A stretch of 64,000 nt of DNA from Nitrososphaerota archaeon. Lineage in GTDB: Archaea; Thermoproteota; Nitrososphaeria_A; Caldarchaeales; Calditenuaceae. This document shows, in pieces, positions 1 through 64,000 of the stretch (position 1 is its first letter; the number at the start of each line of letters is the position of its first letter). A model generated the notes under the pieces. That model was not told the origin of the DNA. It saw only the letters and a program-made list of their open reading frames with translations, and ran no database searches. A program made the translations under genes and the position numbers. The DNA lies in the NCBI GenBank assembly GCA_009889515.1, contig WUQR01000139.1, positions 1 to 64,000 on the forward strand, given 5' to 3'.

Positions 1-2028
1 CCTGAATCCTAGAAGGAATTGAAAGCGAAAAACTATTTGCCTGTCATATAATATTAATTCGGAATACCTGAATCCTAGAAGGAATTGAAAGATAACAGGG
101 TGGACCTCCTATGGCTAAAGTAGACGATAAACGCCTGAATCCTAGAAGGAATTGAAAGAGACCACCGATACCGGGGCGTGGAATGCAAGCACATATTGGC
201 TGTGCCTGAATCCTAGAAGGAATTGAAAGGCCATCCTGAAAAACGCGGCTTCGCTAATGTCAATATCCATCTCCTGAATCCTAGAAGGAATTGAAAGTAA
301 TGGTCTCAAGTTGCGCAATTGCTAGCCTATCATCTAGCCCTCCTGAATCCTAGAAGGAATTGAAAGTTTAGCAAATCCCAGAATAGGCTTAGACCGAAAT
401 TTACCAATCCTGAATCCTAGAAGGAATTGAAAGCTAGCAATTGCCGCGATATTTTCCCACTCTCTATACTCTAGTGCCTGAATCCTAGAAGGAATTGAAA
501 GACCGACGCCATGACAACCGAGTCATCGCCTAGGTGGCCTGAATCCTAGAAGGAATTGAAAGAAACCACTATGTTTACCTTTAAGTGAAATTCACCAAAA
601 TTACCCTGAATCCTAGAAGGAATTGAAAGACTTCGCCGTCTATCGCTTTTATCTCCACGAATTCCCGGCCAAGGTCTCCTGAATCCTAGAAGGAATTGAA
701 AGCTGGGCCTCTGTCGCATCCTCTAAGAATGGGTCGTGAACAACTACCTGAATCCTAGAAGGAATTGAAAGAGAGACGGCGTGAAACTTCCGAAAACCAT
801 GTCTTTATCGGCCCCTGAATCCTAGAAGGAATTGAAAGCGGACAGGGATAAAGATGGTGTGCGGCCCTAGGTCTGGTCCTGAATCCTAGAAGGAATTGAA
901 AGACAAAACCCCTGCACGCATTATGCAAACCCCAATTACACCCTGAATCCTAGAAGGAATTGAAAGAGTGCTATGGTGGTGTACTTGCGGCGGGTTATGG
1001 GAACCAATCCTGAATCCTAGAAGGAATTGAAAGATATAGTATCGCTCAAGATTCGTGATAAAGAATTGGCCGAGCCTGAATCCTAGAAGGAATTGAAAGC
1101 CGGGTACATCAATATTCTTGGGCTTTTTAGTTTCTAACTCAACCTGAATCCTAGAAGGAATTGAAAGTTAACTATTATTTGATGCTCTTCTGGGCAGTAG
1201 TATGCGTCCTGAATCCTAGAAGGAATTGAAAGCTAGGACCTTATCAACACCTACATAGCCGTCTAAATAGGCCTGAATCCTAGAAGGAATTGAAAGAAAG
1301 GCACAACCCCTAGACAGCTACTATGTAGGTTATGGCTCCTGAATCCTAGAAGGAATTGAAAGGTTAGCTAGGATGTAGAGGGCTGCTACGGGTGGGTATA
1401 GGGCCTGAATCCTAGAAGGAATTGAAAGTTATACTCGGAGGCTAGAGGAGTTTGGATCGGATATGGTCCTGAATCCTAGAAGGAATTGAAAGTTTAATCC
1501 ACCTCGGCCTCCCTCTTAAGAGCGGCCAAAAATTCATCCTGAATCCTAGAAGGAATTGAAAGAGCTCTATAATATCCGACTCATTTATTTCAATAGTCAA
1601 CCTGAATCCTAGAAGGAATTGAAAGTAAATCTCGCTGTCCCACTGTGAGGTCACCCTAACGTCACCTGAATCCTAGAAGGAATTGAAAGATAAGGGCAGT
1701 CAGCTCATCAGTCTCGAACCATGATGTAACCTGAATCCTAGAAGGAATTGAAAGAGCTAGGAATGAGAGGTTTAAGCAGCTTAGAAAAGAGATCCTGAAT
1801 CCTAGAAGGAATTGAAAGCCAATATACGCGGGCGCGACTGCTCGGATTAGTTGAAATAACCTGAATCCTAGAAGGAATTGAAAGTTAAATTGAGAAGCAT
1901 GACTGCGACTCTACAAATATTGGTTAGGTTATCCTGAATCCTAGAAGGAATTGAAAGATTGTGCAGAAGATTTTGGACTAGGTTAGAGGCGTAACCACCT
2001 TAACTTGAATTTTGGAAGGAATTGAGAG
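1..2028 (+). CRISPR. CRISPR array 1 (left end outside window)
   Basis: Thirty identical 25-nt repeats start at 1, 67, 134, 205, 273 and so on to 1933. A degenerate last repeat lies at 2004-2028 with five changes. The spacers are 36-48 nt and I saw no duplicates. Each repeat ends in GAAGGAATTGAAAG, the form that gives an ATTGAAAG 5' handle in subtype I-A systems. The array is therefore transcribed rightward and its leader lies left of base 1. The decayed repeat marks the leader-distal, oldest end. The array converges on the interference operon. The repeat differs from that of array 2 at positions 2 (C for T) and 11 (A for T). Confidence 0.98.
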
Positions 2029-2127
2029 TGTAAGAGATTTGGGAAAGACAACTTTAGCGTTGTTAGTGGGTAGATTTCTTCATAGAATTCTGATTTAGTT
2101 GAAGATCGTAGAGCTAGTCATAATGTA

Positions 2128-2138
2128 TTTTGTTTTTT
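2128..2138 (+). terminator. T-run after array 1
   Basis: A T-rich stretch interrupted by one G lies about 100 nt past the last degenerate repeat and just before the convergent cas3'' stop. Oligo-T runs terminate archaeal transcription, so this could end the array 1 precursor. No hairpin precedes it. The rest of 2029-2165 shows nothing else. Confidence 0.4.
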
Positions 2139-2165
2139 AGCTATAGTAGGGTTGAGGGTGTATTG

Positions 2166-2945
2166 TTAAGATACATGTCTTCTCATCCAAGTATCATAGA
2201 ATTTCGATATAACTCGAGAAAACTCTGACTCACTACTCTCGCGGTTTTTGGCTGATAGATAGTCGCACGCTATCAAGCAGTCAAGGACGATAAGGGATAG
2301 CTTCCTGAGCCGCGGATTAGGCCTATGCACCATCCGATCGTAGATTTCATTCCCAATTTGTCGGAGGGCTAAGTTATTCAATCTGCTAATACTAAGTCTG
2401 TCTAAGCATTTCATAAGAAACCCCTTATCCTCACCTTGTATAAAGAGTTCAAGAACCCCCTTCAATTTTTCCTTTGCAGTCCCAAACTCGGCTTGGCTAA
2501 TGTGTCTCAGCCTAAATATCGCCTCTCTCTCCCTCCTATCAATGTCTATTGCATGGTGATGGAAATAGACAGCAAAAACAACAGAGTAGAGGTCAGGCGC
2601 ATATCCCTGTATGTTTTTCTCCTTGACGAATCGATCAGCTATGTAAGCTGAAATAAATTCATGACCCGTAAACGACAGATACCTATCCCCACTATCCCTA
2701 TCTTCCCTTAAGTTTCTCTCAGTCTGGTAGAATGCCTTACCTGCGTCGTGGAATACTACTGCAAGTCTTACAAGATCCTTAAAATCATGCACATGGAGTC
2801 GGCCTGTTACGAACTTCTCTAGACGGCTATTGTCAATATCCTCCATAACCGTGATACCATCTCTAATGTGGTCTTTCAGAAACTCTTTTAGCTCCTGGCC
2901 ATTCCTTAGCCTTTTATAATAGCTCAGGACGTCGTCCGATATCAT
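2166..2945 (-). CDS. cas3'': Cas3'' HD nuclease (type I-A)
   Basis: A 259-residue protein with the HD-phosphohydrolase metal motif: H66-D67 in FHDAGK, H95 in TGHE and the triple His at 129-131. In subtype I-A the HD nuclease is encoded apart from the Cas3' helicase and degrades target DNA recruited by Cascade. The start codon overlaps the cas3' stop by 4 nt (ATGA), so the two are translationally coupled. It is the last gene of the leftward operon, and array 1 converges on it. Confidence 0.9.
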   Translation of the reverse strand: MISDDVLSYYKRLRNGQELKEFLKDHIRDGITVMEDIDNSRLEKFVTGRLHVHDFKDLVRLAVVFHDAGKAFYQTERNLREDRDSGDRYLSFTGHEFISAYIADRFVKEKNIQGYAPDLYSVVFAVYFHHHAIDIDRREREAIFRLRHISQAEFGTAKEKLKGVLELFIQGEDKGFLMKCLDRLSISRLNNLALRQIGNEIYDRMVHRPNPRLRKLSLIVLDCLIACDYLSAKNRESSESEFSRVISKFYDTWMRRHVS

Positions 2946-4687
2946 TCATCTTCTGCCTCACTGATTCTGAGCCCAAACTCGTAGCTGTATTCACCATCAA
3001 TAATGAAGGACCTAATTCCTTTCGTATAAATAAGTTTGATGAGCTTTCTCGCATCCCTTAACCACGAGTCGTCGGATCCTAACGGCTCCCTAACGACATC
3101 ACCCCTATTCTCTTTGACCCACCCCTTAACCCTCCCAGACTTCAATAATTTTAAGAATATATGAAAATCTATAGGTATGGGCTCTGAGACGGACTCAACT
3201 TGGACGGGTATCAAGGGAGACTCTCTTATGAAGCTACCACCGAGTTCAAAGAATTTCTCCACAGCATAGTCGATGCTGTGAAGGTTTGTAAAGGTTCTTA
3301 ACATATCCTCTATCTCCTTAACATTCACATCCATCTCGACAAGCCTATACACACTGTCTATCAACTCTTTATAGCCACTGTACCCAACTTCGGCTGCCCC
3401 ACTAGGGATACTCGGAATATGTAAGTTCAATTTGCCGATACGAGCTTTCATAAATTCTAATGTCTCCTTACATAGCTCCCAGTCATAGACTTTGTACCTT
3501 TGCCCAAAGACGTCATCGCTCCTCCAAATATATGCCTCTCCTTCTTTTTCACCGTCGTATCTAAGGAACCTACCAAAACGTTGGACAAGCGTATGGGCGG
3601 GGGCAAGATCGGTTATCAAGAGGTTTGACGAGATATCTATGCCGGCTTCAACAGATTGTGTCCCCACTATGAGATACTCTCTCTCCCCTTTCAGCGCATC
3701 TAGTCTTTCATGCTTTCTCCTTTTATCCAACTCTGTGAAACGGGAATGTATCAACAACACATTCTTGAAATCATTCTTCACATGGTCATAGAATTTTATT
3801 GCCTCTTGGACCGTGTTGAAGACGACGAGTACCCTCCTATAGCCCACCTCCCACCTCTCACTAATCCAACCTCTAATCTCCTCCCACCACTTATCTTTCT
3901 TCGATAGTTGCTTTAGTTTGATCTCATATTTCTTGTCGATCCTATCTTGGAGAAACTTTTCATCGGCACATGGATCAAACTCGAACCACTCGACCTTGTC
4001 CTCGAATTGATACAGTATATTCTTCAGCTCATCCTTTAATTTCTGCGGTATTGTGGCAGACATCAAAACCACTTTCTGATCGCAGTCAATTGCGTGTAGC
4101 AGCAACGTGAATAGATACGTCAATGATTTTGTCTCATCACTAAGAAGGTGGACTTCATCCAACACTAGGTCAGAGAATATGACAGAGGATTGTGAGAATA
4201 GGTAATGCCCATACGTGCCTTCTATTGTTCCTGTCAAGTCATGCCACCCCTTAATCACCTTATCTAAATCTTCGGGAGCTAGTCCAAACATGGTTAGAGA
4301 TAATGTATCTATCGTGGTGAGAGTTATGGGAGCGATCAAATATGGCGATGAGTGCTCATGCATATACCTCTTGCCTACGAGGCCATCAGCAGTGGGGACG
4401 ATTTTCTTGATCTTGTTGAATTGATCCTCAAGCAGAGTTCTCATAGGGAAGGATATGATCAGTTTTCCACCTTCCTCGTACGCCTTCAGTGCTATAGCCC
4501 CACTAATGCTGGACTTACCGTACCCTGTCGGAGCCTCTATGACAAAAATGTTCTTATCATCCCATGATCTGTCCAGCTCCTTTATGACCATTGAGATGAA
4601 CGGGCGTTCCCCTAGGTAGCCGTGAAGCCTGCATAATCTTTCATAAGCTTTTTTCAAGCCTGCCAAGTTCCCACAGTAAGGTCTCAT
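2942..4687 (-). CDS. cas3': Cas3' helicase (type I-A)
   Basis: A superfamily 2 helicase of up to 581 residues. It has Walker A APTGYGKSS at about 52-60, the DEVH box at 177-180, an SAT motif near 209 and the motif VI-like QRFGRFLR near 368. It unwinds and translocates on target DNA for the separate HD subunit. The longest frame overlaps cas8a by 47 nt. A TTG at 4657 gives a shorter overlap and keeps all motifs, so the true start may be there. There is no HD domain in this polypeptide, as expected for the split I-A arrangement. Confidence 0.92.
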   Translation of the reverse strand: MRPYCGNLAGLKKAYERLCRLHGYLGERPFISMVIKELDRSWDDKNIFVIEAPTGYGKSSISGAIALKAYEEGGKLIISFPMRTLLEDQFNKIKKIVPTADGLVGKRYMHEHSSPYLIAPITLTTIDTLSLTMFGLAPEDLDKVIKGWHDLTGTIEGTYGHYLFSQSSVIFSDLVLDEVHLLSDETKSLTYLFTLLLHAIDCDQKVVLMSATIPQKLKDELKNILYQFEDKVEWFEFDPCADEKFLQDRIDKKYEIKLKQLSKKDKWWEEIRGWISERWEVGYRRVLVVFNTVQEAIKFYDHVKNDFKNVLLIHSRFTELDKRRKHERLDALKGEREYLIVGTQSVEAGIDISSNLLITDLAPAHTLVQRFGRFLRYDGEKEGEAYIWRSDDVFGQRYKVYDWELCKETLEFMKARIGKLNLHIPSIPSGAAEVGYSGYKELIDSVYRLVEMDVNVKEIEDMLRTFTNLHSIDYAVEKFFELGGSFIRESPLIPVQVESVSEPIPIDFHIFLKLLKSGRVKGWVKENRGDVVREPLGSDDSWLRDARKLIKLIYTKGIRSFIIDGEYSYEFGLRISEAEDE

Positions 4688-5843
4688 ACCTCTTGGCAGC
4701 CCATCTCAATTTCTCATCACCCCCAACTTTAACGTAGGCGTTATGAAGTTCCCGCAAGGCTTGGTATATTCCATATCTGTCATCTAATATTACATATCTA
4801 TACAGACCTACTATTACAGACATTAAGTTGTTATACTCAACGCTATCACTATTCCTTAATCTATCAAGTACAATACTATCAGGTGCAATAATCTTCTCTA
4901 CCACTGCGAAAGATTCTCTGCCTTCTCGCTGTAAAATAGTAAGGGGAATCGCCTCATATAATTTGTATGTCTGTCCTTCCTGTTCGACCCTTAGCAGGAG
5001 TAAAGAGGCGCTCCTCACGTTGTGTTCTGCTAATGCCTCCTGTAACTTTGCGTTTAAGTATATCTCTAATGCTACGAGTTCTTCGTTATAATGTCTCTTT
5101 AGAATCTGTTCCAGTACTTCACGAGCCTTGTCTCTTATCAATAACATAGTCCTAGCATCTTTATTAGAGTATAGTATTTCACCTATTTCGATCGGTGATA
5201 GGAACAAGAAATAATATGTGTTAGAGCTTCTATAAACAAAGGATGAATATATGCCTAGCAACGCCAGCATTAGGACTTCGGGGGATACGTATGTTGTGAG
5301 TTGACGGGTTGTGTACTTATGCTCCGTGGAAGTTAGACCTGTGTACCGCTCAGACTTGAGGAGTTGGAGCGCTAGTCCCTTATCGTTCTTTAAATCTCCT
5401 ATTATCATTTGATTTTTTCGTATTGTTGCACCTATAAAAATACTATTAGTTATGGGTCTAAGTTTTTCAGGACTACGGTTGAGGATGTATAGGATTTCTC
5501 GGTAATTTGTTACTCGCGATTTTTCCTTTCTCCTACGATCGTCAGGGCTCAGTGATTCCAGCTTTTCCTCTAATTCTCTTCCACTTATTCCTAGCCCTCT
5601 TAGGAATCTCTCTATAGAACTGTTATCATTTTTGCCAACAGTGTTGATGCTAATTTTATTAAGGATTTCGTTGCTAAGCCCGCTGTATGCTTTCGCGAGT
5701 CCGTCGTCTGGTATTGTTATTCCGCTGGCCTCTATCTTGGCTGGTACCTTTGATATCAGATATATGAGCCCCTCGTAGATTAGGAGGTTGGTCAGGGTAT
5801 CGTTGAGTGGGAGGCTTACCACAACATTTATGCTACCGCGCAA
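4641..5843 (-). CDS. cas8a: Cas8a large Cascade subunit (Csa4-like)
   Basis: A 400-residue protein without simple motifs. It lies between cas5 and cas3' in the interference operon, the place of the Cas8a (Csa4/Csx9 group) large subunit that recognises the PAM and helps recruit Cas3. The C-terminal third is helical and charged, as in Cas8-type proteins. The start overlaps the end of cas5 by 16 nt. Assignment rests mainly on position and length, because Cas8 sequences diverge fast. A profile search against the Cas8a1 and Cas8a2 families would settle the subfamily. Confidence 0.7.
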   Translation of the reverse strand: MRGSINVVVSLPLNDTLTNLLIYEGLIYLISKVPAKIEASGITIPDDGLAKAYSGLSNEILNKISINTVGKNDNSSIERFLRGLGISGRELEEKLESLSPDDRRRKEKSRVTNYREILYILNRSPEKLRPITNSIFIGATIRKNQMIIGDLKNDKGLALQLLKSERYTGLTSTEHKYTTRQLTTYVSPEVLMLALLGIYSSFVYRSSNTYYFLFLSPIEIGEILYSNKDARTMLLIRDKAREVLEQILKRHYNEELVALEIYLNAKLQEALAEHNVRSASLLLLRVEQEGQTYKLYEAIPLTILQREGRESFAVVEKIIAPDSIVLDRLRNSDSVEYNNLMSVIVGLYRYVILDDRYGIYQALRELHNAYVKVGGDEKLRWAAKRYETLLWELGRLEKSL

Positions 5844-6652
5844 ATTCCTATGAGCACCTCCTCATCGTATTTATACCCACACGCGTTTCCAGCGACCTTT
5901 AGCCTATATGTTGGCGGGTCATCCAAGAGTTCGAGAATTGGTACGTAGAACCTGACTGTTTTCTGACCAAGTAGGTACTGTGTCACTGGATCGTATATTG
6001 GCAGGTTAAATGGGTTAATTAACAGTTCTTGCGACCAATTCCGAATGACGCTTTCTATCGTGGTTACACCATCTATCAATGGGAATGAGTATCTTGTGCT
6101 TAATTCGCCAGTTAATTTTTGTGGTTCGAATTCTTTCACATCCACAACAGAGACGATGCTCTCTTTTGAGCCAAGTCTATGAATGTTCCACATGGTATAT
6201 TTATTGATGATGATCTCTTTCTCTCCGATTCTCCCCGCAAAACCGTCTTTAAAGACTATGTAAAGCCTGAGTTTTGGTGGTTCTGTGTTCAATGATGTGA
6301 GAATCGTTTTTCCAGTGGCCGGTGCATCATACGATCCGGACAAGTCGGTAGGACTCGGATATCGTATGCCTTTAGTGATCTTGGTTGCTATTAATCTATT
6401 TAGATCAGAGAATTTTACTGGTAAACAGTTTAAGGGTCTTAACCCGACTGCAAGCAGGTTTTTGCTAAGCATTGGTATAATTTCTCTCGTCTTCCCCTCG
6501 CCTAGTACGTTTTCTTTGGCAATGTGTTCAGCTATTGCTCCTAGAATTGTAGTGGGGGGCGGGTAAGTGAATGAGGGGGATGTCTTAGAATAGCCCACGA
6601 CCTTGGACTGAAAGCCCCAGACAAATTCCACATCAACGAGGAATCCAATCAT
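5828..6652 (-). CDS. cas5: Cas5, Cascade crRNA 5'-handle binding subunit
   Basis: A 274-residue Cas5. The N-terminus carries the RAMP-type first strand followed by the family signature SFTYPPPTTILGAIAE at about 27-42, a proline-rich turn then a glycine-containing helix that is typical of Cas5. It caps the Cas7 filament and holds the 5' handle of the crRNA. It starts with ATG 17 nt after the cas7 stop and overlaps cas8a by 16 nt, so it belongs to the same transcript. Confidence 0.88.
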   Translation of the reverse strand: MIGFLVDVEFVWGFQSKVVGYSKTSPSFTYPPPTTILGAIAEHIAKENVLGEGKTREIIPMLSKNLLAVGLRPLNCLPVKFSDLNRLIATKITKGIRYPSPTDLSGSYDAPATGKTILTSLNTEPPKLRLYIVFKDGFAGRIGEKEIIINKYTMWNIHRLGSKESIVSVVDVKEFEPQKLTGELSTRYSFPLIDGVTTIESVIRNWSQELLINPFNLPIYDPVTQYLLGQKTVRFYVPILELLDDPPTYRLKVAGNACGYKYDEEVLIGICAVA

Positions 6653-6669
6653 AGTCTATGTCCTACTTG

Positions 6670-7635
6670 CTAGCTGGCTACTCTTCTCTTGATCTTGTCT
6701 ATTGCATCTGCCACAAACGCTTCGAAGCTTCCACTATCAAAAATGTGAATATCGGTGTTATAGCTTATTTTCTCCAACTTCTTCCTAGTCCTCTCAATAT
6801 AATCTCTCGTGAAGGGGCTTGGAACGGTCCAAGGCTTATCTGATGCGGCTATTACCATGCTCTCCCAGTCAACTAATGGAAGGAACCTTGTCTTCTTCGC
6901 TCCAAACCCGTTCTCGACGAGCAGCGCCCTAACAGAATCTAATAATACATCTATTCTTCTTCTCCTCTCATCATCACTAATCACTTGTTTACCAGCATTC
7001 TCCACATTGAATGTTAATCTTCCTATGTATCTCGTATCAATGTCGAGGCTGAACATGTAGAGCGACGACGTGATCTCAACATAATATAACATCTGCCCCC
7101 TTTCCTTAACAAATTTTGTGCCTAGTGCGTATCTGCTATGAAGCTGAGGCTCAATAACCACATTTCTCAAAGCTTCTTGCACAGGAATCATATATCCAGT
7201 GAAAAAGTTTGAAGTCCTCTTGATATTTTCCGCTTCAGCATATAAGAACCCTCCTATATCCTCTACGGTACATTTGCTAATTATGGTCTCTTCTATATCT
7301 ATCTTTTTTTCACTCTTACTTGGCGAGACACCAAATGATTCCGCGAATATGTCGTTATTGCTGCTTTTAAGGAAGATTCCTTTCTCACAGAGTTTGCATA
7401 CTGGAAGAGATGGTGTTATCTCCTTGCATTTCTCCGATATTATCCTCTGGAGCCCGTGAGCTATACTCTCTCCCGAAATGGCTGGCACAAAATAGACAGC
7501 GTATGTGTTATCATCTTCTCTCACAACCATGGGGACGCGTCTATGCTTCACATAGTTTCCTACAGACTCCGTCATGTTAAGGGATTCCGCGTTAAAAAGC
7601 ACTCTACCTCTTATGCTGACAAATACGTCCCTCAG
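6670..7635 (-). CDS. cas7: Cas7/Csa2 Cascade backbone, probable CTG start
   Basis: A Cas7 (Csa2) family RAMP protein that polymerises along the crRNA as the backbone of type I-A Cascade. Conserved N-terminal features are RVLFNAESLNMTESVGNY and a C-x-x-C pair (PVCKLCEKG). The first ATG, GTG or TTG is the GTG at 7602, which would cut off the first conserved beta-strand (VFVSIRG). The frame stays open upstream to a CTG at 7635 that overlaps the csa5 stop as CTGA. A GGAGGTG ribosome-binding site stands 8 nt before it. I therefore place the start at 7635 (321 residues). The GTG start gives 310. Confidence 0.85.
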   Translation of the reverse strand: MRDVFVSIRGRVLFNAESLNMTESVGNYVKHRRVPMVVREDDNTYAVYFVPAISGESIAHGLQRIISEKCKEITPSLPVCKLCEKGIFLKSSNNDIFAESFGVSPSKSEKKIDIEETIISKCTVEDIGGFLYAEAENIKRTSNFFTGYMIPVQEALRNVVIEPQLHSRYALGTKFVKERGQMLYYVEITSSLYMFSLDIDTRYIGRLTFNVENAGKQVISDDERRRRIDVLLDSVRALLVENGFGAKKTRFLPLVDWESMVIAASDKPWTVPSPFTRDYIERTRKKLEKISYNTDIHIFDSGSFEAFVADAIDKIKRRVAS

Positions 7636-8102
7636 GTCTTCGCACCTCCTACTTCCTGAACTCCAGATTCTCCACTCGCCTCACGTCGCCCTATGAATTT
7701 GGAGGTCTTGGCAAGAGCCTTGGCGCAAATGAGCGACAAGATTTCGCGCAACTCTTGAGTGCCCTGAAGATTTCTTATACTCTCTACTTCATATTCTAGA
7801 AAGCTATCGTCTACACCATTCATTAAGCTCTTTACAGCATCAGGCATATCGCTAGGCGGTGACCTCTTTAATGCTATAAAGTCTCTCAACGCTTCTCTGA
7901 GATAGTGGAGTGCCAAGGACTTGGCATGGGCATTCCCAAGTCTGTCTATGTAATGGTAATCACCATCGTATGCTAAGACCGCAAGCATATTAGGTATTTG
8001 AATATATCTCTCCGCGCTCATGTACTTCTCACAAGATTTTTCAGGTTTAAAAACATTTCCTGTAAAATCTATCTTCAATCTTGCATACTCACTCAAATCC
8101 AC
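7632..8102 (-). CDS. csa5: Csa5-like small Cascade subunit
   Basis: A 156-residue, mostly helical protein. It is first in the interference operon and directly upstream of cas7, where subtype I-A loci carry Csa5 (a Cas11-type small subunit that stabilises the R-loop). It starts with GTG at 8102, about 24 nt from a TATA-like TTTAAAC, so it is probably leaderless. It ends with TGA overlapping the likely cas7 start. Identification rests on position and size, since sequence conservation in this family is low. Confidence 0.68.
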   Translation of the reverse strand: MDLSEYARLKIDFTGNVFKPEKSCEKYMSAERYIQIPNMLAVLAYDGDYHYIDRLGNAHAKSLALHYLREALRDFIALKRSPPSDMPDAVKSLMNGVDDSFLEYEVESIRNLQGTQELREILSLICAKALAKTSKFIGRREASGESGVQEVGGAKT

Positions 8103-8162
8103 CCTAGGTAAGGTCTTAGCAGTTTAAACCTTAAAAAAGTATCCTGGGGTTAAATCATTTAG
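8103..8162. promoter_or_regulatory. Divergent promoter between csa5 and cas6
   Basis: Only 60 nt separate the two divergent starts. TTTAAAC at 8123-8129, read leftward, lies about 24 nt from the csa5 GTG. CTTAAAAAAG at 8130-8139, read rightward, is centred about 28 nt before the cas6 ATG. Both spacings match archaeal leaderless transcripts. The TATA elements touch, so the two transcripts probably compete for TBP/TFB or are repressed together. Confidence 0.6.
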
Positions 8163-8990
8163 ATGGGTAGCAAAAGCGTCATTAGACTCTCCGTCACGTT
8201 TAGCGTAGTAGGTAATGCTGTAATTCCACCATTTTCCGCAAAGGTGAGTAGGCTGATCCTGTATAGGATGTCAGAGGCATATCGTAGATTGGCGGGAGTA
8301 GACACCACCTTTAAGCCTGTCTCGGTGTCTCCTTTATTTCGTGATGGGCACCCCCTCATCAAGTTAAAGGGTGAGAACCAGATACTGATGATCAACGACG
8401 GGGATGTTTACTCGTTTAATTGCTGCCTGATAACGGGTGAGGAATTTATGCTCGATGAGCTGATTTCCTTTGAGCAGTCGGTTATTAGGGATGTTTTCGG
8501 GGCTTCGATAGTCTTGGAGGGTGTGCGAGTTGAGGTGAGACGGTACAACTCATTCGGGTTTGAGAAGCCAAGCGCTATTAGGCTGAACTTTCTATCACCT
8601 GTCCTCCTACAGCTTCCGAGCTTCAGGGGGCGTAAAGCAGGAAGGTACGCCCTATTCCCGGTTCCATCACTACTTATCAGCTCCCTCATCGAGCACTGGA
8701 ACAACAACTCAGACCCCGCCATGTACATTAAAAACCCATACTGGCTAACCTACTATTCAAACTATGCACTCTTAGAGGCGGACTTCCACCTAAAGCCTGT
8801 AACAGTCATCTATGACAATAAGCGGCTAGTTAGGGGGTTGATGGGATGGGTACTATACGACATGAGGAAAAGCAGGAGCACGCCCTCGTTGAAAAAGATA
8901 CTAGCCCTGCTTGACTACGCCCAGTATGTAGGAATAGGGAAGTCGAGGGCCACAGGATTCGGACACGTATCAATAAAATGCATAAACTGA
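8163..8990 (+). CDS. cas6: Cas6 CRISPR RNA endonuclease
   Basis: A 275-residue RAMP protein with the C-terminal glycine-rich signature GIGKSRATGFG at about 258-268, characteristic of Cas6. It cleaves within the repeat to leave the 8-nt 5' handle. The ATG lies about 28 nt after a TATA-like element, so it is probably leaderless. It is divergent from the interference operon. Both arrays share the last 14 nt of their repeats, so this single Cas6 probably processes both. Confidence 0.9.
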   Translation: MGSKSVIRLSVTFSVVGNAVIPPFSAKVSRLILYRMSEAYRRLAGVDTTFKPVSVSPLFRDGHPLIKLKGENQILMINDGDVYSFNCCLITGEEFMLDELISFEQSVIRDVFGASIVLEGVRVEVRRYNSFGFEKPSAIRLNFLSPVLLQLPSFRGRKAGRYALFPVPSLLISSLIEHWNNNSDPAMYIKNPYWLTYYSNYALLEADFHLKPVTVIYDNKRLVRGLMGWVLYDMRKSRSTPSLKKILALLDYAQYVGIGKSRATGFGHVSIKCIN

Positions 8991-9001
8991 CACGGGAACA
9001 G

Positions 9002-9010
9002 ATATTTAAA
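9002..9010 (+). promoter_or_regulatory. TATA box of csa3
   Basis: ATATTTAAA is centred about 28 nt upstream of the csa3 ATG at 9034, directly after the cas6 stop. The spacing fits a leaderless transcript, so csa3 need not depend on the cas6 promoter. Confidence 0.55.
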
Positions 9011-9033
9011 CAAAAACCCTAGTGAAGTAGTAG

Positions 9034-9759
9034 ATGGTTAAAAAGGCTGTCATCGTAAACATGGGATTTGATCCCACAGCAACACTAGATATAATATCAG
9101 CCACCCCCCTCTCCTCCAACGACTTATTAGTCCTCATATATCCCAAGACAGCCGACGATATATCGAAGCTCAGAAACGAGCAGGCTAGGACTCAGATTAA
9201 GAACTATGTAAATGCATTGAAAACAACTGGGCGAGGAATAGAGCTTAGAGAAATTGAGATTGAGCTCACCGATGCTTCAAGCTCAATTGATGAGCTGTTA
9301 GGTATGTTGATAGAACTCAAGAGGAGAGGCTTCTACGTGTATTTCGAGCTTACGGGCGGGGTAAGGGCGATAACCGTGATCATGTGCCTTCTCTCGATAT
9401 GGTTCCCACAGCTAGTGGACGAGTTAACCTATGTCATTGAGGTGACGAGGGTAAGGAAGAGCATACCGGTCATATCTCCGGCGCAACTCTCATCAAAGAC
9501 GGTCTTAAATGTTCTCTACTTCCTCGCAGAGAAGAAGCAGGCTAAGAGAAAAGATATCTGTGAGGCATTGGATGTGAGCGAGAGCCGCGTCAGCAGAATC
9601 GTCTCTTTCCTGAAGAAATTGGGGATTGTGGAGGAACGGCTAAGGGTCATCTCCTTGAGCGACAGGTTCGCGAATTATACCCCTATCTTTAGGAATTTTA
9701 AAAACATCTTGCAGAATGATGAAAGAATCTTATCCGAATTGCGGGATAAAAAAGATTAA
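9034..9759 (+). CDS. csa3: Csa3 CARF-HTH regulator of cas genes
   Basis: A 241-residue protein. The N-terminal Rossmann-like CARF domain (about 1-140) carries the ligand-site motif FELTGGVRAITVIM near 106-120. A winged helix-turn-helix follows (about 150-215, KRKDICEALDVSESRVSRIVSFLKKLG region). Csa3 proteins of Sulfolobus control adaptation cas genes and arrays, and their CARF domains bind cyclic oligoadenylate. It is placed between cas6 and the csa1-cas1-cas2-cas4 operon. Palindromes that could be its operators lie before csa1 and in the leader of array 2. Confidence 0.88.
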   Translation: MVKKAVIVNMGFDPTATLDIISATPLSSNDLLVLIYPKTADDISKLRNEQARTQIKNYVNALKTTGRGIELREIEIELTDASSSIDELLGMLIELKRRGFYVYFELTGGVRAITVIMCLLSIWFPQLVDELTYVIEVTRVRKSIPVISPAQLSSKTVLNVLYFLAEKKQAKRKDICEALDVSESRVSRIVSFLKKLGIVEERLRVISLSDRFANYTPIFRNFKNILQNDERILSELRDKKD

Positions 9760-9768
9760 CTACGTAGT
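9743..9768 (+). promoter_or_regulatory. TATA-like element and palindrome before csa1
   Basis: GGATAAAAAAG at 9743-9753 lies inside the end of csa3, about 30 nt before the csa1 ATG. It is followed by the perfect 10-nt palindrome ACTACGTAGT at 9759-9768. A repressor or activator binding there would cover the expected transcription start. This is a plausible Csa3 site, but only by inference. Confidence 0.4.
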
Positions 9769-9782
9769 CCCTTTTTCTCCAG

Positions 9783-10685
9783 ATGCCCTTCTACAGCTAC
9801 GACGATGTCCTACGTATATCGAAGCTGATCCAAGAGATGCCGTGTGAGATAAGCGAGGAATTAAGGGGGTGGAATTGGCATAATCCACCGCTCCTCCCAG
9901 CCTATACGACTCAGATAAACGTTTCTGATCTAAGCTTCTCCTGCCAGACGGGTAGGCTAGCGTTTCTGCGGTATAAAATGAAGGTGAAGGAACAGGGTGA
10001 TGAGAGGCTCCATTTTGGGTCCTTCATCCATAAAGTAATCTCAATGGCCACATCTACTGCTAAATCGCTACTCTACAGTTCAACCATGCAGAACGGTGGT
10101 GAGCTCTATGAAAAGATGACGAAGAGAATGGAAGACATATTATCTGTACGGGGCCTCCCAGAGAGTTACATTAAAGCTTTCAAAGCCCTGTGGAATAGGG
10201 CGGCGCTGACTTATGCGTCCTCACTTGACAAGGTTCTCGAACTCTCAAAATATTTGAGCATAGATGGGCTGGTCAGTAGAGTAGTCCCATGGATCTGCGA
10301 GTTTCCCTTAGATGGTAGATTACTCGGATTAAATAGAGCTGTCAGAATAGATGCTCTGGTCCCTCCAACACTAATTATAGAATTCAAGACGAGAAGACCA
10401 AACAGGAACGTAGAGGTTGCGCTAGCCGCATATGCGCTTATCTTTGAGTGCTCATATAGAATACCAGTCAATCACGCCGTTATTTTATATATAGAGTTTG
10501 CACCAGATGCAAGTTCCTTCAAAACTTATGAGAAAGTGCTAAGAATAGACGACTCCTTAAGGCTTGAGTTCGTAGAGAAGAGGGACCTCTACGCAAGTAA
10601 AGCATACCTAGACGTTGATCCGGGCTTACCCGCGGACTGTGATCCTTACTGCCCTTATTTGGGCGTGTGTAGAGATGGGCGCTAA
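9783..10685 (+). CDS. csa1: Csa1, Cas4-family adaptation nuclease
   Basis: A 300-residue protein of the Csa1 branch of Cas4-like PD-(D/E)xK nucleases. A lone N-terminal cysteine (C54) and the C-terminal cluster CDPYCPYLGVC at 286-296 form the Fe-S ligands. The nuclease core includes RIDAL and IIEFKTRR. Subtype I-A adaptation operons carry both Csa1 and Cas4, which trim prespacers and define PAM and orientation. It is the first gene of the csa1-cas1-cas2-cas4 run. Its end overlaps the start of cas1 by 11 nt. Confidence 0.88.
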   Translation: MPFYSYDDVLRISKLIQEMPCEISEELRGWNWHNPPLLPAYTTQINVSDLSFSCQTGRLAFLRYKMKVKEQGDERLHFGSFIHKVISMATSTAKSLLYSSTMQNGGELYEKMTKRMEDILSVRGLPESYIKAFKALWNRAALTYASSLDKVLELSKYLSIDGLVSRVVPWICEFPLDGRLLGLNRAVRIDALVPPTLIIEFKTRRPNRNVEVALAAYALIFECSYRIPVNHAVILYIEFAPDASSFKTYEKVLRIDDSLRLEFVEKRDLYASKAYLDVDPGLPADCDPYCPYLGVCRDGR

Positions 10686-11664
10686 AGCGGCACTTATCGA
10701 GCAGTATGGCGCTTTTCTGGGGGTGAGGCAGGGCAGGTTTGTTCTAAAGACGGGGAAGGAGATAAAGTGGGATCTGTCACCAGTTGAGCTAGAGAGTATC
10801 GTGATAGTCAGTGAGGGAGTTCAGATCTCTTCGGCGGCCATAATGCTGGCCATGTCATTCGGGATTGACTTGGTGTTCATGCGCGGCTCTAAGCCGGTGG
10901 GAAGGATAATACCATACAAGTATGGCACGTTGATGAGGAATTGGGCCCTCCAAGTCAAGCTTCATGAGAGTGGAGGCTCCGTCTTTATAGCCAAGAAGAT
11001 TTTGGAGGGTAAGCTCCATAATCAGAGGATGGTCTTGCTCGAATATGCTAGGAGGTTTAGGGGGAGTGGAAGAGATGCTGGATTATTGGAGGAGAAGTCG
11101 GCAGAGATTATGGATCGGATGATCGAGCTGGGAAGAGCATGTAGTGTGGAGGAGTTAATCGTGGTGGAGGGTCACGCTGCAAAGGCGTACTGGACAGGCA
11201 TCTCCCATATTCTTCCTGAGGAGATAGGTTTTAACCATCGGTATACCAGAAGTAATCCTCCGCCAGGCGAGCTGGACCCATTTAACATCGCCCTAAACAT
11301 AGGGTATGGTCTTTTGAGGAAGGAGGTTTGGAGAGCTGTCTTCTTGGCGGGGCTGAACCCCTACCTCGGCTTCCTACACAAGCCCAGAGGTGGGAGACCT
11401 GCGCTGGTTCTCGACCTAATGGAGGAGTTCAGGCCGGTATCGGTGGATAGACCGCTAGTCGGGCTGGCCAAAACAGATAAGAAAGTCATGCTCGAGCTCG
11501 CTAAGAAAGACGGCGGTGCATCTAGGATCATATGGTCGCACATACTCAAATACATGAAGGAGAGCAGCCCTCCTCACACGGAGCTAATAAATTCTCAGGC
11601 AAGGAAGCTAGTCCTTCATATCCAAGGTGTACACAAGTACGAGCCGTATAAGTCTAGGTGGTGA
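10675..11664 (+). CDS. cas1: Cas1 integrase
   Basis: A 329-residue CRISPR integrase. Metal ligands are E165 (VVEGHAAKAYW), H235 (LGFLHKPRGGRP) and E250 (DLMEEFRP). I take the ATG at 10675, because upstream in-frame codons only re-read the end of csa1 and this start matches the usual Cas1 N-terminus. It inserts new spacers at the leader end with Cas2. The overlaps with csa1 and cas2 (7 nt) show tight coupling. Confidence 0.95.
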   Translation: MGAKAALIEQYGAFLGVRQGRFVLKTGKEIKWDLSPVELESIVIVSEGVQISSAAIMLAMSFGIDLVFMRGSKPVGRIIPYKYGTLMRNWALQVKLHESGGSVFIAKKILEGKLHNQRMVLLEYARRFRGSGRDAGLLEEKSAEIMDRMIELGRACSVEELIVVEGHAAKAYWTGISHILPEEIGFNHRYTRSNPPPGELDPFNIALNIGYGLLRKEVWRAVFLAGLNPYLGFLHKPRGGRPALVLDLMEEFRPVSVDRPLVGLAKTDKKVMLELAKKDGGASRIIWSHILKYMKESSPPHTELINSQARKLVLHIQGVHKYEPYKSRW

Positions 11665-11942
11665 GCCTGCTTACGCTCGTGATCTACGATATCACAGACG
11701 ACGAGTTGAGAAATAAAGTTGCTAGCTTTCTCAAACTTAAAGGGTTGAAGCGAATTCAGAAGAGCGCTTTTCTGGGAGATCTCACTCAGAGTGAGAGGGT
11801 TAACCTTGAAGCTGGGATCCGGCGCCTGATCAAAGACGCTAAGGCGAACGTACAAATCTACCCCTTAACACCCGCCAGCTACAGCCAGAGGACGGTCATA
11901 GGCGTAGAGATGAGCTACGAGGATGAGGGGTACCTGGTGTAG
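11658..11942 (+). CDS. cas2: Cas2
   Basis: A 94-residue ferredoxin-fold protein with the Cas2 first strand LLTLVIYDITDD (conserved D11). It forms the structural centre of the Cas1-Cas2 integration complex. The length is normal for the family. The start overlaps the cas1 end by 7 nt. Confidence 0.93.
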   Translation: MVSLLTLVIYDITDDELRNKVASFLKLKGLKRIQKSAFLGDLTQSERVNLEAGIRRLIKDAKANVQIYPLTPASYSQRTVIGVEMSYEDEGYLV

Positions 11943-11945
11943 TCC

Positions 11946-12533
11946 TTGAGCTGTGATGAGGGAGACATAACCGTTGTAGAGCTTAAGAGATACGCATACT
12001 GCCCCCGCATAGTGTTCATCACACATGTCCTCCACTTGGATGAGGTGGTGAGTGAGGCGATGGAAGCAGGGCTCGAGCAGCATGACGAGGCCGTAATAAC
12101 CCCCCTCATCGCGAAGTTGAAGGCTCTGAGGGTTCTAAGATCCGTCGAGCTCCGGAGTGAGAGGCTTAAAATAAGCGGCAAGCCAGACTATTTAGTAATA
12201 ACGAGGAATAGAGAGTATGTTCCAGTCGAGGTTAAATGGGCTTCCTCAGATAAGGGGCGCGGAAGGTGGGACCACAAACTACAGCTTACAGCCTACGCTC
12301 TCCTGATCGAGGAAAACTTCAAAACATCGGTCAAGAGAGGATACATCTACTATTTGAAAGACAAACGTGTTGCAGAACTAGTGATCGATGAGGGATTGAA
12401 AAACCTCACAAGAAAAATCATAGACAACATGCATAAGATGATTCTAGAAGAAAGGGATCCGGGAATAATTACCCCACCATCCAAATGTGTAAACTGTGGG
12501 TATAGGGCTTACTGTAGACCGGGGCTAAGCTGA
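11946..12533 (+). CDS. cas4: Cas4 exonuclease
   Basis: A 195-residue Cas4 with a TTG start 3 nt after cas2. Fe-S ligands are one N-terminal Cys (KRYAYCPR, C19) and three C-terminal Cys in KCVNCGYRAYC. The PD-(D/E)xK core includes GKPDYLV and PVEVKWA. It processes prespacers with Cas1-Cas2. It is the second Cas4-family protein in the operon besides Csa1. The leader of array 2 follows directly. Confidence 0.93.
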   Translation: MSCDEGDITVVELKRYAYCPRIVFITHVLHLDEVVSEAMEAGLEQHDEAVITPLIAKLKALRVLRSVELRSERLKISGKPDYLVITRNREYVPVEVKWASSDKGRGRWDHKLQLTAYALLIEENFKTSVKRGYIYYLKDKRVAELVIDEGLKNLTRKIIDNMHKMILEERDPGIITPPSKCVNCGYRAYCRPGLS

Positions 12534-12691
12534 GATAGGTCGCAGGAGACCTATATAAAGGAAGCCAGTCCAGGCGGGGTCCTGAAAATCAAAAATGCAC
12601 AGAACACCAGAGAATAAACGTCCTACTAACGGCAAGCCAGAAAAGCATGATAAATTTATATACAACCACATAACCAAAATAAATAGCTTCA
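12534..12691 (+). promoter_or_regulatory. Leader of array 2 with promoter and palindrome
   Basis: A 158-nt AT-rich leader between cas4 and the first repeat. The proximal TATA AAATTTATATAC (12651-12662) is spaced to start transcription just before repeat 1 at 12692. A second TATA, CTATATAAAG at 12551-12560, is overlapped by a perfect inverted repeat, ATAGGTC-6 nt-GACCTAT (12535-12554). That placement suggests an operator. It may also be part of the Cas1 docking sequence. Confidence 0.7.
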
Positions 12692-14697
12692 CTTGAATCC
12701 TTGAAGGAATTGAAAGCTGAATCACCTCCGGTAATACTCTCGCCTCGATATAATACACTTGAATCCTTGAAGGAATTGAAAGATTATCGTGGCCGATATT
12801 GTAGTTGTAAGGTGTACGTTGTAACTTGAATCCTTGAAGGAATTGAAAGGAACCCTGCAAAACCGTATTTCCTCCTCACTCATTCCCATTCTTGAATCCT
12901 TGAAGGAATTGAAAGGAAGCATGGACTTGGGCTGAATTCAGCATAAGCGACTTTAACTTGAATCCTTGAAGGAATTGAAAGGTTTGGGAGAGCAGGTATT
13001 CGGCCAGAGCGTCTTCTCTTCTTGAATCCTTGAAGGAATTGAAAGTGGTCGAGGTGTCTTGGGTTGTCGGGGCCCGTGATTAAGACTCTTGAATCCTTGA
13101 AGGAATTGAAAGGCAATATCGTCATTAGCATCTCCCCCGCTTTTTGCGCGTCTCTTGAATCCTTGAAGGAATTGAAAGAGAACCAGTAAAGCAGTCAAGA
13201 TAGTCATAGAGCTAGGCGACTTGAATCCTTGAAGGAATTGAAAGTAATACACGTCTTGTCTAGTTATTGCTGCTGATGCTGTAATTACCTTGAATCCTTG
13301 AAGGAATTGAAAGATGCATATGTGGAGAGCGTGGCTGAGCGGAGAAACATACTCTTGAATCCTTGAAGGAATTGAAAGAGCACTTCCAACCTGTCCTCTA
13401 ATTCCTTTACCCGTCTTCTTGAATCCTTGAAGGAATTGAAAGTTTATTATGAATGTCTTGGCTAAATCAGTCTGCGATACTTGAATCCTTGAAGGAATTG
13501 AAAGTTTTAATTGAATCCTCTGCGCTACTCACGTACATAATCCCTTGAATCCTTGAAGGAATTGAAAGAAGACCGTAGTTTATTTTTGGTTGTGTTGTTA
13601 TAGTTTAGTTCCTTGAATCCTTGAAGGAATTGAAAGATCACACGCATCGCATCCTTGCCCTGAATCCCAAACTGGGCCCTTGAATCCTTGAAGGAATTGA
13701 AAGTAATGTCAATTCATAAGTCATGCTTCTCGGCTCATAACCAACTTGAATCCTTGAAGGAATTGAAAGTTTATAATATCGGCGGCGCCGCTAAGGCTTA
13801 GTATGGTTACACTTGAATCCTTGAAGGAATTGAAAGTGAATATGGATATAGGTTATGGATTGAAGTTGTGGCATGTTTTGCTTGAATCCTTGAAGGAATT
13901 GAAAGTGTTGGTGAGGTTAAGGCGTGAGTTTGTTAGCGGTTTGCTTATCTTGAATCCTTGAAGGAATTGAAAGTTAGGTACGTTGATAATGATACTTACG
14001 TTTATATTGCTTACTTGAATCCTTGAAGGAATTGAAAGTTATTCACAACATTTAACACCGCCAAGGTTTCAGCTATGTAGCTTGAATCCTTGAAGGAATT
14101 GAAAGTAACTTGACAGGCGCAGCCGACTTGCTGCGTGAGTTTAACACCATCTTGAATCCTTGAAGGAATTGAAAGAATGTTATCAGGTGATTAGGCTCAA
14201 ACACGTATGGCTGTCTTGAATCCTTGAAGGAATTGAAAGGAGTACGATGCCTTGTCCCGGCCAGATAACACCGTTGCCACCACCTTGAATCCTTGAAGGA
14301 ATTGAAAGACTTGCGATTCTTCTCCTATCTGTCGTACCGCCTTTACTTCTTGAATCCTTGAAGGAATTGAAAGTCATTTCTTAAGCCTCAAAACACGCTT
14401 AAGTTTATCTTTACTTGAATCCTTGAAGGAATTGAAAGCCAATGGGTCTTCAAGATAGATGTGCTCCCCCTCTTCGCTTGAATCCTTGAAGGAATTGAAA
14501 GTTCCTTTCTTCCTCGAAATGATACCGCCGCATGAAACACTTGAATCCTTGAAGGAATTGAAAGAGTATTCTGTTTCATCGAGGCATAGGGTTGGGCTGA
14601 AATCCCTTGAATCCTTGAAGGAATTGAAAGCAATAGCGTTCAACCCGTGGACAAACCCGGAGCAGCAAATCACTTGAATCCTTGAAGGAATTGAAAG
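12692..14697 (+). CRISPR. CRISPR array 2
   Basis: Thirty-one repeats of 25 nt, from 12692, 12758, 12825 and so on to 14673, all seemingly identical, with 30 spacers of about 37-45 nt. The orientation is rightward: the leader with promoter is on the left and the repeat ends in GAAGGAATTGAAAG. It stands directly downstream of cas4, the usual place for a leader served by that adaptation operon. Unlike array 1 it has no decayed terminal repeat. It stops abruptly against the coding-like sequence at 14698. Confidence 0.98.
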
Positions 14698-14823
14698 ATA
14701 TTGACGGGAGACCCAGTAGTTACATACACCTACACAAAGCTTGACGAGGAGAACTACGAAATCGATATACGTGTTAGCGGTAGTATCGAGGGCAGGAAGT
14801 CTTTTAAGGACTTTGTGAGTTGA
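14698..14823 (+). pseudogene. ORF fragment truncated by array 2
   Basis: A reading frame of about 41 codons opens at the first base after the last repeat and ends at TGA 14821-14823. It contains LDEENYEIDIRVSG and SIEGRKSFKDFVS, with ordinary protein composition. A TTG at 14701 is the only possible start. The frame is closed by a TGA inside the repeat, so any upstream part of the gene is missing. It overlaps the next ORF (TTG at 14820) by 4 nt, as in an operon. Family not recognised. Confidence 0.5.
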
Positions 14824-15250
14824 GGAGACCGCCTAGGCTTAAAAACCTTGAGAAGGTGGCCGAGGCTCTAATCGTAATGAAGTCTTTTAGACAGCTCTTT
14901 AGCGAGACTATTGATGAGGTTAAGGTCACCATCTCTTATGACAAAGTTACGGTCAAGTCCCACTCTAAGGACGGCTCTATGGAGATTTCCGCTAGGGCGA
15001 TAACAGAGGTAGAGGGAGTTGAATACGGATACTTTAATGGGGTGTTAATCTATGAGCTTATAAAGCCCTTACAAAATAGCGCCTCTATAGAGGTAAGGCT
15101 ATACAAACCAGCCAACGCAACTCAGCCGTATCAAAGTCTTCTAGAATCACAGCTTACACCAAGAATGGGGAGATAGGATGCATAATCGCACCTAGACCCC
15201 ACGATGGAAAGGAGTGGCAGGTGTTTAGCATGGTAAATACGGATACATAG
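14820..15250 (+). pseudogene. Frameshifted hypothetical gene after array 2
   Basis: The first frame (TTG 14820 to TAG 15176) codes for 118 residues with good protein character up to about residue 100. Then another frame, open from about 15110 to the TAG at 15248-15250, continues with plausible sequence (SRITAYTKNGEIGCI, PRPHDGKEWQVFSM). A single frameshift near 15115-15135 explains this, and the rebuilt protein would be about 143 residues. Family unknown. A sequencing error or programmed shift is possible, but the truncated neighbour favours decay. Confidence 0.55.
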
Positions 15251-15268
15251 ACACTTATACCGTAGAAC

Positions 15269-16075
15269 ATGGATATTTCATTAGTCGGTATGTTAGAACG
15301 GGGCTGGCTGGACTGGTATCAGAGAATACTCAGGGACTTCGGCTTTCCCCCTGAGAGGGATGAGGAGGCCGCCGAGATACTCTCCAGCTTCATGTCGGAT
15401 AAGAGGTGTCTGAGGGAGGAGCTGGTCTCGAGGCTCAGCAGGGCCAGATGCGTAGTGGTGGTGGGCGCATACGACACAGTCGGCGAAGAAGCTAGAATCC
15501 TCGCCGAAAACTTGGACAAGGGCGTGGCAGTTATCTCTGCCGATACTGCGACTACACCCCTGCTCGAGGCGGGAGTCACACCAGACATAGTCGTGACGGA
15601 CTTGGACGGCGTCTTCGAGGACATACACGAGTGCTGGAGGAGGGGCTCGGTCGTGGTTGTCCACGCCCACGGAGACAACATCGAGAGGCTCAGACAATAC
15701 CTCCCACTGCTGCCCGAGCGCGTCGAGGCCACCTGCCAATGCACCCCACGGGGCCACATACACAACTTCGGCGGATTCACCGACGGCGACAGGGCAGCGT
15801 TCCTCGCAGCGGCCCTCGGCGCCAGAAAAATAGTAACCATCGGAATGTGCCTCACCTGCCGTATAGGAAGATTCTCAGCCGAGCTGAAGGCGTCCAGCCC
15901 AGACTGGCTCCGTATGAAGAGGATGAAGCTCGACTACGCCCACAGGCTCCTCTCCTGGCTCGCCGAGACAAGACAGGACATAGAATTCATAGACGCCACC
16001 CAGGCCGAGTGGCAGCTCCCCCAAGGCTTCAAGAAGAAACCGCTCAAAGAGGCCCTAAGCGCCTTAAAGCCCTGA
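15269..16075 (+). CDS. mptE: 6-hydroxymethyl-7,8-dihydropterin pyrophosphokinase (MptE-like)
   Basis: A 268-residue protein of the DUF115/MptE family. Signatures are VVVVGAYDT (about 62-70), TPDIVVTDLDG (about 103-113) and VVHAHGDN (about 128-135). The archaeal enzyme transfers pyrophosphate to 6-hydroxymethyl-dihydropterin on the way to tetrahydromethanopterin-type or folate-type cofactors. A second pterin-pathway gene lies at 43312-44253. The ATG at 15269 begins the conserved region after the decayed ORFs, and the gene is intact. Confidence 0.85.
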   Translation: MDISLVGMLERGWLDWYQRILRDFGFPPERDEEAAEILSSFMSDKRCLREELVSRLSRARCVVVVGAYDTVGEEARILAENLDKGVAVISADTATTPLLEAGVTPDIVVTDLDGVFEDIHECWRRGSVVVVHAHGDNIERLRQYLPLLPERVEATCQCTPRGHIHNFGGFTDGDRAAFLAAALGARKIVTIGMCLTCRIGRFSAELKASSPDWLRMKRMKLDYAHRLLSWLAETRQDIEFIDATQAEWQLPQGFKKKPLKEALSALKP

Positions 16076-16108
16076 AGGCAAGCTTCTCCATACAATCAAT
16101 CTCAGAAA

Positions 16109-16119
16109 ATAATTTAAAC
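16109..16119 (+). promoter_or_regulatory. TATA box of the trypsin-like protease gene
   Basis: ATAATTTAAAC is centred about 27 nt before the ATG at 16141. This supports that start and a leaderless transcript, and rejects the much longer frame that overlaps mptE. Confidence 0.55.
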
Positions 16120-16140
16120 GCGCTGAGGCAATCTATAGCC

Positions 16141-17028
16141 ATGGCTCTAAACATCCTAGGATGCGTACGCACATCGGTACACGTAGCCATGGTTGTGATG
16201 CTCTTCATGCTGGTGGCTCTCACACCTTTCTCGGCGGTCCAGTATGGTGAGCCTGACGGTAACGCTCATCCGTATGTCGGCCTCGTAGTCTTCTATGATG
16301 AGAACAAGGTGCCGCTCTGGCGCTGCACCGGTACGCTGGTCGCGCCAACTATTCTCCTCACTGCAGGTCACTGTACGGGATACGACCCTGAATCAGGCAT
16401 AAAGCCATCCTACGCGCAGGTCTGGTTCGATGCGGGGCCAATTCGTTGGGGGAACTATCCTGGCGACGGATCCTGTGTTGGGTATAGGGGCTATCCATGC
16501 TCGGGCGGCTACTGGGGCAAGCCTGTCCCCCACCCAGAATGGACCGGCTACCTAACCATCCCGAATACTCATGACATAGGTGTTGTCGTGCTTAAGAAGC
16601 CTGTAACCAATAGGGGCTTCGGCAAGCTGGCACCGGCCGGATATCTTGACGCCCTAGCTACACTGCGCGGACTACAGGAAGTACAGTTCACGGTTGTCGG
16701 CTACGGGCTCCAGCTGGTGAAGCCCATCTACATGGGCATACGTGAGCGGTACAATGCGACGGTCACTCTCATAAATCTGCGGAGCGCCCTCACTGACGGC
16801 TACAACCTCCAATACTCTAATGACCCCGGCCTCGGCACTGGGCCAGGCGGCACTTGCTTCGGCGACTCCGGTGGCCCAGTCCTACACAGGAATGAGAATG
16901 GTGAGGAGCTGATAGTGGCGGTAAACAGCTTCGTGCTGAACGTCAATTGTAAGGGCTCGGCCTTTGCCTACAGGACAGACATCCGCGACTCACTAGAGTT
17001 CCTAGCAGGCTTCGGCGTCACACCGTAA
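16141..17028 (+). CDS. Secreted trypsin-like serine protease (family S1)
   Basis: A 295-residue exported protease. A hydrophobic segment at about 14-32 is the signal peptide. The catalytic triad is complete: H77 in LLTAGHC, D145 in THDIGVVVL and S243 in CFGDSGGPV. The H77-linked cysteines (C62/C78) resemble the standard S1 disulfide, and four further cysteines lie at about 112, 120, 239 and 273. Chymotrypsin-fold S1 proteases are common in eukaryotes and bacteria and uncommon in archaea, so acquisition by transfer is likely. It may be functionally paired with the small exported protein downstream. Confidence 0.88.
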   Translation: MALNILGCVRTSVHVAMVVMLFMLVALTPFSAVQYGEPDGNAHPYVGLVVFYDENKVPLWRCTGTLVAPTILLTAGHCTGYDPESGIKPSYAQVWFDAGPIRWGNYPGDGSCVGYRGYPCSGGYWGKPVPHPEWTGYLTIPNTHDIGVVVLKKPVTNRGFGKLAPAGYLDALATLRGLQEVQFTVVGYGLQLVKPIYMGIRERYNATVTLINLRSALTDGYNLQYSNDPGLGTGPGGTCFGDSGGPVLHRNENGEELIVAVNSFVLNVNCKGSAFAYRTDIRDSLEFLAGFGVTP

Positions 17029-17039
17029 CCCCCACACCC

Positions 17040-17070
17040 GCAGCAGACAAATGGTCTTTGGGGCTGCTGC
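17040..17070 (+). terminator. Hairpin after the protease gene
   Basis: A perfect 7-bp inverted repeat GCAGCAG/CTGCTGC with a 17-nt loop starts 12 nt after the protease stop. It is probably a 3'-end or terminator structure. No strong T-run follows at once; T-rich sequence appears about 25 nt later. Confidence 0.4.
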
Positions 17071-17131
17071 CTACTGTCATCCTTGTGATTGACAAGTTTT
17101 ATCTACCTGTTTTTACATTCTTCTTTTTGCA

Positions 17132-17650
17132 ATGAAGAGAGTTTTGTTAGGCATAGCCGCTGTCGTTGCAGTGGTAGTCTTTTTGGCCGCTGTGGCAACA
17201 GCCGCTCCCCCACAGCCAATATTAGATGTGACTGTCACAGCCCATAGTCATGAACACTGCCAGGGCTTCATATACACTGCTGGAGAAAACCTCATCACCA
17301 GAAACCGCATGTACCATGGAACTGTCGAAGACATAGATAGAGATGGAAAGGGTGAAACAATAGTCATTATAGAAGACTCGGTATGTAAGCGGCCGTGCAG
17401 TCTTGTCGGGATGGAGGGGCGTAATAGCGGCGTGTTCATCATCTATTTGAGTGGTGGCAAGGTTGTTGAGGGCAGGTTTGAGGGCAGATTGATGGACGGC
17501 GGACTACTTAGCGGCAGCTGGCAGATAACTAGGGTGGCTGAAAGACTAGGCGACCCTCTCACACACGGCCACGGCTCCGGAACATACACTGGCCAAATAA
17601 CTGGTGATGGTTCCTTCTATTTAGAACTGGTAGGCAGCATCGACCTTTAA
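17132..17650 (+). CDS. Small exported protein of unknown function
   Basis: 172 residues with a clear signal peptide (KR, then a hydrophobic run to about 22, then ATAAPP). The mature part is beta-rich, begins with a His-rich stretch (TAHSHEHC) and has three cysteines (C45, C87, C91), with a CKRPC pair in the middle. Glycine-rich repeats such as FEGRLMDGG and GTYTGQITGDG resemble bacterial secreted beta-barrel domains. No family recognised. It has its own TATA-like TTTTAT about 30 nt before the ATG. It lies next to the trypsin-like gene, so it could be a substrate or inhibitor, but nothing in the sequence shows this. Confidence 0.75.
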   Translation: MKRVLLGIAAVVAVVVFLAAVATAAPPQPILDVTVTAHSHEHCQGFIYTAGENLITRNRMYHGTVEDIDRDGKGETIVIIEDSVCKRPCSLVGMEGRNSGVFIIYLSGGKVVEGRFEGRLMDGGLLSGSWQITRVAERLGDPLTHGHGSGTYTGQITGDGSFYLELVGSIDL

Positions 17651-17696
17651 AATCCCATCATTTTTCTACAAAATGTTGATGCCTGCTGGGCTCCTT

Positions 17697-18482
17697 TTAG
17701 AGGAGTGCTTCGTCGAGGTAGTGGGCGCATCTGCATCCGCGTGTCTCGGGTATGGCTGGTATGACGCGGGCGAGTAGTTTCTGGACCTTCTCAACGTTTG
17801 CAGCCATTGTCTTGACCACTTCCTCAGCGGTTACTCTCCACCCCTCCTTCCAGCAGTCGTAATCCGTGATCATGGCTATTGTTAGGTAGCACATTCTAGC
17901 CTCTCTGGCGAGCGTGACCTCGGGGACGAGTGTCATGCCGATTATGTGGCCGCCCCAGGCCCTGAACATGTTGGACTCGGCGCGTGTGGAGAATCTTGGG
18001 CCCTGGATGCAGACGTATGTTCCGCCCTTGTGTATTGGGAGGCCGAGCCTGAGGGCCTCGCTGTAGACGATGTCGGTCAGCTCTGGGCAGAAGGGGTCTG
18101 CCATGGATATGTGGGCTACTTGGCCGCCGTCGTAGAATGTTGAGGCCCTCCCATACGTCCGGTCGATGAACTGGTCGGGGAGGACCAGCTCGCCCGGCCT
18201 ATACTCCTCCTGCAGGCTCCCAACAGCGCTCGGAGCTAACACCCTCTCCACACCCTGCTCCTTCAGGGCCCAGATATTCGCCCTGTAGTTGATCATGTGG
18301 GGTGGTATGCTGTGGCCGACTCCATGTCTTGGTAGGAAGACGACCCTGTGGGGGCCCATCTTCCCTACAGTTAGGGCCGCGCTCGGCGCGCCATATGGCG
18401 TGTAGGCTTTAACCTGCCTAGCCTCGCTGAGCATCTCGGCGCTGTAGATTCCAGACCCACCAACTAGGCCTATGACCGCCAT
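17697..18482 (-). CDS. mtnP: S-methyl-5'-thioadenosine phosphorylase
   Basis: A 261-residue purine nucleoside phosphorylase of the MTAP type. Motifs are IGLVGGSGIYS at the N-terminus, FLPRHGVGHSIPPH near 49-62 (phosphate and ribose site), PRFSTRAE near 166, and IGMTLVPEV followed by ITDYDCW. It splits methylthioadenosine, a by-product of polyamine synthesis and SAM use, into adenine and methylthioribose-1-phosphate. A TATA-like ATTTTATAAG lies about 30 nt upstream of the ATG. The C-terminus has extra cysteines (CRCAH) as in thermophilic archaeal MTAPs that use disulfides for stability. Confidence 0.93.
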   Translation of the reverse strand: MAVIGLVGGSGIYSAEMLSEARQVKAYTPYGAPSAALTVGKMGPHRVVFLPRHGVGHSIPPHMINYRANIWALKEQGVERVLAPSAVGSLQEEYRPGELVLPDQFIDRTYGRASTFYDGGQVAHISMADPFCPELTDIVYSEALRLGLPIHKGGTYVCIQGPRFSTRAESNMFRAWGGHIIGMTLVPEVTLAREARMCYLTIAMITDYDCWKEGWRVTAEEVVKTMAANVEKVQKLLARVIPAIPETRGCRCAHYLDEALL

Positions 18483-18563
18483 CGGAGAGGAGCCGCGCTG
18501 CGAGTCTTATAAAATGTTTCAGCCCCTCCCCACCCTGCTGGAGATGTTCAAAGGCGTGGAGGT

Positions 18564-18938
18564 TTAGGGTCTGTTCAGAACCCTAGGCCTTCTCCTCGCC
18601 GCCAACGCGCCCACTATTCCGCCTATCAGGGAGGTGATTAGGCCGGCGGCGCCAGCTATCGGAACCACTATGAATCTTAGGCCGGCTAGTAGGCCCTCGC
18701 CACCGGAGACGTAGGGTCTAGTTGCAATCCCTGCGAAGACTCCGAGGCCGAATAGCACAGCTATCATGAGGGAGAGGAGTAGGCCCTTGAACCTGTAGGC
18801 CAGCCCATATAGGAGGCCTGAGACAAACCCTCCTATGAGTATGACGAGCCACCCCACCGGGTTATCGGCGTATGTCAGGTAGGCTGTTGCGAGCGTGCTC
18901 AGGAGGGCGATAGCCGAGGCGTAGAGTCCAAGCCCCAT
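18564..18938 (-). CDS. Small polytopic membrane protein
   Basis: Starting at ATG 18938, this is a protein of about 124 residues with four hydrophobic segments and a basic tail (AARRRPRVLNRP). A longer frame opens at 19052, but its extra 38 residues are not membrane-like and they cover a TATA-like TTAATATC about 35 nt before 18938. I therefore prefer the short form. No family recognised. It resembles the small glycine-rich membrane proteins common in TACK archaea. Confidence 0.65.
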   Translation of the reverse strand: MGLGLYASAIALLSTLATAYLTYADNPVGWLVILIGGFVSGLLYGLAYRFKGLLLSLMIAVLFGLGVFAGIATRPYVSGGEGLLAGLRFIVVPIAGAAGLITSLIGGIVGALAARRRPRVLNRP

Positions 18939-19184
18939 GCAAACCGCCTGGCAGCAACCGCTCCTCGGAGAAGATATTAAGCTTTTCAACACAATTTTTC
19001 TGAAGCCCCAATCAAAGGAATTTTTCAGGACAGTCCGCATTCTCGAGACCACCTCAACATGTGTGACGGGTGGATTCTGGAGGATGGGATAGTGGTTAGA
19101 GATGCTCAGGGTATTCTCTGAGAAGTCGGTTCTCCTCGGTCATCTCGCTAAAGCTTTTTTCTACGTGTTGGTGGAGGGCTGGGG

Positions 19185-20000
19185 GTGAATTTACTGCCGG
19201 GCGATGAGAGTAGCGGGGACTCAATGGTCTTCATCTCCTCAGCGGAGTTCGGAGAGCTAATAGCCGAGCTCAGAAGACTCAACACGGGGCCAAGCTTCCT
19301 AGTCTCAGTCCTGAGAGAGCTTGAGAGGCATGGTGTATTGTCGGAGAGGGAGAAGGCGCTCGAGATATTGCAGGACGCCCTGGCAAGGAGGGCGAGCCGT
19401 CCCCAGCCCTCGGAGCTGGGCGAGGCGGTAGCCCGCGTAATACTGAGCGGAGACATTAACCCTGACAACTTGGAGAACGCCGCCGAGGCGCTCCAGAGCC
19501 TGGCTAGGCTAGCCGTTGCGAAGGGTGCTCACTCGAGGGCGGCGGAGAGGGCCAAGGAGACTGTCGCCAGAGCCCTTCTGCCGGCCCTGCAGAGCTACCT
19601 TGTCCCCAGGTGGGTTTACAGGTCGCTGGAGAGGACTACTGCACAGCTCAGGGAGAGGGTTGCTCTGCAAGAGCTCGAGCTGGAGAGGCTCAAGACGCTC
19701 CTCAAGAGGAGTGGTAGGGAAGTCCCAGTCCAGCGCCTCTACATAGTCTCAGGCCTCCTCGAAGAAGACCCCCTCCCGATGGAGGGAGAGATAGTCAAGA
19801 TACCCTGCACAGTCTGCAGGGAGCTGAACTTCTTCCACCTACCCCGCGAGGAGGTCTGCAGGGAGGCGGGCGCTAAACACCTACTCTTCAGGCTCCACTG
19901 CAGCTATTGCGGAAGGCCTATAGACCTCGAGCCTGAGAGGGTTCTGAGGCTCCTTGAGGCGAGGGTTAGTGAGGCGCAGCAGGACCTGAGGAGGCGTTAG
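19185..20000 (+). CDS. Hypothetical helical protein with C-terminal zinc ribbon
   Basis: 271 residues from a GTG start. The first 190 are helical and rich in Arg, Glu and Leu, with a coiled coil at about 145-180 (QLRERVALQELELERLKTLL). The C-terminus has CTVC at about 208-211 and CSYC at about 241-244, which would form one zinc ribbon. No family recognised. The codon use matches its neighbours. Zinc ribbon plus coiled coil suggests a cytoplasmic nucleic-acid or scaffold role, but this is inference. Confidence 0.7.
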   Translation: MNLLPGDESSGDSMVFISSAEFGELIAELRRLNTGPSFLVSVLRELERHGVLSEREKALEILQDALARRASRPQPSELGEAVARVILSGDINPDNLENAAEALQSLARLAVAKGAHSRAAERAKETVARALLPALQSYLVPRWVYRSLERTTAQLRERVALQELELERLKTLLKRSGREVPVQRLYIVSGLLEEDPLPMEGEIVKIPCTVCRELNFFHLPREEVCREAGAKHLLFRLHCSYCGRPIDLEPERVLRLLEARVSEAQQDLRRR

Positions 20001-20035
20001 ACACTAAATACAGGCTCCGCCCCTGTAAGGGCGTA

Positions 20036-20290
20036 TTGGCGGCTGATGTTAAGACCAAGTTGAGAGTTCGGGGGTTCTGGTCGCAGTCTACCAGCAGGAT
20101 TAGGGAGGAGATCGAGCCGGTCAGGCTGGCGGTGAAACGGATAGAGGAATCTGTTAAGATAGACTTGAAGAGGAGGCAGAACATCAGCAGGGATGAGAGG
20201 GGTGCGCTTAAGACGGGGCTTATAAGGGCCAGCCAAACCCATAGGCGGCTCCTAGCGAGGATTAGGTCTGGGATGAAGGGGGTGGCTTGA
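20036..20290 (+). CDS. Small basic helical hypothetical protein
   Basis: 84 residues from a TTG start, very rich in Arg and Lys with helical periodicity (RLAVKRIEESVKIDLKRRQN) and a basic end. It lies 35 nt after the preceding gene on the same strand, probably co-transcribed. No family recognised. The strongly basic composition would suit nucleic-acid binding. Confidence 0.5.
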   Translation: MAADVKTKLRVRGFWSQSTSRIREEIEPVRLAVKRIEESVKIDLKRRQNISRDERGALKTGLIRASQTHRRLLARIRSGMKGVA

Positions 20291-20329
20291 GGGGGCTATA
20301 GGCGTGGGAGGGGAGGGGCGTGCTGTGAA

Positions 20330-20530
20330 ATGGCGCATTATGCAAGGATTTTTGGCCGTGCAACGACCCTCGCCCTCATACTAGCTCTCCCACCAATCCT
20401 GGGCCTCCTATACCTCAGGAGCATGAGGCTCTATGGAGCCTTGGAAATAAGCCTCTGGATTGTGTTTAGCCTCCTCTGGAACACTCTAGTCTTGGTTCTG
20501 TTCGTGAAGGGGAAGCTCTTCTCCAAATAG
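20330..20530 (+). CDS. Small membrane protein, two transmembrane segments
   Basis: 66 residues with two hydrophobic helices (about 9-28 and 36-58), a short basic link (RSMRLYG) and a basic end (KGKLFSK). It follows the two preceding small genes on the same strand. It converges on the AbrB-like gene with a 16-nt gap. No family recognised. Confidence 0.5.
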   Translation: MAHYARIFGRATTLALILALPPILGLLYLRSMRLYGALEISLWIVFSLLWNTLVLVLFVKGKLFSK

Positions 20531-20546
20531 GGAGAAATCAGGGTTT

Positions 20547-20810
20547 TTAGAAGCTGAGGAGCTTGACAACTATTGTGTCGTCCTCACGCCTCATGACTAT
20601 TGTCTTAGCCTTGTCGAACATTGGCCTGAGCCTAGTGGGCACGTAGACTCTTCCATGCCTGTCCAGGCTTACCTGCCACCTCTCCCCACCTGCCTCAATC
20701 ACGATAAAGGCGGCGCCCCGGGCCAGCTCCCTCGGAACCCGGAGCCTCCAGTAGCGCTTGAGCGTCTTACTCACCTTCACCTCCTTAACCGAGGCTAGGC
20801 CAGCCAACAC
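20547..20810 (-). CDS. AbrB/SpoVT-like DNA-binding protein
   Basis: With GTG at 20810 this is an 87-residue protein. It has two swapped-hairpin-like units, VSKTLKRYWRLRVPREL and VSLDRHGRVYVPTRLR; the second carries the classic D-x-x-G-R-V-x-V-P motif of AbrB-type domains. These are dimeric transcription regulators or antitoxins. The start is set by the TATA GTTTATATTA (20831-20840), about 25 nt upstream, which gives a leaderless transcript. The longer frame to 20879 runs through this promoter. No toxin gene lies beside it. Confidence 0.65.
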   Translation of the reverse strand: MLAGLASVKEVKVSKTLKRYWRLRVPRELARGAAFIVIEAGGERWQVSLDRHGRVYVPTRLRPMFDKAKTIVMRREDDTIVVKLLSF

Positions 20811-20830
20811 ATAATGGTAATACCGGTGGA

Positions 20831-20840
20831 TAATATAAAC
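20831..20840 (-). promoter_or_regulatory. TATA box of the AbrB-like gene
   Basis: Read leftward, GTTTATATTA is centred about 25 nt from the GTG at 20810. That spacing fits a leaderless archaeal transcript and decides the start codon. Confidence 0.6.
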
Positions 20841-21004
20841 CCGTCTATAAACGCCTCTAAAATCACATGTGTTAATCAAATTATGGGAATGGACAGGCTG
20901 GAAGCGCGTCCTTGTCGGAGATGGTCTGCTGAATGAGTTTGTACTCTCTCCCTAGTCTCAGTTGGGTTAGCCTAAAATGGTGGGCTTAGGCTGTATTCTC
21001 GTCG

Positions 21005-21958
21005 ATGGTTCTGAAGATTGCTGAGATGCTCGGGACTACTACGAGGTTTATGCTTGAAGGTGTTGGGCGGGGAAACACCTTCAGGGGGATTGTTTACGCC
21101 TCGGCTACCTTCCTCATAAGGTCCATAGCCCTAGGCATGATGCTTCCACTAATCCTGAGGGATGTGGTGGCTGCTTTAAGCTCCTCGCCCCCCGATGCTA
21201 GACTTCTAAACCAAGGACTGCTTTCGCTCGGGGTAGTGGCGGTAGCTGTCTCGGCCAGCGAGTGGCTTCTAAAGCCCTTCTGGCAATACATGGCGCGGGG
21301 AATCGTGGAGATTAAGAGGAGTATTGTGAACCGCGCCGCCCCCATAGGGGGAGACTCCAAAGACGTCATAGGGCGGATTGTGAGCGACGTCGACTTTGTT
21401 ATCTGGAACAACTCAACGAGCCTTACCGTGATTCTACCAAACTTCTTGACTATGCTGGCCTCGCTCGCGGCTATGATGCAGCTCAGCCCACTGCTTGGGC
21501 TTATCTCCCTCTCTCTAGTCCCACCACTCTTCGCTACAACCGAGTATTATGTCAGGCGGGCTGAGCAGGCCAGAAACCTAGAGAGGAGTTTCTACAGCCA
21601 GAGCATACACTTTGCAGATAGGCTTCTGAATGGTGGGAGAGACGAGCTTCAGGGCTTCCAGTACTCGCTTGACAAGTGGCTTAGCGGAATATCCAGGCTG
21701 ATACACTATGACAGGATCTTCTGGTTCACGGGCCTATTATTCGGCACATCCCTTCCCTTCATGATTCTCTGGTCTGGTTTGAACGAGCTTAACAATGGCC
21801 GTCTCGATGTTGGGTCGCTAGCCGGCTCACTCTACGCAAGCATAAACTACTCCCTCGCGTTGGTGAACGGTTTCTGGGGGCTGTGCATGCTTGGCCAGTC
21901 GCTCGCAGCGATAAGGAGGGTTGAGGCCCTGAGCCGGGCGCGGGTCGGGGCCGCCTAG
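21005..21958 (+). CDS. ABC exporter-type membrane domain without ATPase
   Basis: 317 residues with about five or six membrane helices. They follow the layout of type 1 ABC exporter membrane domains, including the cytoplasmic loop signature GRIVSDVDFV followed by LTVILPNFLTMLASLAAM and LGLISLSLVP. Such domains are normally fused to a nucleotide-binding domain, but this protein ends right after the membrane part (EALSRARVGAA). No Walker A, signature or Walker B motif follows, and the next gene is an unrelated oxidoreductase. It either works with an ATPase encoded elsewhere or is a remnant. Confidence 0.6.
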   Translation: MVLKIAEMLGTTTRFMLEGVGRGNTFRGIVYASATFLIRSIALGMMLPLILRDVVAALSSSPPDARLLNQGLLSLGVVAVAVSASEWLLKPFWQYMARGIVEIKRSIVNRAAPIGGDSKDVIGRIVSDVDFVIWNNSTSLTVILPNFLTMLASLAAMMQLSPLLGLISLSLVPPLFATTEYYVRRAEQARNLERSFYSQSIHFADRLLNGGRDELQGFQYSLDKWLSGISRLIHYDRIFWFTGLLFGTSLPFMILWSGLNELNNGRLDVGSLAGSLYASINYSLALVNGFWGLCMLGQSLAAIRRVEALSRARVGAA

Positions 21959-22024
21959 CTCTGTGGCGGAGGCCAGCAGAAGGCAAAGATTTTTACTGGT
22001 CTAGATAATAGAGTGGTTCGCGGT

Positions 22025-23077
22025 ATGGGGTCCGTAAAGCTAGGTGTACTGGGCTCCGGCTTCGTCGTCTCCTATTTCCACCTACCCTCCCTGAAGGAGA
22101 TTCCAAACGTCGAGGTTGTGGCGATAGGGAGTAGGAGGCAGGCGCCCGTTGAGGAGCTGGCCAAGAAGTTCGGCGTGAAGAAGGCATACCATGGCGACAA
22201 CTATCTGGAGAGGCTGTGTAGGGACCCGGAGATAGACTCTGTCCTCATCTGTCTCCCCAACTTCCTCCACCTCCAAGCCACAATACACGCTGCCGAGAAC
22301 GGGAAGAACGTAATCTGCGAGAAGCCCCTGGGTAGGAACGCCGAAGAGGCGAGGCAGATGCTTGACGCGGTTGAGAGGCATAAGGTCCTCCACGGATATG
22401 CCGAGAACCAGGTCTTCACCCCCCAGATCACTCGGGTGAAGGAGATGATTGATAATGGTGCGCTGGGGCGGGTCTTCTGGGTCAGGACGAGGGAGGCTCA
22501 CTTCGGGCCGCACTCCGACTGGTTCTGGAACCCTGAGCTCTCGGGCGGCGGCTCCCTGCTAGACATGGGCTGCCACTCAGTCGAGGTTGCGCGCTACTTT
22601 ATCGGTGATGAGCCGGTTGAGGTTATGGGCTGGGGCGCCACACTAGTTCATGGTGCGAGGACTAGGGCTGAGGATAACAGCCTCGCCTTTGTCAGGTATC
22701 GGGGCGGGCAGGTGGGCCAGTCTGAGAACAGCTGGGCGGCCCATGGGGGGCTGGACCTTAGATACGAGGTCTACGGCTCTGAGGGTGCAGCGTTCATAGA
22801 CGTTACGCGGGAGACAGGTGTAAGGGTCTTCACGGTGGCGCCGGAGGAGAAGGTTGGCTACGTGGTCGAGAAGGCGGAGGTTGCTCGGGGATGGATGTAC
22901 CCAATATGGCGCGAACACGAGCTCTACGGCTACCTACACGAGCTCCAACACTTCATACAGGCCTTCTCTGATGGGAGGATGCCGAGGGAAACCTACAGGG
23001 ACGGCTACCTCGTCAACAAGATCCTAGACGCAGCATACAAGTCTATGAAGAGCGGCAGGTGGGAGAGAATCCAGTGA
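22025..23077 (+). CDS. Gfo/Idh/MocA family NAD(P)-dependent oxidoreductase
   Basis: About 350 residues. The N-terminal Rossmann domain begins KLGVLGSGFVVSYFHLPSL. It has the family lysine motif CEKPLGRNAEEA (about 95-106) and the substrate-domain stretch GGSLLDMGCHSVEVARYF with its catalytic-region His. These enzymes oxidise or reduce sugars, inositols or related substrates, and the substrate cannot be read from sequence. A GTG at 22013 gives four more residues. A T-rich TATA-like element lies near 21990. Confidence 0.85.
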   Translation: MGSVKLGVLGSGFVVSYFHLPSLKEIPNVEVVAIGSRRQAPVEELAKKFGVKKAYHGDNYLERLCRDPEIDSVLICLPNFLHLQATIHAAENGKNVICEKPLGRNAEEARQMLDAVERHKVLHGYAENQVFTPQITRVKEMIDNGALGRVFWVRTREAHFGPHSDWFWNPELSGGGSLLDMGCHSVEVARYFIGDEPVEVMGWGATLVHGARTRAEDNSLAFVRYRGGQVGQSENSWAAHGGLDLRYEVYGSEGAAFIDVTRETGVRVFTVAPEEKVGYVVEKAEVARGWMYPIWREHELYGYLHELQHFIQAFSDGRMPRETYRDGYLVNKILDAAYKSMKSGRWERIQ

Positions 23078-23152
23078 TAGTGCTGAGACGCTAAGATTCT
23101 CGTAAATTCCTTAGTTTTTGGCTCTGGTGGGGTTAGGGGGTGGTCTCGGCGG

Positions 23153-23176
23153 CCTCTCTATCTTAAAATAGAGAGG
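23153..23176 (+). promoter_or_regulatory. Palindrome wrapped around the PINA TATA box
   Basis: A perfect inverted repeat with 9-nt arms, CCTCTCTAT and ATAGAGAGG, flanks a 6-nt centre, CTTAAA. The whole contains a TATA-like CTTAAAATA. It lies 40 nt before the ATG of the PINA gene. A dimeric regulator bound here would block TBP directly, so it looks like a repressor operator. Confidence 0.6.
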
Positions 23177-23215
23177 CGGGGGTGGTAGTGGTGTAGAGGG
23201 TCGTAGCGTAAGGGC

Positions 23216-24754
23216 ATGCGGGTGCTTATTCCGGATGAGCTAGTTATCACGTCTAGGCTTATGGAGAGGTGGGTTTTGGAGAATGGTTTTGGCGGTAAGG
23301 TGCTGATATACTCTGGGATTTTGAGGAGTTTGGAGGAGAAGCTTAGGCGGGGGGATGAGGCGGGGATTAACGCTTTCAAGAGTTTGAGGGAGGCGTGCGA
23401 GAGGGCTGGAGCCTCTCTGGAGATCGTGGACGTTGAGGGTGGCGCGGCGGATTTGAGGACCGCCTTGAGGACTCTTGCAGCGAATAGCGGAGGAGAGATA
23501 GTGACCTCAGACCCTGTTACAGCTAGGCTCTGCGAGGCCCTCTCAATCAAGTTCAGATACCTCGCTCCGAGCAAGATACTAGACCTCGAGAAGATATTCC
23601 AAGGGAGTGTAATGTCCCTCCACCTTAAGGAGTCCGTTCCTCCGAGGGTTAAGAAGGGTGTCCCTGGCGCGTGGAGGTTTGAGGAGCTGTCTGCCAAGCC
23701 GATGAGTAGGGAGGAGCTCGAGCTCATCATAGCCCAGATAATGATGGATGTCTACTCGACGCTTGGGAGGGAGTCGTTCATAGAGGTGGAGAAGGGCGAC
23801 ACCATGATCGTCCAGCTCCGCGACTTCAGGATAGTAATCACGAGGCCGCCGCTGAGTGATGGCTTGGAAGTTACTGTCGTGAGGCCGATAGTGAGGAAGA
23901 GTCTCGAGGACTATGACTTGCACCCGAGCCTCATGGCGAGGCTTGTGGAGAAGGCTGAGGGCATACTCGTAGCGGGGCCGCCGGGGATGGGTAAGTCAAC
24001 CTTCGCCCAAGCCCTGGCGGAGTATTACAGGTCTCTCGGCATGGTAGTCAAGACGATTGAGAGCCCCCGCGACCTACAGGTCTCGAGCGAGATCACCCAG
24101 TACTCTAAGTCGGCGGCAACGCATGGAGAGCTCTACGACGTCCTCCTGCTCAGCAGGCCGGACTACACTGTCTTCGACGAGATGAGGGATACGGACGACT
24201 TCAAGATATTCATCGACCTGAGGCTGGCGGGGATTGGGATGGTCGGCGTCATCCACGCGACGACGCCCATCGACGCAATCCAGCGGATAGCCCAGAGGCT
24301 CGACATCGGCGTAATCCCATCCGTCATAGACACTGTGATATTCATGGATAAGGGCGCTGTCTCCAAGATATACACGCTAGAGGTTGTAGTGAAGGTTCCG
24401 AGGGGGTTGAGGAAGGCAGACCTGGCCAGGCCGACTGTCCTGGTGAAGGACTTCCTGACGGGGAATGTCGAGTATGAGCTATACGTCTTCGGCGAGAGGA
24501 CTTTCATAGTGCCTGCAGGCGAGGGTGGCGGACGCGGCGAGGGTGGGGCAGACAACAAGGTGGCGGACATCGCCTCATCGATACTTGGGAAGCACATCCG
24601 CGGATACAGGCTGAGGGTGGTGGGCGACCAGCTGAGAATCGAGATCCCGCCAGAGTACATGAAGGTGTATGTCAGGAAGTGTCAGAAGAGGATCTACAGG
24701 CTTTGCAGGGAGATGAACATGGCGCTGGACGTCGTAGTATTGAACGGCGAATAG
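23216..24754 (+). CDS. pina: PINA-type ATPase (PIN + P-loop ATPase + KH)
   Basis: 512 residues. The PIN-like domain at 1-130 is followed by a PilT/VirB11-type ATPase with P-loop GPPGMGKST at 254-262, an acidic Walker B-like stretch TVFDEMRD near 317-324 and IHATTPIDAIQR near 348. A KH-like domain follows at about 455-510 after a glycine-rich linker. The order matches archaeal PINA, a hexameric Holliday-junction branch-migration ATPase described in Sulfolobus. The preceding palindrome suggests regulated expression. Confidence 0.88.
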   Translation: MRVLIPDELVITSRLMERWVLENGFGGKVLIYSGILRSLEEKLRRGDEAGINAFKSLREACERAGASLEIVDVEGGAADLRTALRTLAANSGGEIVTSDPVTARLCEALSIKFRYLAPSKILDLEKIFQGSVMSLHLKESVPPRVKKGVPGAWRFEELSAKPMSREELELIIAQIMMDVYSTLGRESFIEVEKGDTMIVQLRDFRIVITRPPLSDGLEVTVVRPIVRKSLEDYDLHPSLMARLVEKAEGILVAGPPGMGKSTFAQALAEYYRSLGMVVKTIESPRDLQVSSEITQYSKSAATHGELYDVLLLSRPDYTVFDEMRDTDDFKIFIDLRLAGIGMVGVIHATTPIDAIQRIAQRLDIGVIPSVIDTVIFMDKGAVSKIYTLEVVVKVPRGLRKADLARPTVLVKDFLTGNVEYELYVFGERTFIVPAGEGGGRGEGGADNKVADIASSILGKHIRGYRLRVVGDQLRIEIPPEYMKVYVRKCQKRIYRLCREMNMALDVVVLNGE

Positions 24755-24807
24755 ACGTGTATCTTATTTAGACGCGACGTAAGAAATAAATAATAGCACA
24801 AAAACGT

Positions 24808-25623
24808 ATGGCCATGTTGAATAAAGACGTTGTTTTCAGGGACCTCCTGCTGCTGGGTCATTTTCCGGGTAGGCGGGTGGTTGGCCTGGGGGCGAGGATT
24901 CCGGACGCTGGGCCGAGCCTGCAGCAGGTCATCCAAGAGCTGGTCAAGAAGGGATTGAATCCTATCTCGGTCGAGGCTGCACCCAACGCGGCGAACCCCA
25001 GCGAATACTTCCTCATTACTTTTATAGACTTGGGCAGCGTGGAGGAGAATGTTTTAACAGGGCTTATATCCGATCTCGAGTCATCGAGAATAATCAGCCG
25101 CGCCCAGATATTCAGCTCCCCCCTTCCGGGCATCTTAGGCGACACCTACTCCGACTACAAGGGATTCCTCAGATTCCGCGCATTAGTAATCGGTGAGCCA
25201 GCGATGAGCGGTTTTATCAGAGGGCTCTACAGGACCTTTGGGGAGGCAGGCGCAGTCTTCCTCTACCATGTTGGAAAGAGCATCGGGAGCACGGCGGCGA
25301 GAATCTACTCAGACATCCTGAACGTCAAGGACTTGGAGGCGCAGTATAGGAGCGCTGAACTCTTCTTCCGCGCCCTCGGATATGTCAGGTTTATGAGCCT
25401 GAACCGCTGGGATGGCAAGACAGTCACGGCCGTCTTAACCGATAACCTAGAGTGCCAACTTCTCAGAGATATTAGGCGTCCACCTATTTGTCAGTGGGTT
25501 AGGGGGATGATTGAGGGTGCCGTGGAGGTCTTTGAGGGTGAGGAGTATGAGTCTGAGGAGGTGGCGTGCATAAACATGGGGGACAGCAGCTGCAAGATAG
25601 TGTTGAGGCCTGTCTCCAGATAG
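24808..25623 (+). CDS. V4R-domain protein
   Basis: 271 residues. The C-terminal half (about 110-268) is a V4R (4-vinyl reductase) domain: FGEAGAVFLYHVGKSIG, then a Cys-containing core ending EVACINMGDSSCKIVL. V4R domains bind small hydrophobic ligands and often sit in archaeal signalling or gene-regulation proteins. The N-terminal 100 residues are alpha/beta and resemble an ACT- or ferredoxin-like regulatory domain (FLITFIDLGSVEENVLTGLI). There is no catalytic or DNA-binding domain, so it is probably a ligand sensor acting through a partner. Confidence 0.75.
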   Translation: MAMLNKDVVFRDLLLLGHFPGRRVVGLGARIPDAGPSLQQVIQELVKKGLNPISVEAAPNAANPSEYFLITFIDLGSVEENVLTGLISDLESSRIISRAQIFSSPLPGILGDTYSDYKGFLRFRALVIGEPAMSGFIRGLYRTFGEAGAVFLYHVGKSIGSTAARIYSDILNVKDLEAQYRSAELFFRALGYVRFMSLNRWDGKTVTAVLTDNLECQLLRDIRRPPICQWVRGMIEGAVEVFEGEEYESEEVACINMGDSSCKIVLRPVSR

Positions 25624-25696
25624 CCTGTCCTCCGATTACTCGCATCTATGCATTCTTAAAAGGTTATTATTATCCTGGCCGTCCCTGCTAGTTTAG

Positions 25697-26089
25697 ATGA
25701 CTTCACCCGAGCTGGAGAATATCCTCGACCACTATAGGAATCCGCGGAACTATGGGGAGCTCCCGGACGCCGACATACGTGTGAAGGACTCCAACCCCCT
25801 CTGCGGCGACGTGGTTGAGATGCACATCAAGGTTAGGGATGGTGTCGTCGAGGACATCAGGTTCAGAGGAAAGGGCTGTGCAATCAGCCAGGCCTCAGCC
25901 TCAATGCTGACCGAGAGGGTTAGGGGCATGAGGCTCGAAGACATCAAGAGTATTGACAGGCAGCAGATACTCGACATGCTGGGAATTGAGCTGAGCCCCG
26001 TGAGGCTTAAGTGCGCCCTCCTCAGCCTGAAGGTCCTCAAGGTCGGCGTCTACGGCTATCTCGGCGAGAAGCTCAAGCCCGAGGAATAG
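25697..26089 (+). CDS. sufU: Fe-S cluster assembly scaffold (SufU/IscU-like)
   Basis: 130 residues of the NifU N-terminal scaffold family. It has the three cluster ligands C36 (NPLCGD, with the following Asp), C61 (GKGCAIS) and C106 (RLKCALL). The N-terminus ILDHYRNPRNYG is typical. It assembles iron-sulfur clusters on Cys ligands, for example for Cas4 or the Cox Fe-S subunit. A TATA-like CTTAAAAGG lies about 40 nt before the ATG. It is not followed by sufS or sufBD and converges on sfsA with a 1-nt gap. Confidence 0.9.
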   Translation: MTSPELENILDHYRNPRNYGELPDADIRVKDSNPLCGDVVEMHIKVRDGVVEDIRFRGKGCAISQASASMLTERVRGMRLEDIKSIDRQQILDMLGIELSPVRLKCALLSLKVLKVGVYGYLGEKLKPEE

Positions 26090-26090
26090 C

Positions 26091-26798
26091 TCACCCAAGC
26101 TCTACAGGCAAATCCGGGGAATCCAGCAGAACCTCCCCACCCTCCAAGTGCATCTTAACTGAGCGTATCTCGACACCCCTCTCCCTAGCCTCTCTGAGCT
26201 TCTCACAGAGGATGGGGTCTACACTGCAGCAGGGCCTGAAGTGTGTACATCTTGGATGGGCGGCGATGAACGCTATGACTGCCCTCAAACCCTCGCCTCT
26301 TGCCTCCACCAGCCTGTCCACATGCCTCCTCCCCCTCTCACTAATAGTGTCAGGATACATGCAGGCCCCATCCTCTGAGAAGTAGACGGCTGACTTGACC
26401 TCCAATAGCCCGAGACCATCAGCACTCTCAAGGAGATAATCTATCCGCGAACCCCTGTAGGCGGCCTCTCTACCTCTCACGCCCCAGCCCCTAAGCCAGC
26501 CTATCAACCCCCTCCCCCACGCATCCTCAAAGGCCGCGACCTGCGTGTAAGGATCTATGACAGCCGCCACACCCCCACCAACCTCGACCCCGACAATCAC
26601 GCCAGCCGTCCTCCCACCGCTCCGAGGCTCATAGAGGAGTGGGGCCCCGGGGTAGAGCAGGTCCAAGAGCCTCCCAGTATTCCTCGTGTGGAGCAGAATC
26701 CTCTCTCCACCCGCCTCGGCCTCGACCACAAACCTGTTAAGCCTCCTAAGGGCCACGGCCTTCTCAAGCCTAAGGCTCAGCAACACCCCACCCCTCAA
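26091..26798 (-). CDS. sfsA: SfsA homologue
   Basis: 235 residues. The N-terminal OB-like half contains RRLNRFVVEAEAGGE and HTRNTGRLLDLL. The C-terminal half has the nuclease-like motif RIDYLLES...LLEVKSAVYF and ends with the conserved HPRCTHFRPCCSVDP. SfsA proteins bind DNA and carry a PD-(D/E)xK-type fold; their role in archaea is not settled. The start shown is a TTG. Confidence 0.9.
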   Translation of the reverse strand: MRGGVLLSLRLEKAVALRRLNRFVVEAEAGGERILLHTRNTGRLLDLLYPGAPLLYEPRSGGRTAGVIVGVEVGGGVAAVIDPYTQVAAFEDAWGRGLIGWLRGWGVRGREAAYRGSRIDYLLESADGLGLLEVKSAVYFSEDGACMYPDTISERGRRHVDRLVEARGEGLRAVIAFIAAHPRCTHFRPCCSVDPILCEKLREARERGVEIRSVKMHLEGGEVLLDSPDLPVELG

Positions 26799-26832
26799 AC
26801 CCGCCCCCCTCCCTTAGGCCTGGCCGGCAGAT

Positions 26833-26841
26833 GTTTATTTA
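26833..26841 (+). promoter_or_regulatory. TATA box of 5S rRNA
   Basis: TTTATTTA lies about 28 nt upstream of the 5' end of the 5S rRNA stem. That is the spacing expected for transcription starting at the gene itself, so 5S is transcribed alone. Confidence 0.6.
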
Positions 26842-26864
26842 GTGGTCCGACCAACTCTCAGCGG

Positions 26865-26988
26865 TGGGTTGCCGGTCATAGGGTAGGGGAAACACCCGGT
26901 CCCATTCCGAACCCGGAAGTTAAGCCCTACCCGCCCGGCGAGTAGTGCTTTGCGGGAGCGGGCGCGAAAGCCGGGTGCTGGCAACCCA
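26865..26988 (+). rRNA. rrf: 5S rRNA
   Basis: About 124 nt. The ends pair perfectly (TGGGTTGCC at 26865-26873 with GGCAACCCA at 26980-26988). The conserved loop core CCCATTCCGAACCCGGAAGTTAAG is at about 26901-26924. No 16S or 23S gene is nearby. 5S genes unlinked from the large rRNA operon are common in TACK archaea. Confidence 0.95.
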
Positions 26989-27040
26989 TTCCATCTATAG
27001 GGTTTTATCGTGTTTTGTGGGCATGGCTTGTTGAGTCTCT

Positions 27041-27928
27041 GTGCTGCGGATCGGTGTTGTGGGTTATGTGGTGGTGGACGAGGTTGTCTGGCCAGGCGGT
27101 GTGAGAGTCTCGCCCGGCGGTGTCCCAACCTACGCAGGCCTAGCAATCTCCTCACTCGGACACAGGGCCCTAGCCGTCTCCAACATCGGCCCCGACGGCC
27201 TCTGGCTCCTAGACAGGCTCAGAGAACTCGGCGTAGACACGTCCCACGTGAGGGTCTTAGAGGGCCATGCGACCACCCGCTTCAGGATTGAAAGGATCGA
27301 TAGCGGCCGTAGGATGTGGGTTCCAGCCAGGTGCGCGGAGATAAGCATGGAGCAGATGGAGCTGGAGGCCGACGCGGTCTACCTCGGGCCAGTCGCCGGC
27401 GAGATAAGGCCTGAGCATGTCGCGGCTGCTGTGAAGAGGTTTAGGAAAGTCGCGCTTGACCCGCAGGGAATGATGAGAGTCCTCGGCCCAGACAACAGCG
27501 TTTCCCTGAGGCCAATAAGCTTGGAGCCGTTCACGGGTATAGGAGTCCTAAGGTTCTCCGAGGAGGAGTACAAGGCCCTCGGATACACGACACCACGCGA
27601 AGCAGCAGTCAAGACCTCTCAGACACTGGGCTGCGACGTCGTAGCATCCTCACCCTCACACGGCATATGGGTCTGCGGGGGCGGCGTGGTCTTGAGGGGC
27701 TTGGTGAGAGCTGACAGAATTGTGGACACGGTGGGAGCGGGAGACGTAGTCGGCGGAGCCTACCTAGTCGGTCTACTCGAGACCGGTGATAGAGCCTATG
27801 CACTGGCGCTGGCGATGGCCGCTGTGGCGCATAGGATGCGCCTCCACGGCCCTGCGCGGCTTGAGAACTCTGCGGTGAGGGAGGATGCAGAGAGGATGCT
27901 GGAGGACATCGAGAGGGGTACCCTCTAG
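27041..27928 (+). CDS. PfkB-family (ribokinase-like) kinase
   Basis: 295 residues, GTG start. N-terminal VVDEVVWPGG and GGVPTYAGLAISSLG match the ribokinase substrate-binding fold. The C-terminal PfkB signature DTVGAGDVVGGAYLVG (about 231-246) holds the catalytic Asp. The substrate (a sugar, nucleoside or sugar phosphate) cannot be read from sequence. It follows the 5S rRNA by about 50 nt. Confidence 0.85.
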   Translation: MLRIGVVGYVVVDEVVWPGGVRVSPGGVPTYAGLAISSLGHRALAVSNIGPDGLWLLDRLRELGVDTSHVRVLEGHATTRFRIERIDSGRRMWVPARCAEISMEQMELEADAVYLGPVAGEIRPEHVAAAVKRFRKVALDPQGMMRVLGPDNSVSLRPISLEPFTGIGVLRFSEEEYKALGYTTPREAAVKTSQTLGCDVVASSPSHGIWVCGGGVVLRGLVRADRIVDTVGAGDVVGGAYLVGLLETGDRAYALALAMAAVAHRMRLHGPARLENSAVREDAERMLEDIERGTL

Positions 27929-27973
27929 TTGGAGGCCCCAACTCTTAAAAGCGCCAGGCAGGGTGGAGGATGA

Positions 27974-29698
27974 ATGGTGCTGGAGGAGGGTGGCACAATA
28001 CTAGACCCCCAGCAGCCCGTCATAGACCCACACTCACCACCCCCGCTCGCATCCAAAATCAAGAGCCTCGGAACACTCCAAGCAACAGCCCACACACCAG
28101 TCTACACAATGCACAAGTTCTGGGCCAGGAGGCCCTGGAAACTCTTCAAAACGCTAATCCGAGAATTCACGAGCCCCGGCGACCTGATACTCGACCCCTT
28201 CGCAGGAGGAGGCGTCGTACTCGTAGAGGGCCTCGCAGAGCGGAGGAGGGTGATAGCGGTTGACATCAACCCGCTCGCAACACTCATCATGAGACACGAG
28301 GTCGCGCCGCTAGACTTGGAGATGTATGAGAAGGCACTGGGGCTGGTGGCTGGGAGGATTGAGCCGCTGGCCCAGAGGCTCTACCATGTCCGCTGCCCCT
28401 CCTGCGGCGGTGTGGCCCAGGCGCACTGGACGGAATTCGACTCGGTGAGCGGAGAGCCTGTCAGGACCCGCTACAGCTGCCCCTCCTGCGGAATGCGGGG
28501 AGAGAAGAGGCCGGAGCCCGGCGACCTCCCACCACCCCCCAGCCCACCCAGCTACAAGAGAGTCGAGATACCACACGGCGACAAGACCCGAGACCTCCTC
28601 AAACTCGGCCTAAGATTCTTCGACGAACTCTACACGCCGCGAAACCTCTACATGATACTCAAGATCAAGGAGGCTGTGGAGGAGGTCTGCGCAGCCCAGG
28701 GCCTCGAGACTGTCAAGTCCTTCCTCCTCTTCACGCTCAGCAGCACGTTGAAGTGGGCCTCAAAGATGAGCCACCTGAGGGGGCGGATTCTCGAGGGCTG
28801 GGCGATGCACGCCTACTGGATATACCCGAGGCATGCTGAGGTGAATGTCTGGAGGCAGTTTCTGAACAGGGCCCGCGCAGTAATCCGCGGCAAGAGCTAC
28901 TCTAACACCTACATCGGCATGCATCAGCGGGAGGCTAGCTCCTTCGAGGATTTGTCGAGGGGCTGCACCTACATGGTCCTGAACCTAGACTCTAGGAGTC
29001 TCCCAATCCCCTCAGAGTCAGTGGACGCTGTCATAACAGACCCACCCTACGGAGACAACGTGAACTACGCCGAACTCTCAGACTACTTCCTCTGGTTATT
29101 CGGCGGCTCCTCGCCCAAGGAGGGTGAGGTCGTGATAAACAGGTCTAGGGGCTCGACGCTCCAAGACTACTGTGAGGGGCTGAGGGAGGTCTTCACCGAG
29201 TGCTACAGGGTGCTCAAGCCCTCGGGCCTACTGGTCTCCACGTTCAACAGCAAGGACGCCTCAGTCGTCGCGGCCTTCTTCAAGGCCCTGAGAGATGCGG
29301 GGTTCGGATTCATCGCCGCATCGCCACAGCCATACCTCAAGGCCTACCAGACAACATTCCACGCCCTCCAAGTAGGCTCGATGTCCTTCGACTACGTCTT
29401 CTTCTTCGCGAAGGGCTTCAGGTGTGGGTGTGAACCTCCAAGCCTCGAGGGCTTCAGGGAGGGTGTCGAGGGGCTGGTGAGGCTATGCGTGGAGAGGGGA
29501 TGGAGTGAGAGGGAGTTCAGGGCCCGGGCCTATCCGCTCCTCATCAACTTCCTCGCCCACGGAGACACGGCCCAGCTCTACACGGCAGCCACAATCCTCG
29601 AGAAGACTGTCAGGAGGGAGAGCAGATACTTCAGAGAGGTTAGGGCTAGGATTGTCGGTTTGAGGAGGCTGGGTGCTGGTCTTGGAGATACTGGTTAA
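27974..29698 (+). CDS. Amino-methyltransferase with zinc ribbon (DNA methylase-like)
   Basis: 574 residues, GTG start (an ATG at 27970 is in another frame). The SAM motif I is split toward the N-terminus: HKFWARRPWKL, then DPFAGGGVVLVEGLAERRRVIAVDINP at about 70-96. Two CPSC motifs at about 141-144 and 171-174 make a zinc ribbon. The catalytic N6/N4-amino-methylase motif TDPPYGDNVNYAEL lies at about 356-369. The order fits a COG1743-like group of putative DNA methylases. No restriction enzyme lies beside it. DNA or RNA as the target is not shown by the sequence. Confidence 0.78.
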   Translation: MVLEEGGTILDPQQPVIDPHSPPPLASKIKSLGTLQATAHTPVYTMHKFWARRPWKLFKTLIREFTSPGDLILDPFAGGGVVLVEGLAERRRVIAVDINPLATLIMRHEVAPLDLEMYEKALGLVAGRIEPLAQRLYHVRCPSCGGVAQAHWTEFDSVSGEPVRTRYSCPSCGMRGEKRPEPGDLPPPPSPPSYKRVEIPHGDKTRDLLKLGLRFFDELYTPRNLYMILKIKEAVEEVCAAQGLETVKSFLLFTLSSTLKWASKMSHLRGRILEGWAMHAYWIYPRHAEVNVWRQFLNRARAVIRGKSYSNTYIGMHQREASSFEDLSRGCTYMVLNLDSRSLPIPSESVDAVITDPPYGDNVNYAELSDYFLWLFGGSSPKEGEVVINRSRGSTLQDYCEGLREVFTECYRVLKPSGLLVSTFNSKDASVVAAFFKALRDAGFGFIAASPQPYLKAYQTTFHALQVGSMSFDYVFFFAKGFRCGCEPPSLEGFREGVEGLVRLCVERGWSEREFRARAYPLLINFLAHGDTAQLYTAATILEKTVRRESRYFREVRARIVGLRRLGAGLGDTG

Positions 29699-30752
29699 GA
29701 CCCCGCTGGGGCTTGAGGAGGTCTGCGCCTCGAGGATAGCTGAGCTGGACCCTGGGGCGGAGGTGGTGGTTAGGCCCGGGGGGTATGTGGGGCTCGTGGG
29801 TGTGGTGCGGTGCAGCGACCCAGACGGCCTCTACCAGCGTATTCTCTCGGAGGTCTTGGAGTCTGAGAGCGTCTACAGAGTTGTGGCCACGGCGGATGCG
29901 GGCAGCTTGGAGGGTATCGCGGAGGCCGCGGTACGGGCGGCTCAGGGCAGGCTTGACGGTGGGAAGTCCTTCGCCGTGAGGACTGTGAGGAGGGGCCGCC
30001 ACAGCTTCACGAGCTTGGATGTGAATGTGGCGGTGGGTGCTGCAATCCAGCGCGAATTCTCTGCACCTGTTGACTTAGACCACCCTGACATGGTTGTGCG
30101 CGTCGAGATAATCGATGATGTTGCGTATGTCTCGGTCTATGAGGGTGGGCGGGAGTGGGTGAAGATGGGGCCGGGGAAGAGGGAGGCTTGGGGCTTCTTC
30201 AGCAAGATTAGTGTGGTTCAGATGCCGTATGTTGGGCCGCCTAAGTCGTGTAGGGAGATGGGTGCTAGGATTGGGAGGGCTGTCCAGGCCTTTGAGGTGG
30301 GTGAGCTCGTGGTCGCTCCCTCGGAGCCTGTTGATGCGCGGTCTCTCGCAGAGTTTCTGTTAGGGGTCTTGGAGGGTCTTGAGAGCAGGTTTGAGGTCCA
30401 GCTCAGGGCCTATGCGCGTAAACCCCGAAGAGTCAGCGTAACCGTCCAGGACCTCTACCAGCTGGTCAGGGCTAGGAGGGGTGAACCGATTATAGTCTTC
30501 GAGCCGGAGGGTGTGGAGCTCTCAAAGGCCTCGGAGCGTCTCGCAGAGCTCTACAGCTCCGCCAAGCGTATCAACTTTCTCTTCGGCTCGCGTGAGGGGA
30601 TTCCGAAGGGAATCTACAGGGTCGCAGACCTAGTCATAGACTTGGCACCCGCGATGACCCTCCCAACAGAGCTGGCAGCGCCCACAGCCCTCCTAGCAGC
30701 CTACACCGCCCTCAGGCTCACCAAGACAGAGGCCGGCGTCGAGGAGGCGTAG
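29673..30752 (+). CDS. THUMP-domain RNA-modifying protein (SPOUT-like)
   Basis: 359 residues. The N-terminal half is a THUMP-type RNA-binding domain (LGLEEVCASRIAELDPGAEV; GKSFAVRTVRRGRHSFTSLDVNVAVGAAIQ; VRVEIIDDVAYVSVYEGG). The C-terminal half resembles a SPOUT methyltransferase fold with a glycine-containing loop (INFLFGSREGIPKGIYRVADLVIDLAP). The likely role is tRNA or rRNA methylation. The frame opens 26 nt inside the preceding methylase gene. An alternative TTG at 29682 would shorten it by three residues. Confidence 0.72.
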   Translation: MLVLEILVKTPLGLEEVCASRIAELDPGAEVVVRPGGYVGLVGVVRCSDPDGLYQRILSEVLESESVYRVVATADAGSLEGIAEAAVRAAQGRLDGGKSFAVRTVRRGRHSFTSLDVNVAVGAAIQREFSAPVDLDHPDMVVRVEIIDDVAYVSVYEGGREWVKMGPGKREAWGFFSKISVVQMPYVGPPKSCREMGARIGRAVQAFEVGELVVAPSEPVDARSLAEFLLGVLEGLESRFEVQLRAYARKPRRVSVTVQDLYQLVRARRGEPIIVFEPEGVELSKASERLAELYSSAKRINFLFGSREGIPKGIYRVADLVIDLAPAMTLPTELAAPTALLAAYTALRLTKTEAGVEEA

Positions 30753-30756
30753 AGGA

Positions 30757-32634
30757 CTACTCGGCCCGGAGCCTCTCCATTAGGAGCTTGTTGAGTAGGC
30801 CGCCGTCCACCCTCCCCCTATACTTCCTCATAAGCTCGCCCATCAGCCGGCCTGTCGCCGACTTCCTCTCGCTGGGCGGGACGCTTGAGACCAGCTCCTC
30901 GATGAAGGCGTTCACCTCCTCTATGGGTGGAGCCCTGAGCCCCAGCCTGTCCACCGCCTGTTCGGCTGTGAGGGATGGGTCTTTCGCAATCTCTGCCAGG
31001 ACTTGGAGTGCCGACTCTTTCGCAGTTACGCCGAGGCTGACGAGTTTGAAGTAGTCGTAGATGTGGTTTGGCGAGATGTTCTCGACCCTGTAGCCCTCCC
31101 TCCTCAGCTGCTTCAGCCCCTCCGTCAGGACGCTGGCGACCACGCTGGGCGCCACGCCAAGCCCCACAACCCTCTCAAACTCCTCAACCATCTCCGAGTC
31201 AATCAGCTCCCATGCGAGCTGGCTGCTGAGCCTGTACCGCTTGACAAGCTCCTCGGCGACCTTCTCGAGGGGTGGCGGCAGATTTCTCTCAATCTCCTCT
31301 AAGACCTCGCGTGAGACCCTGAAGGGTGGTATGTCGGTCTCGGGGTACATTCGGGCTGAGCCGGGCCGTGGGCGCATGTAGACTGTCGTGCCGTCTGGGA
31401 GGGCTGCGCGCGTCTCGTCAGGTACTTGTGTGCAGGCCTGAGCGGCCCTCATCCTCACAGCCTCCAGCGCCTCTCTCGCCCTAGCCTCGCGGCCAGCCAC
31501 GAGAACGAAGGCGTCCGCCTCTCCTGCACCCAGCAGCCTCCGCGCCTCCCTAACCTCGTCCTCGCCGATACCATAGCCCGGAAGCTCGTCAGAGTGGAAG
31601 ATACCCTCCACGCCGCCCCAAGCCTTCGCGTACTCGGAGAGCTCCCTCCCAAGCCTCACATCACCCTCACCGCGCAGGAGGCCCGCGAAGCCCGGAAGCC
31701 TAAGCCCCAGAACCACGCCCCCCTCACTGATCTTGCGACGTATCACGCGGCTCCCACTCTCCCTGAAGACCTCGGTCAGGTCCACTATGGGCTGGGCCTC
31801 CACGGCCTCGGGCTTCACACCCCTCTCCCTGAGCCTCTCGACTAGGTCTAAGAGGTGTTTGAGCCGTCTCGCCTCATACTCTATGACCCGCGGAATGAGC
31901 TCGAGTTCTTGGACGCCCTTAACCTCCATCAAGCCGCTCCCCCGTATTGAGATGTTTAGGTCCTGCCTCACAGTGCCCAGTCCTCTCTTGACACCCCTAG
32001 TGGCCCTCAGGATTCTGCCAATCGCCTCAGCGGCCTTAGCGGCCATGGATGGTGTGTAGAGGACAGGGCCTGTCGAGACCTCTATCAAGGGTATCCCGAG
32101 CCTCGAGAGGTCGTAGACAACCTCCTCCGCCTCAGCCCTCACTATCCGGGCCGCATCCTCCTCCAACGTGATCGTCTGGATCGGGACAGGATGGCCGTCA
32201 ACGACTATCTCGCCTCCGAGAGCGACCATGCACGTCCTCTGGAAGCCCGAGGTGTTGCTCCCATCTATCACGATCTTCCTCATGACATGTATCTCGTCGA
32301 CTGGCTTGGCCCTCATCATTAGGGCGGCGGTCAGGGCTATGCGGACTGCCTCGGTGTTGATTGGGTGTGGGGGCTCCTCGTCAAGCTCAACCAGGCATGC
32401 TGATGCCGGGTCATACTCGTAGACTATCCTCCTCATCCTCTTGGACTCGAAGTGGGCGGCCTGGTCCACCTCGCCGAGCTCGCTCTGGGTCTCCCTGAGA
32501 TACCTGACTACCCTGAGCTTCGGGCCCTCCTGCGCAGGCGGTGATGTGCTGCACTTGCAGAAGAGCTTATGCCTAGTGTCAAGCTGCCTGTGAATCTCCA
32601 GCCCCACCTTTAGGCCCAGCTCCTCGTAGCTCAT
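30757..32634 (-). CDS. gatE: Glutamyl-tRNA(Gln) amidotransferase subunit E
   Basis: 625 residues, full length for GatE. The N-terminus LGLKVGLEIHRQLDTRHKLFCKC matches the GatB/GatE cradle. A GAD-type insertion and a C-terminal YqeY-like tail (ATGRLMGELMRKYRGRVDGGLLNKLL) follow. With GatD it converts Glu-tRNA(Gln) to Gln-tRNA(Gln), the archaeal route to glutaminyl-tRNA. Its start overlaps the end of gatD by 4 nt. Confidence 0.97.
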   Translation of the reverse strand: MSYEELGLKVGLEIHRQLDTRHKLFCKCSTSPPAQEGPKLRVVRYLRETQSELGEVDQAAHFESKRMRRIVYEYDPASACLVELDEEPPHPINTEAVRIALTAALMMRAKPVDEIHVMRKIVIDGSNTSGFQRTCMVALGGEIVVDGHPVPIQTITLEEDAARIVRAEAEEVVYDLSRLGIPLIEVSTGPVLYTPSMAAKAAEAIGRILRATRGVKRGLGTVRQDLNISIRGSGLMEVKGVQELELIPRVIEYEARRLKHLLDLVERLRERGVKPEAVEAQPIVDLTEVFRESGSRVIRRKISEGGVVLGLRLPGFAGLLRGEGDVRLGRELSEYAKAWGGVEGIFHSDELPGYGIGEDEVREARRLLGAGEADAFVLVAGREARAREALEAVRMRAAQACTQVPDETRAALPDGTTVYMRPRPGSARMYPETDIPPFRVSREVLEEIERNLPPPLEKVAEELVKRYRLSSQLAWELIDSEMVEEFERVVGLGVAPSVVASVLTEGLKQLRREGYRVENISPNHIYDYFKLVSLGVTAKESALQVLAEIAKDPSLTAEQAVDRLGLRAPPIEEVNAFIEELVSSVPPSERKSATGRLMGELMRKYRGRVDGGLLNKLLMERLRAE

Positions 32635-33977
32635 ACACCACCCACACCCTGCGGCAGGGTTCTTGAGCCAACCTCCCGCGCAACCGGTGTCAGCATCAGC
32701 CTCGCCAGCTCCTCCAGACTACTCGTCCTCCTCAAAGCCCACATGAGCTTGACAAGCGCAACCTCAGCAAGCATATCATCCAGCTCCACCACGCCAGCGT
32801 TCAGGAGGTCCCGCCCAGTATTGTATACCCTCATGTTCACCCTCCCAAACCTGCACTGGGAAGCCATCCCGACGAAAAACCCTGACTCTGTCAGGCGCTT
32901 AATCACAGGTATCCAGCGCCTAGCTACGTGGCCCAGCCCAGTCCCCTCGATGACGACTCCCCGGAACCCGCGGTCAGCGAGATACTCCAGCACCTCAGGC
33001 CCCATCCCCGGATAGAACTTGACCAGTGCTGCCCTGTCGCTGAAGCCGGGAGCATACACAAACCCATCACCACCCCTCGCGTGATAGTCGCTGTCTAACA
33101 TCTTGAGCGACCCGCCGCTCAGAATCGCGAGTGGCGTGGCGTTGACGCTCTTGAAGGCGTCCCTGCTGCTCGTATGCATCTTGACTACCCTAGTTCCGCG
33201 GTGTACTGCTACCGCCTCGTCGGAGTGCCACGCATGCATCGCGACCACAACCTCGCCGAAAGGCGCCCTAGCCGCAACCCAAACAGCACCCATCAGGTTG
33301 AACGCCGCATCGCTCGAAGGCCTGTCGCTGCTCCGCTGCGAGCCAACCAAGACTATCGGAACAGGAGGGTTCTGGAGCGTGAAGCTGAGGGCTGCAGCCG
33401 TGTAGTGCATCGTATCCGTCCCATGCGTCAAGACAACACCGTCAAACCCGTCCTCTATGACCCGCTTCACCCTCTCAGCAATCGCCTCCCACTCCCTCAC
33501 AGTAAAGTCCTCGCTATACAGCGAGAAGAGAACCTCGGCGTCTATCAGGGCGAGCTCGGAGAGCTCGGGGACGAGGGAGACCAGGTCCTCGGAGGAAATG
33601 GCCGGTCTCACAGCGCCGGTCCTATAGTCGACGCGGCTCGCTATCGTGCCCCCAGTCCCAATAACCTTGACGCGGGGTAGGCCGCTCTTCTGGGGAGGTG
33701 GTGGTGGGCGGGTGAATGCTGGCCTCCGCCCAGCCGCAACCCTCTCAATCCTGCAGGACGGGTCAACAGCCACCCCGATGTTGTAGCCGTTGCTCAGCTT
33801 GAGCACCAAAACATTCTCGGCCGAGAGTTCGCCCTTGAACATCAGCAGGCCTCTAAACCGCGAGCCGTCAGGCCTCTCAACAACAACCTCATCACCAATC
33901 TCAGCCCCGGCAGCCCTAATCATCTCCAAGAGGAAGCCGCTATACCCCTCCCACCTCTCCACACCAGACACCAGCAC
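32631..33977 (-). CDS. gatD: Glutamyl-tRNA(Gln) amidotransferase subunit D
   Basis: 448 residues. An N-terminal Tudor-like domain (about 1-90) precedes the asparaginase-type domain with the catalytic threonines in KVIGTGGTIASRVDYRTG (about 104) and GVVLTHGTDTMHYTA (about 182). It releases ammonia from glutamine for GatE. The start is GTG. The 4-nt overlap with gatE shows a coupled operon. Confidence 0.97.
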   Translation of the reverse strand: MLVSGVERWEGYSGFLLEMIRAAGAEIGDEVVVERPDGSRFRGLLMFKGELSAENVLVLKLSNGYNIGVAVDPSCRIERVAAGRRPAFTRPPPPPQKSGLPRVKVIGTGGTIASRVDYRTGAVRPAISSEDLVSLVPELSELALIDAEVLFSLYSEDFTVREWEAIAERVKRVIEDGFDGVVLTHGTDTMHYTAAALSFTLQNPPVPIVLVGSQRSSDRPSSDAAFNLMGAVWVAARAPFGEVVVAMHAWHSDEAVAVHRGTRVVKMHTSSRDAFKSVNATPLAILSGGSLKMLDSDYHARGGDGFVYAPGFSDRAALVKFYPGMGPEVLEYLADRGFRGVVIEGTGLGHVARRWIPVIKRLTESGFFVGMASQCRFGRVNMRVYNTGRDLLNAGVVELDDMLAEVALVKLMWALRRTSSLEELARLMLTPVAREVGSRTLPQGVGGV

Positions 33978-34038
33978 AGAGAGGGCGCCCCCCAGTCAAA
34001 AACCCTCCGCCCCGTAAACACTCAGGGAGCTGGCTTGG

Positions 34039-34899
34039 TTAAGACCGTCTATCGAATATCTCCCAGACCATGTTGCAGACTTTTACAACCTCTTCCAGGA
34101 ATGAGGGGCCGTAGTGTGCTAGGGTGTCGGCTGGGAGTGTCAGGACGCTGCCTGTCTTGACGGCCCTCAACCCCTCCAGCCCCCTCTTCCTCATCACGTT
34201 CAAGCCCTCGTCAGGTGATGGGTGAAAGCTCTTAGACTCGTATATTATCACGTCTGGGTCTCTCCTCGTCAGCTCACCTGCGACATCCAGCACCGGGTAG
34301 TCGCCTACCTTCATACCATACAAGTATTCACCGGGTTGGTCGCCGAATATGTTGGCTATCCCCGCCAAGTGGAGCGCAGAGTTGATGTGATTGGAGTAGG
34401 CCGGCACAGTCGGCCCTCCCAAATCAATCTCGACGTAGACCCTAGGTGTCCTATCCCCGCGCCTCAAGGTCCTCAAATCCTCCAAGCGTCTTGCCAGCCT
34501 CTCGGCCAAGCTGAGGGCGGCCTCCGGCTCACCGACCATCCCACCCACCTCAACCACCATGGACAAGATGGCGTAGACATCCCTAGGCAGCGGAAACGGA
34601 TACGTCGGATAGCCGAGGGCGAGCAGCTCCTCTAGCGCCCTCCGCTGCGCACCCACAGTCGTAAAAACAAGCTCAGGCCCAAGCTCCAGAATCCTGTCCC
34701 TAAGTATCCCTGTGTAGCTCCCCACCTTCGGCCTCTCAAGAGCCTCCCGCGGCCTGTGACACCAGCTCGAAACACCCACAACCCTCCCACCCACACCAAG
34801 CATGAAGAGCGTCTCCGTCACAGACGGGCACAGACTCACAATCCTCGAAGGCCTATCAGGATACTCAACCCACCCCACATAAGGACTATAAACCCTCAA
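34039..34899 (-). CDS. BtuF/HemV-like metal-receptor protein lacking signal peptide
   Basis: 286 residues of the helical-backbone metal receptor fold: PSRIVSLCPSVTETLFMLGVGGRVVGVS, then RPKVGSYTGILRDRILELGPELVFT, and an EIDLGGPTVPAYSNHINSALHLAG stretch. Relatives bind cobalamin, haem or iron siderophores outside the cell for ABC importers. This one starts with MRVYSPYVGWVEYPDR: no signal peptide, lipobox or anchor is visible. No BtuC or BtuD gene is nearby. It may act in the cytoplasm in corrinoid handling, or the true N-terminus may be missing. The 259 nt upstream, before the next gene, shows nothing clear. Confidence 0.78.
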   Translation of the reverse strand: MRVYSPYVGWVEYPDRPSRIVSLCPSVTETLFMLGVGGRVVGVSSWCHRPREALERPKVGSYTGILRDRILELGPELVFTTVGAQRRALEELLALGYPTYPFPLPRDVYAILSMVVEVGGMVGEPEAALSLAERLARRLEDLRTLRRGDRTPRVYVEIDLGGPTVPAYSNHINSALHLAGIANIFGDQPGEYLYGMKVGDYPVLDVAGELTRRDPDVIIYESKSFHPSPDEGLNVMRKRGLEGLRAVKTGSVLTLPADTLAHYGPSFLEEVVKVCNMVWEIFDRRS

Positions 34900-35158
34900 C
34901 CCAACCCGCCAATAAACAATGAGACCCTAAAAAACCATCAACCAACCCTCAAGCATCACAACACCATAGCCCTCGAATAACTCATCCAAGCGAGCCCCAC
35001 AGAAATCCGGCAATAACCATAAACACGTATTCTTTGCGCATCGTCAGTTTTTAGCAAGAGGCCAATTCTTCAAAATCATATTTTATGCAGTATTGAAATA
35101 ATTTGTGAGTGATGCGTAGAATACATGACCCATTTTTGAGCTAGCTTTCACCCACGCT

Positions 35159-36061
35159 CTACAAATAATGTGTGCGGAGGTGAGATGCAGATGAAGAGCG
35201 GCTATCCGATGCAACCCTTTCGCCAACATAGGTGAGTAGAATACCCCCTATAAGACCACCTAACAATAGGCCAAGTATCTGAAATACCCCGTTCATGTAT
35301 GTTGGGTAGGCTATGTGTGCAGTCATTCCCAGTAGAGCCATAATAGCTAGCCGTGTATACTTTCTCCCAGCGTCCTTCCCCTTTGTTAGATCGGCTACCA
35401 ATGTTGCGGTGAATCCTATAGGCATGTAAGGCGGTCCTCCAGCATATCCCACAGTAAAGAGGTATATTGAAGCAGCGTAGATGGTCCATGTTAGTGTTCC
35501 TGAATAGGCTCTAGGGCTCGAATACACTGCTGAGCCCAATATTGTGGCTGCGGTGAAGCCTAGGAGGACTGTGGCCGCGGGGGTCGTGTCAAAGATGTAT
35601 AGGATGGAGCCTGAGGCAGTGAGCCAGAGAGCCACCCCACTTGTCAACTGGCCTAGCTGCAACACTGTACTCACCACCTCAGAGTGGATCATGCCTATGC
35701 AGACTGCGGAGAATATTGTGAGTGATGATGCTAGAAGTCCTAAGGTGAACATGGCGTGGGCAGTGAAGTGTAGGGCACTATCTTCAAGCTCCGGCAGCCT
35801 ATGGGTAACCTCGTTCAAACCCCCGGCCACTATTTGGGCGAAGAAGCCGGCCGCCAGCGATGTACGCCACCCACTCCCCCTGAATAGCCCCATAATTAGT
35901 GATACTCCCACTAGGCCTACACCCGAGTATAGGCCGATGTGAGCTGGGTTAAGGGGCGGGTCTCCACCCTGAAACTGGATGGTATGAGAAAGGGCGTCCC
36001 ACCAGCCCGATAGGGCCTGTAGGAGGACGCCTGCCGAACCTATAAGCAGTGGCTGCCGCAT
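35159..36061 (-). CDS. Polytopic membrane protein
   Basis: 300 residues with about eight hydrophobic segments. Polar, conserved-looking loops include GWWDALSHTIQFQGGDPPLNPAHIGLY, RLPELEDSALHFTAHAMFT and GYAGGPPYMPIGF. His and Asp/Glu residues inside the membrane region (WWDALSH, NEVTHRLPE, HFTAH) could bind metal or haem. A TATA-like CTTTTAAAG lies about 28 nt upstream of the start. Family not recognised. Confidence 0.7.
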   Translation of the reverse strand: MRQPLLIGSAGVLLQALSGWWDALSHTIQFQGGDPPLNPAHIGLYSGVGLVGVSLIMGLFRGSGWRTSLAAGFFAQIVAGGLNEVTHRLPELEDSALHFTAHAMFTLGLLASSLTIFSAVCIGMIHSEVVSTVLQLGQLTSGVALWLTASGSILYIFDTTPAATVLLGFTAATILGSAVYSSPRAYSGTLTWTIYAASIYLFTVGYAGGPPYMPIGFTATLVADLTKGKDAGRKYTRLAIMALLGMTAHIAYPTYMNGVFQILGLLLGGLIGGILLTYVGERVASDSRSSSASHLRTHYL

Positions 36062-36315
36062 ATATCACCCTCCACTGCACCCTCTTTAAAAGCCTAGAGT
36101 ATTTTCAACCAATAATCAATATTGTTAAGGCCACTGGTGTTGCGGTGGTTGAGGGAGGCTGTCGGATTAAGGCTAGGCTCCTCTCCCTGTCCAAGAGTTT
36201 AGGAATGCGTGTTGGTTTGTCCCCCTCTAGTCTGGGCTAGGTCTCGCTAGACAAAACTCTCTGAAAGACCATTCAAACAAGAAATTCCTCTGATAAGTTT
36301 GAGCACAAATATCTG

Positions 36316-36422
36316 TGCGGGGGGTGGGATTCGAACCCACGAACCCCTTCGGGAGCGGCTTTCTCTTCCTGCTTGGTGGGATCTTGAGGCCGCCGCCTTT
36401 GACCTGGCTCGGCCACCCCCGC
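36316..36422 (-). tRNA. tRNA-Leu (CAA) with 22-nt intron
   Basis: On the minus strand the acceptor stem GCGGGGG pairs with CCCCCGC (discriminator A at 36316). The T arm GTGGGTTCGAATCCCAC and a long class II variable arm (CCC-GAA-GGGG) fit leucine. The anticodon stem GCGGC/GCCGC encloses loop CTCAAG plus A, giving anticodon CAA (36384-36386). A 22-nt intron lies after position 37 at 36361-36382, the canonical archaeal place cut by the splicing endonuclease. CCA is not encoded. Confidence 0.93.
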
Positions 36423-36476
36423 TCTGGCCCCGCGTATATTATGTTGGGGTTGGGGTGGATTTAATTTTGTGGGGGG

Positions 36477-36779
36477 TTATTCTGTGAAGATGCCGCCGAA
36501 GCCTGAGAGTGCGCGCTCGTCCTCCTCTTTTATCTTTGCGAGGACTTGGCTCAGCTCCTCACCCTCTACGAGCCTCGCCTTCTCCTTGAGCAGTTCGTCC
36601 ACCCTCTTCAGCTGTTCCTCAGTCCCAATTATCCTGATGTAATAGCCCTCGCGGCCGAGGAGGAGTTTAGCGTCCTTCAGGACTATGTTGGCCCTAGAGG
36701 CGGTGTCGTCTGTTAGGAGTATCCTCTCGAGGTCTTGGGCTCCTGTTGTTACGTGATAGACACGCTGGTTGGCTTCCAC
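36477..36779 (-). CDS. Small hypothetical protein
   Basis: 100 residues: a beta-alpha-beta start (RVYHVTTGAQDLERILLTDD; ANIVLKDAKLLLGREGYYIRIIG), then a charged helical tail (EEQLKRVDELLKEKARLVEGEELSQVLAKIKEEDERAL) ending in a glycine/phenylalanine-rich tip. No cysteines, signal or membrane segment. Probably a conserved cytoplasmic protein of TACK archaea, family not recognised. It is divergent from the DUF447 gene. Confidence 0.6.
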   Translation of the reverse strand: MEANQRVYHVTTGAQDLERILLTDDTASRANIVLKDAKLLLGREGYYIRIIGTEEQLKRVDELLKEKARLVEGEELSQVLAKIKEEDERALSGFGGIFTE

Positions 36780-36918
36780 GCCCCATAGTCGTCAACGGTG
36801 TCTATTAAATTGTTGTGTAGCTTTATCTTCTCGGCCGCGCCCTCAAGGGCCGTACTCTGGCTTGGGCGGTCCATGCGGGTCTGGCTGGGTTGGTGCGCAT
36901 CCATCGAGCCTCTTTGAG

Positions 36919-37539
36919 GTGTTGGGGCTTGAGGAGGGTGTCCACTACGAGGTAGTGGTTACGACTTTCAGCGAGGACGGCTCTCCACACGCCGCGGCTA
37001 TGGGGTGTAGGGTCGTATCCCAGCCCTTGGCGATTCTGCTGAAGCCTCACGCCGAGTCTCAGACCGGGCGGAATCTCTTGAGGGCGAGGTGTGGCGCTGT
37101 TAACGTCGCGGCTCCCGAGTACATTGTTGAGGCGGCCCTAGACTTGGGTGTTGTGCCTATGAGCTTTGGTGCGGGGGAAGTGGTGGGTGCTCCGGTTCTA
37201 TGCGAGGCGTCGGCTGTCGTCGAGTTCTCGGTCGGTGAAATGGTGCGTGATGATGTCTGGCTTCGAGTACGCGGCTCCCCCGTATCCCTCAAGTATAGGC
37301 AGGCTCCTGCGAGGCCCTATTCCCGCTCCGCCGCACTCCTCGTCGAGGTGGCTGTGAAGCTCTCTAGGGTTGAGCCCTTCCTCGGCATGAATAGGCGTGA
37401 AGAAGCTCTCAGACTGCTGTCAGATGCGCGAGCCCTCATCGAAGACGCTGCCAGGCTTGCCGGCGGGGGCAGGCTGGGGCTGCTGGTCAGCGCCGTCAGG
37501 GAGAGGCTCTACTCTTTGGAGAGGAGAATACCTCCCTAG
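36919..37539 (+). CDS. DUF447-type FMN-binding split-barrel protein
   Basis: About 206 residues from GTG 36919. The conserved part begins LGLEEGVHYEVVVTTFSEDGSPHAAAMGCRVV, the split-barrel flavin fold of the DUF447 family, and a helical C-terminal part (VAVKLSRVEPFLGMNRREEALRLL) follows. The frame is open to 36769, but that extension is cysteine- and proline-rich and unlike the family. The real substrate is unknown; relatives are linked to archaeal cofactor pathways. It overlaps the convergent signal peptidase gene by 44 nt at the 3' end. Confidence 0.72.
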   Translation: MLGLEEGVHYEVVVTTFSEDGSPHAAAMGCRVVSQPLAILLKPHAESQTGRNLLRARCGAVNVAAPEYIVEAALDLGVVPMSFGAGEVVGAPVLCEASAVVEFSVGEMVRDDVWLRVRGSPVSLKYRQAPARPYSRSAALLVEVAVKLSRVEPFLGMNRREEALRLLSDARALIEDAARLAGGGRLGLLVSAVRERLYSLERRIPP

Positions 37540-38077
37540 CTATTAGGAGTATGTTGACGAGGATTATTGTGATCCAGATTATCTGGCCGAGTGGTGGGTA
37601 GAGTTCGCCCCTGAGAATGAGGGCTAGGTAGCCCACTCCTGTCCAAGCCGGTATCTTGAAGCCGGTCCACTTTCCCACGATTAGGCTGTAGGGGACTGGT
37701 GAGAAGAAGTCGGGATAAGCGTTGGCATCACCCTTCGTTATCACGCCGAATTCCGTCTTCCCTATAGCCCTGTGGACTATCCTCACACTGCCCCCCGGCT
37801 GCCAGAAGACTATCACATCGCCGCGTATCGGGTCAGCCACTATCTCCTCAGGCTTCACACCCTGAATCAGGAGAATGTCTCCCACCTCTATTGTGGGACG
37901 CATGCTACCGGTCGGGACGACGACTAAGGGTGTATCGGTCCCCAGCACTGCTCCCAAGAGGAAGTAGCCTAGAAGCGCGAGCCCCACAGCGAGGATGACG
38001 GGTATGAGCGACCTAGCTAGCCTGTGGCCTCGGCCTAGACGTTCTTTCTCAACCGTTCCCGGCTCCTCCGAACCCAT
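37496..38077 (-). CDS. Signal peptidase I (archaeal S26B type)
   Basis: 193 residues. An N-terminal membrane helix (about 25-46) precedes the catalytic motif VVVPTGSMRPTIEVGD with nucleophile S58. H102 (IVHRAIG, in the place of the bacterial general-base Lys) and D117 (TKGDANAYPD) complete the archaeal/ER-type active site. A second C-terminal helix is at about 160-182. It removes signal peptides of exported proteins. It overlaps the preceding 922-residue surface protein gene by 43 nt and is translated from the same message, which may link the two functionally. Confidence 0.88.
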   Translation of the reverse strand: MGSEEPGTVEKERLGRGHRLARSLIPVILAVGLALLGYFLLGAVLGTDTPLVVVPTGSMRPTIEVGDILLIQGVKPEEIVADPIRGDVIVFWQPGGSVRIVHRAIGKTEFGVITKGDANAYPDFFSPVPYSLIVGKWTGFKIPAWTGVGYLALILRGELYPPLGQIIWITIILVNILLIAREVFSSPKSRASP

Positions 38078-40803
38078 TCCGACGCTCCTCTCCTCTCACG
38101 GGGCTGTGTGCTGGGTGGTCTTGCCCTAGACTTTACCCTGAAGGAGTTGTATAGTCCATATATAGATAATGCAACTAGTACTGGAGCGGCGATGAGCGGG
38201 TAGAGGCTGTTGGAGCGGGCCTCGCCGTAGAGGAGCGTCTGGCTTGACGCTGACTTGACCGGTATCTTCACAGTGTTTATGGCGTCTCCACTCCCATATA
38301 CTATGTTGTATACGCCTCCGGGGATTATAGTCGATGCGGCTCCCTCGCTGTCTGTCTGAAGCTCCTCAATCGGCTCGTCCGTGCCCTCCCTCAGAAGCCT
38401 GACTATGAGGTTCGCTGCGGGGTTGCCGTCGAGTCTGAAGACCTTTAAGGCGAACTCATATACGGCGGCCTCTATAACAATCTTCTGCGTACCTGTCAGT
38501 GTTACGAGTCTGTCGGCGACGGGTACTCCCTTGTAGCTGACTCGGACGACGTAGTCTCCGGCTGGGAGCCTCAGTGCTGCTGAGCCAGTGTCTGCGCTGG
38601 CCTCCGCGAGGCTTCTATCCTCCATCTCGAATAGGAGCTGGGCACCCCTCAACAGCTCCCTCCCCTCCATCCCCATCGCATACACCTCTACTTGGAGCCT
38701 GTAGACCTTGCCCACAATCTCCACAATATCACCATCCCTTAAGGGGCGGTAGGAGCTTGTGTAAACGTTTACACCCAAATAGTTGACCGAGAGTGAGAGT
38801 GTCCCATTTGGGATGAACTTCAGCGTGAGCTCGCTGCCTTCCCTCAGTGTCTCCGCAACTGATAGTGTTCCGACGCTTAGCTTGAACTCTGCGCCTGTGA
38901 GTGGGGCGCCCTCGCCGTCGAGTATCTTGAATGTCATGGTGTAGACGCCCGTGTTCCGTATCTCTATGAGCCTCTGTTCCGGCGAGTATGTTATTGGGCT
39001 TGAGTAGACTTTTACGCCCTGATAGTGTATAGTGATTGTTCCTGTGGCTAGTGGTGCGTCTGGGAAGGATGCGAGCCCCTCCTCGTTCGTGACGGAGTCC
39101 TGTCTATAGGATGCCACTGTGAGTGTTGCCAACGCGCCGGTCAGCGGGTTCGCCCCCGCGTAATCCAGTATCCTCGCCCGGACATCAGCCACCCCAGCCC
39201 TTATGAAGAGCTCACCCGCCTCGACAGCCTCAGCCCCCAAATCGCCCGAAGCAACCTCGACCCCCATATAGGCGAAGGAATACCTGTAGGGCAGCCTAGC
39301 AAGCCCCTCAATCCGGCCACCCTCGCGGGCGACATCCACCGTTCCGAGGGCCTCGCCTCTGTAGAGTATCTTGAGGACCCCTGCGACAGGCTTATCGTCC
39401 AAAGATGATGCTCTAGCCGAGACCGTGTAGGAGCTGGGCCTAACCCTGCTGGACTCACCGTGCGCGGGTGTTAGCCCTCCCTCACCGATCACCAGGCCGT
39501 CGAGTATGATCGTGTAGTTGTATCTAACGATTGGATGGTCGCGGAATGTTACGGTGTTCCCGCCGCTGAAGGGCTCGGTGATCTGGTAGCCTCCAACCGA
39601 GAGTCTTACGCTAGACTTTTGGCTGATTATTTTTGGCAGGTTTCCGAAGAAGCCCGCGCTATCCAAAGTGATTGTGAAGTCTCCAAATCTGGCCTGAACC
39701 CTGACCGTCCCAGCCTGTACGTCGTCGCTTTGTAGGACGCTGTTGGCGACCTCTTGGCCCTCGAAGAGGAGTGTCAGGCGGTAGTCCCTCTCATCATAGA
39801 CGTATCCCATGCTAATGACACCACTATCCTCGCTGGTCTCGAGATAGAGCCTAGCGTCTACGTACAGCCTCGCCACGAGCTGGTAGTTCTTAGTGTATGA
39901 GGTTAGCGGCTTGTTCTTGAGGTCATAGACCTCTAACGTCAGACTGGTGAGCGGAAGCTTGATCGGCCCCCTGTCACGGTTATTCCCAACAATCTCGGGC
40001 GGGTCCACGGAGTATATCGTGTCACCCCTGTACACGACCTCGTAGATGTAGGTGCCCTGTGGGAGGAGGCTGAAGACCGCGACCCCGTTCTGGTCGCTGG
40101 TCGCCGTCAAATGAGCCTGGCCCGACTTCTCCCCACGCCAGAGCAGAGCTTGGAGGCCCTGAACAGGCCGCCCCTCCCTATCCTGAAGCGTGAGGCGGAG
40201 ACGATAGAGGCGGAGTATGATGTTATTATTGTTGTAGTTATTCTCAGTTAGATTGACTGTGGTGCTATTGCTGATCTGGAGCTGGAATACTTGGTGGTTG
40301 TAGGTGGCGTTGTAAGTGTATACGGTGCTGTTCCCGGGGAGTCTTGGGAAGGTTGCACACCCATCACTGCCCGTTTGCTGTGTATCGTCCTTCTGAGGGG
40401 TTGTTTGAGTCGACCTAACTCTCACTATAGCTCCCTGCACGGGCTGGACTCCACCCCACGACTGAACACAAATTCTGACATTGAAGACGCCTGTCCTGAA
40501 GATATTAGAACTACCGGGAATCCAGTTAGTGAATTCTCTGACTATTATGCCTAGGTATGTAATCGTTAAGTTGTATGGTATTGTAGTGTTCATGTTGTTG
40601 AGGGTTGCTATGCCGTTGCTGTTGGTAGAAGCCGAAAAAGTGCCCGAGGAGTTGCTGAGAGAGACATTAGCGCTTGGAAGGGGGTTTCCATGGTAGTCCT
40701 GTATGGTTATAGTTATTGTCGCTGCCTCGGCCGTGGGTGTGTGGGTGAGTATGAGTGATAGGGCCGCCAGTGCCGCTATACAGGCTAGGAGTAATACCTT
40801 CAT
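38035..40803 (-). CDS. Large exported protein of tandem beta-sandwich repeats
   Basis: 922 residues with a signal peptide (about 1-27), a C-terminal membrane helix (about 868-887) and a basic cytoplasmic tail. The ectodomain is about ten units of 70-90 residues, each a CarboxypepD-reg/Ig-like sandwich ending in a Y-x-G-x-x-V-type strand (ITYLGIIV, VVYRGDTI, IHYQGVKV, VNYLGVNV, VSYKGVPV). It should stand off the cell surface as a rod, probably a surface or adhesin-like protein. Signal peptidase follows with overlap. Asn-x-Ser/Thr sequons are frequent near the N-terminus. Confidence 0.8.
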   Translation of the reverse strand: MKVLLLACIAALAALSLILTHTPTAEAATITITIQDYHGNPLPSANVSLSNSSGTFSASTNSNGIATLNNMNTTIPYNLTITYLGIIVREFTNWIPGSSNIFRTGVFNVRICVQSWGGVQPVQGAIVRVRSTQTTPQKDDTQQTGSDGCATFPRLPGNSTVYTYNATYNHQVFQLQISNSTTVNLTENNYNNNNIILRLYRLRLTLQDREGRPVQGLQALLWRGEKSGQAHLTATSDQNGVAVFSLLPQGTYIYEVVYRGDTIYSVDPPEIVGNNRDRGPIKLPLTSLTLEVYDLKNKPLTSYTKNYQLVARLYVDARLYLETSEDSGVISMGYVYDERDYRLTLLFEGQEVANSVLQSDDVQAGTVRVQARFGDFTITLDSAGFFGNLPKIISQKSSVRLSVGGYQITEPFSGGNTVTFRDHPIVRYNYTIILDGLVIGEGGLTPAHGESSRVRPSSYTVSARASSLDDKPVAGVLKILYRGEALGTVDVAREGGRIEGLARLPYRYSFAYMGVEVASGDLGAEAVEAGELFIRAGVADVRARILDYAGANPLTGALATLTVASYRQDSVTNEEGLASFPDAPLATGTITIHYQGVKVYSSPITYSPEQRLIEIRNTGVYTMTFKILDGEGAPLTGAEFKLSVGTLSVAETLREGSELTLKFIPNGTLSLSVNYLGVNVYTSSYRPLRDGDIVEIVGKVYRLQVEVYAMGMEGRELLRGAQLLFEMEDRSLAEASADTGSAALRLPAGDYVVRVSYKGVPVADRLVTLTGTQKIVIEAAVYEFALKVFRLDGNPAANLIVRLLREGTDEPIEELQTDSEGAASTIIPGGVYNIVYGSGDAINTVKIPVKSASSQTLLYGEARSNSLYPLIAAPVLVALSIYGLYNSFRVKSRARPPSTQPRERRGASEWVRRSRERLRKNV

Positions 40804-40887
40804 TTGCCGCGCTCTGACCCAGCGATATGTGGTGGGGCTCTGATAAGTGTTATCCTTGGTGGCGGCAGGTATTATGAGGGTGTTATA

Positions 40888-41454
40888 CTACTTGGCTGAT
40901 ACGGTTTCGAGGGTCCATCTGACCGAGCTTATCAGCTCCCTCAGCCTAGAATCCTCCCTATAATTCCTCACGAGAATCTCCTTGACCCTGTCGCCGTCGT
41001 AGACTATCTCGTAGCTCAGGACTTTCTCCGGGTCGATCTCGCCTGCCTCTGCCCTCCTCCTATCCGCCTCAACCATCTGGTCAAGCACCTTTCTGAGGAG
41101 GAATGATGTGAAGGGCTTATCGTCGCCTCTGAGCTCCACTCCGGGGCTTAGCTGGAACCTGACCTCGTCCCTTGTGTAGCTTACGGTCGCGAGGTTGGCT
41201 CCTGTCCTGCTCCTTATTGAGCGTATCATGGGCTTCTCGGCTTGGGTCGGCTGGGGTGTCGGCGAAGGCTGCTCCAGGGTCTTGGCCAGCGTGTCCGCCT
41301 TCCTGAAGCTCAGCTCTGTCAAAAGCTCGTCCACATAGCTTCCCATCCTCTTGAGCATGTCGAGCTCTTGGTTTAGCTCGATTATTCTTCGCTCAATCCA
41401 TGCCTTAAGCTCGGCTAGCTGCCGTGTCCTCTCCTGCTGCTCCTCGCTACTCAG
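40888..41454 (-). CDS. Ligase-linked conserved protein, possible CTG start
   Basis: The first ATG is at 41358 and gives 156 residues. The frame stays open upstream to a TGA just before a CTG at 41454, and those extra 32 codons look like a charged coiled coil (RQLAELKAWIERRIIELNQEL) that merges smoothly into MLKRMGSYVDELLTEL. No ATG, GTG or TTG occurs in them. The CTG overlaps the ligase TGA as CTGA, the same arrangement as at cas7. The C-terminal part (VSYTRDEVRFQLSPGVEL; DKPFTSFLLRKVLDQM) looks globular. Family not recognised; linkage suggests a DNA-replication or repair role. Confidence 0.65.
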   Translation of the reverse strand: MSSEEQQERTRQLAELKAWIERRIIELNQELDMLKRMGSYVDELLTELSFRKADTLAKTLEQPSPTPQPTQAEKPMIRSIRSRTGANLATVSYTRDEVRFQLSPGVELRGDDKPFTSFLLRKVLDQMVEADRRRAEAGEIDPEKVLSYEIVYDGDRVKEILVRNYREDSRLRELISSVRWTLETVSAK

Positions 41455-43247
41455 GTAGGCTCACTCTCCTCTCCACTAACTATGGTCTTGAGCTGGGACT
41501 TGTACATTTCTATTATCTCCTTGACGGTCGTGGCGTCCTCTGGAGACTTGTCATCCCTATACCTCCCAGTGAACCTGGGGAATCTGACTGCGAGGCCGGC
41601 GTCCTTCGCAAGCACACCCCAGCCGCAGGTGTGTATTGGGCTGAGGGTGATCTCGTCCCCGACAATCTCGAGCACCATCTCGGGCCTCACCCAAATGTCG
41701 GGCTCCATTATAGACTCTACGCGGGCCGGCTTTTGGCTCAGGGCCAAGGGTGTGAGGGTCCTTGTCAGGTGTTCCAGGTCCTCGTCCTTGAATCCTGTCC
41801 CGACCTTGCAGACGGTCTTGAAGACGTCGGCCTCGTCGTCGTATGCCGCCATCAGTAGCGTGCCTATACGGCCGCTCCTCTTCCCCTTTCCGTAGAAGGC
41901 GCCGACCACGACCAAGTCAAGCGTGTCTGTGAGCTTCGAGACATAGCTCCGCTTGTATTTTATCCAGAGCCAGCCCCTCGCCCCGGCTCTGTAGATCGAT
42001 TTGGGTGAGACGTCTTTGACCATGACGCCCTCGCACCCGGCCTCCACAGCCCTAAGCATGAACTTGTCCAGTGTCTCAGGGTCTGAGACCATGATTCCCT
42101 CGGTTAGCATGAAGTTGTCTGAGGGCTCCAGTATTCTTGCAAGCCTCTCCCTCCGCTCCATGAGTGGCAGGTCGATGAGTGGCTCGCCGTCGATGTAGAG
42201 GGCGTCGAAGAAGAAGAGGCTGACAGGGTAGAGCTGGGCCGCCTTCTCGATGTCATATTTCCTCCTCCTATGCATCAGTTCTTGGAAGGGGAGCATGTCG
42301 CCTGTGTCCGGGTCGTAGGCTACAGCCTCACACTCGACTATCGCAGTGCGGGCCTTGATTCCACGCCTACACATCTCCACCACGTCTGGGAACTGCGAGG
42401 TAATGTTCTCCTGCCTCCTAGAGAAGATGACTATCTCAGAGTCGATCTTGTGTATCTGCATCCTCTCCCCATCGTACTTGTACTCTGCGTAGCCCTTGTT
42501 GCCTAGCTTCTCCAATATCTCCTCGGCGGATGTGAGCCTCTCAGCCAGCATGGGCCTCACAGGGACGCCGAGCCTCATGCCAATACTGCTCGCGCCCTTA
42601 ACGCCCTCAGCCTTCACCTTCGAGGCGACCAGCCCTATGTCTGAGCAGAGGTTGTAGGCGCGCTCGATCTCCTCCTTCCCACCACCGCTCATCGATGCAA
42701 GTGCGTCTATGATAGTCATGTCGGCGACCCCGAGCCTCATCTTCCCCGTAACCAGCCTGATGAGGTATTTGGCCTCCTTGGGCGAGGCCTGTGCCAAGAG
42801 CCCCGAGAGGGCCTTAACCTTCATCTCCATCGCACCCTCACCCGAGAACCGTGCTATTTTCTCCAGCTGGCTGTAGACCCTCTCCACTGTCAGCTCCTCT
42901 AGGCTAAGCGTGGTCTGCGCCTTCCTTGAGGAGAGCAGCTGCTCCGCCACAAGCCCAAGGTCCCCAGTCTTCCTAAGCATCTCCTCAATCCTCTGCTCAT
43001 CCACGCCTGTCACGAGCTTCAGCGCCCTTATTGCCAGCTTCTCAGCCATGCCGAGCTCGATGCCCACGTGGGCGGGGTAGAGTTCGCCGAGCGTGAGATA
43101 GGCTATCTTCCCAGCCTCGTCCGGGTCACACTCCCTGAAAAGCTCCACGAGAATATCCCGCATCTCAAGCCGCTTGGTCGTGGACTCGAGCCTCTCGTAG
43201 AAGCTGACTAGGCGCGAGAAGTCCAAACCCGCCCCCCTCCCCGCCAC
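41451..43247 (-). CDS. lig: ATP-dependent DNA ligase
   Basis: 598 residues, normal for archaeal LigI-type ligases. The N-terminal DNA-binding domain (1-230) is followed by the adenylation motif EYKYDGERMQIH with K257. Motifs III-V follow (FFFDALYIDG, EGVMVKD, WIKYKR). A C-terminal OB fold starts TLDLVVVGAFYGKGKRSG. It seals nicks in replication and repair. GTG start, with a TATA-like CTTTAAACC about 22 nt upstream, so it is probably leaderless. Confidence 0.97.
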   Translation of the reverse strand: MAGRGAGLDFSRLVSFYERLESTTKRLEMRDILVELFRECDPDEAGKIAYLTLGELYPAHVGIELGMAEKLAIRALKLVTGVDEQRIEEMLRKTGDLGLVAEQLLSSRKAQTTLSLEELTVERVYSQLEKIARFSGEGAMEMKVKALSGLLAQASPKEAKYLIRLVTGKMRLGVADMTIIDALASMSGGGKEEIERAYNLCSDIGLVASKVKAEGVKGASSIGMRLGVPVRPMLAERLTSAEEILEKLGNKGYAEYKYDGERMQIHKIDSEIVIFSRRQENITSQFPDVVEMCRRGIKARTAIVECEAVAYDPDTGDMLPFQELMHRRRKYDIEKAAQLYPVSLFFFDALYIDGEPLIDLPLMERRERLARILEPSDNFMLTEGIMVSDPETLDKFMLRAVEAGCEGVMVKDVSPKSIYRAGARGWLWIKYKRSYVSKLTDTLDLVVVGAFYGKGKRSGRIGTLLMAAYDDEADVFKTVCKVGTGFKDEDLEHLTRTLTPLALSQKPARVESIMEPDIWVRPEMVLEIVGDEITLSPIHTCGWGVLAKDAGLAVRFPRFTGRYRDDKSPEDATTVKEIIEMYKSQLKTIVSGEESEPT

Positions 43248-43311
43248 TAAAACTGCAGCTGCGGTTTAAAGCCTATTGCCCACAGAGGCTAGGGTGGGAT
43301 TATCCCGGTCT

Positions 43312-44253
43312 CTAGGCGGAATTCTCGACGACCCTAGCTCCAGAGTTGTTGGCCACGGTTACTGTTACGGTCCAGCCCCTCTCCTGGGCTAGGAGCCGAG
43401 CCGCCTCCTCAGCCACCCTCCGCGACTCAGTGAACCCGTAGACCGTCGGCCCCCAGCTGGACTGGCCAACCCCCAGCAGTCCCGCCTCCTCCATGGCCGA
43501 GACGATGGGTGCAGAGTCGGGGTTGAAGACTCCTTGCTGGTATGTGCTGAAGGCGGAGCCCACAAGCCTCTGATACTCGGAGAGGCCGCGCCCGAAGAGC
43601 TCTAGGTCGTGGTCTAAGACTCCGGGGAGTATCTTTTTCATTAGGAGCTCGACGAGCCTCTGCTCAGTCTCCACGCTATATTTCAGGCCTCTGAGCTTCT
43701 CTGCCTCGCCTCTTCTCGGATGCCCCTGCCTCCCCGGCGGCCTCGCATGAACCACAAACCAGTCCTCCGGAAACCTGAGCGAGACATACCGCCTCATCCT
43801 CGAGGCCGCTTCGCCCAGGTCGAGGATGAACCCCCCCGTCCTGAAGGCCGCCACGCCAACCCACGAGAAGGAGCCGACGAGGCCTGCCTCCACGAGAACC
43901 TCCAGAGGCGGCTCAACACCAGCTAGCCTCGAGACAGCCTCGAGCACCGAGAGGTAGAGCTGCGTCCCAGACCCCAGACCCACATGGCTTGGAGGCGCCT
44001 CGAGAACACGTACAATAACGCCCCCATCCAATCCAAGCCTCCCGGCAACAAGCCTGGCCACTTCTCCTGCCTCGTCGTTCCTTGGCCCATACACCCTAAC
44101 GCCCTGGCCATCCGCAAGCTCGGCCTCGACAACCGTCGCCGGCTCCACCACCGCCAAGCCTATCCCAGACCAAGGAGCCATCAACCATCCCGTAGAGGCG
44201 AACCCCATGTGGAGCCTCGCAGGCGCAAAAACCCTTACAGCCACACCAAACAT
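43312..44253 (-). CDS. mptG: Beta-RFAP synthase-like GHMP-family protein
   Basis: About 313 residues from ATG 44253. N-terminal VRVFAPARLHMGFAS, GIGLAVVEPATVVEA and SHVGLGSGTQLYLSVLEA match the beta-ribofuranosylaminobenzene 5'-phosphate synthase family. This family has the GHMP fold but makes a C-riboside from PRPP and p-hydroxybenzoate/aminobenzoate, the first step of methanopterin side-chain synthesis. Together with mptE this suggests a tetrahydromethanopterin-type C1 carrier. Codons upstream to 44307 are not conserved-looking. Confidence 0.82.
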   Translation of the reverse strand: MFGVAVRVFAPARLHMGFASTGWLMAPWSGIGLAVVEPATVVEAELADGQGVRVYGPRNDEAGEVARLVAGRLGLDGGVIVRVLEAPPSHVGLGSGTQLYLSVLEAVSRLAGVEPPLEVLVEAGLVGSFSWVGVAAFRTGGFILDLGEAASRMRRYVSLRFPEDWFVVHARPPGRQGHPRRGEAEKLRGLKYSVETEQRLVELLMKKILPGVLDHDLELFGRGLSEYQRLVGSAFSTYQQGVFNPDSAPIVSAMEEAGLLGVGQSSWGPTVYGFTESRRVAEEAARLLAQERGWTVTVTVANNSGARVVENSA

Positions 44254-44309
44254 CCAGTGTGGAAACTCCTCAAATAAAACCCTGCACCACTCCCTGGCAG
44301 GGGACACGC

Positions 44310-44753
44310 ATGCTGGTCAACTACTTCGCCTACGACGTAACACTAAACCCAGAGGTGATGAGGAGGATACTGTCTAGGTGGCAGGGACCTAGGAAGGCGA
44401 GGCTGGAGGGATACAGGCTCACATTCGACACATACTCTGCGGCTTGGAGGGGCGGGATTGCGGGGATAGAGGAGTCCAGCAACAGCCAAGTCATAGGCGC
44501 CCTCTACACAATAGAGAGCGAGGACTTCCCAATCCTCGACAGGTATCAGGGAGCCCCAAACATCAGGAGCCGCATAAAGATCATCGCCAAGACAGACACG
44601 GGGGCTGAGGAGGCGTACACCTACATCTCAGCAAACCCGAGAAAACACGTGGCCCCCTCCCGCGCCTACTTGGCCCTCATGCTCCGCGGCCTGAGGGTCC
44701 TAGGGTTCAGCGAGTCCGACGTGCTGCTGGTTGAGAAGGCGGCCTTCCCCTGA
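44310..44753 (+). CDS. Gamma-glutamylcyclotransferase-like (AIG2/GGCT) protein
   Basis: 147 residues from ATG 44310, beginning LVNYFAYDVTLNPEVM, a variant of the (Y/F)xYGSxx substrate loop of GGCT-fold proteins. It then has YRLTFDTYSAAWRGGIAGIEES, QVIGALYTIESEDFPILDRYQGAP and YTYIS. The conserved glutamate position is taken by ESEDFPILDRYQ. The substrate is unknown; related proteins act on gamma-glutamyl amines. Its last 88 nt overlap the convergent GtrA gene. Confidence 0.75.
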   Translation: MLVNYFAYDVTLNPEVMRRILSRWQGPRKARLEGYRLTFDTYSAAWRGGIAGIEESSNSQVIGALYTIESEDFPILDRYQGAPNIRSRIKIIAKTDTGAEEAYTYISANPRKHVAPSRAYLALMLRGLRVLGFSESDVLLVEKAAFP

Positions 44754-45205
44754 GGCGTCCCCGTATAGCTATCTAGTGTGCCGCGCCAGACCCAGACAAC
44801 ACTTGTCAGAAAGTTAATGGAGAAGGCCACGAAAGTCGCTACAAAGTATGCGACCAAGTGGTTGACGCCCAGCAAGGCCACCAACATGCTGTAAATGCCG
44901 AAGTTCACCGCAATGCTCGCGACACGCGTTACATGGAACTTCAGCATCCTCGCAAAGAATCCATCCGAGGACCTATTCTCCCTAAAAGTCCACGCATCAT
45001 TGATCATGAAGTTGGCTACCACTGAGATCTCGATGGAGGCCGCGCCTGCGACAAGCGAGTTAACCCCCCAAACATCGACAAGCAGGTAAAGAATTGCCTC
45101 AGCCAGCGCGAGGCACGCAACACCCACCAGGACAAACTTCATGGCCAGCTTAGAGGTTCCAATCCTGATAACTGCATACACTGTCCTGCGCAGCCCGCTA
45201 GGCAT
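44666..45205 (-). CDS. GtrA-like membrane protein
   Basis: About 179 residues from ATG 45205, with four membrane helices in the GtrA pattern: KFVLVGVACLALAEAILYLL, then ANFMINDAWTFRE and FSINFLTSVVWVWR near the end of the fourth helix. GtrA proteins help flip lipid-linked sugars for surface glycosylation. After the last helix there is an extra tail of about 35 polar residues whose codons overlap the convergent GGCT-like gene by 88 nt. The start overlaps the nfo stop by 8 nt. Confidence 0.8.
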   Translation of the reverse strand: MPSGLRRTVYAVIRIGTSKLAMKFVLVGVACLALAEAILYLLVDVWGVNSLVAGAASIEISVVANFMINDAWTFRENRSSDGFFARMLKFHVTRVASIAVNFGIYSMLVALLGVNHLVAYFVATFVAFSINFLTSVVWVWRGTLDSYTGTPQGKAAFSTSSTSDSLNPRTLRPRSMRAK

Positions 45206-46052
45206 GACGTAGCAGCCTCCTAACCACCTCCAAGTCCACCTCATATCCGCCATACTCGTCCTGAGGAGTCTCCAAGATCATGGGCAGGTTCCTCAGACTC
45301 TTGTGGTTGACTATGATGCGGAATCCCTCCTCGCCGATATATCCCCGGCCGATGTGCTCATGCCTGTCCAGATGGCTTCCAAGCTTCCCCCGCGAATCGT
45401 TGAGATGTAGGACCTTAAGCGTCTTAAGCCCTACATTCTCATCGAAATCCGAGAGCGTCTTCTCAAGGCCCTCCTCAACCGCTATGTCGTAGCCGGCGGC
45501 GTATAGGTGGCAGGTGTCGAGACACACACCCACCCGCTTCTCATCATCAACCTTGTCGAGGATAGCTCTTATCTGTGGGAAATAGGACCCCACACTATTC
45601 TTCTGGCCAGCCATATTCTCCAAGAGAATCATACACTTGGCCTCTACTTTTGATATTGTCTCATTGACGGCTCTGGCGACCTGTGAGATGCCCTTCTCAA
45701 GACCCTTACCCATGTGGCTTCCAATATGACATACGAGGTAGTCGAGCCCCAGCATCTCGCACCTTTGAAGCTCCTCGGCGAGGCTTTTCACAGACCGCCT
45801 CCAGCTCAGGGCCTCGGGGCTAGCTATGTTGGGGAGATATGGCATGTGCGCAACCACAACCTCATACCCCGCCTCTCTCCTCTTCCGCACAAACTCCTCA
45901 ATCTCCTCATCCTTCAACCTCTTAGAAATCCACCCCCGAGGATTCCTAGTGAATATCTGGAAGGTCGTGCAGCCCAGCTCCCTCGCCCTATCTACCGAAA
46001 GCGCAATCGAGCCAGAAATCGAGACATGAGCACCCAGTAGCACCATATCCAA
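45198..46052 (-). CDS. nfo: Endonuclease IV (AP endonuclease)
   Basis: 284 residues with the TIM-barrel zinc motifs GAHVSISGS, FTRNPRGW, YLVCHIGSHMG, LLENMAGQ, GVCLDTCHLYAAGYD, HLNDSRGKLGSHLDRHEHIGRG and ILETPQD. It cuts at abasic sites in base-excision repair. The frame starts at TTG 46052; ATG at 46046 is also possible. A TATA AGTTTAAAC about 26 nt upstream of 46052 fits a leaderless or near-leaderless message. Confidence 0.95.
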   Translation of the reverse strand: MDMVLLGAHVSISGSIALSVDRARELGCTTFQIFTRNPRGWISKRLKDEEIEEFVRKRREAGYEVVVAHMPYLPNIASPEALSWRRSVKSLAEELQRCEMLGLDYLVCHIGSHMGKGLEKGISQVARAVNETISKVEAKCMILLENMAGQKNSVGSYFPQIRAILDKVDDEKRVGVCLDTCHLYAAGYDIAVEEGLEKTLSDFDENVGLKTLKVLHLNDSRGKLGSHLDRHEHIGRGYIGEEGFRIIVNHKSLRNLPMILETPQDEYGGYEVDLEVVRRLLRHA

Positions 46053-46911
46053 AGTTGCTGGAAAATAGCAAATGTTTAAACTTTAATTTCCTATGGGCGT
46101 CCTAACAGACAGAGGTGAGGTGTTATGCGGAGAATTCTTCTCGGAGGTGCTGGCCGAGAATAACTGGGAGATAAGGACAAAATACAGAAGAAAAACTTGT
46201 TTTATTTAAGGCTCTTACCAGCTGTTATCATGTAGTCTGGGCGCCAAAATATGACCCATCTCCCCTATCTCTGAATAAGCCGCTGTTTCTATGAGCCACT
46301 CATACGGCTTCTGGGCTCTATGACGCTTACACAGCCTACCCTTGCAGTCACCTTGTCTGATAAAGTCTTTATAAGCATATACAGTATGTCCCCGTATTCG
46401 TTGTATCCTGTATGGATGCTTTTATGAACCCGTCATCATGCCCGGCCTTATCGATAGACGGTTAGGGATATAATCACCTCAACCTTATCACAGTCCCGAT
46501 TAAACAACTGTTTGAGCGTCTTAATGCTGGCTGTTACTCGGCTGTTATCTCATATCTCAGCTCTGGGGCCTCTTAAACACCCTCAAGCCCCTCTTAATCG
46601 TCCTCACACCCTTAACATCACTCTCATCTGTAATACTGGACTCCTTATCAACGATAGTATCCTCTCTACCTAAGACATCACCCTTATACTACTAACTGCT
46701 CAAGGCCATGGTGAAGTCTAGAAAGATTGCGAAAGCTAGAAACAGGAGTTGTTACTTTCACTGAGGGGTCTAAAAGACTATATAACCTCAATTCCCACTC
46801 TGCTGCTAGTATGGCTTGGGCTGGCATACAGCTAACCCTTGACCAGACTTTTCTCGACTACTTCCTGACAACATGGTGTGTTACTATGTTGATAGCGGGG
46901 GAGATGAATAG
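46053..46911. other. 859-nt AT-rich region without an intact gene
   Basis: No convincing complete gene. It holds the nfo promoter at the left end, an apparent IS200/IS605 tnpA relic from about 46196, and a minus-strand open fragment of about 42 codons near 46580-46690 ending VFKRPQS. A TATA-like CTATATAAC at 46774-46782 points right toward the IS110-like gene, leaving a possible leader of about 105 nt. In that leader GTATG...CATAC and ACAT...ATGT can form hairpins. Base composition differs from the flanking housekeeping genes. Confidence 0.55.
46196..46500 (+). pseudogene. Decayed IS200/IS605-type transposase (tnpA) relic
   Basis: The frame at 46211-46294 reads SCYHVVWAPKYDPSPLSLNK before a stop. 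YHVVWAPKY is the hallmark N-terminal strand of IS200/IS605 Y1 transposases. Further on, VIMPGL (about 46434-46451) in another frame could be the remains of the MPDHVHL motif with the HUH residues lost. Stops and frame changes run throughout, so the gene is dead. The extent is approximate and no terminal hairpins were identified with certainty. Confidence 0.45.
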
Positions 46912-47841
46912 ATGATGGAAATAATGCAGATTCCCGGAAGAGCTGTTAGAAGGTTCTACGTCGATGTTCACAGACTGGCCAATAAAAGGCGTAAGAATAA
47001 GACTGAGGAGAACTATCATGTATACATTGTTGACGGTGAGGCCTTCGGCAAGGCTTCTAAGATCGCCGATATTCCAGCGGAGGCCGGTGATGAGCTCTAC
47101 GTTGATGTCATACCAATAGAACTCACAGACGAGTTCGTTGAGGTGCTGAGAAGGGGCGTACGAGTCTACCACCTTAGAAGGCTTACGATGTTGAGGCAGA
47201 AAAGAGAGGAGCTTAGACTATCTAAGACTGCTAGGAATGACCTCAGAGCCTTAATGAGGGTAGAGAAGAAATGGTTCAGGGAGATTGATGAGGACTTCCT
47301 CGAGATGCGGAGGCTAATCAGCGCATTCCAAGTACTGCTGAGAAACCATCAAAGCTTGTTGAATGGGATGAGGGCTTTGAACAAGGGTGTCGAGAGGGAA
47401 ATCCTGAGGGAGGCCATAAGGTGCACGGAGAGGCAAATGGCGGCTATGGCTGCCAGGATAGTCGAGGAGGCTGGTAGACGAATACCAACCTATAATAAAG
47501 TTGTTGAGGCTCTAGAGATCGCTGGTGAGAACCATCTGCTAGCGAGAGAGGCTCTAGCAGAACTTCTGACCTACGTCGACTTCAACCGCGGCATCGAAAA
47601 AATAAACAACTATGTAGGGCTCTTCAAACCAGCTAAGGGGAGGCTGAAAATATACTATAGGCTACCGCGGCAGGCCCTGCAAAGACTGACCATAGCCTTA
47701 AAGGGCACGAGCACGATCAAGGCAAAGGACCAAGTTCAGGTTATTAAGAGAATCAGAGAAACGGTGCTGACGAGAACCCCGCTAGAGGCTGAGGATCATG
47801 CTGGCCTAGGACAGCAGGGAAAAACCCTTAGGCCGGTATGA
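46912..47841 (+). CDS. IS110-transposase-like protein, key residues missing
   Basis: 309 residues with no cysteine-rich or membrane parts. The layout parallels IS110-family transposases: a strand and acid in YVDVIPIELTDEFVEVLRRGVRVYHL (E70 where IS110 has its E-x-T-G), then LSKTARNDLRALM (105-115) like K-T-D-x-x-D-A-x-x-L, a long helical pair, IPTYNKVVEALE (191-202) like IPGIGPxTAxxLL, and DFNRGIEKINNYVGLFKP (223-240) like the FxxxxxLxxYxGLxP box. The first Asp of KTDxxDA is Ala, and no Ser follows the YVGLFKP box where IS110 has its catalytic Ser. It is either a diverged or domesticated relative or a chance resemblance. It ends inside a strong inverted-repeat structure. Confidence 0.5.
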   Translation: MMEIMQIPGRAVRRFYVDVHRLANKRRKNKTEENYHVYIVDGEAFGKASKIADIPAEAGDELYVDVIPIELTDEFVEVLRRGVRVYHLRRLTMLRQKREELRLSKTARNDLRALMRVEKKWFREIDEDFLEMRRLISAFQVLLRNHQSLLNGMRALNKGVEREILREAIRCTERQMAAMAARIVEEAGRRIPTYNKVVEALEIAGENHLLAREALAELLTYVDFNRGIEKINNYVGLFKPAKGRLKIYYRLPRQALQRLTIALKGTSTIKAKDQVQVIKRIRETVLTRTPLEAEDHAGLGQQGKTLRPV

Positions 47842-47905
47842 TACATGTTTTAACATGTATGGTGGAGAGCTACCATACATGACAAAGACTTTAACATGCC
47901 GGCCT
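47830..47905 (+). repeat. Nested inverted-repeat structure at the 3' end of the IS110-like gene
   Basis: An outer stem pairs AGGCCGGTATG (47830-47840) with CATGCCGGCCT (47895-47905), 10 of 11 pairs plus a G-U. Inside, CATGTATGGT (47854-47863) and ACCATACATG (47872-47881) form a perfect 10-bp stem with an 8-nt loop. ATACATG (47841-47847) can instead pair with CATGTAT (47854-47860), giving a switch-like alternative. TTTAACATG is also directly repeated (47849-47857 and 47890-47898). It covers the stop codon. It could be a mobile-element end, a structured RNA or a terminator. Confidence 0.75.
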
Positions 47906-48134
47906 CTCATGGGGGTTCTTAGATGCTGTCCTGACCGGTGTGGCCCTCAGCCAGCTTACCTTTTTCTTTCTTAATTATTGCGGAACCGCCTCCTATCTTC
48001 TGATTCCTCTGGACTTTAAACCTCCCTTCTACAGATCGGGCATGTCTGTATATATGCAGTAGTAATCCGAGTATTTACTTTCTATTAACGGTTAGATGGA
48101 CACGCCCAGTTATTAGATTCTTGAATGGGGGTTT
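47906..48134. other. Region between folded element and thermosome promoter
   Basis: About 230 nt without an ORF of note. It is moderately AT-rich with T-runs near 47960. I see no gene, tRNA or repeat in it. Confidence 0.4.
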
Positions 48135-48146
48135 AGATTTAAATCT
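48135..48146 (+). promoter_or_regulatory. Palindromic TATA element of the thermosome gene
   Basis: AGATTTAAATCT is a perfect 12-nt palindrome containing a TATA-like TTTAAA, 34 nt before the ATG. Heat-inducible archaeal chaperonin promoters often have such elements; a role as regulator site is inference. Confidence 0.5.
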
Positions 48147-48179
48147 TGGGGCTAGACATTAGAGCTTGGTGTATTAGCT

Positions 48180-49805
48180 ATGGCTCTCGCTGGTCAGCCA
48201 GTTCTAATCCTTAAGGAGGGTACATCGAGGACGAGGGGCAGGTCAGCCCAGAGAAACAACATCACAGCAGCCAGGATAATCGCAGAGATGGTTAAGACGA
48301 CACTAGGCCCCAAGGGGATGGACAAGATACTCGTCGACACAATCGGCGACGTCATAGTCACAAACGACGGCGCAACAATCCTCGAGAAGATGGACGTTGA
48401 GCACCCGGCAGCGAAGATGATTATCGAGGTAGCGAAGACTCAGGACAAGTCTGTAGGCGACGGGACAACGAGCGCAGTTCTCATAGCCGGGGAACTGCTC
48501 GCTAAGGCCGAGGAGCTAATAGAGCAGAAGATCCACCCCAGCACGATCATCGCCGGATACAAGAAGGCCCTAGACCTAGCCCTTAAGAGGCTTGGCGAGA
48601 TAGCTACGGAGGTCAATCTGACAGACAAGGAGACACTGAGAAAGATAGTCCACACCAGTCTCGGGAGCAAGTCGCTGGGCTTCGGCACAGACCACGTAGC
48701 AAATCTAGCGATAGACGCTGTACTAAGCGTCATCAAGGAGTATGATGGTAAGCGGAGGGCCGACAAGGATGACATACAGATTGTGAAGAAGATGGGTAAG
48801 AGCATTGTCGAGTCCCAGCTCATAAAGGGCGTCGTCATCGATAAGGAGGTTGTCCACCCAGGCATGCCCAAGCGCGTTACCAACGCCAAGATCGCTATAA
48901 TCGATGCACCCTTCGAGATCGAGAAGACTGAGTTCTCCGCAGAGATCAGGATCAGGGACCCGCTCAAGATTAAGGAGTTCCTCGACGAGGAGGCTAGGAT
49001 TCTGAAGGAGATGGTTGACAAGGTAGTCCAAGTGGGCGCGAATGTCGTCTTCTGTCAGAAGGGCATCGATGACGCCGCCCAGTTCTTCCTAGCGAAGGCT
49101 GGGATACTGGCTGTGAGGCGCGTTAAGAGAAGCGACATGGAGAAGCTCGAGAAGGCTACGGGTGGGAGGATTGTGACTAACTTCGAGGACCTCTCGCCGA
49201 AGGACTTGGGTGAGGCCGCGCTTGTTGAGGAGAGGAAGATAGGCGAAGATAGGATGGTCTTCGTGGAGGGGTGCAAGAACCCGAAGGCCGTCTCAATACT
49301 CTTGAGGGCGGGTCTCGAGCGTCAGCTGGACGAGGCTGAGCGGGCACTAAACGACGCGCTAATGAACATGATAACGATCGTTGACGACAATAGATTCGTC
49401 CCAGGTGGAGGCGCGGTTGAGACAGAGCTAGCACAGTACATCAGGGAGAACGCCTCGAAGTATTCTGGAAAGGAGCAGCTCGCCATGCTGGCCTTCGCCG
49501 ACGCACTAGAGACGATACCCAAGACGTTGGCCGAGAACGCCGGCCTCGACCCCGTCGATATAATGTCCTCGCTGAGAAGCAAACACGTAGATGCTGGCTA
49601 CAAGTATGGAATCAACGTGTTCACCGGGAAGGTCGACGACATGATAAGCCTCGGAGTGATTGAGCCCTACAAGGTCAAGGCACAGGCGCTAAAGTCCAGC
49701 TTCGAGGCAGCCGCAATGATCCTCAGAATAGACGACGTAGTCGCAGCCTCCAAGAAGAAGGAAGAGAAGGGTAAGAAGGAGTCAGAGACACCTGAATTCG
49801 ACTAA
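48180..49805 (+). CDS. thsA: Thermosome (group II chaperonin) subunit
   Basis: 541 residues. Typical stretches are [42 protein letters not shown] (ATP site with catalytic Asp), and later [14 protein letters not shown]. The C-terminus is a charged Lys/Glu tail ([17 protein letters not shown]) rather than a GGM repeat. It folds proteins in an eight- or nine-fold double ring. Only one subunit gene is in this window, so which paralogue it is (alpha, beta or gamma) is not known. Confidence 0.97.
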
Positions 49806-49888
49806 GCCTCAAACCTTCTAAACCACATCATTTTTCTCCACACATATAAGTCTATTAAACACCACCCACTCTTCTAACCCTAGGCTGA

Positions 49889-49981
49889 GCTCCGGTAGTA
49901 TAGCCCGGACAAGTATGCCGGCCTTTCGGGCCAGAGATGCGGAGAGAGCCGGAGACCCGGGTTCAAATCCCGGCCGGAGCA
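49889..49981 (+). tRNA. tRNA-Glu (UUC) with 18-nt intron
   Basis: Acceptor GCTCCGG (49889-49895) pairs with CCGGAGC (49974-49980), discriminator A at 49981. The T arm is CCGGGTTCAAATCCCGG. The anticodon stem CCGGC/GCCGG encloses CTTTCG plus A, anticodon TTC at 49925-49927. An 18-nt intron lies after position 37 at 49929-49946. CCA is not encoded. A TATA-like ACATATAAG stands about 45 nt upstream. Confidence 0.94.
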
Positions 49982-50114
49982 CATTTTTACCAGACAATGC
50001 ACTACTGTTTTCCTGTCAAGGATGCGGGAGACGCTAGTGTCTAGGGTGTCATAGGAATTGTCCCCATTATGTGGTGAGATCTTAGAAGAGGCGTGGGTAT
50101 CAAAGACTTGCCTA

Positions 50115-50996
50115 TTAGATGATTCTTGCCATTATTAGGCCCAGCTGTATTATGAGGAGCCAGGGGCTCGTGGCCTTGAAGAGCCTCCAGGAATCCTCCC
50201 TACTCTTATTCCTGATTAATGCTGCGGTGTAGTATGCTATGAGGACGGTGAGAGGTGTTGTGACCAGTAGGAAGATTGTGGGCGGGTTTATAGTCATTGA
50301 TAGTAGGGCCCAGCTGGCAATCATCAAGGCGTTCGACGCCGCGATACCTGTCACTGCTTGGTCCAACCCTTTTGTGACTGGGAGCATGGGGAGGCGTGCA
50401 GACCTGTAGTCGTTTTCAGCTCTGATGGCGAGTGCCCAGAAGTGCCCCGGTGTCCATAGGAAGATTAGAAGAGCCACCAAGACCGCCTCGAGGCCTATTG
50501 TGTTGGTTGCGGCGGCCCAGCCTGCGAGGGGTGGAAATGAGCCAGCGGCGCCTCCGATCACTATGTTCCAGTCCGTCCTCCTCTTCAACAGGCTCGTATA
50601 GACTACGACGTAGGTGAGTATTCCAGCGGCGATCATGAGGGCTGTCAGCGGGTTGAAAAATATCCACGCCGCGACCACAGATGCCGCGGAGAAGATGAGG
50701 CCTAGGGCCAAGACAATTCTATCCGATATCCTGCCGCTTGGGAGCGGCCTCTTCGCAGTCCTCCTCATGAGGCCGTCGATATCCCTGTCGAGATAGTTGT
50801 TCAGCATGCTTGACCCGCCTGACGCGAGGTAGCCGGTGAGGAAGAGGAGGGCGGAACCCCAGAGGCCGCCACCTGCTAGAACGTAGCAGGAGATCGCTGA
50901 GCCTATGTTGAGCAGAGTGATTTTCGGCTTGGTCAGCGAGAAGAGATCGGTGAAAATAGCCATCGCTGGACGCTCGGATACTAACGGTTTACCCAA
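50115..50996 (-). CDS. ctaB: Protoheme IX farnesyltransferase
   Basis: 293 residues with about eight or nine membrane helices. The UbiA-type prenyl-diphosphate motif NNYLDRDIDGLMRRTAKRPLPSG (N66-D70-D74 and following) is the CtaB/CyoE signature, and a second loop, AIRAENDYRSARLPMLP, follows. It makes haem O from haem B for terminal oxidases, so aerobic respiration is likely. No oxidase subunits are in the window. The start shown is the first ATG. Confidence 0.93.
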   Translation of the reverse strand: MGKPLVSERPAMAIFTDLFSLTKPKITLLNIGSAISCYVLAGGGLWGSALLFLTGYLASGGSSMLNNYLDRDIDGLMRRTAKRPLPSGRISDRIVLALGLIFSAASVVAAWIFFNPLTALMIAAGILTYVVVYTSLLKRRTDWNIVIGGAAGSFPPLAGWAAATNTIGLEAVLVALLIFLWTPGHFWALAIRAENDYRSARLPMLPVTKGLDQAVTGIAASNALMIASWALLSMTINPPTIFLLVTTPLTVLIAYYTAALIRNKSREDSWRLFKATSPWLLIIQLGLIMARII

Positions 50997-51086
50997 TTTT
51001 TATACGTAAACTGGCGACAAAAAGGGTTGTAGGCTTTCAGGACTGGTGTCAGCTTGAGAAAGTATTCCGGCAGAAGGGGTTTGACG

Positions 51087-51647
51087 CTATATTGTCACTC
51101 CTTTTTCCCGCATCTCCTTGGCTGCCGCCTCTATCGACTTGATGATGTTGACGTATCCTGTGCATCTGCAGAGGTTTCCGCTGATGCCCCACTTGATCTC
51201 CTCCCGTGTTGGGTTGGGGTTTCTGAGGAGTAGGCCGAGGGCTGCCATGATCATGCCCGGAGTGCAGAAGCCGCATTGGAGGCCGTGATTTTCCCAGAAG
51301 GCCTTCTGGAGTGGGTGAAGCTCACCATTCTTGGCCAGCCCCTCTATCGTCAGTATCTCCTTCCCATCAACCTGGGTAGCTAGCAGGGTGCATGACTTGA
51401 CAGCCATCCACCCATCACCCCACAGACCCTTCACCAGCACAGTGCACGCACCGCAGTGGGACGTGTCGCAGCCCACATGCGTTCCCGTAAGACCCACCAC
51501 GTCCCTGATGTAGTTCACTAGAAGGAGCCTCGGCTCAACCATGTGGGAATACTCGACACCATTGATCTTCACCCTCACCGGCACCATGTCATATACTGTC
51601 TCAGCCGCCTGTCTTGTCCGGCGCCTCTGAACTCTACGCCTAGGCAT
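51087..51647 (-). CDS. coxS: 2[2Fe-2S] subunit of a xanthine oxidase/CODH-type hydroxylase
   Basis: 186 residues, of which the conserved part begins [28 protein letters not shown]. The plant-type cluster motif is [14 protein letters not shown] and the second-domain motifs are [14 protein letters not shown] and NLCRCTGY. It passes electrons from the molybdenum subunit to the FAD subunit. An Arg-rich N-terminal extension ([13 protein letters not shown]) is unusual and may mean the true start is the later ATG or GTG. It overlaps coxM by 8 nt. No large molybdenum subunit gene lies nearby. Confidence 0.9.
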
Positions 51648-52533
51648 GCTGAACCACCTCCACAGTTATACCGGCTCTGTTTAAAGCTTCTTCGAGAGCC
51701 CTCCTAACCATAACCTTTGTCAGCCACTTCTTGTACTCGGCCGAGCCCCTCAAGTCGCTGGTCGGCTCAGCAGGCTCTGCAGCCGCCTCAGCCGCCGCCT
51801 TCAACAACTCGGAGTCGGGTCTCTTTCCCCGGAGCATCTTCTCTGCATTAACAGCCCTGTAGGGCACAGGATTCACAGAGCCCACGGCGATCGATATGTC
51901 CCTGACTTGGCCCCTGCCGTCTGGAACAGCAATCACAGCAACGTTTACCGTCGCGAAGTCGCCCGCCTTCCTCTCAAACTTCTTCCAAGACCATCCATGA
52001 CCCTTCGGCGGCTTAGGTATCGTTATCTCTGTCAGGAGCTCGGAGGGTTTGAGGACGGTGGTGAATGGGCCTTTGAAGAATTTTGAGGCGGGGACGGCCC
52101 TCTTGCGAGCCCCCTGAATTGTGAATGTCGCGTTGAGGGCCAGCATGGCGACTGGCCAGTCTGCCGCGGGGTCTGCGTGGGCTAAAGAACCGCCAATCGT
52201 GCCCATATTCCTCACCTGCATATCACCGATCCATCTGGCTACCTCGGGTAGCAGTGGGACCTCGCGTTTAAGCATGTCGGAGAGCTCGATCTCGGCATGT
52301 GTAGTTAGGGCGCCTATCCTCACCGCCCTGGCCCCATCCCTGATATACGCCAGCCTATCCCTGAGATTTCTCAAGTCGATAACTACGCGGGGGCCAACTA
52401 TCCTGAGCTTCATCATGGGTAGGAGGCTATGACCTCCAGCTAGGATTTTTGCCTCATCGCCGTATCTTTTAAGCAGTCTCAGCACCTCTTCAACCCTGCT
52501 AGGAGCCACATAGCTAAACTTTCTAGGATACAA
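51640..52533 (-). CDS. coxM: FAD subunit of a xanthine oxidase/CODH-type hydroxylase
   Basis: 297 residues of the CoxM/CutM family. The FAD-binding motifs are [17 protein letters not shown] (about 32-48) and [19 protein letters not shown] (about 108-126). The C-terminal CO_deh_flav_C-type domain contains FATVNVAV and SVNPVPYR. It takes electrons from CoxS. It is first in a two-gene operon, with an AT-rich promoter region shared with the divergent HemK-type gene. No coxL is present on either side. Confidence 0.92.
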
Positions 52534-52641
52534 GACCTCTAATCACCTGCAGTAGTCATGAAATTCTCTAGAGACGCATTTATAATTTTTACTCACCACC
52601 CCCTCTAGGCAGCTAGGCTCTAAAGCCCGCTACACCATGTA

Positions 52642-53217
52642 TTGTCGACGGGTGTGTACATGGGCGCTGAACCCCCGGTCTACCGGCCTGCAGAGGATAC
52701 TTGGCTCTTGGTAGACTGCCTCTCAGACCTGACGTTCGAGGGAGTGGTTGTGGAGGTGGGGAGTGGAAGCGGCGTTGTCTCCAAGCACATAGCTGAGAGG
52801 GGCTTCGAGGTCATAGCCATAGACATAAGCGAGGCCGCAGCAAGAAGCACCCTCGAGAACTGCTCACGCCTCCTAAGCCGCGTCCACGTAATAGTCGGCG
52901 ACAAACTCAAAGCCCTCCGCCCATCCAGCAAGATAAGCCTGATAGCCTCAAACCCTCCATACCTGCCAAGCGAAAACACCTCAGACATCACAACCGAGGG
53001 CGGACAGACCGGAGCCGAGTTCGCAATCAGCCTCATAGACGAGGCTGGAGATTTCTTGGCGGCCGGGGCAAAACTGGTACTCATAGCCTCGACCCTCGGA
53101 AACGATGAAGCCATCACCAAACACGCAGGGGAGAAAGGCTTGAACCTGCGACTCGTCGCGTCTAAGCACCTATTCTTCGAGGAGATCAGGTGTTACATGC
53201 TGTGGAAGAGTGGGTGA
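52642..53217 (+). CDS. HemK2/Mtq2-type protein methyltransferase
   Basis: 191 residues (TTG 52642; ATG 52660 is also possible). It begins VYRPAEDTWLLVDCL, with SAM motif VVEVGSGSGVVSKHIAERGFEVIAIDIS and catalytic SNPPYLP. The small size and the Y-x-P-A-E-D-T start match the archaeal/eukaryotic HemK2 group that methylates the GGQ glutamine of release factor aRF1 with a Trm112-like partner. The partner is not in the window. Confidence 0.85.
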   Translation: MSTGVYMGAEPPVYRPAEDTWLLVDCLSDLTFEGVVVEVGSGSGVVSKHIAERGFEVIAIDISEAAARSTLENCSRLLSRVHVIVGDKLKALRPSSKISLIASNPPYLPSENTSDITTEGGQTGAEFAISLIDEAGDFLAAGAKLVLIASTLGNDEAITKHAGEKGLNLRLVASKHLFFEEIRCYMLWKSG

Positions 53218-53262
53218 GAAATCCATACTTTGAGCGACCACAGCAGCCTATTCCACTGACTA

Positions 53263-54918
53263 TCAGGAAACTAGGCGCGGTATAACCTCGCTTCCCAGGT
53301 CTTTCGCCGCTATGTTCTCAATTATTGATATGTTGTAGAGTTCGGCAAGTCTCTTCGAATCGTTGTCAAGCTGCCCGAGGCAGAGTATCTTGATGTTGTC
53401 TATCTTGGTGTCAGCCTTCATGACTATTATCTTCATCACGTCATGGATCTTTGCTCCTCCCCTTTCAGTGAATAGAAAGACAGCTCCCTTGGGCTGTCCC
53501 AGACGACTGTAAATTAGGTCAACCTTATGCTTGACCTTGGAGGTGCCTGAAATCCTAGCTCCGAGCTGAACCTCGTATCCCTGCTTTCTGAGCTCGTCCG
53601 CGATAAGTTTGAGCGGGCGCTTCTGCTCTTGTAGCCCGCTTATCACGTCGGGGTTGACGGCGTATCTATAGAATGTCTTGAACTCGAAGCTGGTCAGGTC
53701 ATAGTCTAGTCCGCATGTGAGGCATCTGAAGGAGATGTGTGGGTCGGGGCTGACTTCGTTGCAGTCGTAGCAGATGAAGAAGCTTGAGTGTACCTTGAGC
53801 ACCTGCTCATGCTCCTCCTCGAGCGGGCTCCTCAATATTTTGACACTGCTACCGCAGCGCGGACATAACGCCCGGCCTCCAACAGTGAAGCTGTCCTCAG
53901 GACCAAGATACCCGCAGGTCTCATGTTGTAGTATTCTCTGCCTCCCAATATTCGTCGACCCGCATGCCCTACAACTCAGAGTCAAGATGTTGAGGGCGCT
54001 CTGGCAGTGGGGGCATGCAACCTTCTTAAACTCCACCCCCGCTATCCTGACCATATTCTTGTCGATGAGCCTTCTTATGGCCCGGAGAAGCATTGTTGTG
54101 TCTATATTTAGTAGCGACTCTAGGTCAGGGTAGGAGCCGCCTTCCGGTGAGGTGTTGTTAGGGAGTGGAATAATCTCCGTGATTCCCTCTTCAGCGATAA
54201 TCTCTACCATTGCTTCCTCAATCTCTTCGATGCTCCGTGCGGGCTCGGATGGAGGTGGTGGAGTGGCTGGTTGTGCTGGTGGGGGTGGGGCTGTCTGTGC
54301 TGTCTGAGGAGGAGGTTGTGTAGTGGGTGGAGGGGGTGTTGGCTCAGCCTTCGGAGTTGGCAGGGGTGTTGCTTCGGTGATGGGTGGAGGAGCTGGTGTT
54401 GACTCCTTAGATGGCTGAGGCGGGGGCTCCTGTTTTTCCGTTACAGGCGTAGTAGGTGTTTGTGATGGTTGAGGCAGCTGGACAGACTGTCTACTCACTT
54501 GTGCCTGCCCTATTGGAAACTTTACAATACCACCAGATAGAAACCACACAAGCCCAGCGAGTGTGGCGATGAACGCTCCGAGGCCTGCAACCCACTGTAG
54601 AATGAAGGGTGGAGCCAGAGGTGTGGTCATCATAACTAATGTTAGGGCTAAAGCCCAGCCGACAATAGCACCAACAAAGTAAGCGATCCAAACCCGGATA
54701 ACTCTATGCAGAACAAGGGCATTTATCGCCCCAATAAGCAGGCCCGTGAGAACATGCGCTACATAGCCTCCGACAACCTCTTCAAGGGCTAAGGCTCTGC
54801 TAATCAATACGCTTAATGGTTCTCCACCAATGAACCACGAAACAAACGACAGTGCAACTACCATTACGATGGGAATGACAAGTAGTCTTAGGAGTGCTAA
54901 GCGACGCATTCTATCCAT
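53263..54918 (-). CDS. Membrane-anchored multi-zinc-ribbon protein (TackOD1-like)
   Basis: 551 residues. Four membrane helices lie in 1-130, then a proline-rich linker (about 145-228), then a winged-helix-like part (about 230-297). A run of zinc-ribbon motifs follows: CPHC 302-305, CRAC 316-319, HETCGY near 332-337, CPRC 352-355, CYDC 383-386 and CLTC 399-402, spaced like a TackOD1 output domain. The last 110 residues (DELRKQGYEVQLG; HKVDLIYSR; GAVFLFTERGGAK) look like a diverged restriction-endonuclease-type fold. TATA at 54942-54953 makes it leaderless. It is divergent from the pilin cluster, so it may sense or control it. Confidence 0.65.
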   Translation of the reverse strand: MDRMRRLALLRLLVIPIVMVVALSFVSWFIGGEPLSVLISRALALEEVVGGYVAHVLTGLLIGAINALVLHRVIRVWIAYFVGAIVGWALALTLVMMTTPLAPPFILQWVAGLGAFIATLAGLVWFLSGGIVKFPIGQAQVSRQSVQLPQPSQTPTTPVTEKQEPPPQPSKESTPAPPPITEATPLPTPKAEPTPPPPTTQPPPQTAQTAPPPPAQPATPPPPSEPARSIEEIEEAMVEIIAEEGITEIIPLPNNTSPEGGSYPDLESLLNIDTTMLLRAIRRLIDKNMVRIAGVEFKKVACPHCQSALNILTLSCRACGSTNIGRQRILQHETCGYLGPEDSFTVGGRALCPRCGSSVKILRSPLEEEHEQVLKVHSSFFICYDCNEVSPDPHISFRCLTCGLDYDLTSFEFKTFYRYAVNPDVISGLQEQKRPLKLIADELRKQGYEVQLGARISGTSKVKHKVDLIYSRLGQPKGAVFLFTERGGAKIHDVMKIIVMKADTKIDNIKILCLGQLDNDSKRLAELYNISIIENIAAKDLGSEVIPRLVS

Positions 54919-55113
54919 CTAAGAAAGTTAGTTCATCGGGGGGATATATTAACAATCCTCTAAAACCTTGTGGCCAATCACTATAAAAAACCAAAACTTT
55001 TCAACCATGTTTAGCAAGTCGGTAAATCTGATTATCAAGTCACAAACTGCCCGACTGGGACTTACTAAAAACGCCTATATAACCCATCCGGGAATAGGGG
55101 GGATAGTAGTTGC
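54919..55113. promoter_or_regulatory. Divergent promoter region: zinc-ribbon protein / pilin cluster
   Basis: Two promoters point outward. TATATT-type sequence at 54942-54953 serves the leftward gene (ATG 54918). CTATATAAC at 55075-55083 serves the pilin cluster, followed by a purine-rich AGGGGGGAT ribosome-binding site at 55097-55105 before the TTG at 55114. The pilin message thus has a short leader while the leftward one is leaderless. About 120 nt of AT-rich spacer lies between, room for regulator sites. Confidence 0.55.
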
Positions 55114-56256
55114 TTGACCGACGGTAGGGCGAGCCGTAGAAGGAGGGGCGATACCGTAATCGGAGCTATATTACTGACAGCCCTCACCGTCGGCGTCGGA
55201 GTATTCATACTAGCTGTAGCCTCGGGGTGGTTGGGTGTATCGCTTCAGTCATCGACTAACGAGGCCAACAGGGCTATACTACTTGTTAAGACCTCCGCAC
55301 AACTATCCTTTGAGAGGGTATTCTATACAGGCGATGTGAGGAATGTTACTGTAAGGAATATCGCCGATGTACCCGTCGTTGTTACGAGGATAGAGATCGT
55401 GTCACCTTCAGGGTCTTTGAAGGCTTCATTCCCCTCAAACGGGTTCACGAGAATAGCCGAGCTTCAGCCGCAGCAAGCCATAGAACTTGACAGAAGCTCC
55501 GTCCCCGCGTGTAGCTCCTGCACATCACTAGAGACCTTAAGGCTGCGGGTATGGTATGTCGCCGCAGGCCTATTCAACGAGGAGAACCCAATCCTCTCAG
55601 TGGATGAGATGCGGTATGTTGAGACAGTCTTCGTCCATCCGCCAGTCGGGGCGCCTGCACGTTGCCCACTGCCATCTAATTGGATGATGGTTGATGTCGT
55701 AGACCCGGTCACCTATACCGACTCGGGGAAGATCCCACCCCCACCCAATAACAAGGTATATGTGCGATTCCCATACGCCTCCGCAAGCGACTCTACTACC
55801 GTCGACCTGCAAGTGATTGACGCGATGGGTGAATATGGCTTCGCAACAAGTGATGTCCAGACTATAAGTAATGTGCTACAGCCCTTCGCTGGCAGCTTCT
55901 CTGGACTTCAAGTACCCTTAACAGTACGGGTCCTCTCGGCGGGATATGACGTTGTACAGGAGGAATGGGTTTTCGGCGGAATACCTGGAAAGGCACATGC
56001 ATCCGGCGTCACGCTCTGGTCAGACGCTAATATGAATGTTAATGTAGTAGAGGTGGAGCTGGGAGTTAACGACGTCGTAGGCGGCAACTATAGAGTGACG
56101 GTGACATTATACGACTGTAATGGAGTCCAGCTCGTCTCTAGGTCAGTTACTGTACGCATACCTCGTGGGATATTCACGGACTCCGTGTTTATAGATATCC
56201 CCTCGACCCCTCTCACCGACATATACAGAGTAGTGATAGGGGTTGAGGAGGTGTAG
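55114..56256 (+). CDS. Type IV pilin-like surface protein 1
   Basis: 380 residues, TTG start. An Arg-rich leader (SRRRRGD) precedes the hydrophobic helix TVIGAILLTALTVGVGVFILAVASGWLG, a class III signal that prepilin peptidase would cut after the Gly. The ectodomain has two beta domains. The second contains VTLYDCNGVQLVSRSVTV, shared with the next gene, so the two are paralogues. It ends without a second membrane anchor. Probably a pilus or archaellum-like subunit. First gene of the cluster. Confidence 0.8.
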   Translation: MTDGRASRRRRGDTVIGAILLTALTVGVGVFILAVASGWLGVSLQSSTNEANRAILLVKTSAQLSFERVFYTGDVRNVTVRNIADVPVVVTRIEIVSPSGSLKASFPSNGFTRIAELQPQQAIELDRSSVPACSSCTSLETLRLRVWYVAAGLFNEENPILSVDEMRYVETVFVHPPVGAPARCPLPSNWMMVDVVDPVTYTDSGKIPPPPNNKVYVRFPYASASDSTTVDLQVIDAMGEYGFATSDVQTISNVLQPFAGSFSGLQVPLTVRVLSAGYDVVQEEWVFGGIPGKAHASGVTLWSDANMNVNVVEVELGVNDVVGGNYRVTVTLYDCNGVQLVSRSVTVRIPRGIFTDSVFIDIPSTPLTDIYRVVIGVEEV

Positions 56257-56260
56257 GTAG

Positions 56261-58000
56261 GTGGGGCGGGGTGGGCGGGGGTATAGTGATATCCTCGCCA
56301 CAGTGCTTGTGTTAGGGGTAGTTCTCGCTGCTGGAATAGCTTTGTGGGCCTTAATCTCAAGCTACGCGGGCCTGTGGAGGCAGGAGGAGGTTAGAAAGGT
56401 GGGTGACCAGGCCCTAGTGCTGCGCTCGAACATAGGTGCGGATTATGTCTACTACCCAGACATGATCTATGGCTACGCTGATAGGGGAATAATGCTGCTT
56501 AGAAACACTGGGAGGGAGCCTATAATTATCTTTCGGATACTAACAATTAAAAACGGCACAGTGGTCTATGACACTGGAATAGACGATCTGGCGCGCCTCA
56601 ATGTAGGTGAGGCAGGCCAGCTGGTTTTCCGCTGTCCCACTGGGACTTGTAGCGAGAATGACAGGCTGCTTGTTCAGGTACACTATATTCCGGAGCAGCT
56701 CTACGACCCCTCAAACCCAGGCCTCTCGAAACCCGACAACGAGGTACTATTATTCAAGGTCGCGACGTTTGAGGCTTCTCGGCCGAATTACGGGCTGGCC
56801 AGCGGATGTGTGTTGCCGACCGAGAACTGGCTCCTGATAGAGCTGATAGACCCGAAGGAGGATAACATCTACGGCCAGTCGACAGACTTCGTCAAGGTCA
56901 GGCTTCTCAATGCGAGCGCTCCGCGCTCCTCATACGACTTTCGCGTAGTTGTCCGGGATAGGAATGGTGTGGAGGCGCAAGGCACTGCTAGTGTTTCGGG
57001 TGCCCTTCCGCAGGAGGTCTATGTTCAGCTTGACAGGGGCGGCTTGGAGCCGCCGCTTACATTCACGTTCCAGTCCCTTATGCCAGATTTCACGATTGTT
57101 CCCCCGTCTTGGGGGTATCCTAACAGTTTCGGCAACTATGTAGACTATTCGAAGATGCGGATAGACTTGGAGAGGATGCGGATTGACGAGGTTATACTTT
57201 CAGTGGGGTTCTGGGAGGATGGAAACTACGAGCTGGCAGTAGAGATCTATGACTGTAATGGGGTACTTATCTCGAGGGGTGTATTGAGGACCTCGGTCGA
57301 GCTTGGGAGCCTCGCCCTCTACATTGACCAGTACAGCATTGTTCTCGACAGGCCTGTAAACGTCTTCGACATAGGATGGATAGTCGTGAGGACGACTGAC
57401 GTAACTCCGGTAACAACCACGACCACCACCGTGACCAAGACAGTTACCGAGACTCAGACAACCACCTCAACCATAACCACCAAGATACCGGGCACAACTA
57501 GCAGGACCACCACGACCACCACCAGAACCATTACAGTAACTACGCCATCCACAACCACCACATCCACAAGAACCCTCATATCCTACACGACCGTGCGGAG
57601 TACAACCACAACAAGGATAATCACCCGTACCACGACGTCATTTACCGCCACAATCACATCAGTAACTACGAGCACGGTGTGGGCCACGGTAACGGTTTAC
57701 AGCCCCACCATCACCCAGACAACCACATCCACCACGACACGCTATACCACAACAATCACACTCACGCGGACATTCACAAACACGGTCGTTGTGACAGTAA
57801 CCACCACGACTACCACGACCACCACCACTACTGCGACTGGAGGGGCGTCTAGTGGCCAAGGGGTGTCTTTGCCAGTCTCTTCGGCTTCTCCGAGTGATTG
57901 GCCATTTGTCTGGCAGGTTTTGCTTTATCTATCCCTAGGGCCATTATTACTGTATCCCGTGGGTAGGAGGCTGAGGGGTGTTTGGTCGAGGATAGGGTGA
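56261..58000 (+). CDS. Pilin-like protein with Thr-rich stalk and C-terminal anchor
   Basis: 579 residues, GTG start. The pilin-like N-terminus is RGYSDILATVLVLGVVLAAGIALWAL. Beta domains are paralogous to the preceding gene (LAVEIYDCNGVLISRGVL at about 326-343). A tract of about 140 residues (roughly 385-525), largely Thr with Val, Ile and Ser, follows, then a C-terminal membrane helix (WQVLLYLSLGPLLLYPV) and a basic tail. The Thr tract should be O-glycosylated and extended. With helices at both ends it would be fixed in the membrane like a tip, base or surface spacer. It overlaps the next gene by 19 nt if that starts at TTG. Confidence 0.75.
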   Translation: MGRGGRGYSDILATVLVLGVVLAAGIALWALISSYAGLWRQEEVRKVGDQALVLRSNIGADYVYYPDMIYGYADRGIMLLRNTGREPIIIFRILTIKNGTVVYDTGIDDLARLNVGEAGQLVFRCPTGTCSENDRLLVQVHYIPEQLYDPSNPGLSKPDNEVLLFKVATFEASRPNYGLASGCVLPTENWLLIELIDPKEDNIYGQSTDFVKVRLLNASAPRSSYDFRVVVRDRNGVEAQGTASVSGALPQEVYVQLDRGGLEPPLTFTFQSLMPDFTIVPPSWGYPNSFGNYVDYSKMRIDLERMRIDEVILSVGFWEDGNYELAVEIYDCNGVLISRGVLRTSVELGSLALYIDQYSIVLDRPVNVFDIGWIVVRTTDVTPVTTTTTTVTKTVTETQTTTSTITTKIPGTTSRTTTTTTRTITVTTPSTTTTSTRTLISYTTVRSTTTTRIITRTTTSFTATITSVTTSTVWATVTVYSPTITQTTTSTTTRYTTTITLTRTFTNTVVVTVTTTTTTTTTTTATGGASSGQGVSLPVSSASPSDWPFVWQVLLYLSLGPLLLYPVGRRLRGVWSRIG

Positions 58001-58512
58001 GGAGACTCCGCGCACTCACAATTACTCTGGCGATTCTGACAATACTTGGGCTCAGCCTAACGGGTCTGGCGCAGACCTTAAGAGTAGTCACCACCACAAC
58101 AACCACAACCACCACCACGACCACCTGGGTTACCGCATTAACAACCACCACAGAAAGAGAGGGGACCACTACCACCACAAGTACGATAATCCGTATAACT
58201 ACTACAACCCTCACCAGTGGAACTTTAACGCGAACAACGACAACTAGGATAACCTCTACCATCACTTCAGGTACTTCAACAACCACTGCAACAGCATGGG
58301 TTACAAGATATACCGTGACCACTACGGCGACCACGAGAACAGTCTATATGACGACAACTGTTACAGCGCCGACCACGACTACAACAACTACCTACACCAC
58401 CACCTCCGCCCCCCTCACACGTACCATGTCCACAACCACGACAACAACCTCCACAAGCACCTACACCGTAACAATCACCACCACAACCACCAGAACCAAC
58501 ATAGCGGGGTGA
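57982..58512 (+). CDS. Secreted threonine-rich mucin-like protein
   Basis: 176 residues from TTG 57982, or 171 from GTG 57997, which overlaps the previous stop. A signal-like helix (ALTITLAILTILGLSLTGLAQ) is followed only by low-complexity Thr-rich sequence (TTTTTTTTTTTTW; ERE, TRT and YTV interruptions) to the stop, with no globular domain and no C-terminal anchor. It resembles the stalk of the preceding protein. Repetitive ACC/ACA codons make other frames open too, but only this frame has the signal peptide. Likely a glycosylated surface coat or free mucin. Confidence 0.6.
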   Translation: MVEDRVRRLRALTITLAILTILGLSLTGLAQTLRVVTTTTTTTTTTTTWVTALTTTTEREGTTTTTSTIIRITTTTLTSGTLTRTTTTRITSTITSGTSTTTATAWVTRYTVTTTATTRTVYMTTTVTAPTTTTTTTYTTTSAPLTRTMSTTTTTTSTSTYTVTITTTTTRTNIAG

Positions 58513-58519
58513 TGGAAGG

Positions 58520-59806
58520 GTGAGGAGTAGGAGGCGCTCAGGTGTCTCGGCCGTCGTCGGTACCGCGATTGCCGTTATGATATTTTTCACAGTCATGATC
58601 CCCATGTGGCTCTACATACAGCAGATACAGACAATATTCATGGACGAGGTATCGAGGAGGCTCCAATTCGAGGTCGAGAAGCTAAACGAGAAGCTAGAAG
58701 TCATCGCAACCCTACAGCCACCGGAGATAAACCCCTTCGGTAAAAGAAGCCTATTCATCATAATGATGAATAAGGGGCCTGTAGAGATTAGTGTTCCAAC
58801 CCTCTATGTGGAGAGCAGCAGAATCGGTCTACAGAAAATCGAAGGCACAGAGTTTAAGATGCCACCGGGCGCCGTGGTCGTGAAGTCTCTAAACTTTTTT
58901 GTCGAGCCCAATGAAAAGGTCGTGGTGAGAGCCCCTACACTCAGGGGCAACAGCTTCGTATCCGGCGAGCCAATCGGTCCAAACGCCCTACCCTACCTCT
59001 TGGTAGTCCAGCTCAGCAACGTCAGCCTAGGATACAGGTACAGGGTCGAGGTCGCGGTGGAGCGTGGAGAAAGCGTGAACATGATTCGTGGCTGTGTCTC
59101 GTTGAGGGAGGAAGAGTTTGCGGAGGGCTGTAAGGGCTCCGCATATGCCACGCGATTCATCTCGAGCGTAGAGGATATGTCTGACGTCTTCGCATTCAAC
59201 ATAGTCCCAGGCGTATACATTGTCAGGGCCCTACAGTGCTCGTATGATGGGAGCAGCTGTGCAAACATTAGCCCAAGCCCGGTTAGGGTTGAGGCGAACG
59301 GTCATGTGGTTGTGCAGATAGGCCCGCTCCCCCGACTCGTCATTCCTACACCCATACCACTCCAGATAAGCCCCCTCCAGCCAAACCTAATGGTACTCCT
59401 AGGCGAGAGCGACATCGAGCTAAACGCCACGATACCATTCATAGTGAGCCTAGGTAATAATACAGAGCCGCTGAGAAACATTAACGTCCAGCTGGAGGTC
59501 ATAGCCTACGACAACGTAACACTGACCACCACCATACTCAGTACCTCTTTGAATAGGCTCTCACCGGGCGACTCCTACATCGGCCTATTCACCTTAAGGG
59601 TTAGGGATGAGGGTGATCAGAAGTGGCAGTATGGGGGATACATTGTCTACCAAACCAAAGTATTAAATGCCCAAGGCCTAGTCACTGGGAATAACTATCA
59701 GGAGGAGGACCTCTTATCCCCTGAAGCCCAAGGTGTAGTTTATGTCTGTAAGTGGTGGTATGAGGGTGCTAATGTAAGAACATCATGTAGGGCGCCGACA
59801 CCATAA
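58520..59806 (+). CDS. Type IV pilin-like surface protein 3
   Basis: 428 residues, GTG start 7 nt after the Thr-rich gene. The leader SRRRSG precedes VSAVVGTAIAVMIFFTVMIPMWLYIQQ, a prepilin-type signal close to that of the leftward genes 59808-60998 and 61767-62957. The ectodomain is beta-rich with two adhesin-like parts. The C-terminus carries cysteines (CKWWYEGANVRTSC). Pieces of its 3' part are duplicated and partly inverted at 61618-61765. It converges on the next gene with a 1-nt gap. Confidence 0.75.
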   Translation: MRSRRRSGVSAVVGTAIAVMIFFTVMIPMWLYIQQIQTIFMDEVSRRLQFEVEKLNEKLEVIATLQPPEINPFGKRSLFIIMMNKGPVEISVPTLYVESSRIGLQKIEGTEFKMPPGAVVVKSLNFFVEPNEKVVVRAPTLRGNSFVSGEPIGPNALPYLLVVQLSNVSLGYRYRVEVAVERGESVNMIRGCVSLREEEFAEGCKGSAYATRFISSVEDMSDVFAFNIVPGVYIVRALQCSYDGSSCANISPSPVRVEANGHVVVQIGPLPRLVIPTPIPLQISPLQPNLMVLLGESDIELNATIPFIVSLGNNTEPLRNINVQLEVIAYDNVTLTTTILSTSLNRLSPGDSYIGLFTLRVRDEGDQKWQYGGYIVYQTKVLNAQGLVTGNNYQEEDLLSPEAQGVVYVCKWWYEGANVRTSCRAPTP

Positions 59807-59807
59807 T

Positions 59808-60998
59808 TCATCTCCCTCTCTGCCCCCTCACCTGTATGTTGACGGAGTCAGAGTTTGACGGGTATGGTAGGTTGGAGCTTACTCCAGTTCCACAGTTTTG
59901 GATCTGGTTTACAGTGATCGTTATTGAGCCGGCGGTTCTGTTCTGTGGAGGCTCAGCGGCTATTATGTAGCACCTAGCCACGGTCTCCGTCGAGCCTGGG
60001 GAGAGAGTATCTTTCACCTTCGAACAATCAAGTGTATTTGGCTCGTAGTCTCCTCTTATAACCATGGCTTGGATTATCCCATCATAGTTGATTCTAACGT
60101 CTTCGTCGGCCTGTGACGGTAGGCTGAGAACAATATCGAACGAGAATGATACCCCCGCAAGAACACGGCGGGGAGCACTTATTTCTAAGCCCATGGTCAC
60201 GGGCCGTATCGTGTTACCTCTAAGTATGAAGACCACATTCCAGTAGTCCGGCAGCGTTACATTAGCTGGGTTGTTTGGTGGGGCTACGAGTCTGGCTGTC
60301 CGGACTAGGGCCCCGTTCTCTTTGAGGTAGACCGAGAAGGTTCCTGCCGTTGCTCCGAAGGAGAGTGAGATGTTCTCGTTAGAGGCCGTAGCCTTGTATG
60401 TTACGGAGCGTGGATGTATATCTGCGTCCCCGAGTGGAACTACCTCGATTGTATAGTCGCTCCCTCTCCGCATATTGATGATTGAGACAGTCAGAGTGTA
60501 GGGGAATATCCCCGGCATAATTCTTCCTTGAAGAAGGTTCACTGGCTGCGAGCCGAATAGCCTGCCTCTCTCAGTAATCGCTATAAACTGAACCCTTCCA
60601 GTGAACCCCTGCGTACAGACGTCCACATTTACTGTGACGTTCCAGCCTGGAGGCACGTCAACTATCCTGTCTATGCAAGGGGTATCTCCCACGGGTGAGC
60701 CAGTCACCACGTTCATCATCCAAATCCTCTCAACCCTTATCAGCAGGGGCGAGGTGTTCTTCAGAACCACGCTCACTCCGTAGTCTCCTTGGTTTATCCC
60801 CGACTTTCCCTCCACTAAGAGCTTCAAGTCCTCCGTCTCCCTGTCCACGTCCCTAATCCTCCTGTAATTCATTTCGCTGGAGAGAAGCCCGTAGAGGCTT
60901 GACATGTAGACGTAGAGGGGAATCAGGGTTGTGAAGAATATCGCTAAGATTATCGCCATACCAACCATAGTTGAGACTCCTGACCTATCCTTTCTCAT
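59808..60998 (-). CDS. Type IV pilin-like protein 4, cassette copy A, second gene
   Basis: 396 residues. The leader KDRSG precedes VSTMVGMAIILAIFFTTLIPLYVYMSSLYGLL. The ectodomain contains YGVSVVLKNTSPLLIRVERIWMMN, a beta-rich middle (YTLTVSIINMRRGSDYTIEV) and a region with two cysteines near the C-terminus. It is the paralogue of 61767-62957, most residues identical by eye. It starts 14 nt inside the end of 60985-61497, so the pair is coupled. Confidence 0.78.
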   Translation of the reverse strand: MRKDRSGVSTMVGMAIILAIFFTTLIPLYVYMSSLYGLLSSEMNYRRIRDVDRETEDLKLLVEGKSGINQGDYGVSVVLKNTSPLLIRVERIWMMNVVTGSPVGDTPCIDRIVDVPPGWNVTVNVDVCTQGFTGRVQFIAITERGRLFGSQPVNLLQGRIMPGIFPYTLTVSIINMRRGSDYTIEVVPLGDADIHPRSVTYKATASNENISLSFGATAGTFSVYLKENGALVRTARLVAPPNNPANVTLPDYWNVVFILRGNTIRPVTMGLEISAPRRVLAGVSFSFDIVLSLPSQADEDVRINYDGIIQAMVIRGDYEPNTLDCSKVKDTLSPGSTETVARCYIIAAEPPQNRTAGSITITVNQIQNCGTGVSSNLPYPSNSDSVNIQVRGQRGR

Positions 60999-61497
60999 AT
61001 CGAGCCACCGTCGCGTGCATTGAGTTGCGGGTTAAGTCTTGCGTGTTGTAGAGGTGTGCAGGGACATACCAGACCTCAACTATGTAAGGCGGCTGACCGG
61101 GGAAAGGCTCGCAGCCTGTCAGGGCTGTGGACCTGTTGTCTGATGCTCTTACGATTACGCCTCTCACGTTGTGTCTTATTCCGGGCGAAGGGCTAGCCTT
61201 CGGGTATATCGTGCAGCTTATGACCGCTACGTCGTTAAGCCCATGATTTGATACCCAGACTCTATTGCTCTGCAGTGAGACAGCCTCGATGACGAGGAAA
61301 CTCCTTTGCTGTGAGATGATCTTATCTTGGTCCTCGGTTAGCTTCGTAGACTGGATGGCAACGTAGCTTAGGGAGAACCCCCAGAGGGCCAACCCTATAG
61401 CAACCATGCCCGCGAATAGGAGAAGCTCCCCCAAGACTATTGAGTCGCCTCGCCTGCTCTTATGCCTCTTGGCACTGGAGGTTAGATGATAGGTCAA
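60985..61497 (-). CDS. Short type IV pilin-like protein, cassette copy A, first gene
   Basis: 170 residues. The leader SRRGD precedes SIVLGELLLFAGMVAIGLALWGFSLSYVA, then one small beta domain with two cysteines (ISCTIYPKA and LTGCEPF). It ends WYVPAHLYNTQDLTRNSMHATVARYEKG. It is the paralogue of 62944-63471. A TATA-like ATACATATATATGG lies about 30-45 nt upstream. It is first in a two-gene operon. Confidence 0.78.
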   Translation of the reverse strand: MTYHLTSSAKRHKSRRGDSIVLGELLLFAGMVAIGLALWGFSLSYVAIQSTKLTEDQDKIISQQRSFLVIEAVSLQSNRVWVSNHGLNDVAVISCTIYPKASPSPGIRHNVRGVIVRASDNRSTALTGCEPFPGQPPYIVEVWYVPAHLYNTQDLTRNSMHATVARYEKG

Positions 61498-61766
61498 AAC
61501 CTATGCAGCTGTATTGCACTCCAACACCAACCATATATATGTATCATATAGCGCGTAAACATTGTTGAGGGTGAAAGATATTATAGCATGTCTTCAACTG
61601 ATTAACACTTTCACCAAGGCCTTGGGCATTTAATACTTTGGTAGACAATGTATCCCCCATACTGCCACTTCTGATCACCCTCATCCCAAACCCCTTATGG
61701 AGAATAGTGTAGTGTTATGTGAAGGTGCTAATGTAAGGACATCATATAGAGCGTCGACACCGTAGC
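61498..61766. repeat. Rearrangement scar: inverted and direct fragments of pilin gene 3
   Basis: 61618-61700 is a near-identical inverted copy of about 59594-59678 inside pilin gene 3, with one 5-nt deletion. 61707-61765 is a direct, shortened copy of 59736-59805, the 3' end of the same gene including a stop codon. The direct piece abuts the 61767 gene just as the intact gene abuts 59808. This is the debris of the cassette duplication. The left part (61498-61560) is the promoter of the short pilin gene. Confidence 0.85.
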
Positions 61767-62957
61767 TTATCGGCCCCTCTGCCTCTTCACATCTATGATG
61801 GTGGAATCCTGGTCTGAGGAGTATGGTAGGCCGGAGCCCTCACCTGTTCCGCAGTCTTGGATCGGCCCTACAGTAATGGTTATTGAGCCGAAGTTTCTGT
61901 TTCCTGTAAGCTCTGCCGCTGTAAGGGAGCAGATGAGCGCGGTCTTCGTTGACCCGGGGGATAGTGTATCCTCTACTGGCAAACACTTAAGCGTGTTTTG
62001 CTCATAGTCTCCACTTAAACTTATGGCTTGGATTATCCTGTCGTGGTTGATTCTGACGTCCTCTCCGGCCTGTGGGGGTAGGCTGAGGAAGATCTGGAAC
62101 TGGAACGATTCTCCCTCAAGGACCCGGCTGGGAGCGAATATTTCTAGATCTATGGTCACGGGCAGTATCTCGACTCTTCTGAGGATGAAGACTACGTTCC
62201 AATAGTCTGGCAGCGTTACGTCCACTGGGTTGGTGGGTGGGGCTATGAGCCTAGCGGTCGAGACTAGAACCCCGTTCTCCTTGAGGTAGACTCGGAAGGT
62301 TCCGGCTGTTGTTCCGAAGGAGAGTGAGATGTTCTCGTTTGATGCTGTTGCCTTATATGTTATGGAGCGTGGATGTATGTCTGCGTCTCCTTGTGGCTGG
62401 ATGTCGATGGTGTATTCGTTTCCCCTCTTCATGTTGATGACTGAGACTGTCAAGGTGTAGGGGAAGAGGCCTGCAATTATTCTCCCTTGAAAGAGGTCGA
62501 TTGGTGCGGAGCTGAACAGTCTTCCCCTCCCGGTAACAGCTATAAACTGAACCCTTCCAGTGAACCCTCGCGTACAATCGTTAACCTGAACTGTGATGTT
62601 CCAGCCTGGGGGTACGTCGACTATCGTGTTTACACAGGGGGTGTCGCCGACTGGTGAGCCGGCCGCCACATTCATCATCCAAATCCTCTCAACCCTTATC
62701 AGTAGAGGTGAGGTATTTTTCAGAACCACGCTTATGCTAGGGCTTCCCTGACCTATACCAGACCTTCCCTCAACGAAGAGCTTCAGGTCCTCCGTCTCCC
62801 TGTCCACGTCCCTAATCCTTCTAGAGTTCGTCTCGTTGGATAGTAGGCCGTAGAGGCTTGACATGTAGACGTAGAGCGGGATTAGGGTTGTGAAGAATAT
62901 CGCTAAGATTATCGCCATCCCAACCATTGTGGAGATTCCGGAGCTACCCCTTCTCAT
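61767..62957 (-). CDS. Type IV pilin-like protein, cassette copy B, second gene
   Basis: About 396 residues from ATG 62957. I chose this start by alignment with copy A, where the same 14-nt overlap occurs; a TTG at 62969 opens the frame earlier. The leader RRGSSG precedes ISTMVGMAIILAIFFTTLIPLYVYMSSL. The ectodomain matches 59808-60998 along its length with scattered changes, so both copies seem under selection rather than decaying. Confidence 0.78.
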   Translation of the reverse strand: MRRGSSGISTMVGMAIILAIFFTTLIPLYVYMSSLYGLLSNETNSRRIRDVDRETEDLKLFVEGRSGIGQGSPSISVVLKNTSPLLIRVERIWMMNVAAGSPVGDTPCVNTIVDVPPGWNITVQVNDCTRGFTGRVQFIAVTGRGRLFSSAPIDLFQGRIIAGLFPYTLTVSVINMKRGNEYTIDIQPQGDADIHPRSITYKATASNENISLSFGTTAGTFRVYLKENGVLVSTARLIAPPTNPVDVTLPDYWNVVFILRRVEILPVTIDLEIFAPSRVLEGESFQFQIFLSLPPQAGEDVRINHDRIIQAISLSGDYEQNTLKCLPVEDTLSPGSTKTALICSLTAAELTGNRNFGSITITVGPIQDCGTGEGSGLPYSSDQDSTIIDVKRQRGR

Positions 62958-63471
62958 ATCGGGCCACAAGTGCGTACATCGAGTTGCTGGCCGGGTCTTG
63001 CGGGTTGTAGAGGTGTGCCGGGATGTACCAGACCTCGACCACGTATGGAGGTGGGCCGGGGAAGCGCTCGCAGCCTGTCAGAACGGTGGGAGTGTTGTCT
63101 GATGCTCTTACGATCACGCCGGCCACGTTGTGTCTTATTCCGGGTGAGGGAGTGGTCTTCGGGTATATTGTGCAGCTTATAACTGCTACATCGTTTAGGC
63201 CGTGGTTCGATACCCAGACGGCGTTGCTTTGGAGTGAGGCTGCCTCGATGATGAAGAAGCTCCTCTGCTGTGAGACGAGTTTGTCATAGTCTTGGGCCAG
63301 CTTTGTTGACTGGGAGGTTACGTAGCCAAGGGAGAGTCCCCAGAGGGCTAGGCCTACAGTTACGACACCGGCGAAGAGGAGGATCTCGGCCAGGATTACT
63401 GTGTCTCCGCGCATCCTTCTATGCCCCCTCCGGTAACTGGGGTTTGGGTGGGCGGTCAAGTCCCTCTCCAA
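62944..63471 (-). CDS. Short type IV pilin-like protein, cassette copy B, first gene
   Basis: 175 residues, TTG start. The leader RRMRGD precedes TVILAEILLFAGVVTVGLALWGLSLGYV. The single beta domain keeps the two cysteines (ISCTIYPKT and LTGCERF), and the ending VWYIPAHLYNPQDPASNSMYALVARYEKG mirrors copy A. The N-terminal leader before the RGD differs most. The region upstream holds AT-rich TATA-like sequence (63500-63512). Confidence 0.78.
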   Translation of the reverse strand: MERDLTAHPNPSYRRGHRRMRGDTVILAEILLFAGVVTVGLALWGLSLGYVTSQSTKLAQDYDKLVSQQRSFFIIEAASLQSNAVWVSNHGLNDVAVISCTIYPKTTPSPGIRHNVAGVIVRASDNTPTVLTGCERFPGPPPYVVEVWYIPAHLYNPQDPASNSMYALVARYEKG

Positions 63472-63552
63472 TTGATTAACAGTTAGACTAGCGTGTATAT
63501 ATCTTTTAAATAAGAGTGGCTATTAGTGCTATGGTGGCTTATTAGTGTTTTT

Positions 63553-64000
63553 CTACTGATTAACTATTAGCTCGGCACCTCGCCCCCCGGATTGGCCATT
63601 GGCTTTGCCTTTCCTGTGAAGGAGCTCTGCCGCTGTGACAGAGGCTATGAGAATTGCCACGGTTATTGTTATGGCTATTATCCCCTCGGCTACCCAGCTG
63701 CCTTGGGATGAGCTGTAGATTAGTGTGAAGAGGAAGTCCCAGTAGGGTAGGCCGAGGTTCATCGTGAATGTTAGAGGGGAGAGGAGTGTGGTGAGGAGGA
63801 TTGGGTAGGTTACTAGGCGGCTGTTGATGCTTTCGCTTCTATTGGCCGGTGGTATTAGTGTGGCTAGGAAGGGGATTAGGGGGTAGAAGTAGTAGGGGTA
63901 GAACTGGCGTATTAGGACGCCCTGTATCGCGCCTCCGCCCCAGCTATAGGTCCAGTAGTTCCTCGGCAATAGGAAGATTGTAAGCATCATGGCTGAGGCC
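63553..64000 (-). CDS. Polytopic membrane protein, 5' end outside window
   Basis: At least 148 residues are visible. The frame is open through the right edge, so the start is missing. Three or four membrane helices are seen, with a loop rich in aromatic residues (RNYWTYSWGGGAIQG; RQFYPYYFYPLIPFLA) and a C-terminal tail rich in Gly, Lys and Asn. It may be a glycosyltransferase-like or pilus-assembly membrane protein, but no family motif is visible in this part. Confidence 0.55.
   Translation of the reverse strand, partial: ASAMMLTIFLLPRNYWTYSWGGGAIQGVLIRQFYPYYFYPLIPFLATLIPPANRSESINSRLVTYPILLTTLLSPLTFTMNLGLPYWDFLFTLIYSSSQGSWVAEGIIAITITVAILIASVTAAELLHRKGKANGQSGGRGAELIVNQ

Follow-up and report, generated by a model that had tools for sequence, protein, structure and literature searches.

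The closest described systems are the insertion sequences of the IS110/IS1111 group (IS621, ISCro4, ISEc11), which carry a bridge RNA or seekRNA and for which RNA-guided target choice and natural redirection between relatives are already known (PMC11208160, PMC11187229). In IS621, D11, E60 and D105 serve the metal, whereas D102, the third Asp, keeps the S241-G242 loop in place within the composite active site (PMC11208158). From Caldiarchaeum subterraneum, Sugahara et al. (2012) reported an 'a+b' element with an 813-bp recombination-type ORF and seven homologues, which was polymorphic at a tRNA-Thr locus, was regarded as a putative transposable element and was ascribed to a pNOB8-type plasmid integrase (PMC3293823). 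In the accessible part of that report, an IS110 link, a guide RNA and a target rule are all absent from the description of the element. Here, a locus was analysed within a 64,000-nt stretch of the archaeal contig WUQR01000139.1, referred to as the window; its features are collected in Table 1. Genomes are denoted by G and loci by L numbers.

A preliminary description, made from the letters of the window, had related the encoded 309-aa protein to the IS110 transposases, with which structure search and profile comparison agreed. An AF2 model (input 32 members; pLDDT 90.6, pTM 0.85) was compared to the PDB using Foldseek. The top 11 matches were all IS621/ISCro4 bridge recombinases (E ~1e-5, TM 0.55–0.60), followed by the TasH–tigRNA complexes of TIGR-Tas (E 0.004–0.01), the latter, as regards the Nop domain and its box C/D-type guide RNA, a similarity of fold only. 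HHalign against eight IS110 transposases gave E = 3e-6 at a probability of 88%. As modelled, the protein is of IS110 type, with RuvC-like, coiled-coil and Tnp fold. Pfam (including PF01548 and PF02371) and NCBIfam profile searches with the window protein, as well as PDB-sequence and Rfam searches with protein and RNA, returned no significant match; PF01548 matched 6 of the 32 members weakly (best E 0.01).

In the HHalign pairing, D18, D65 and D110 correspond to the first, second and fourth acidic residues of IS110 and A107 to the third, KTARND of the window standing opposite KTDRVD in the profile alignment. The Asp to Ala replacement noticed before was thereby recovered, and the DEDD motif is incomplete. 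The third Asp is missing in the window clade, where the three metal-ligand positions are retained; in some distant members D is present at position 107, though without the Ser. The Ser-Gly box (S241-G242 of IS621), both residues of which are kept in the IS110 comparison set, is missing from all aligned members, as had been pointed out for the window protein, in which no Ser follows the last box. Tyr248 is near-invariant among the aligned members; it directly precedes the helix that comes after the absent Ser loop. The protein is an IS110-like enzyme lacking the catalytic serine, and it therefore probably moves DNA by a route that differs from that of the bridge-RNA recombinase IS110.

The stop codon (47839–47841) is embedded, as already described, in a nested inverted repeat, which is kept in paralogues of 36–55% protein identity. 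In the predicted RNA of ~160–180 nt, an outer helix, the 5' arm of which is coding, and an inner helix lead to a conserved internal loop; beyond this come a second helix, the variable internal loop and the apical hairpin. Among 20 sequences, 22 of the 39 pairs were changed on both sides, a value that was reached in 0 of 500 shuffles; 63 covariation cells were observed versus 20 in shuffles, and sliding the partners abolished the signal. The structured RNA proposed earlier was thus supported by covariation as a 3' structure overlapping the end of the coding sequence, while no support was found for a separate leader RNA; the TATA box reported for the leader was recovered as a TATA-like box (Table 1).

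The second internal loop (GGGATA/CCTAGA) is strongly conserved. Both strands of the distal internal loop, each of 6 nt, are hypervariable: five G014 copies that are close relatives were 37% identical in the twelve N6 columns versus 93% in the other RNA columns, and the 26 guide-bearing copies contain 24 distinct guide pairs. Guides were shared in nine pairs of copies among these 26 (six guide 2 only, one guide 1 only, two both); judged from the sequences, the half-guides look as if they could change independently, those shared singly being mostly guide 2 (G002 and G014 copies). RNA-model matches were located singly, each with an element copy, and no tandem array was present in the loci inspected. 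L004, L005, L040, L049, L051, L059, L060 and L062 have another RNA subtype in this 3' position, in which the sides of the internal loop are variable as well, and a further subtype was observed in family f3 (L064–L077).

Table 1. Positions of the element, its protein, its RNA and the target half-sites in the window.
Feature	Position	Strand	Remarks
IS110-fold protein, 309 aa	46912..47841	+	D18, D65, D110 kept; A107 for third Asp; Ser loop absent; Tyr248
Guide RNA region as aligned	47787..47967	+	5' arm overlaps last ~55 nt of CDS; window matches model R1 at 47810-47931
Guide 1 variable strand ACATGT	47843..47848	+	First side of distal internal loop
Guide 2 variable strand AAAGAC	47884..47889	+	Second side of distal internal loop
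TATA-like box	~46778..46785	+	Upstream of ORF, in 5' leader; present, with similar leader, in paralogue L003 (flank alignment)
Whole inserted element	~46080..48070	+	Ends good to a few bases; between target half-sites; absent from the orthologous endonuclease-IV/thermosome intergenic region of G001-G005
Left target half-site AAATGTTTAA	46070..46079	+	Guide 1 (ACATGT) 5/6 plus A/T core
Right target half-site GTATTT	48071..48076	+	Reverse complement of guide 2 (GTCTTT) 5/6; G004 empty site 6/6

A comparison of the locus in relatives for further copies and for element ends, suggested in the preliminary description, yielded both. The genome contains five copies in total, the window protein having four paralogues of 36–55% identity, and the congeners G001–G005 contain the endonuclease-IV/thermosome intergenic region without the insert, the ends of which are bounded by this empty site. 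The window guides predict ACATGT-N4-GTCTTT. The G004 site reads AAATGT-TTAA-GTCTTT (11/12), the other congeners have 9–10 of the 12 guide bases, and the present window flanks have 5/6 and 5/6.

For one RNA subtype, the two 9-mers (N6 plus 3) of each of 16 copies were looked for in the flanks of that same copy. Exact 9-mer matches were found five times on the left plus strand, five times on the right minus strand and never on the other strands, i.e. 10 on the predicted strands versus 0.14 expected (mismatched pairings 0.07 each). With longer flanks, both halves matched 9/9 in L042, L043, L044 and L047, and 9/9 plus 8/9 in L045 and L046, with no exact match on control strands. Four of the insertions are missing from G017, a congener of G014, where the uninterrupted sites carry the predicted 16-mers (L042 and L044 16/16, L046 and L047 15/16). 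Counting the window copy, an empty site was found in a related genome for five insertions, and in every one of them the guides spell both target halves around a 4-bp A/T core at 11–12 of 12 nt. For L041 and several G002 copies, no clear guide match was detected in their own flanks. As read from these sequences, the RNA of each copy spells the site at which that copy sits, and the guide differs in nearly every copy.

Compared with IS110/IS1111, the family is alike in protein fold, in three of the four acidic positions, in natural guide change and, here from sequence alone, in an internal loop that carries two guides, one for each target strand. The geometry known from the guides of IS621 at its 2-bp core (PMC11208160) recurs in the G014 subtype, whose two 9-mers share an overlap of two bases. 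The RNA of the family is located downstream of the gene as in IS1111 (PMC11187229). Unlike in IS110/IS1111, the Ser nucleophile loop is missing, the third Asp is lost in the window clade, only one variable loop is present, insert ends and orientation are not fixed, and guides differ between almost all copies of a genome. There is a second, conserved internal loop, but insert ends vary between copies, and no loop was seen that matches donor ends. Target choice is thus like that of IS110, but several features that define IS110 were not found, and the family is therefore considered a variant and not an IS110 member. With TIGR-Tas (TasH, TasR), the second-best fold match, it shares two 9-nt guide segments for opposite strands; unlike TIGR-Tas, it has no tandem guide array but one RNA per mobile element, placed in a long hairpin.

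Of 398 genomes sampled from the phylum, 17 contained relatives, and these 17 belong to a single order, which from its named members appears to be Caldarchaeales; the named relatives are contigs of Archaeon HR01. A short-peptide search of IMG/VR gave no relative. Many intact copies carry the same residue changes. Domestication, as previously considered, was rejected on account of the five copies in the genome, up to about 20 matches per relative genome (many truncated or with stops), orthologous empty sites in congeners and near-identical copies at different loci. The family consists of multi-copy mobile elements of hot-spring archaea, found here only in one order.

5' truncation is seen in some copies. 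In G002, non-autonomous copies of ~650 bp (L133, L134, L138, L140 and L142) have lost internal sequence but retain the left end together with the RNA and the 3' portion of the gene; they have left and right parts in common with full copies. The left end of full G014 copies (L043, L044, L046) is formed by an ORF of at most ~190 aa, which lies upstream of the main ORF and diverges from it on the opposite strand. A sliding clamp was suspected for it (C-terminal end ...YQAPRIE) and dropped as unsupported, Pfam and PDB giving no match and AF2 a pLDDT of only 40. Another short divergent ORF is found in the G002 copies L052 and L056. Ordinary IS110 (PF01548) genes or fragments occur in the same order (L149, L152 and L154 in G002 and G021), and the right flanks of L047, L059, L060, L062 and L067 adjoin what read like tRNA genes.

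Between the conserved element bodies and the half-sites lies joining DNA, which varies from copy to copy and takes up a few tens to several hundred bases on the right side. In L044, this extra right-hand DNA matches a host segment at 72%; in L046, no second copy of it was found elsewhere. Both orientations occur, with guide 2 on the left in L042, L044, L045 and L047, and guide 1 on the left in the window copy, L043 and L046. On sequence grounds, the family most probably represents IS110-derived RNA-guided mobile elements, each copy of which comprises an IS110-fold protein and a 3' guide RNA. It is extremely improbable that these are ordinary IS110 relatives, dead or in decay, whose 3' hairpin is a terminator devoid of guide function. 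The loss of Ser and one Asp and the lack of a Pfam or NCBIfam match speak for such a reading, but opposed to it are the many intact copies that share these changes, the occurrence of near-identical copies at separate loci, strong RNA covariation and the guide/target matches, those at empty sites included.

In the proposed mechanism, the 3' region would be transcribed and the protein would bind its RNA, the two ~9-nt internal-loop strands of which would pair with opposite strands of a 16-bp target, N6-(A/T)4-N6. The DNA is inserted, as the sequences show, in the core between the two half-sites. Cutting of the core by the RuvC-like site with its three metal-ligand positions, and joining or copying in of the element by repair, is a plausible step that falls a little short of being probable. 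Once occupied, the site would be immune to further cutting because its half-sites would lie far apart. In the window clade, the Ser loop and the Asp holding that loop in IS621 are both gone, which was counted in favour of cleavage and repair. Variable ends, 5' truncation, both orientations, internally deleted copies and guide sharing likewise appear to suit cleavage and repair better than reciprocal recombination. Only tentatively, the elements may be described as serine-less homing elements, in which the guides spell a 16-bp site for cutting by a RuvC-type nuclease, repair copies the element in, and one or both half-guides are rewritten to the new target.

It is rather unlikely that the protein is a true IS621-like recombinase, in which Tyr248 would replace the serine nucleophile and the second loop or another part of the element would recognise the donor. 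The near-invariance of Tyr248 and its place ahead of the helix, the strong conservation of the second internal loop and a 2-bp AA repeat flanking the insert in L042, L044 and L047 are consistent with such an enzyme, but the composite active site is partly lost, orientation is variable, and the insert ends are not conserved between copies, so that no fixed donor sequence is visible. Considerably less likely still is a spread of the copies through reverse transcription, with the guided target priming synthesis on the mRNA and the reverse transcriptase supplied in trans. The truncation of copies at the 5' end and the additional DNA on the 3' side would fit; however, the element has no reverse transcriptase, the inserts reach upstream past the promoter and include the upstream ORF on the opposite strand, and both ends are common to internally deleted copies.

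Returning to Caldiarchaeum, the a3b4 copy of the 'a+b' element lies at the coordinates of L047, and the tRNA beside L047 agrees with the reported tRNA-Thr (PMC3293823, accessible part). The 'a+b' element very likely belongs to the same family as the window element. In the published, mostly freely accessible literature searched, no serine-less IS110 relative was found that combines one variable loop with per-copy guides and variable ends. With this family, the RNA-guided DNA systems would gain an IS110-fold protein that has retained a two-strand target guide but not the residues for serine recombination. It bears on the kinship of IS110, TIGR-Tas and box C/D systems, and its 26 guide-bearing copies, in each of which one loop is variable, form a natural collection in which guide change can be studied. 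It may also explain the tRNA-gene disruptions reported in Caldiarchaeum and, if the elements are indeed homing elements, each copy would carry the address of its own locus.
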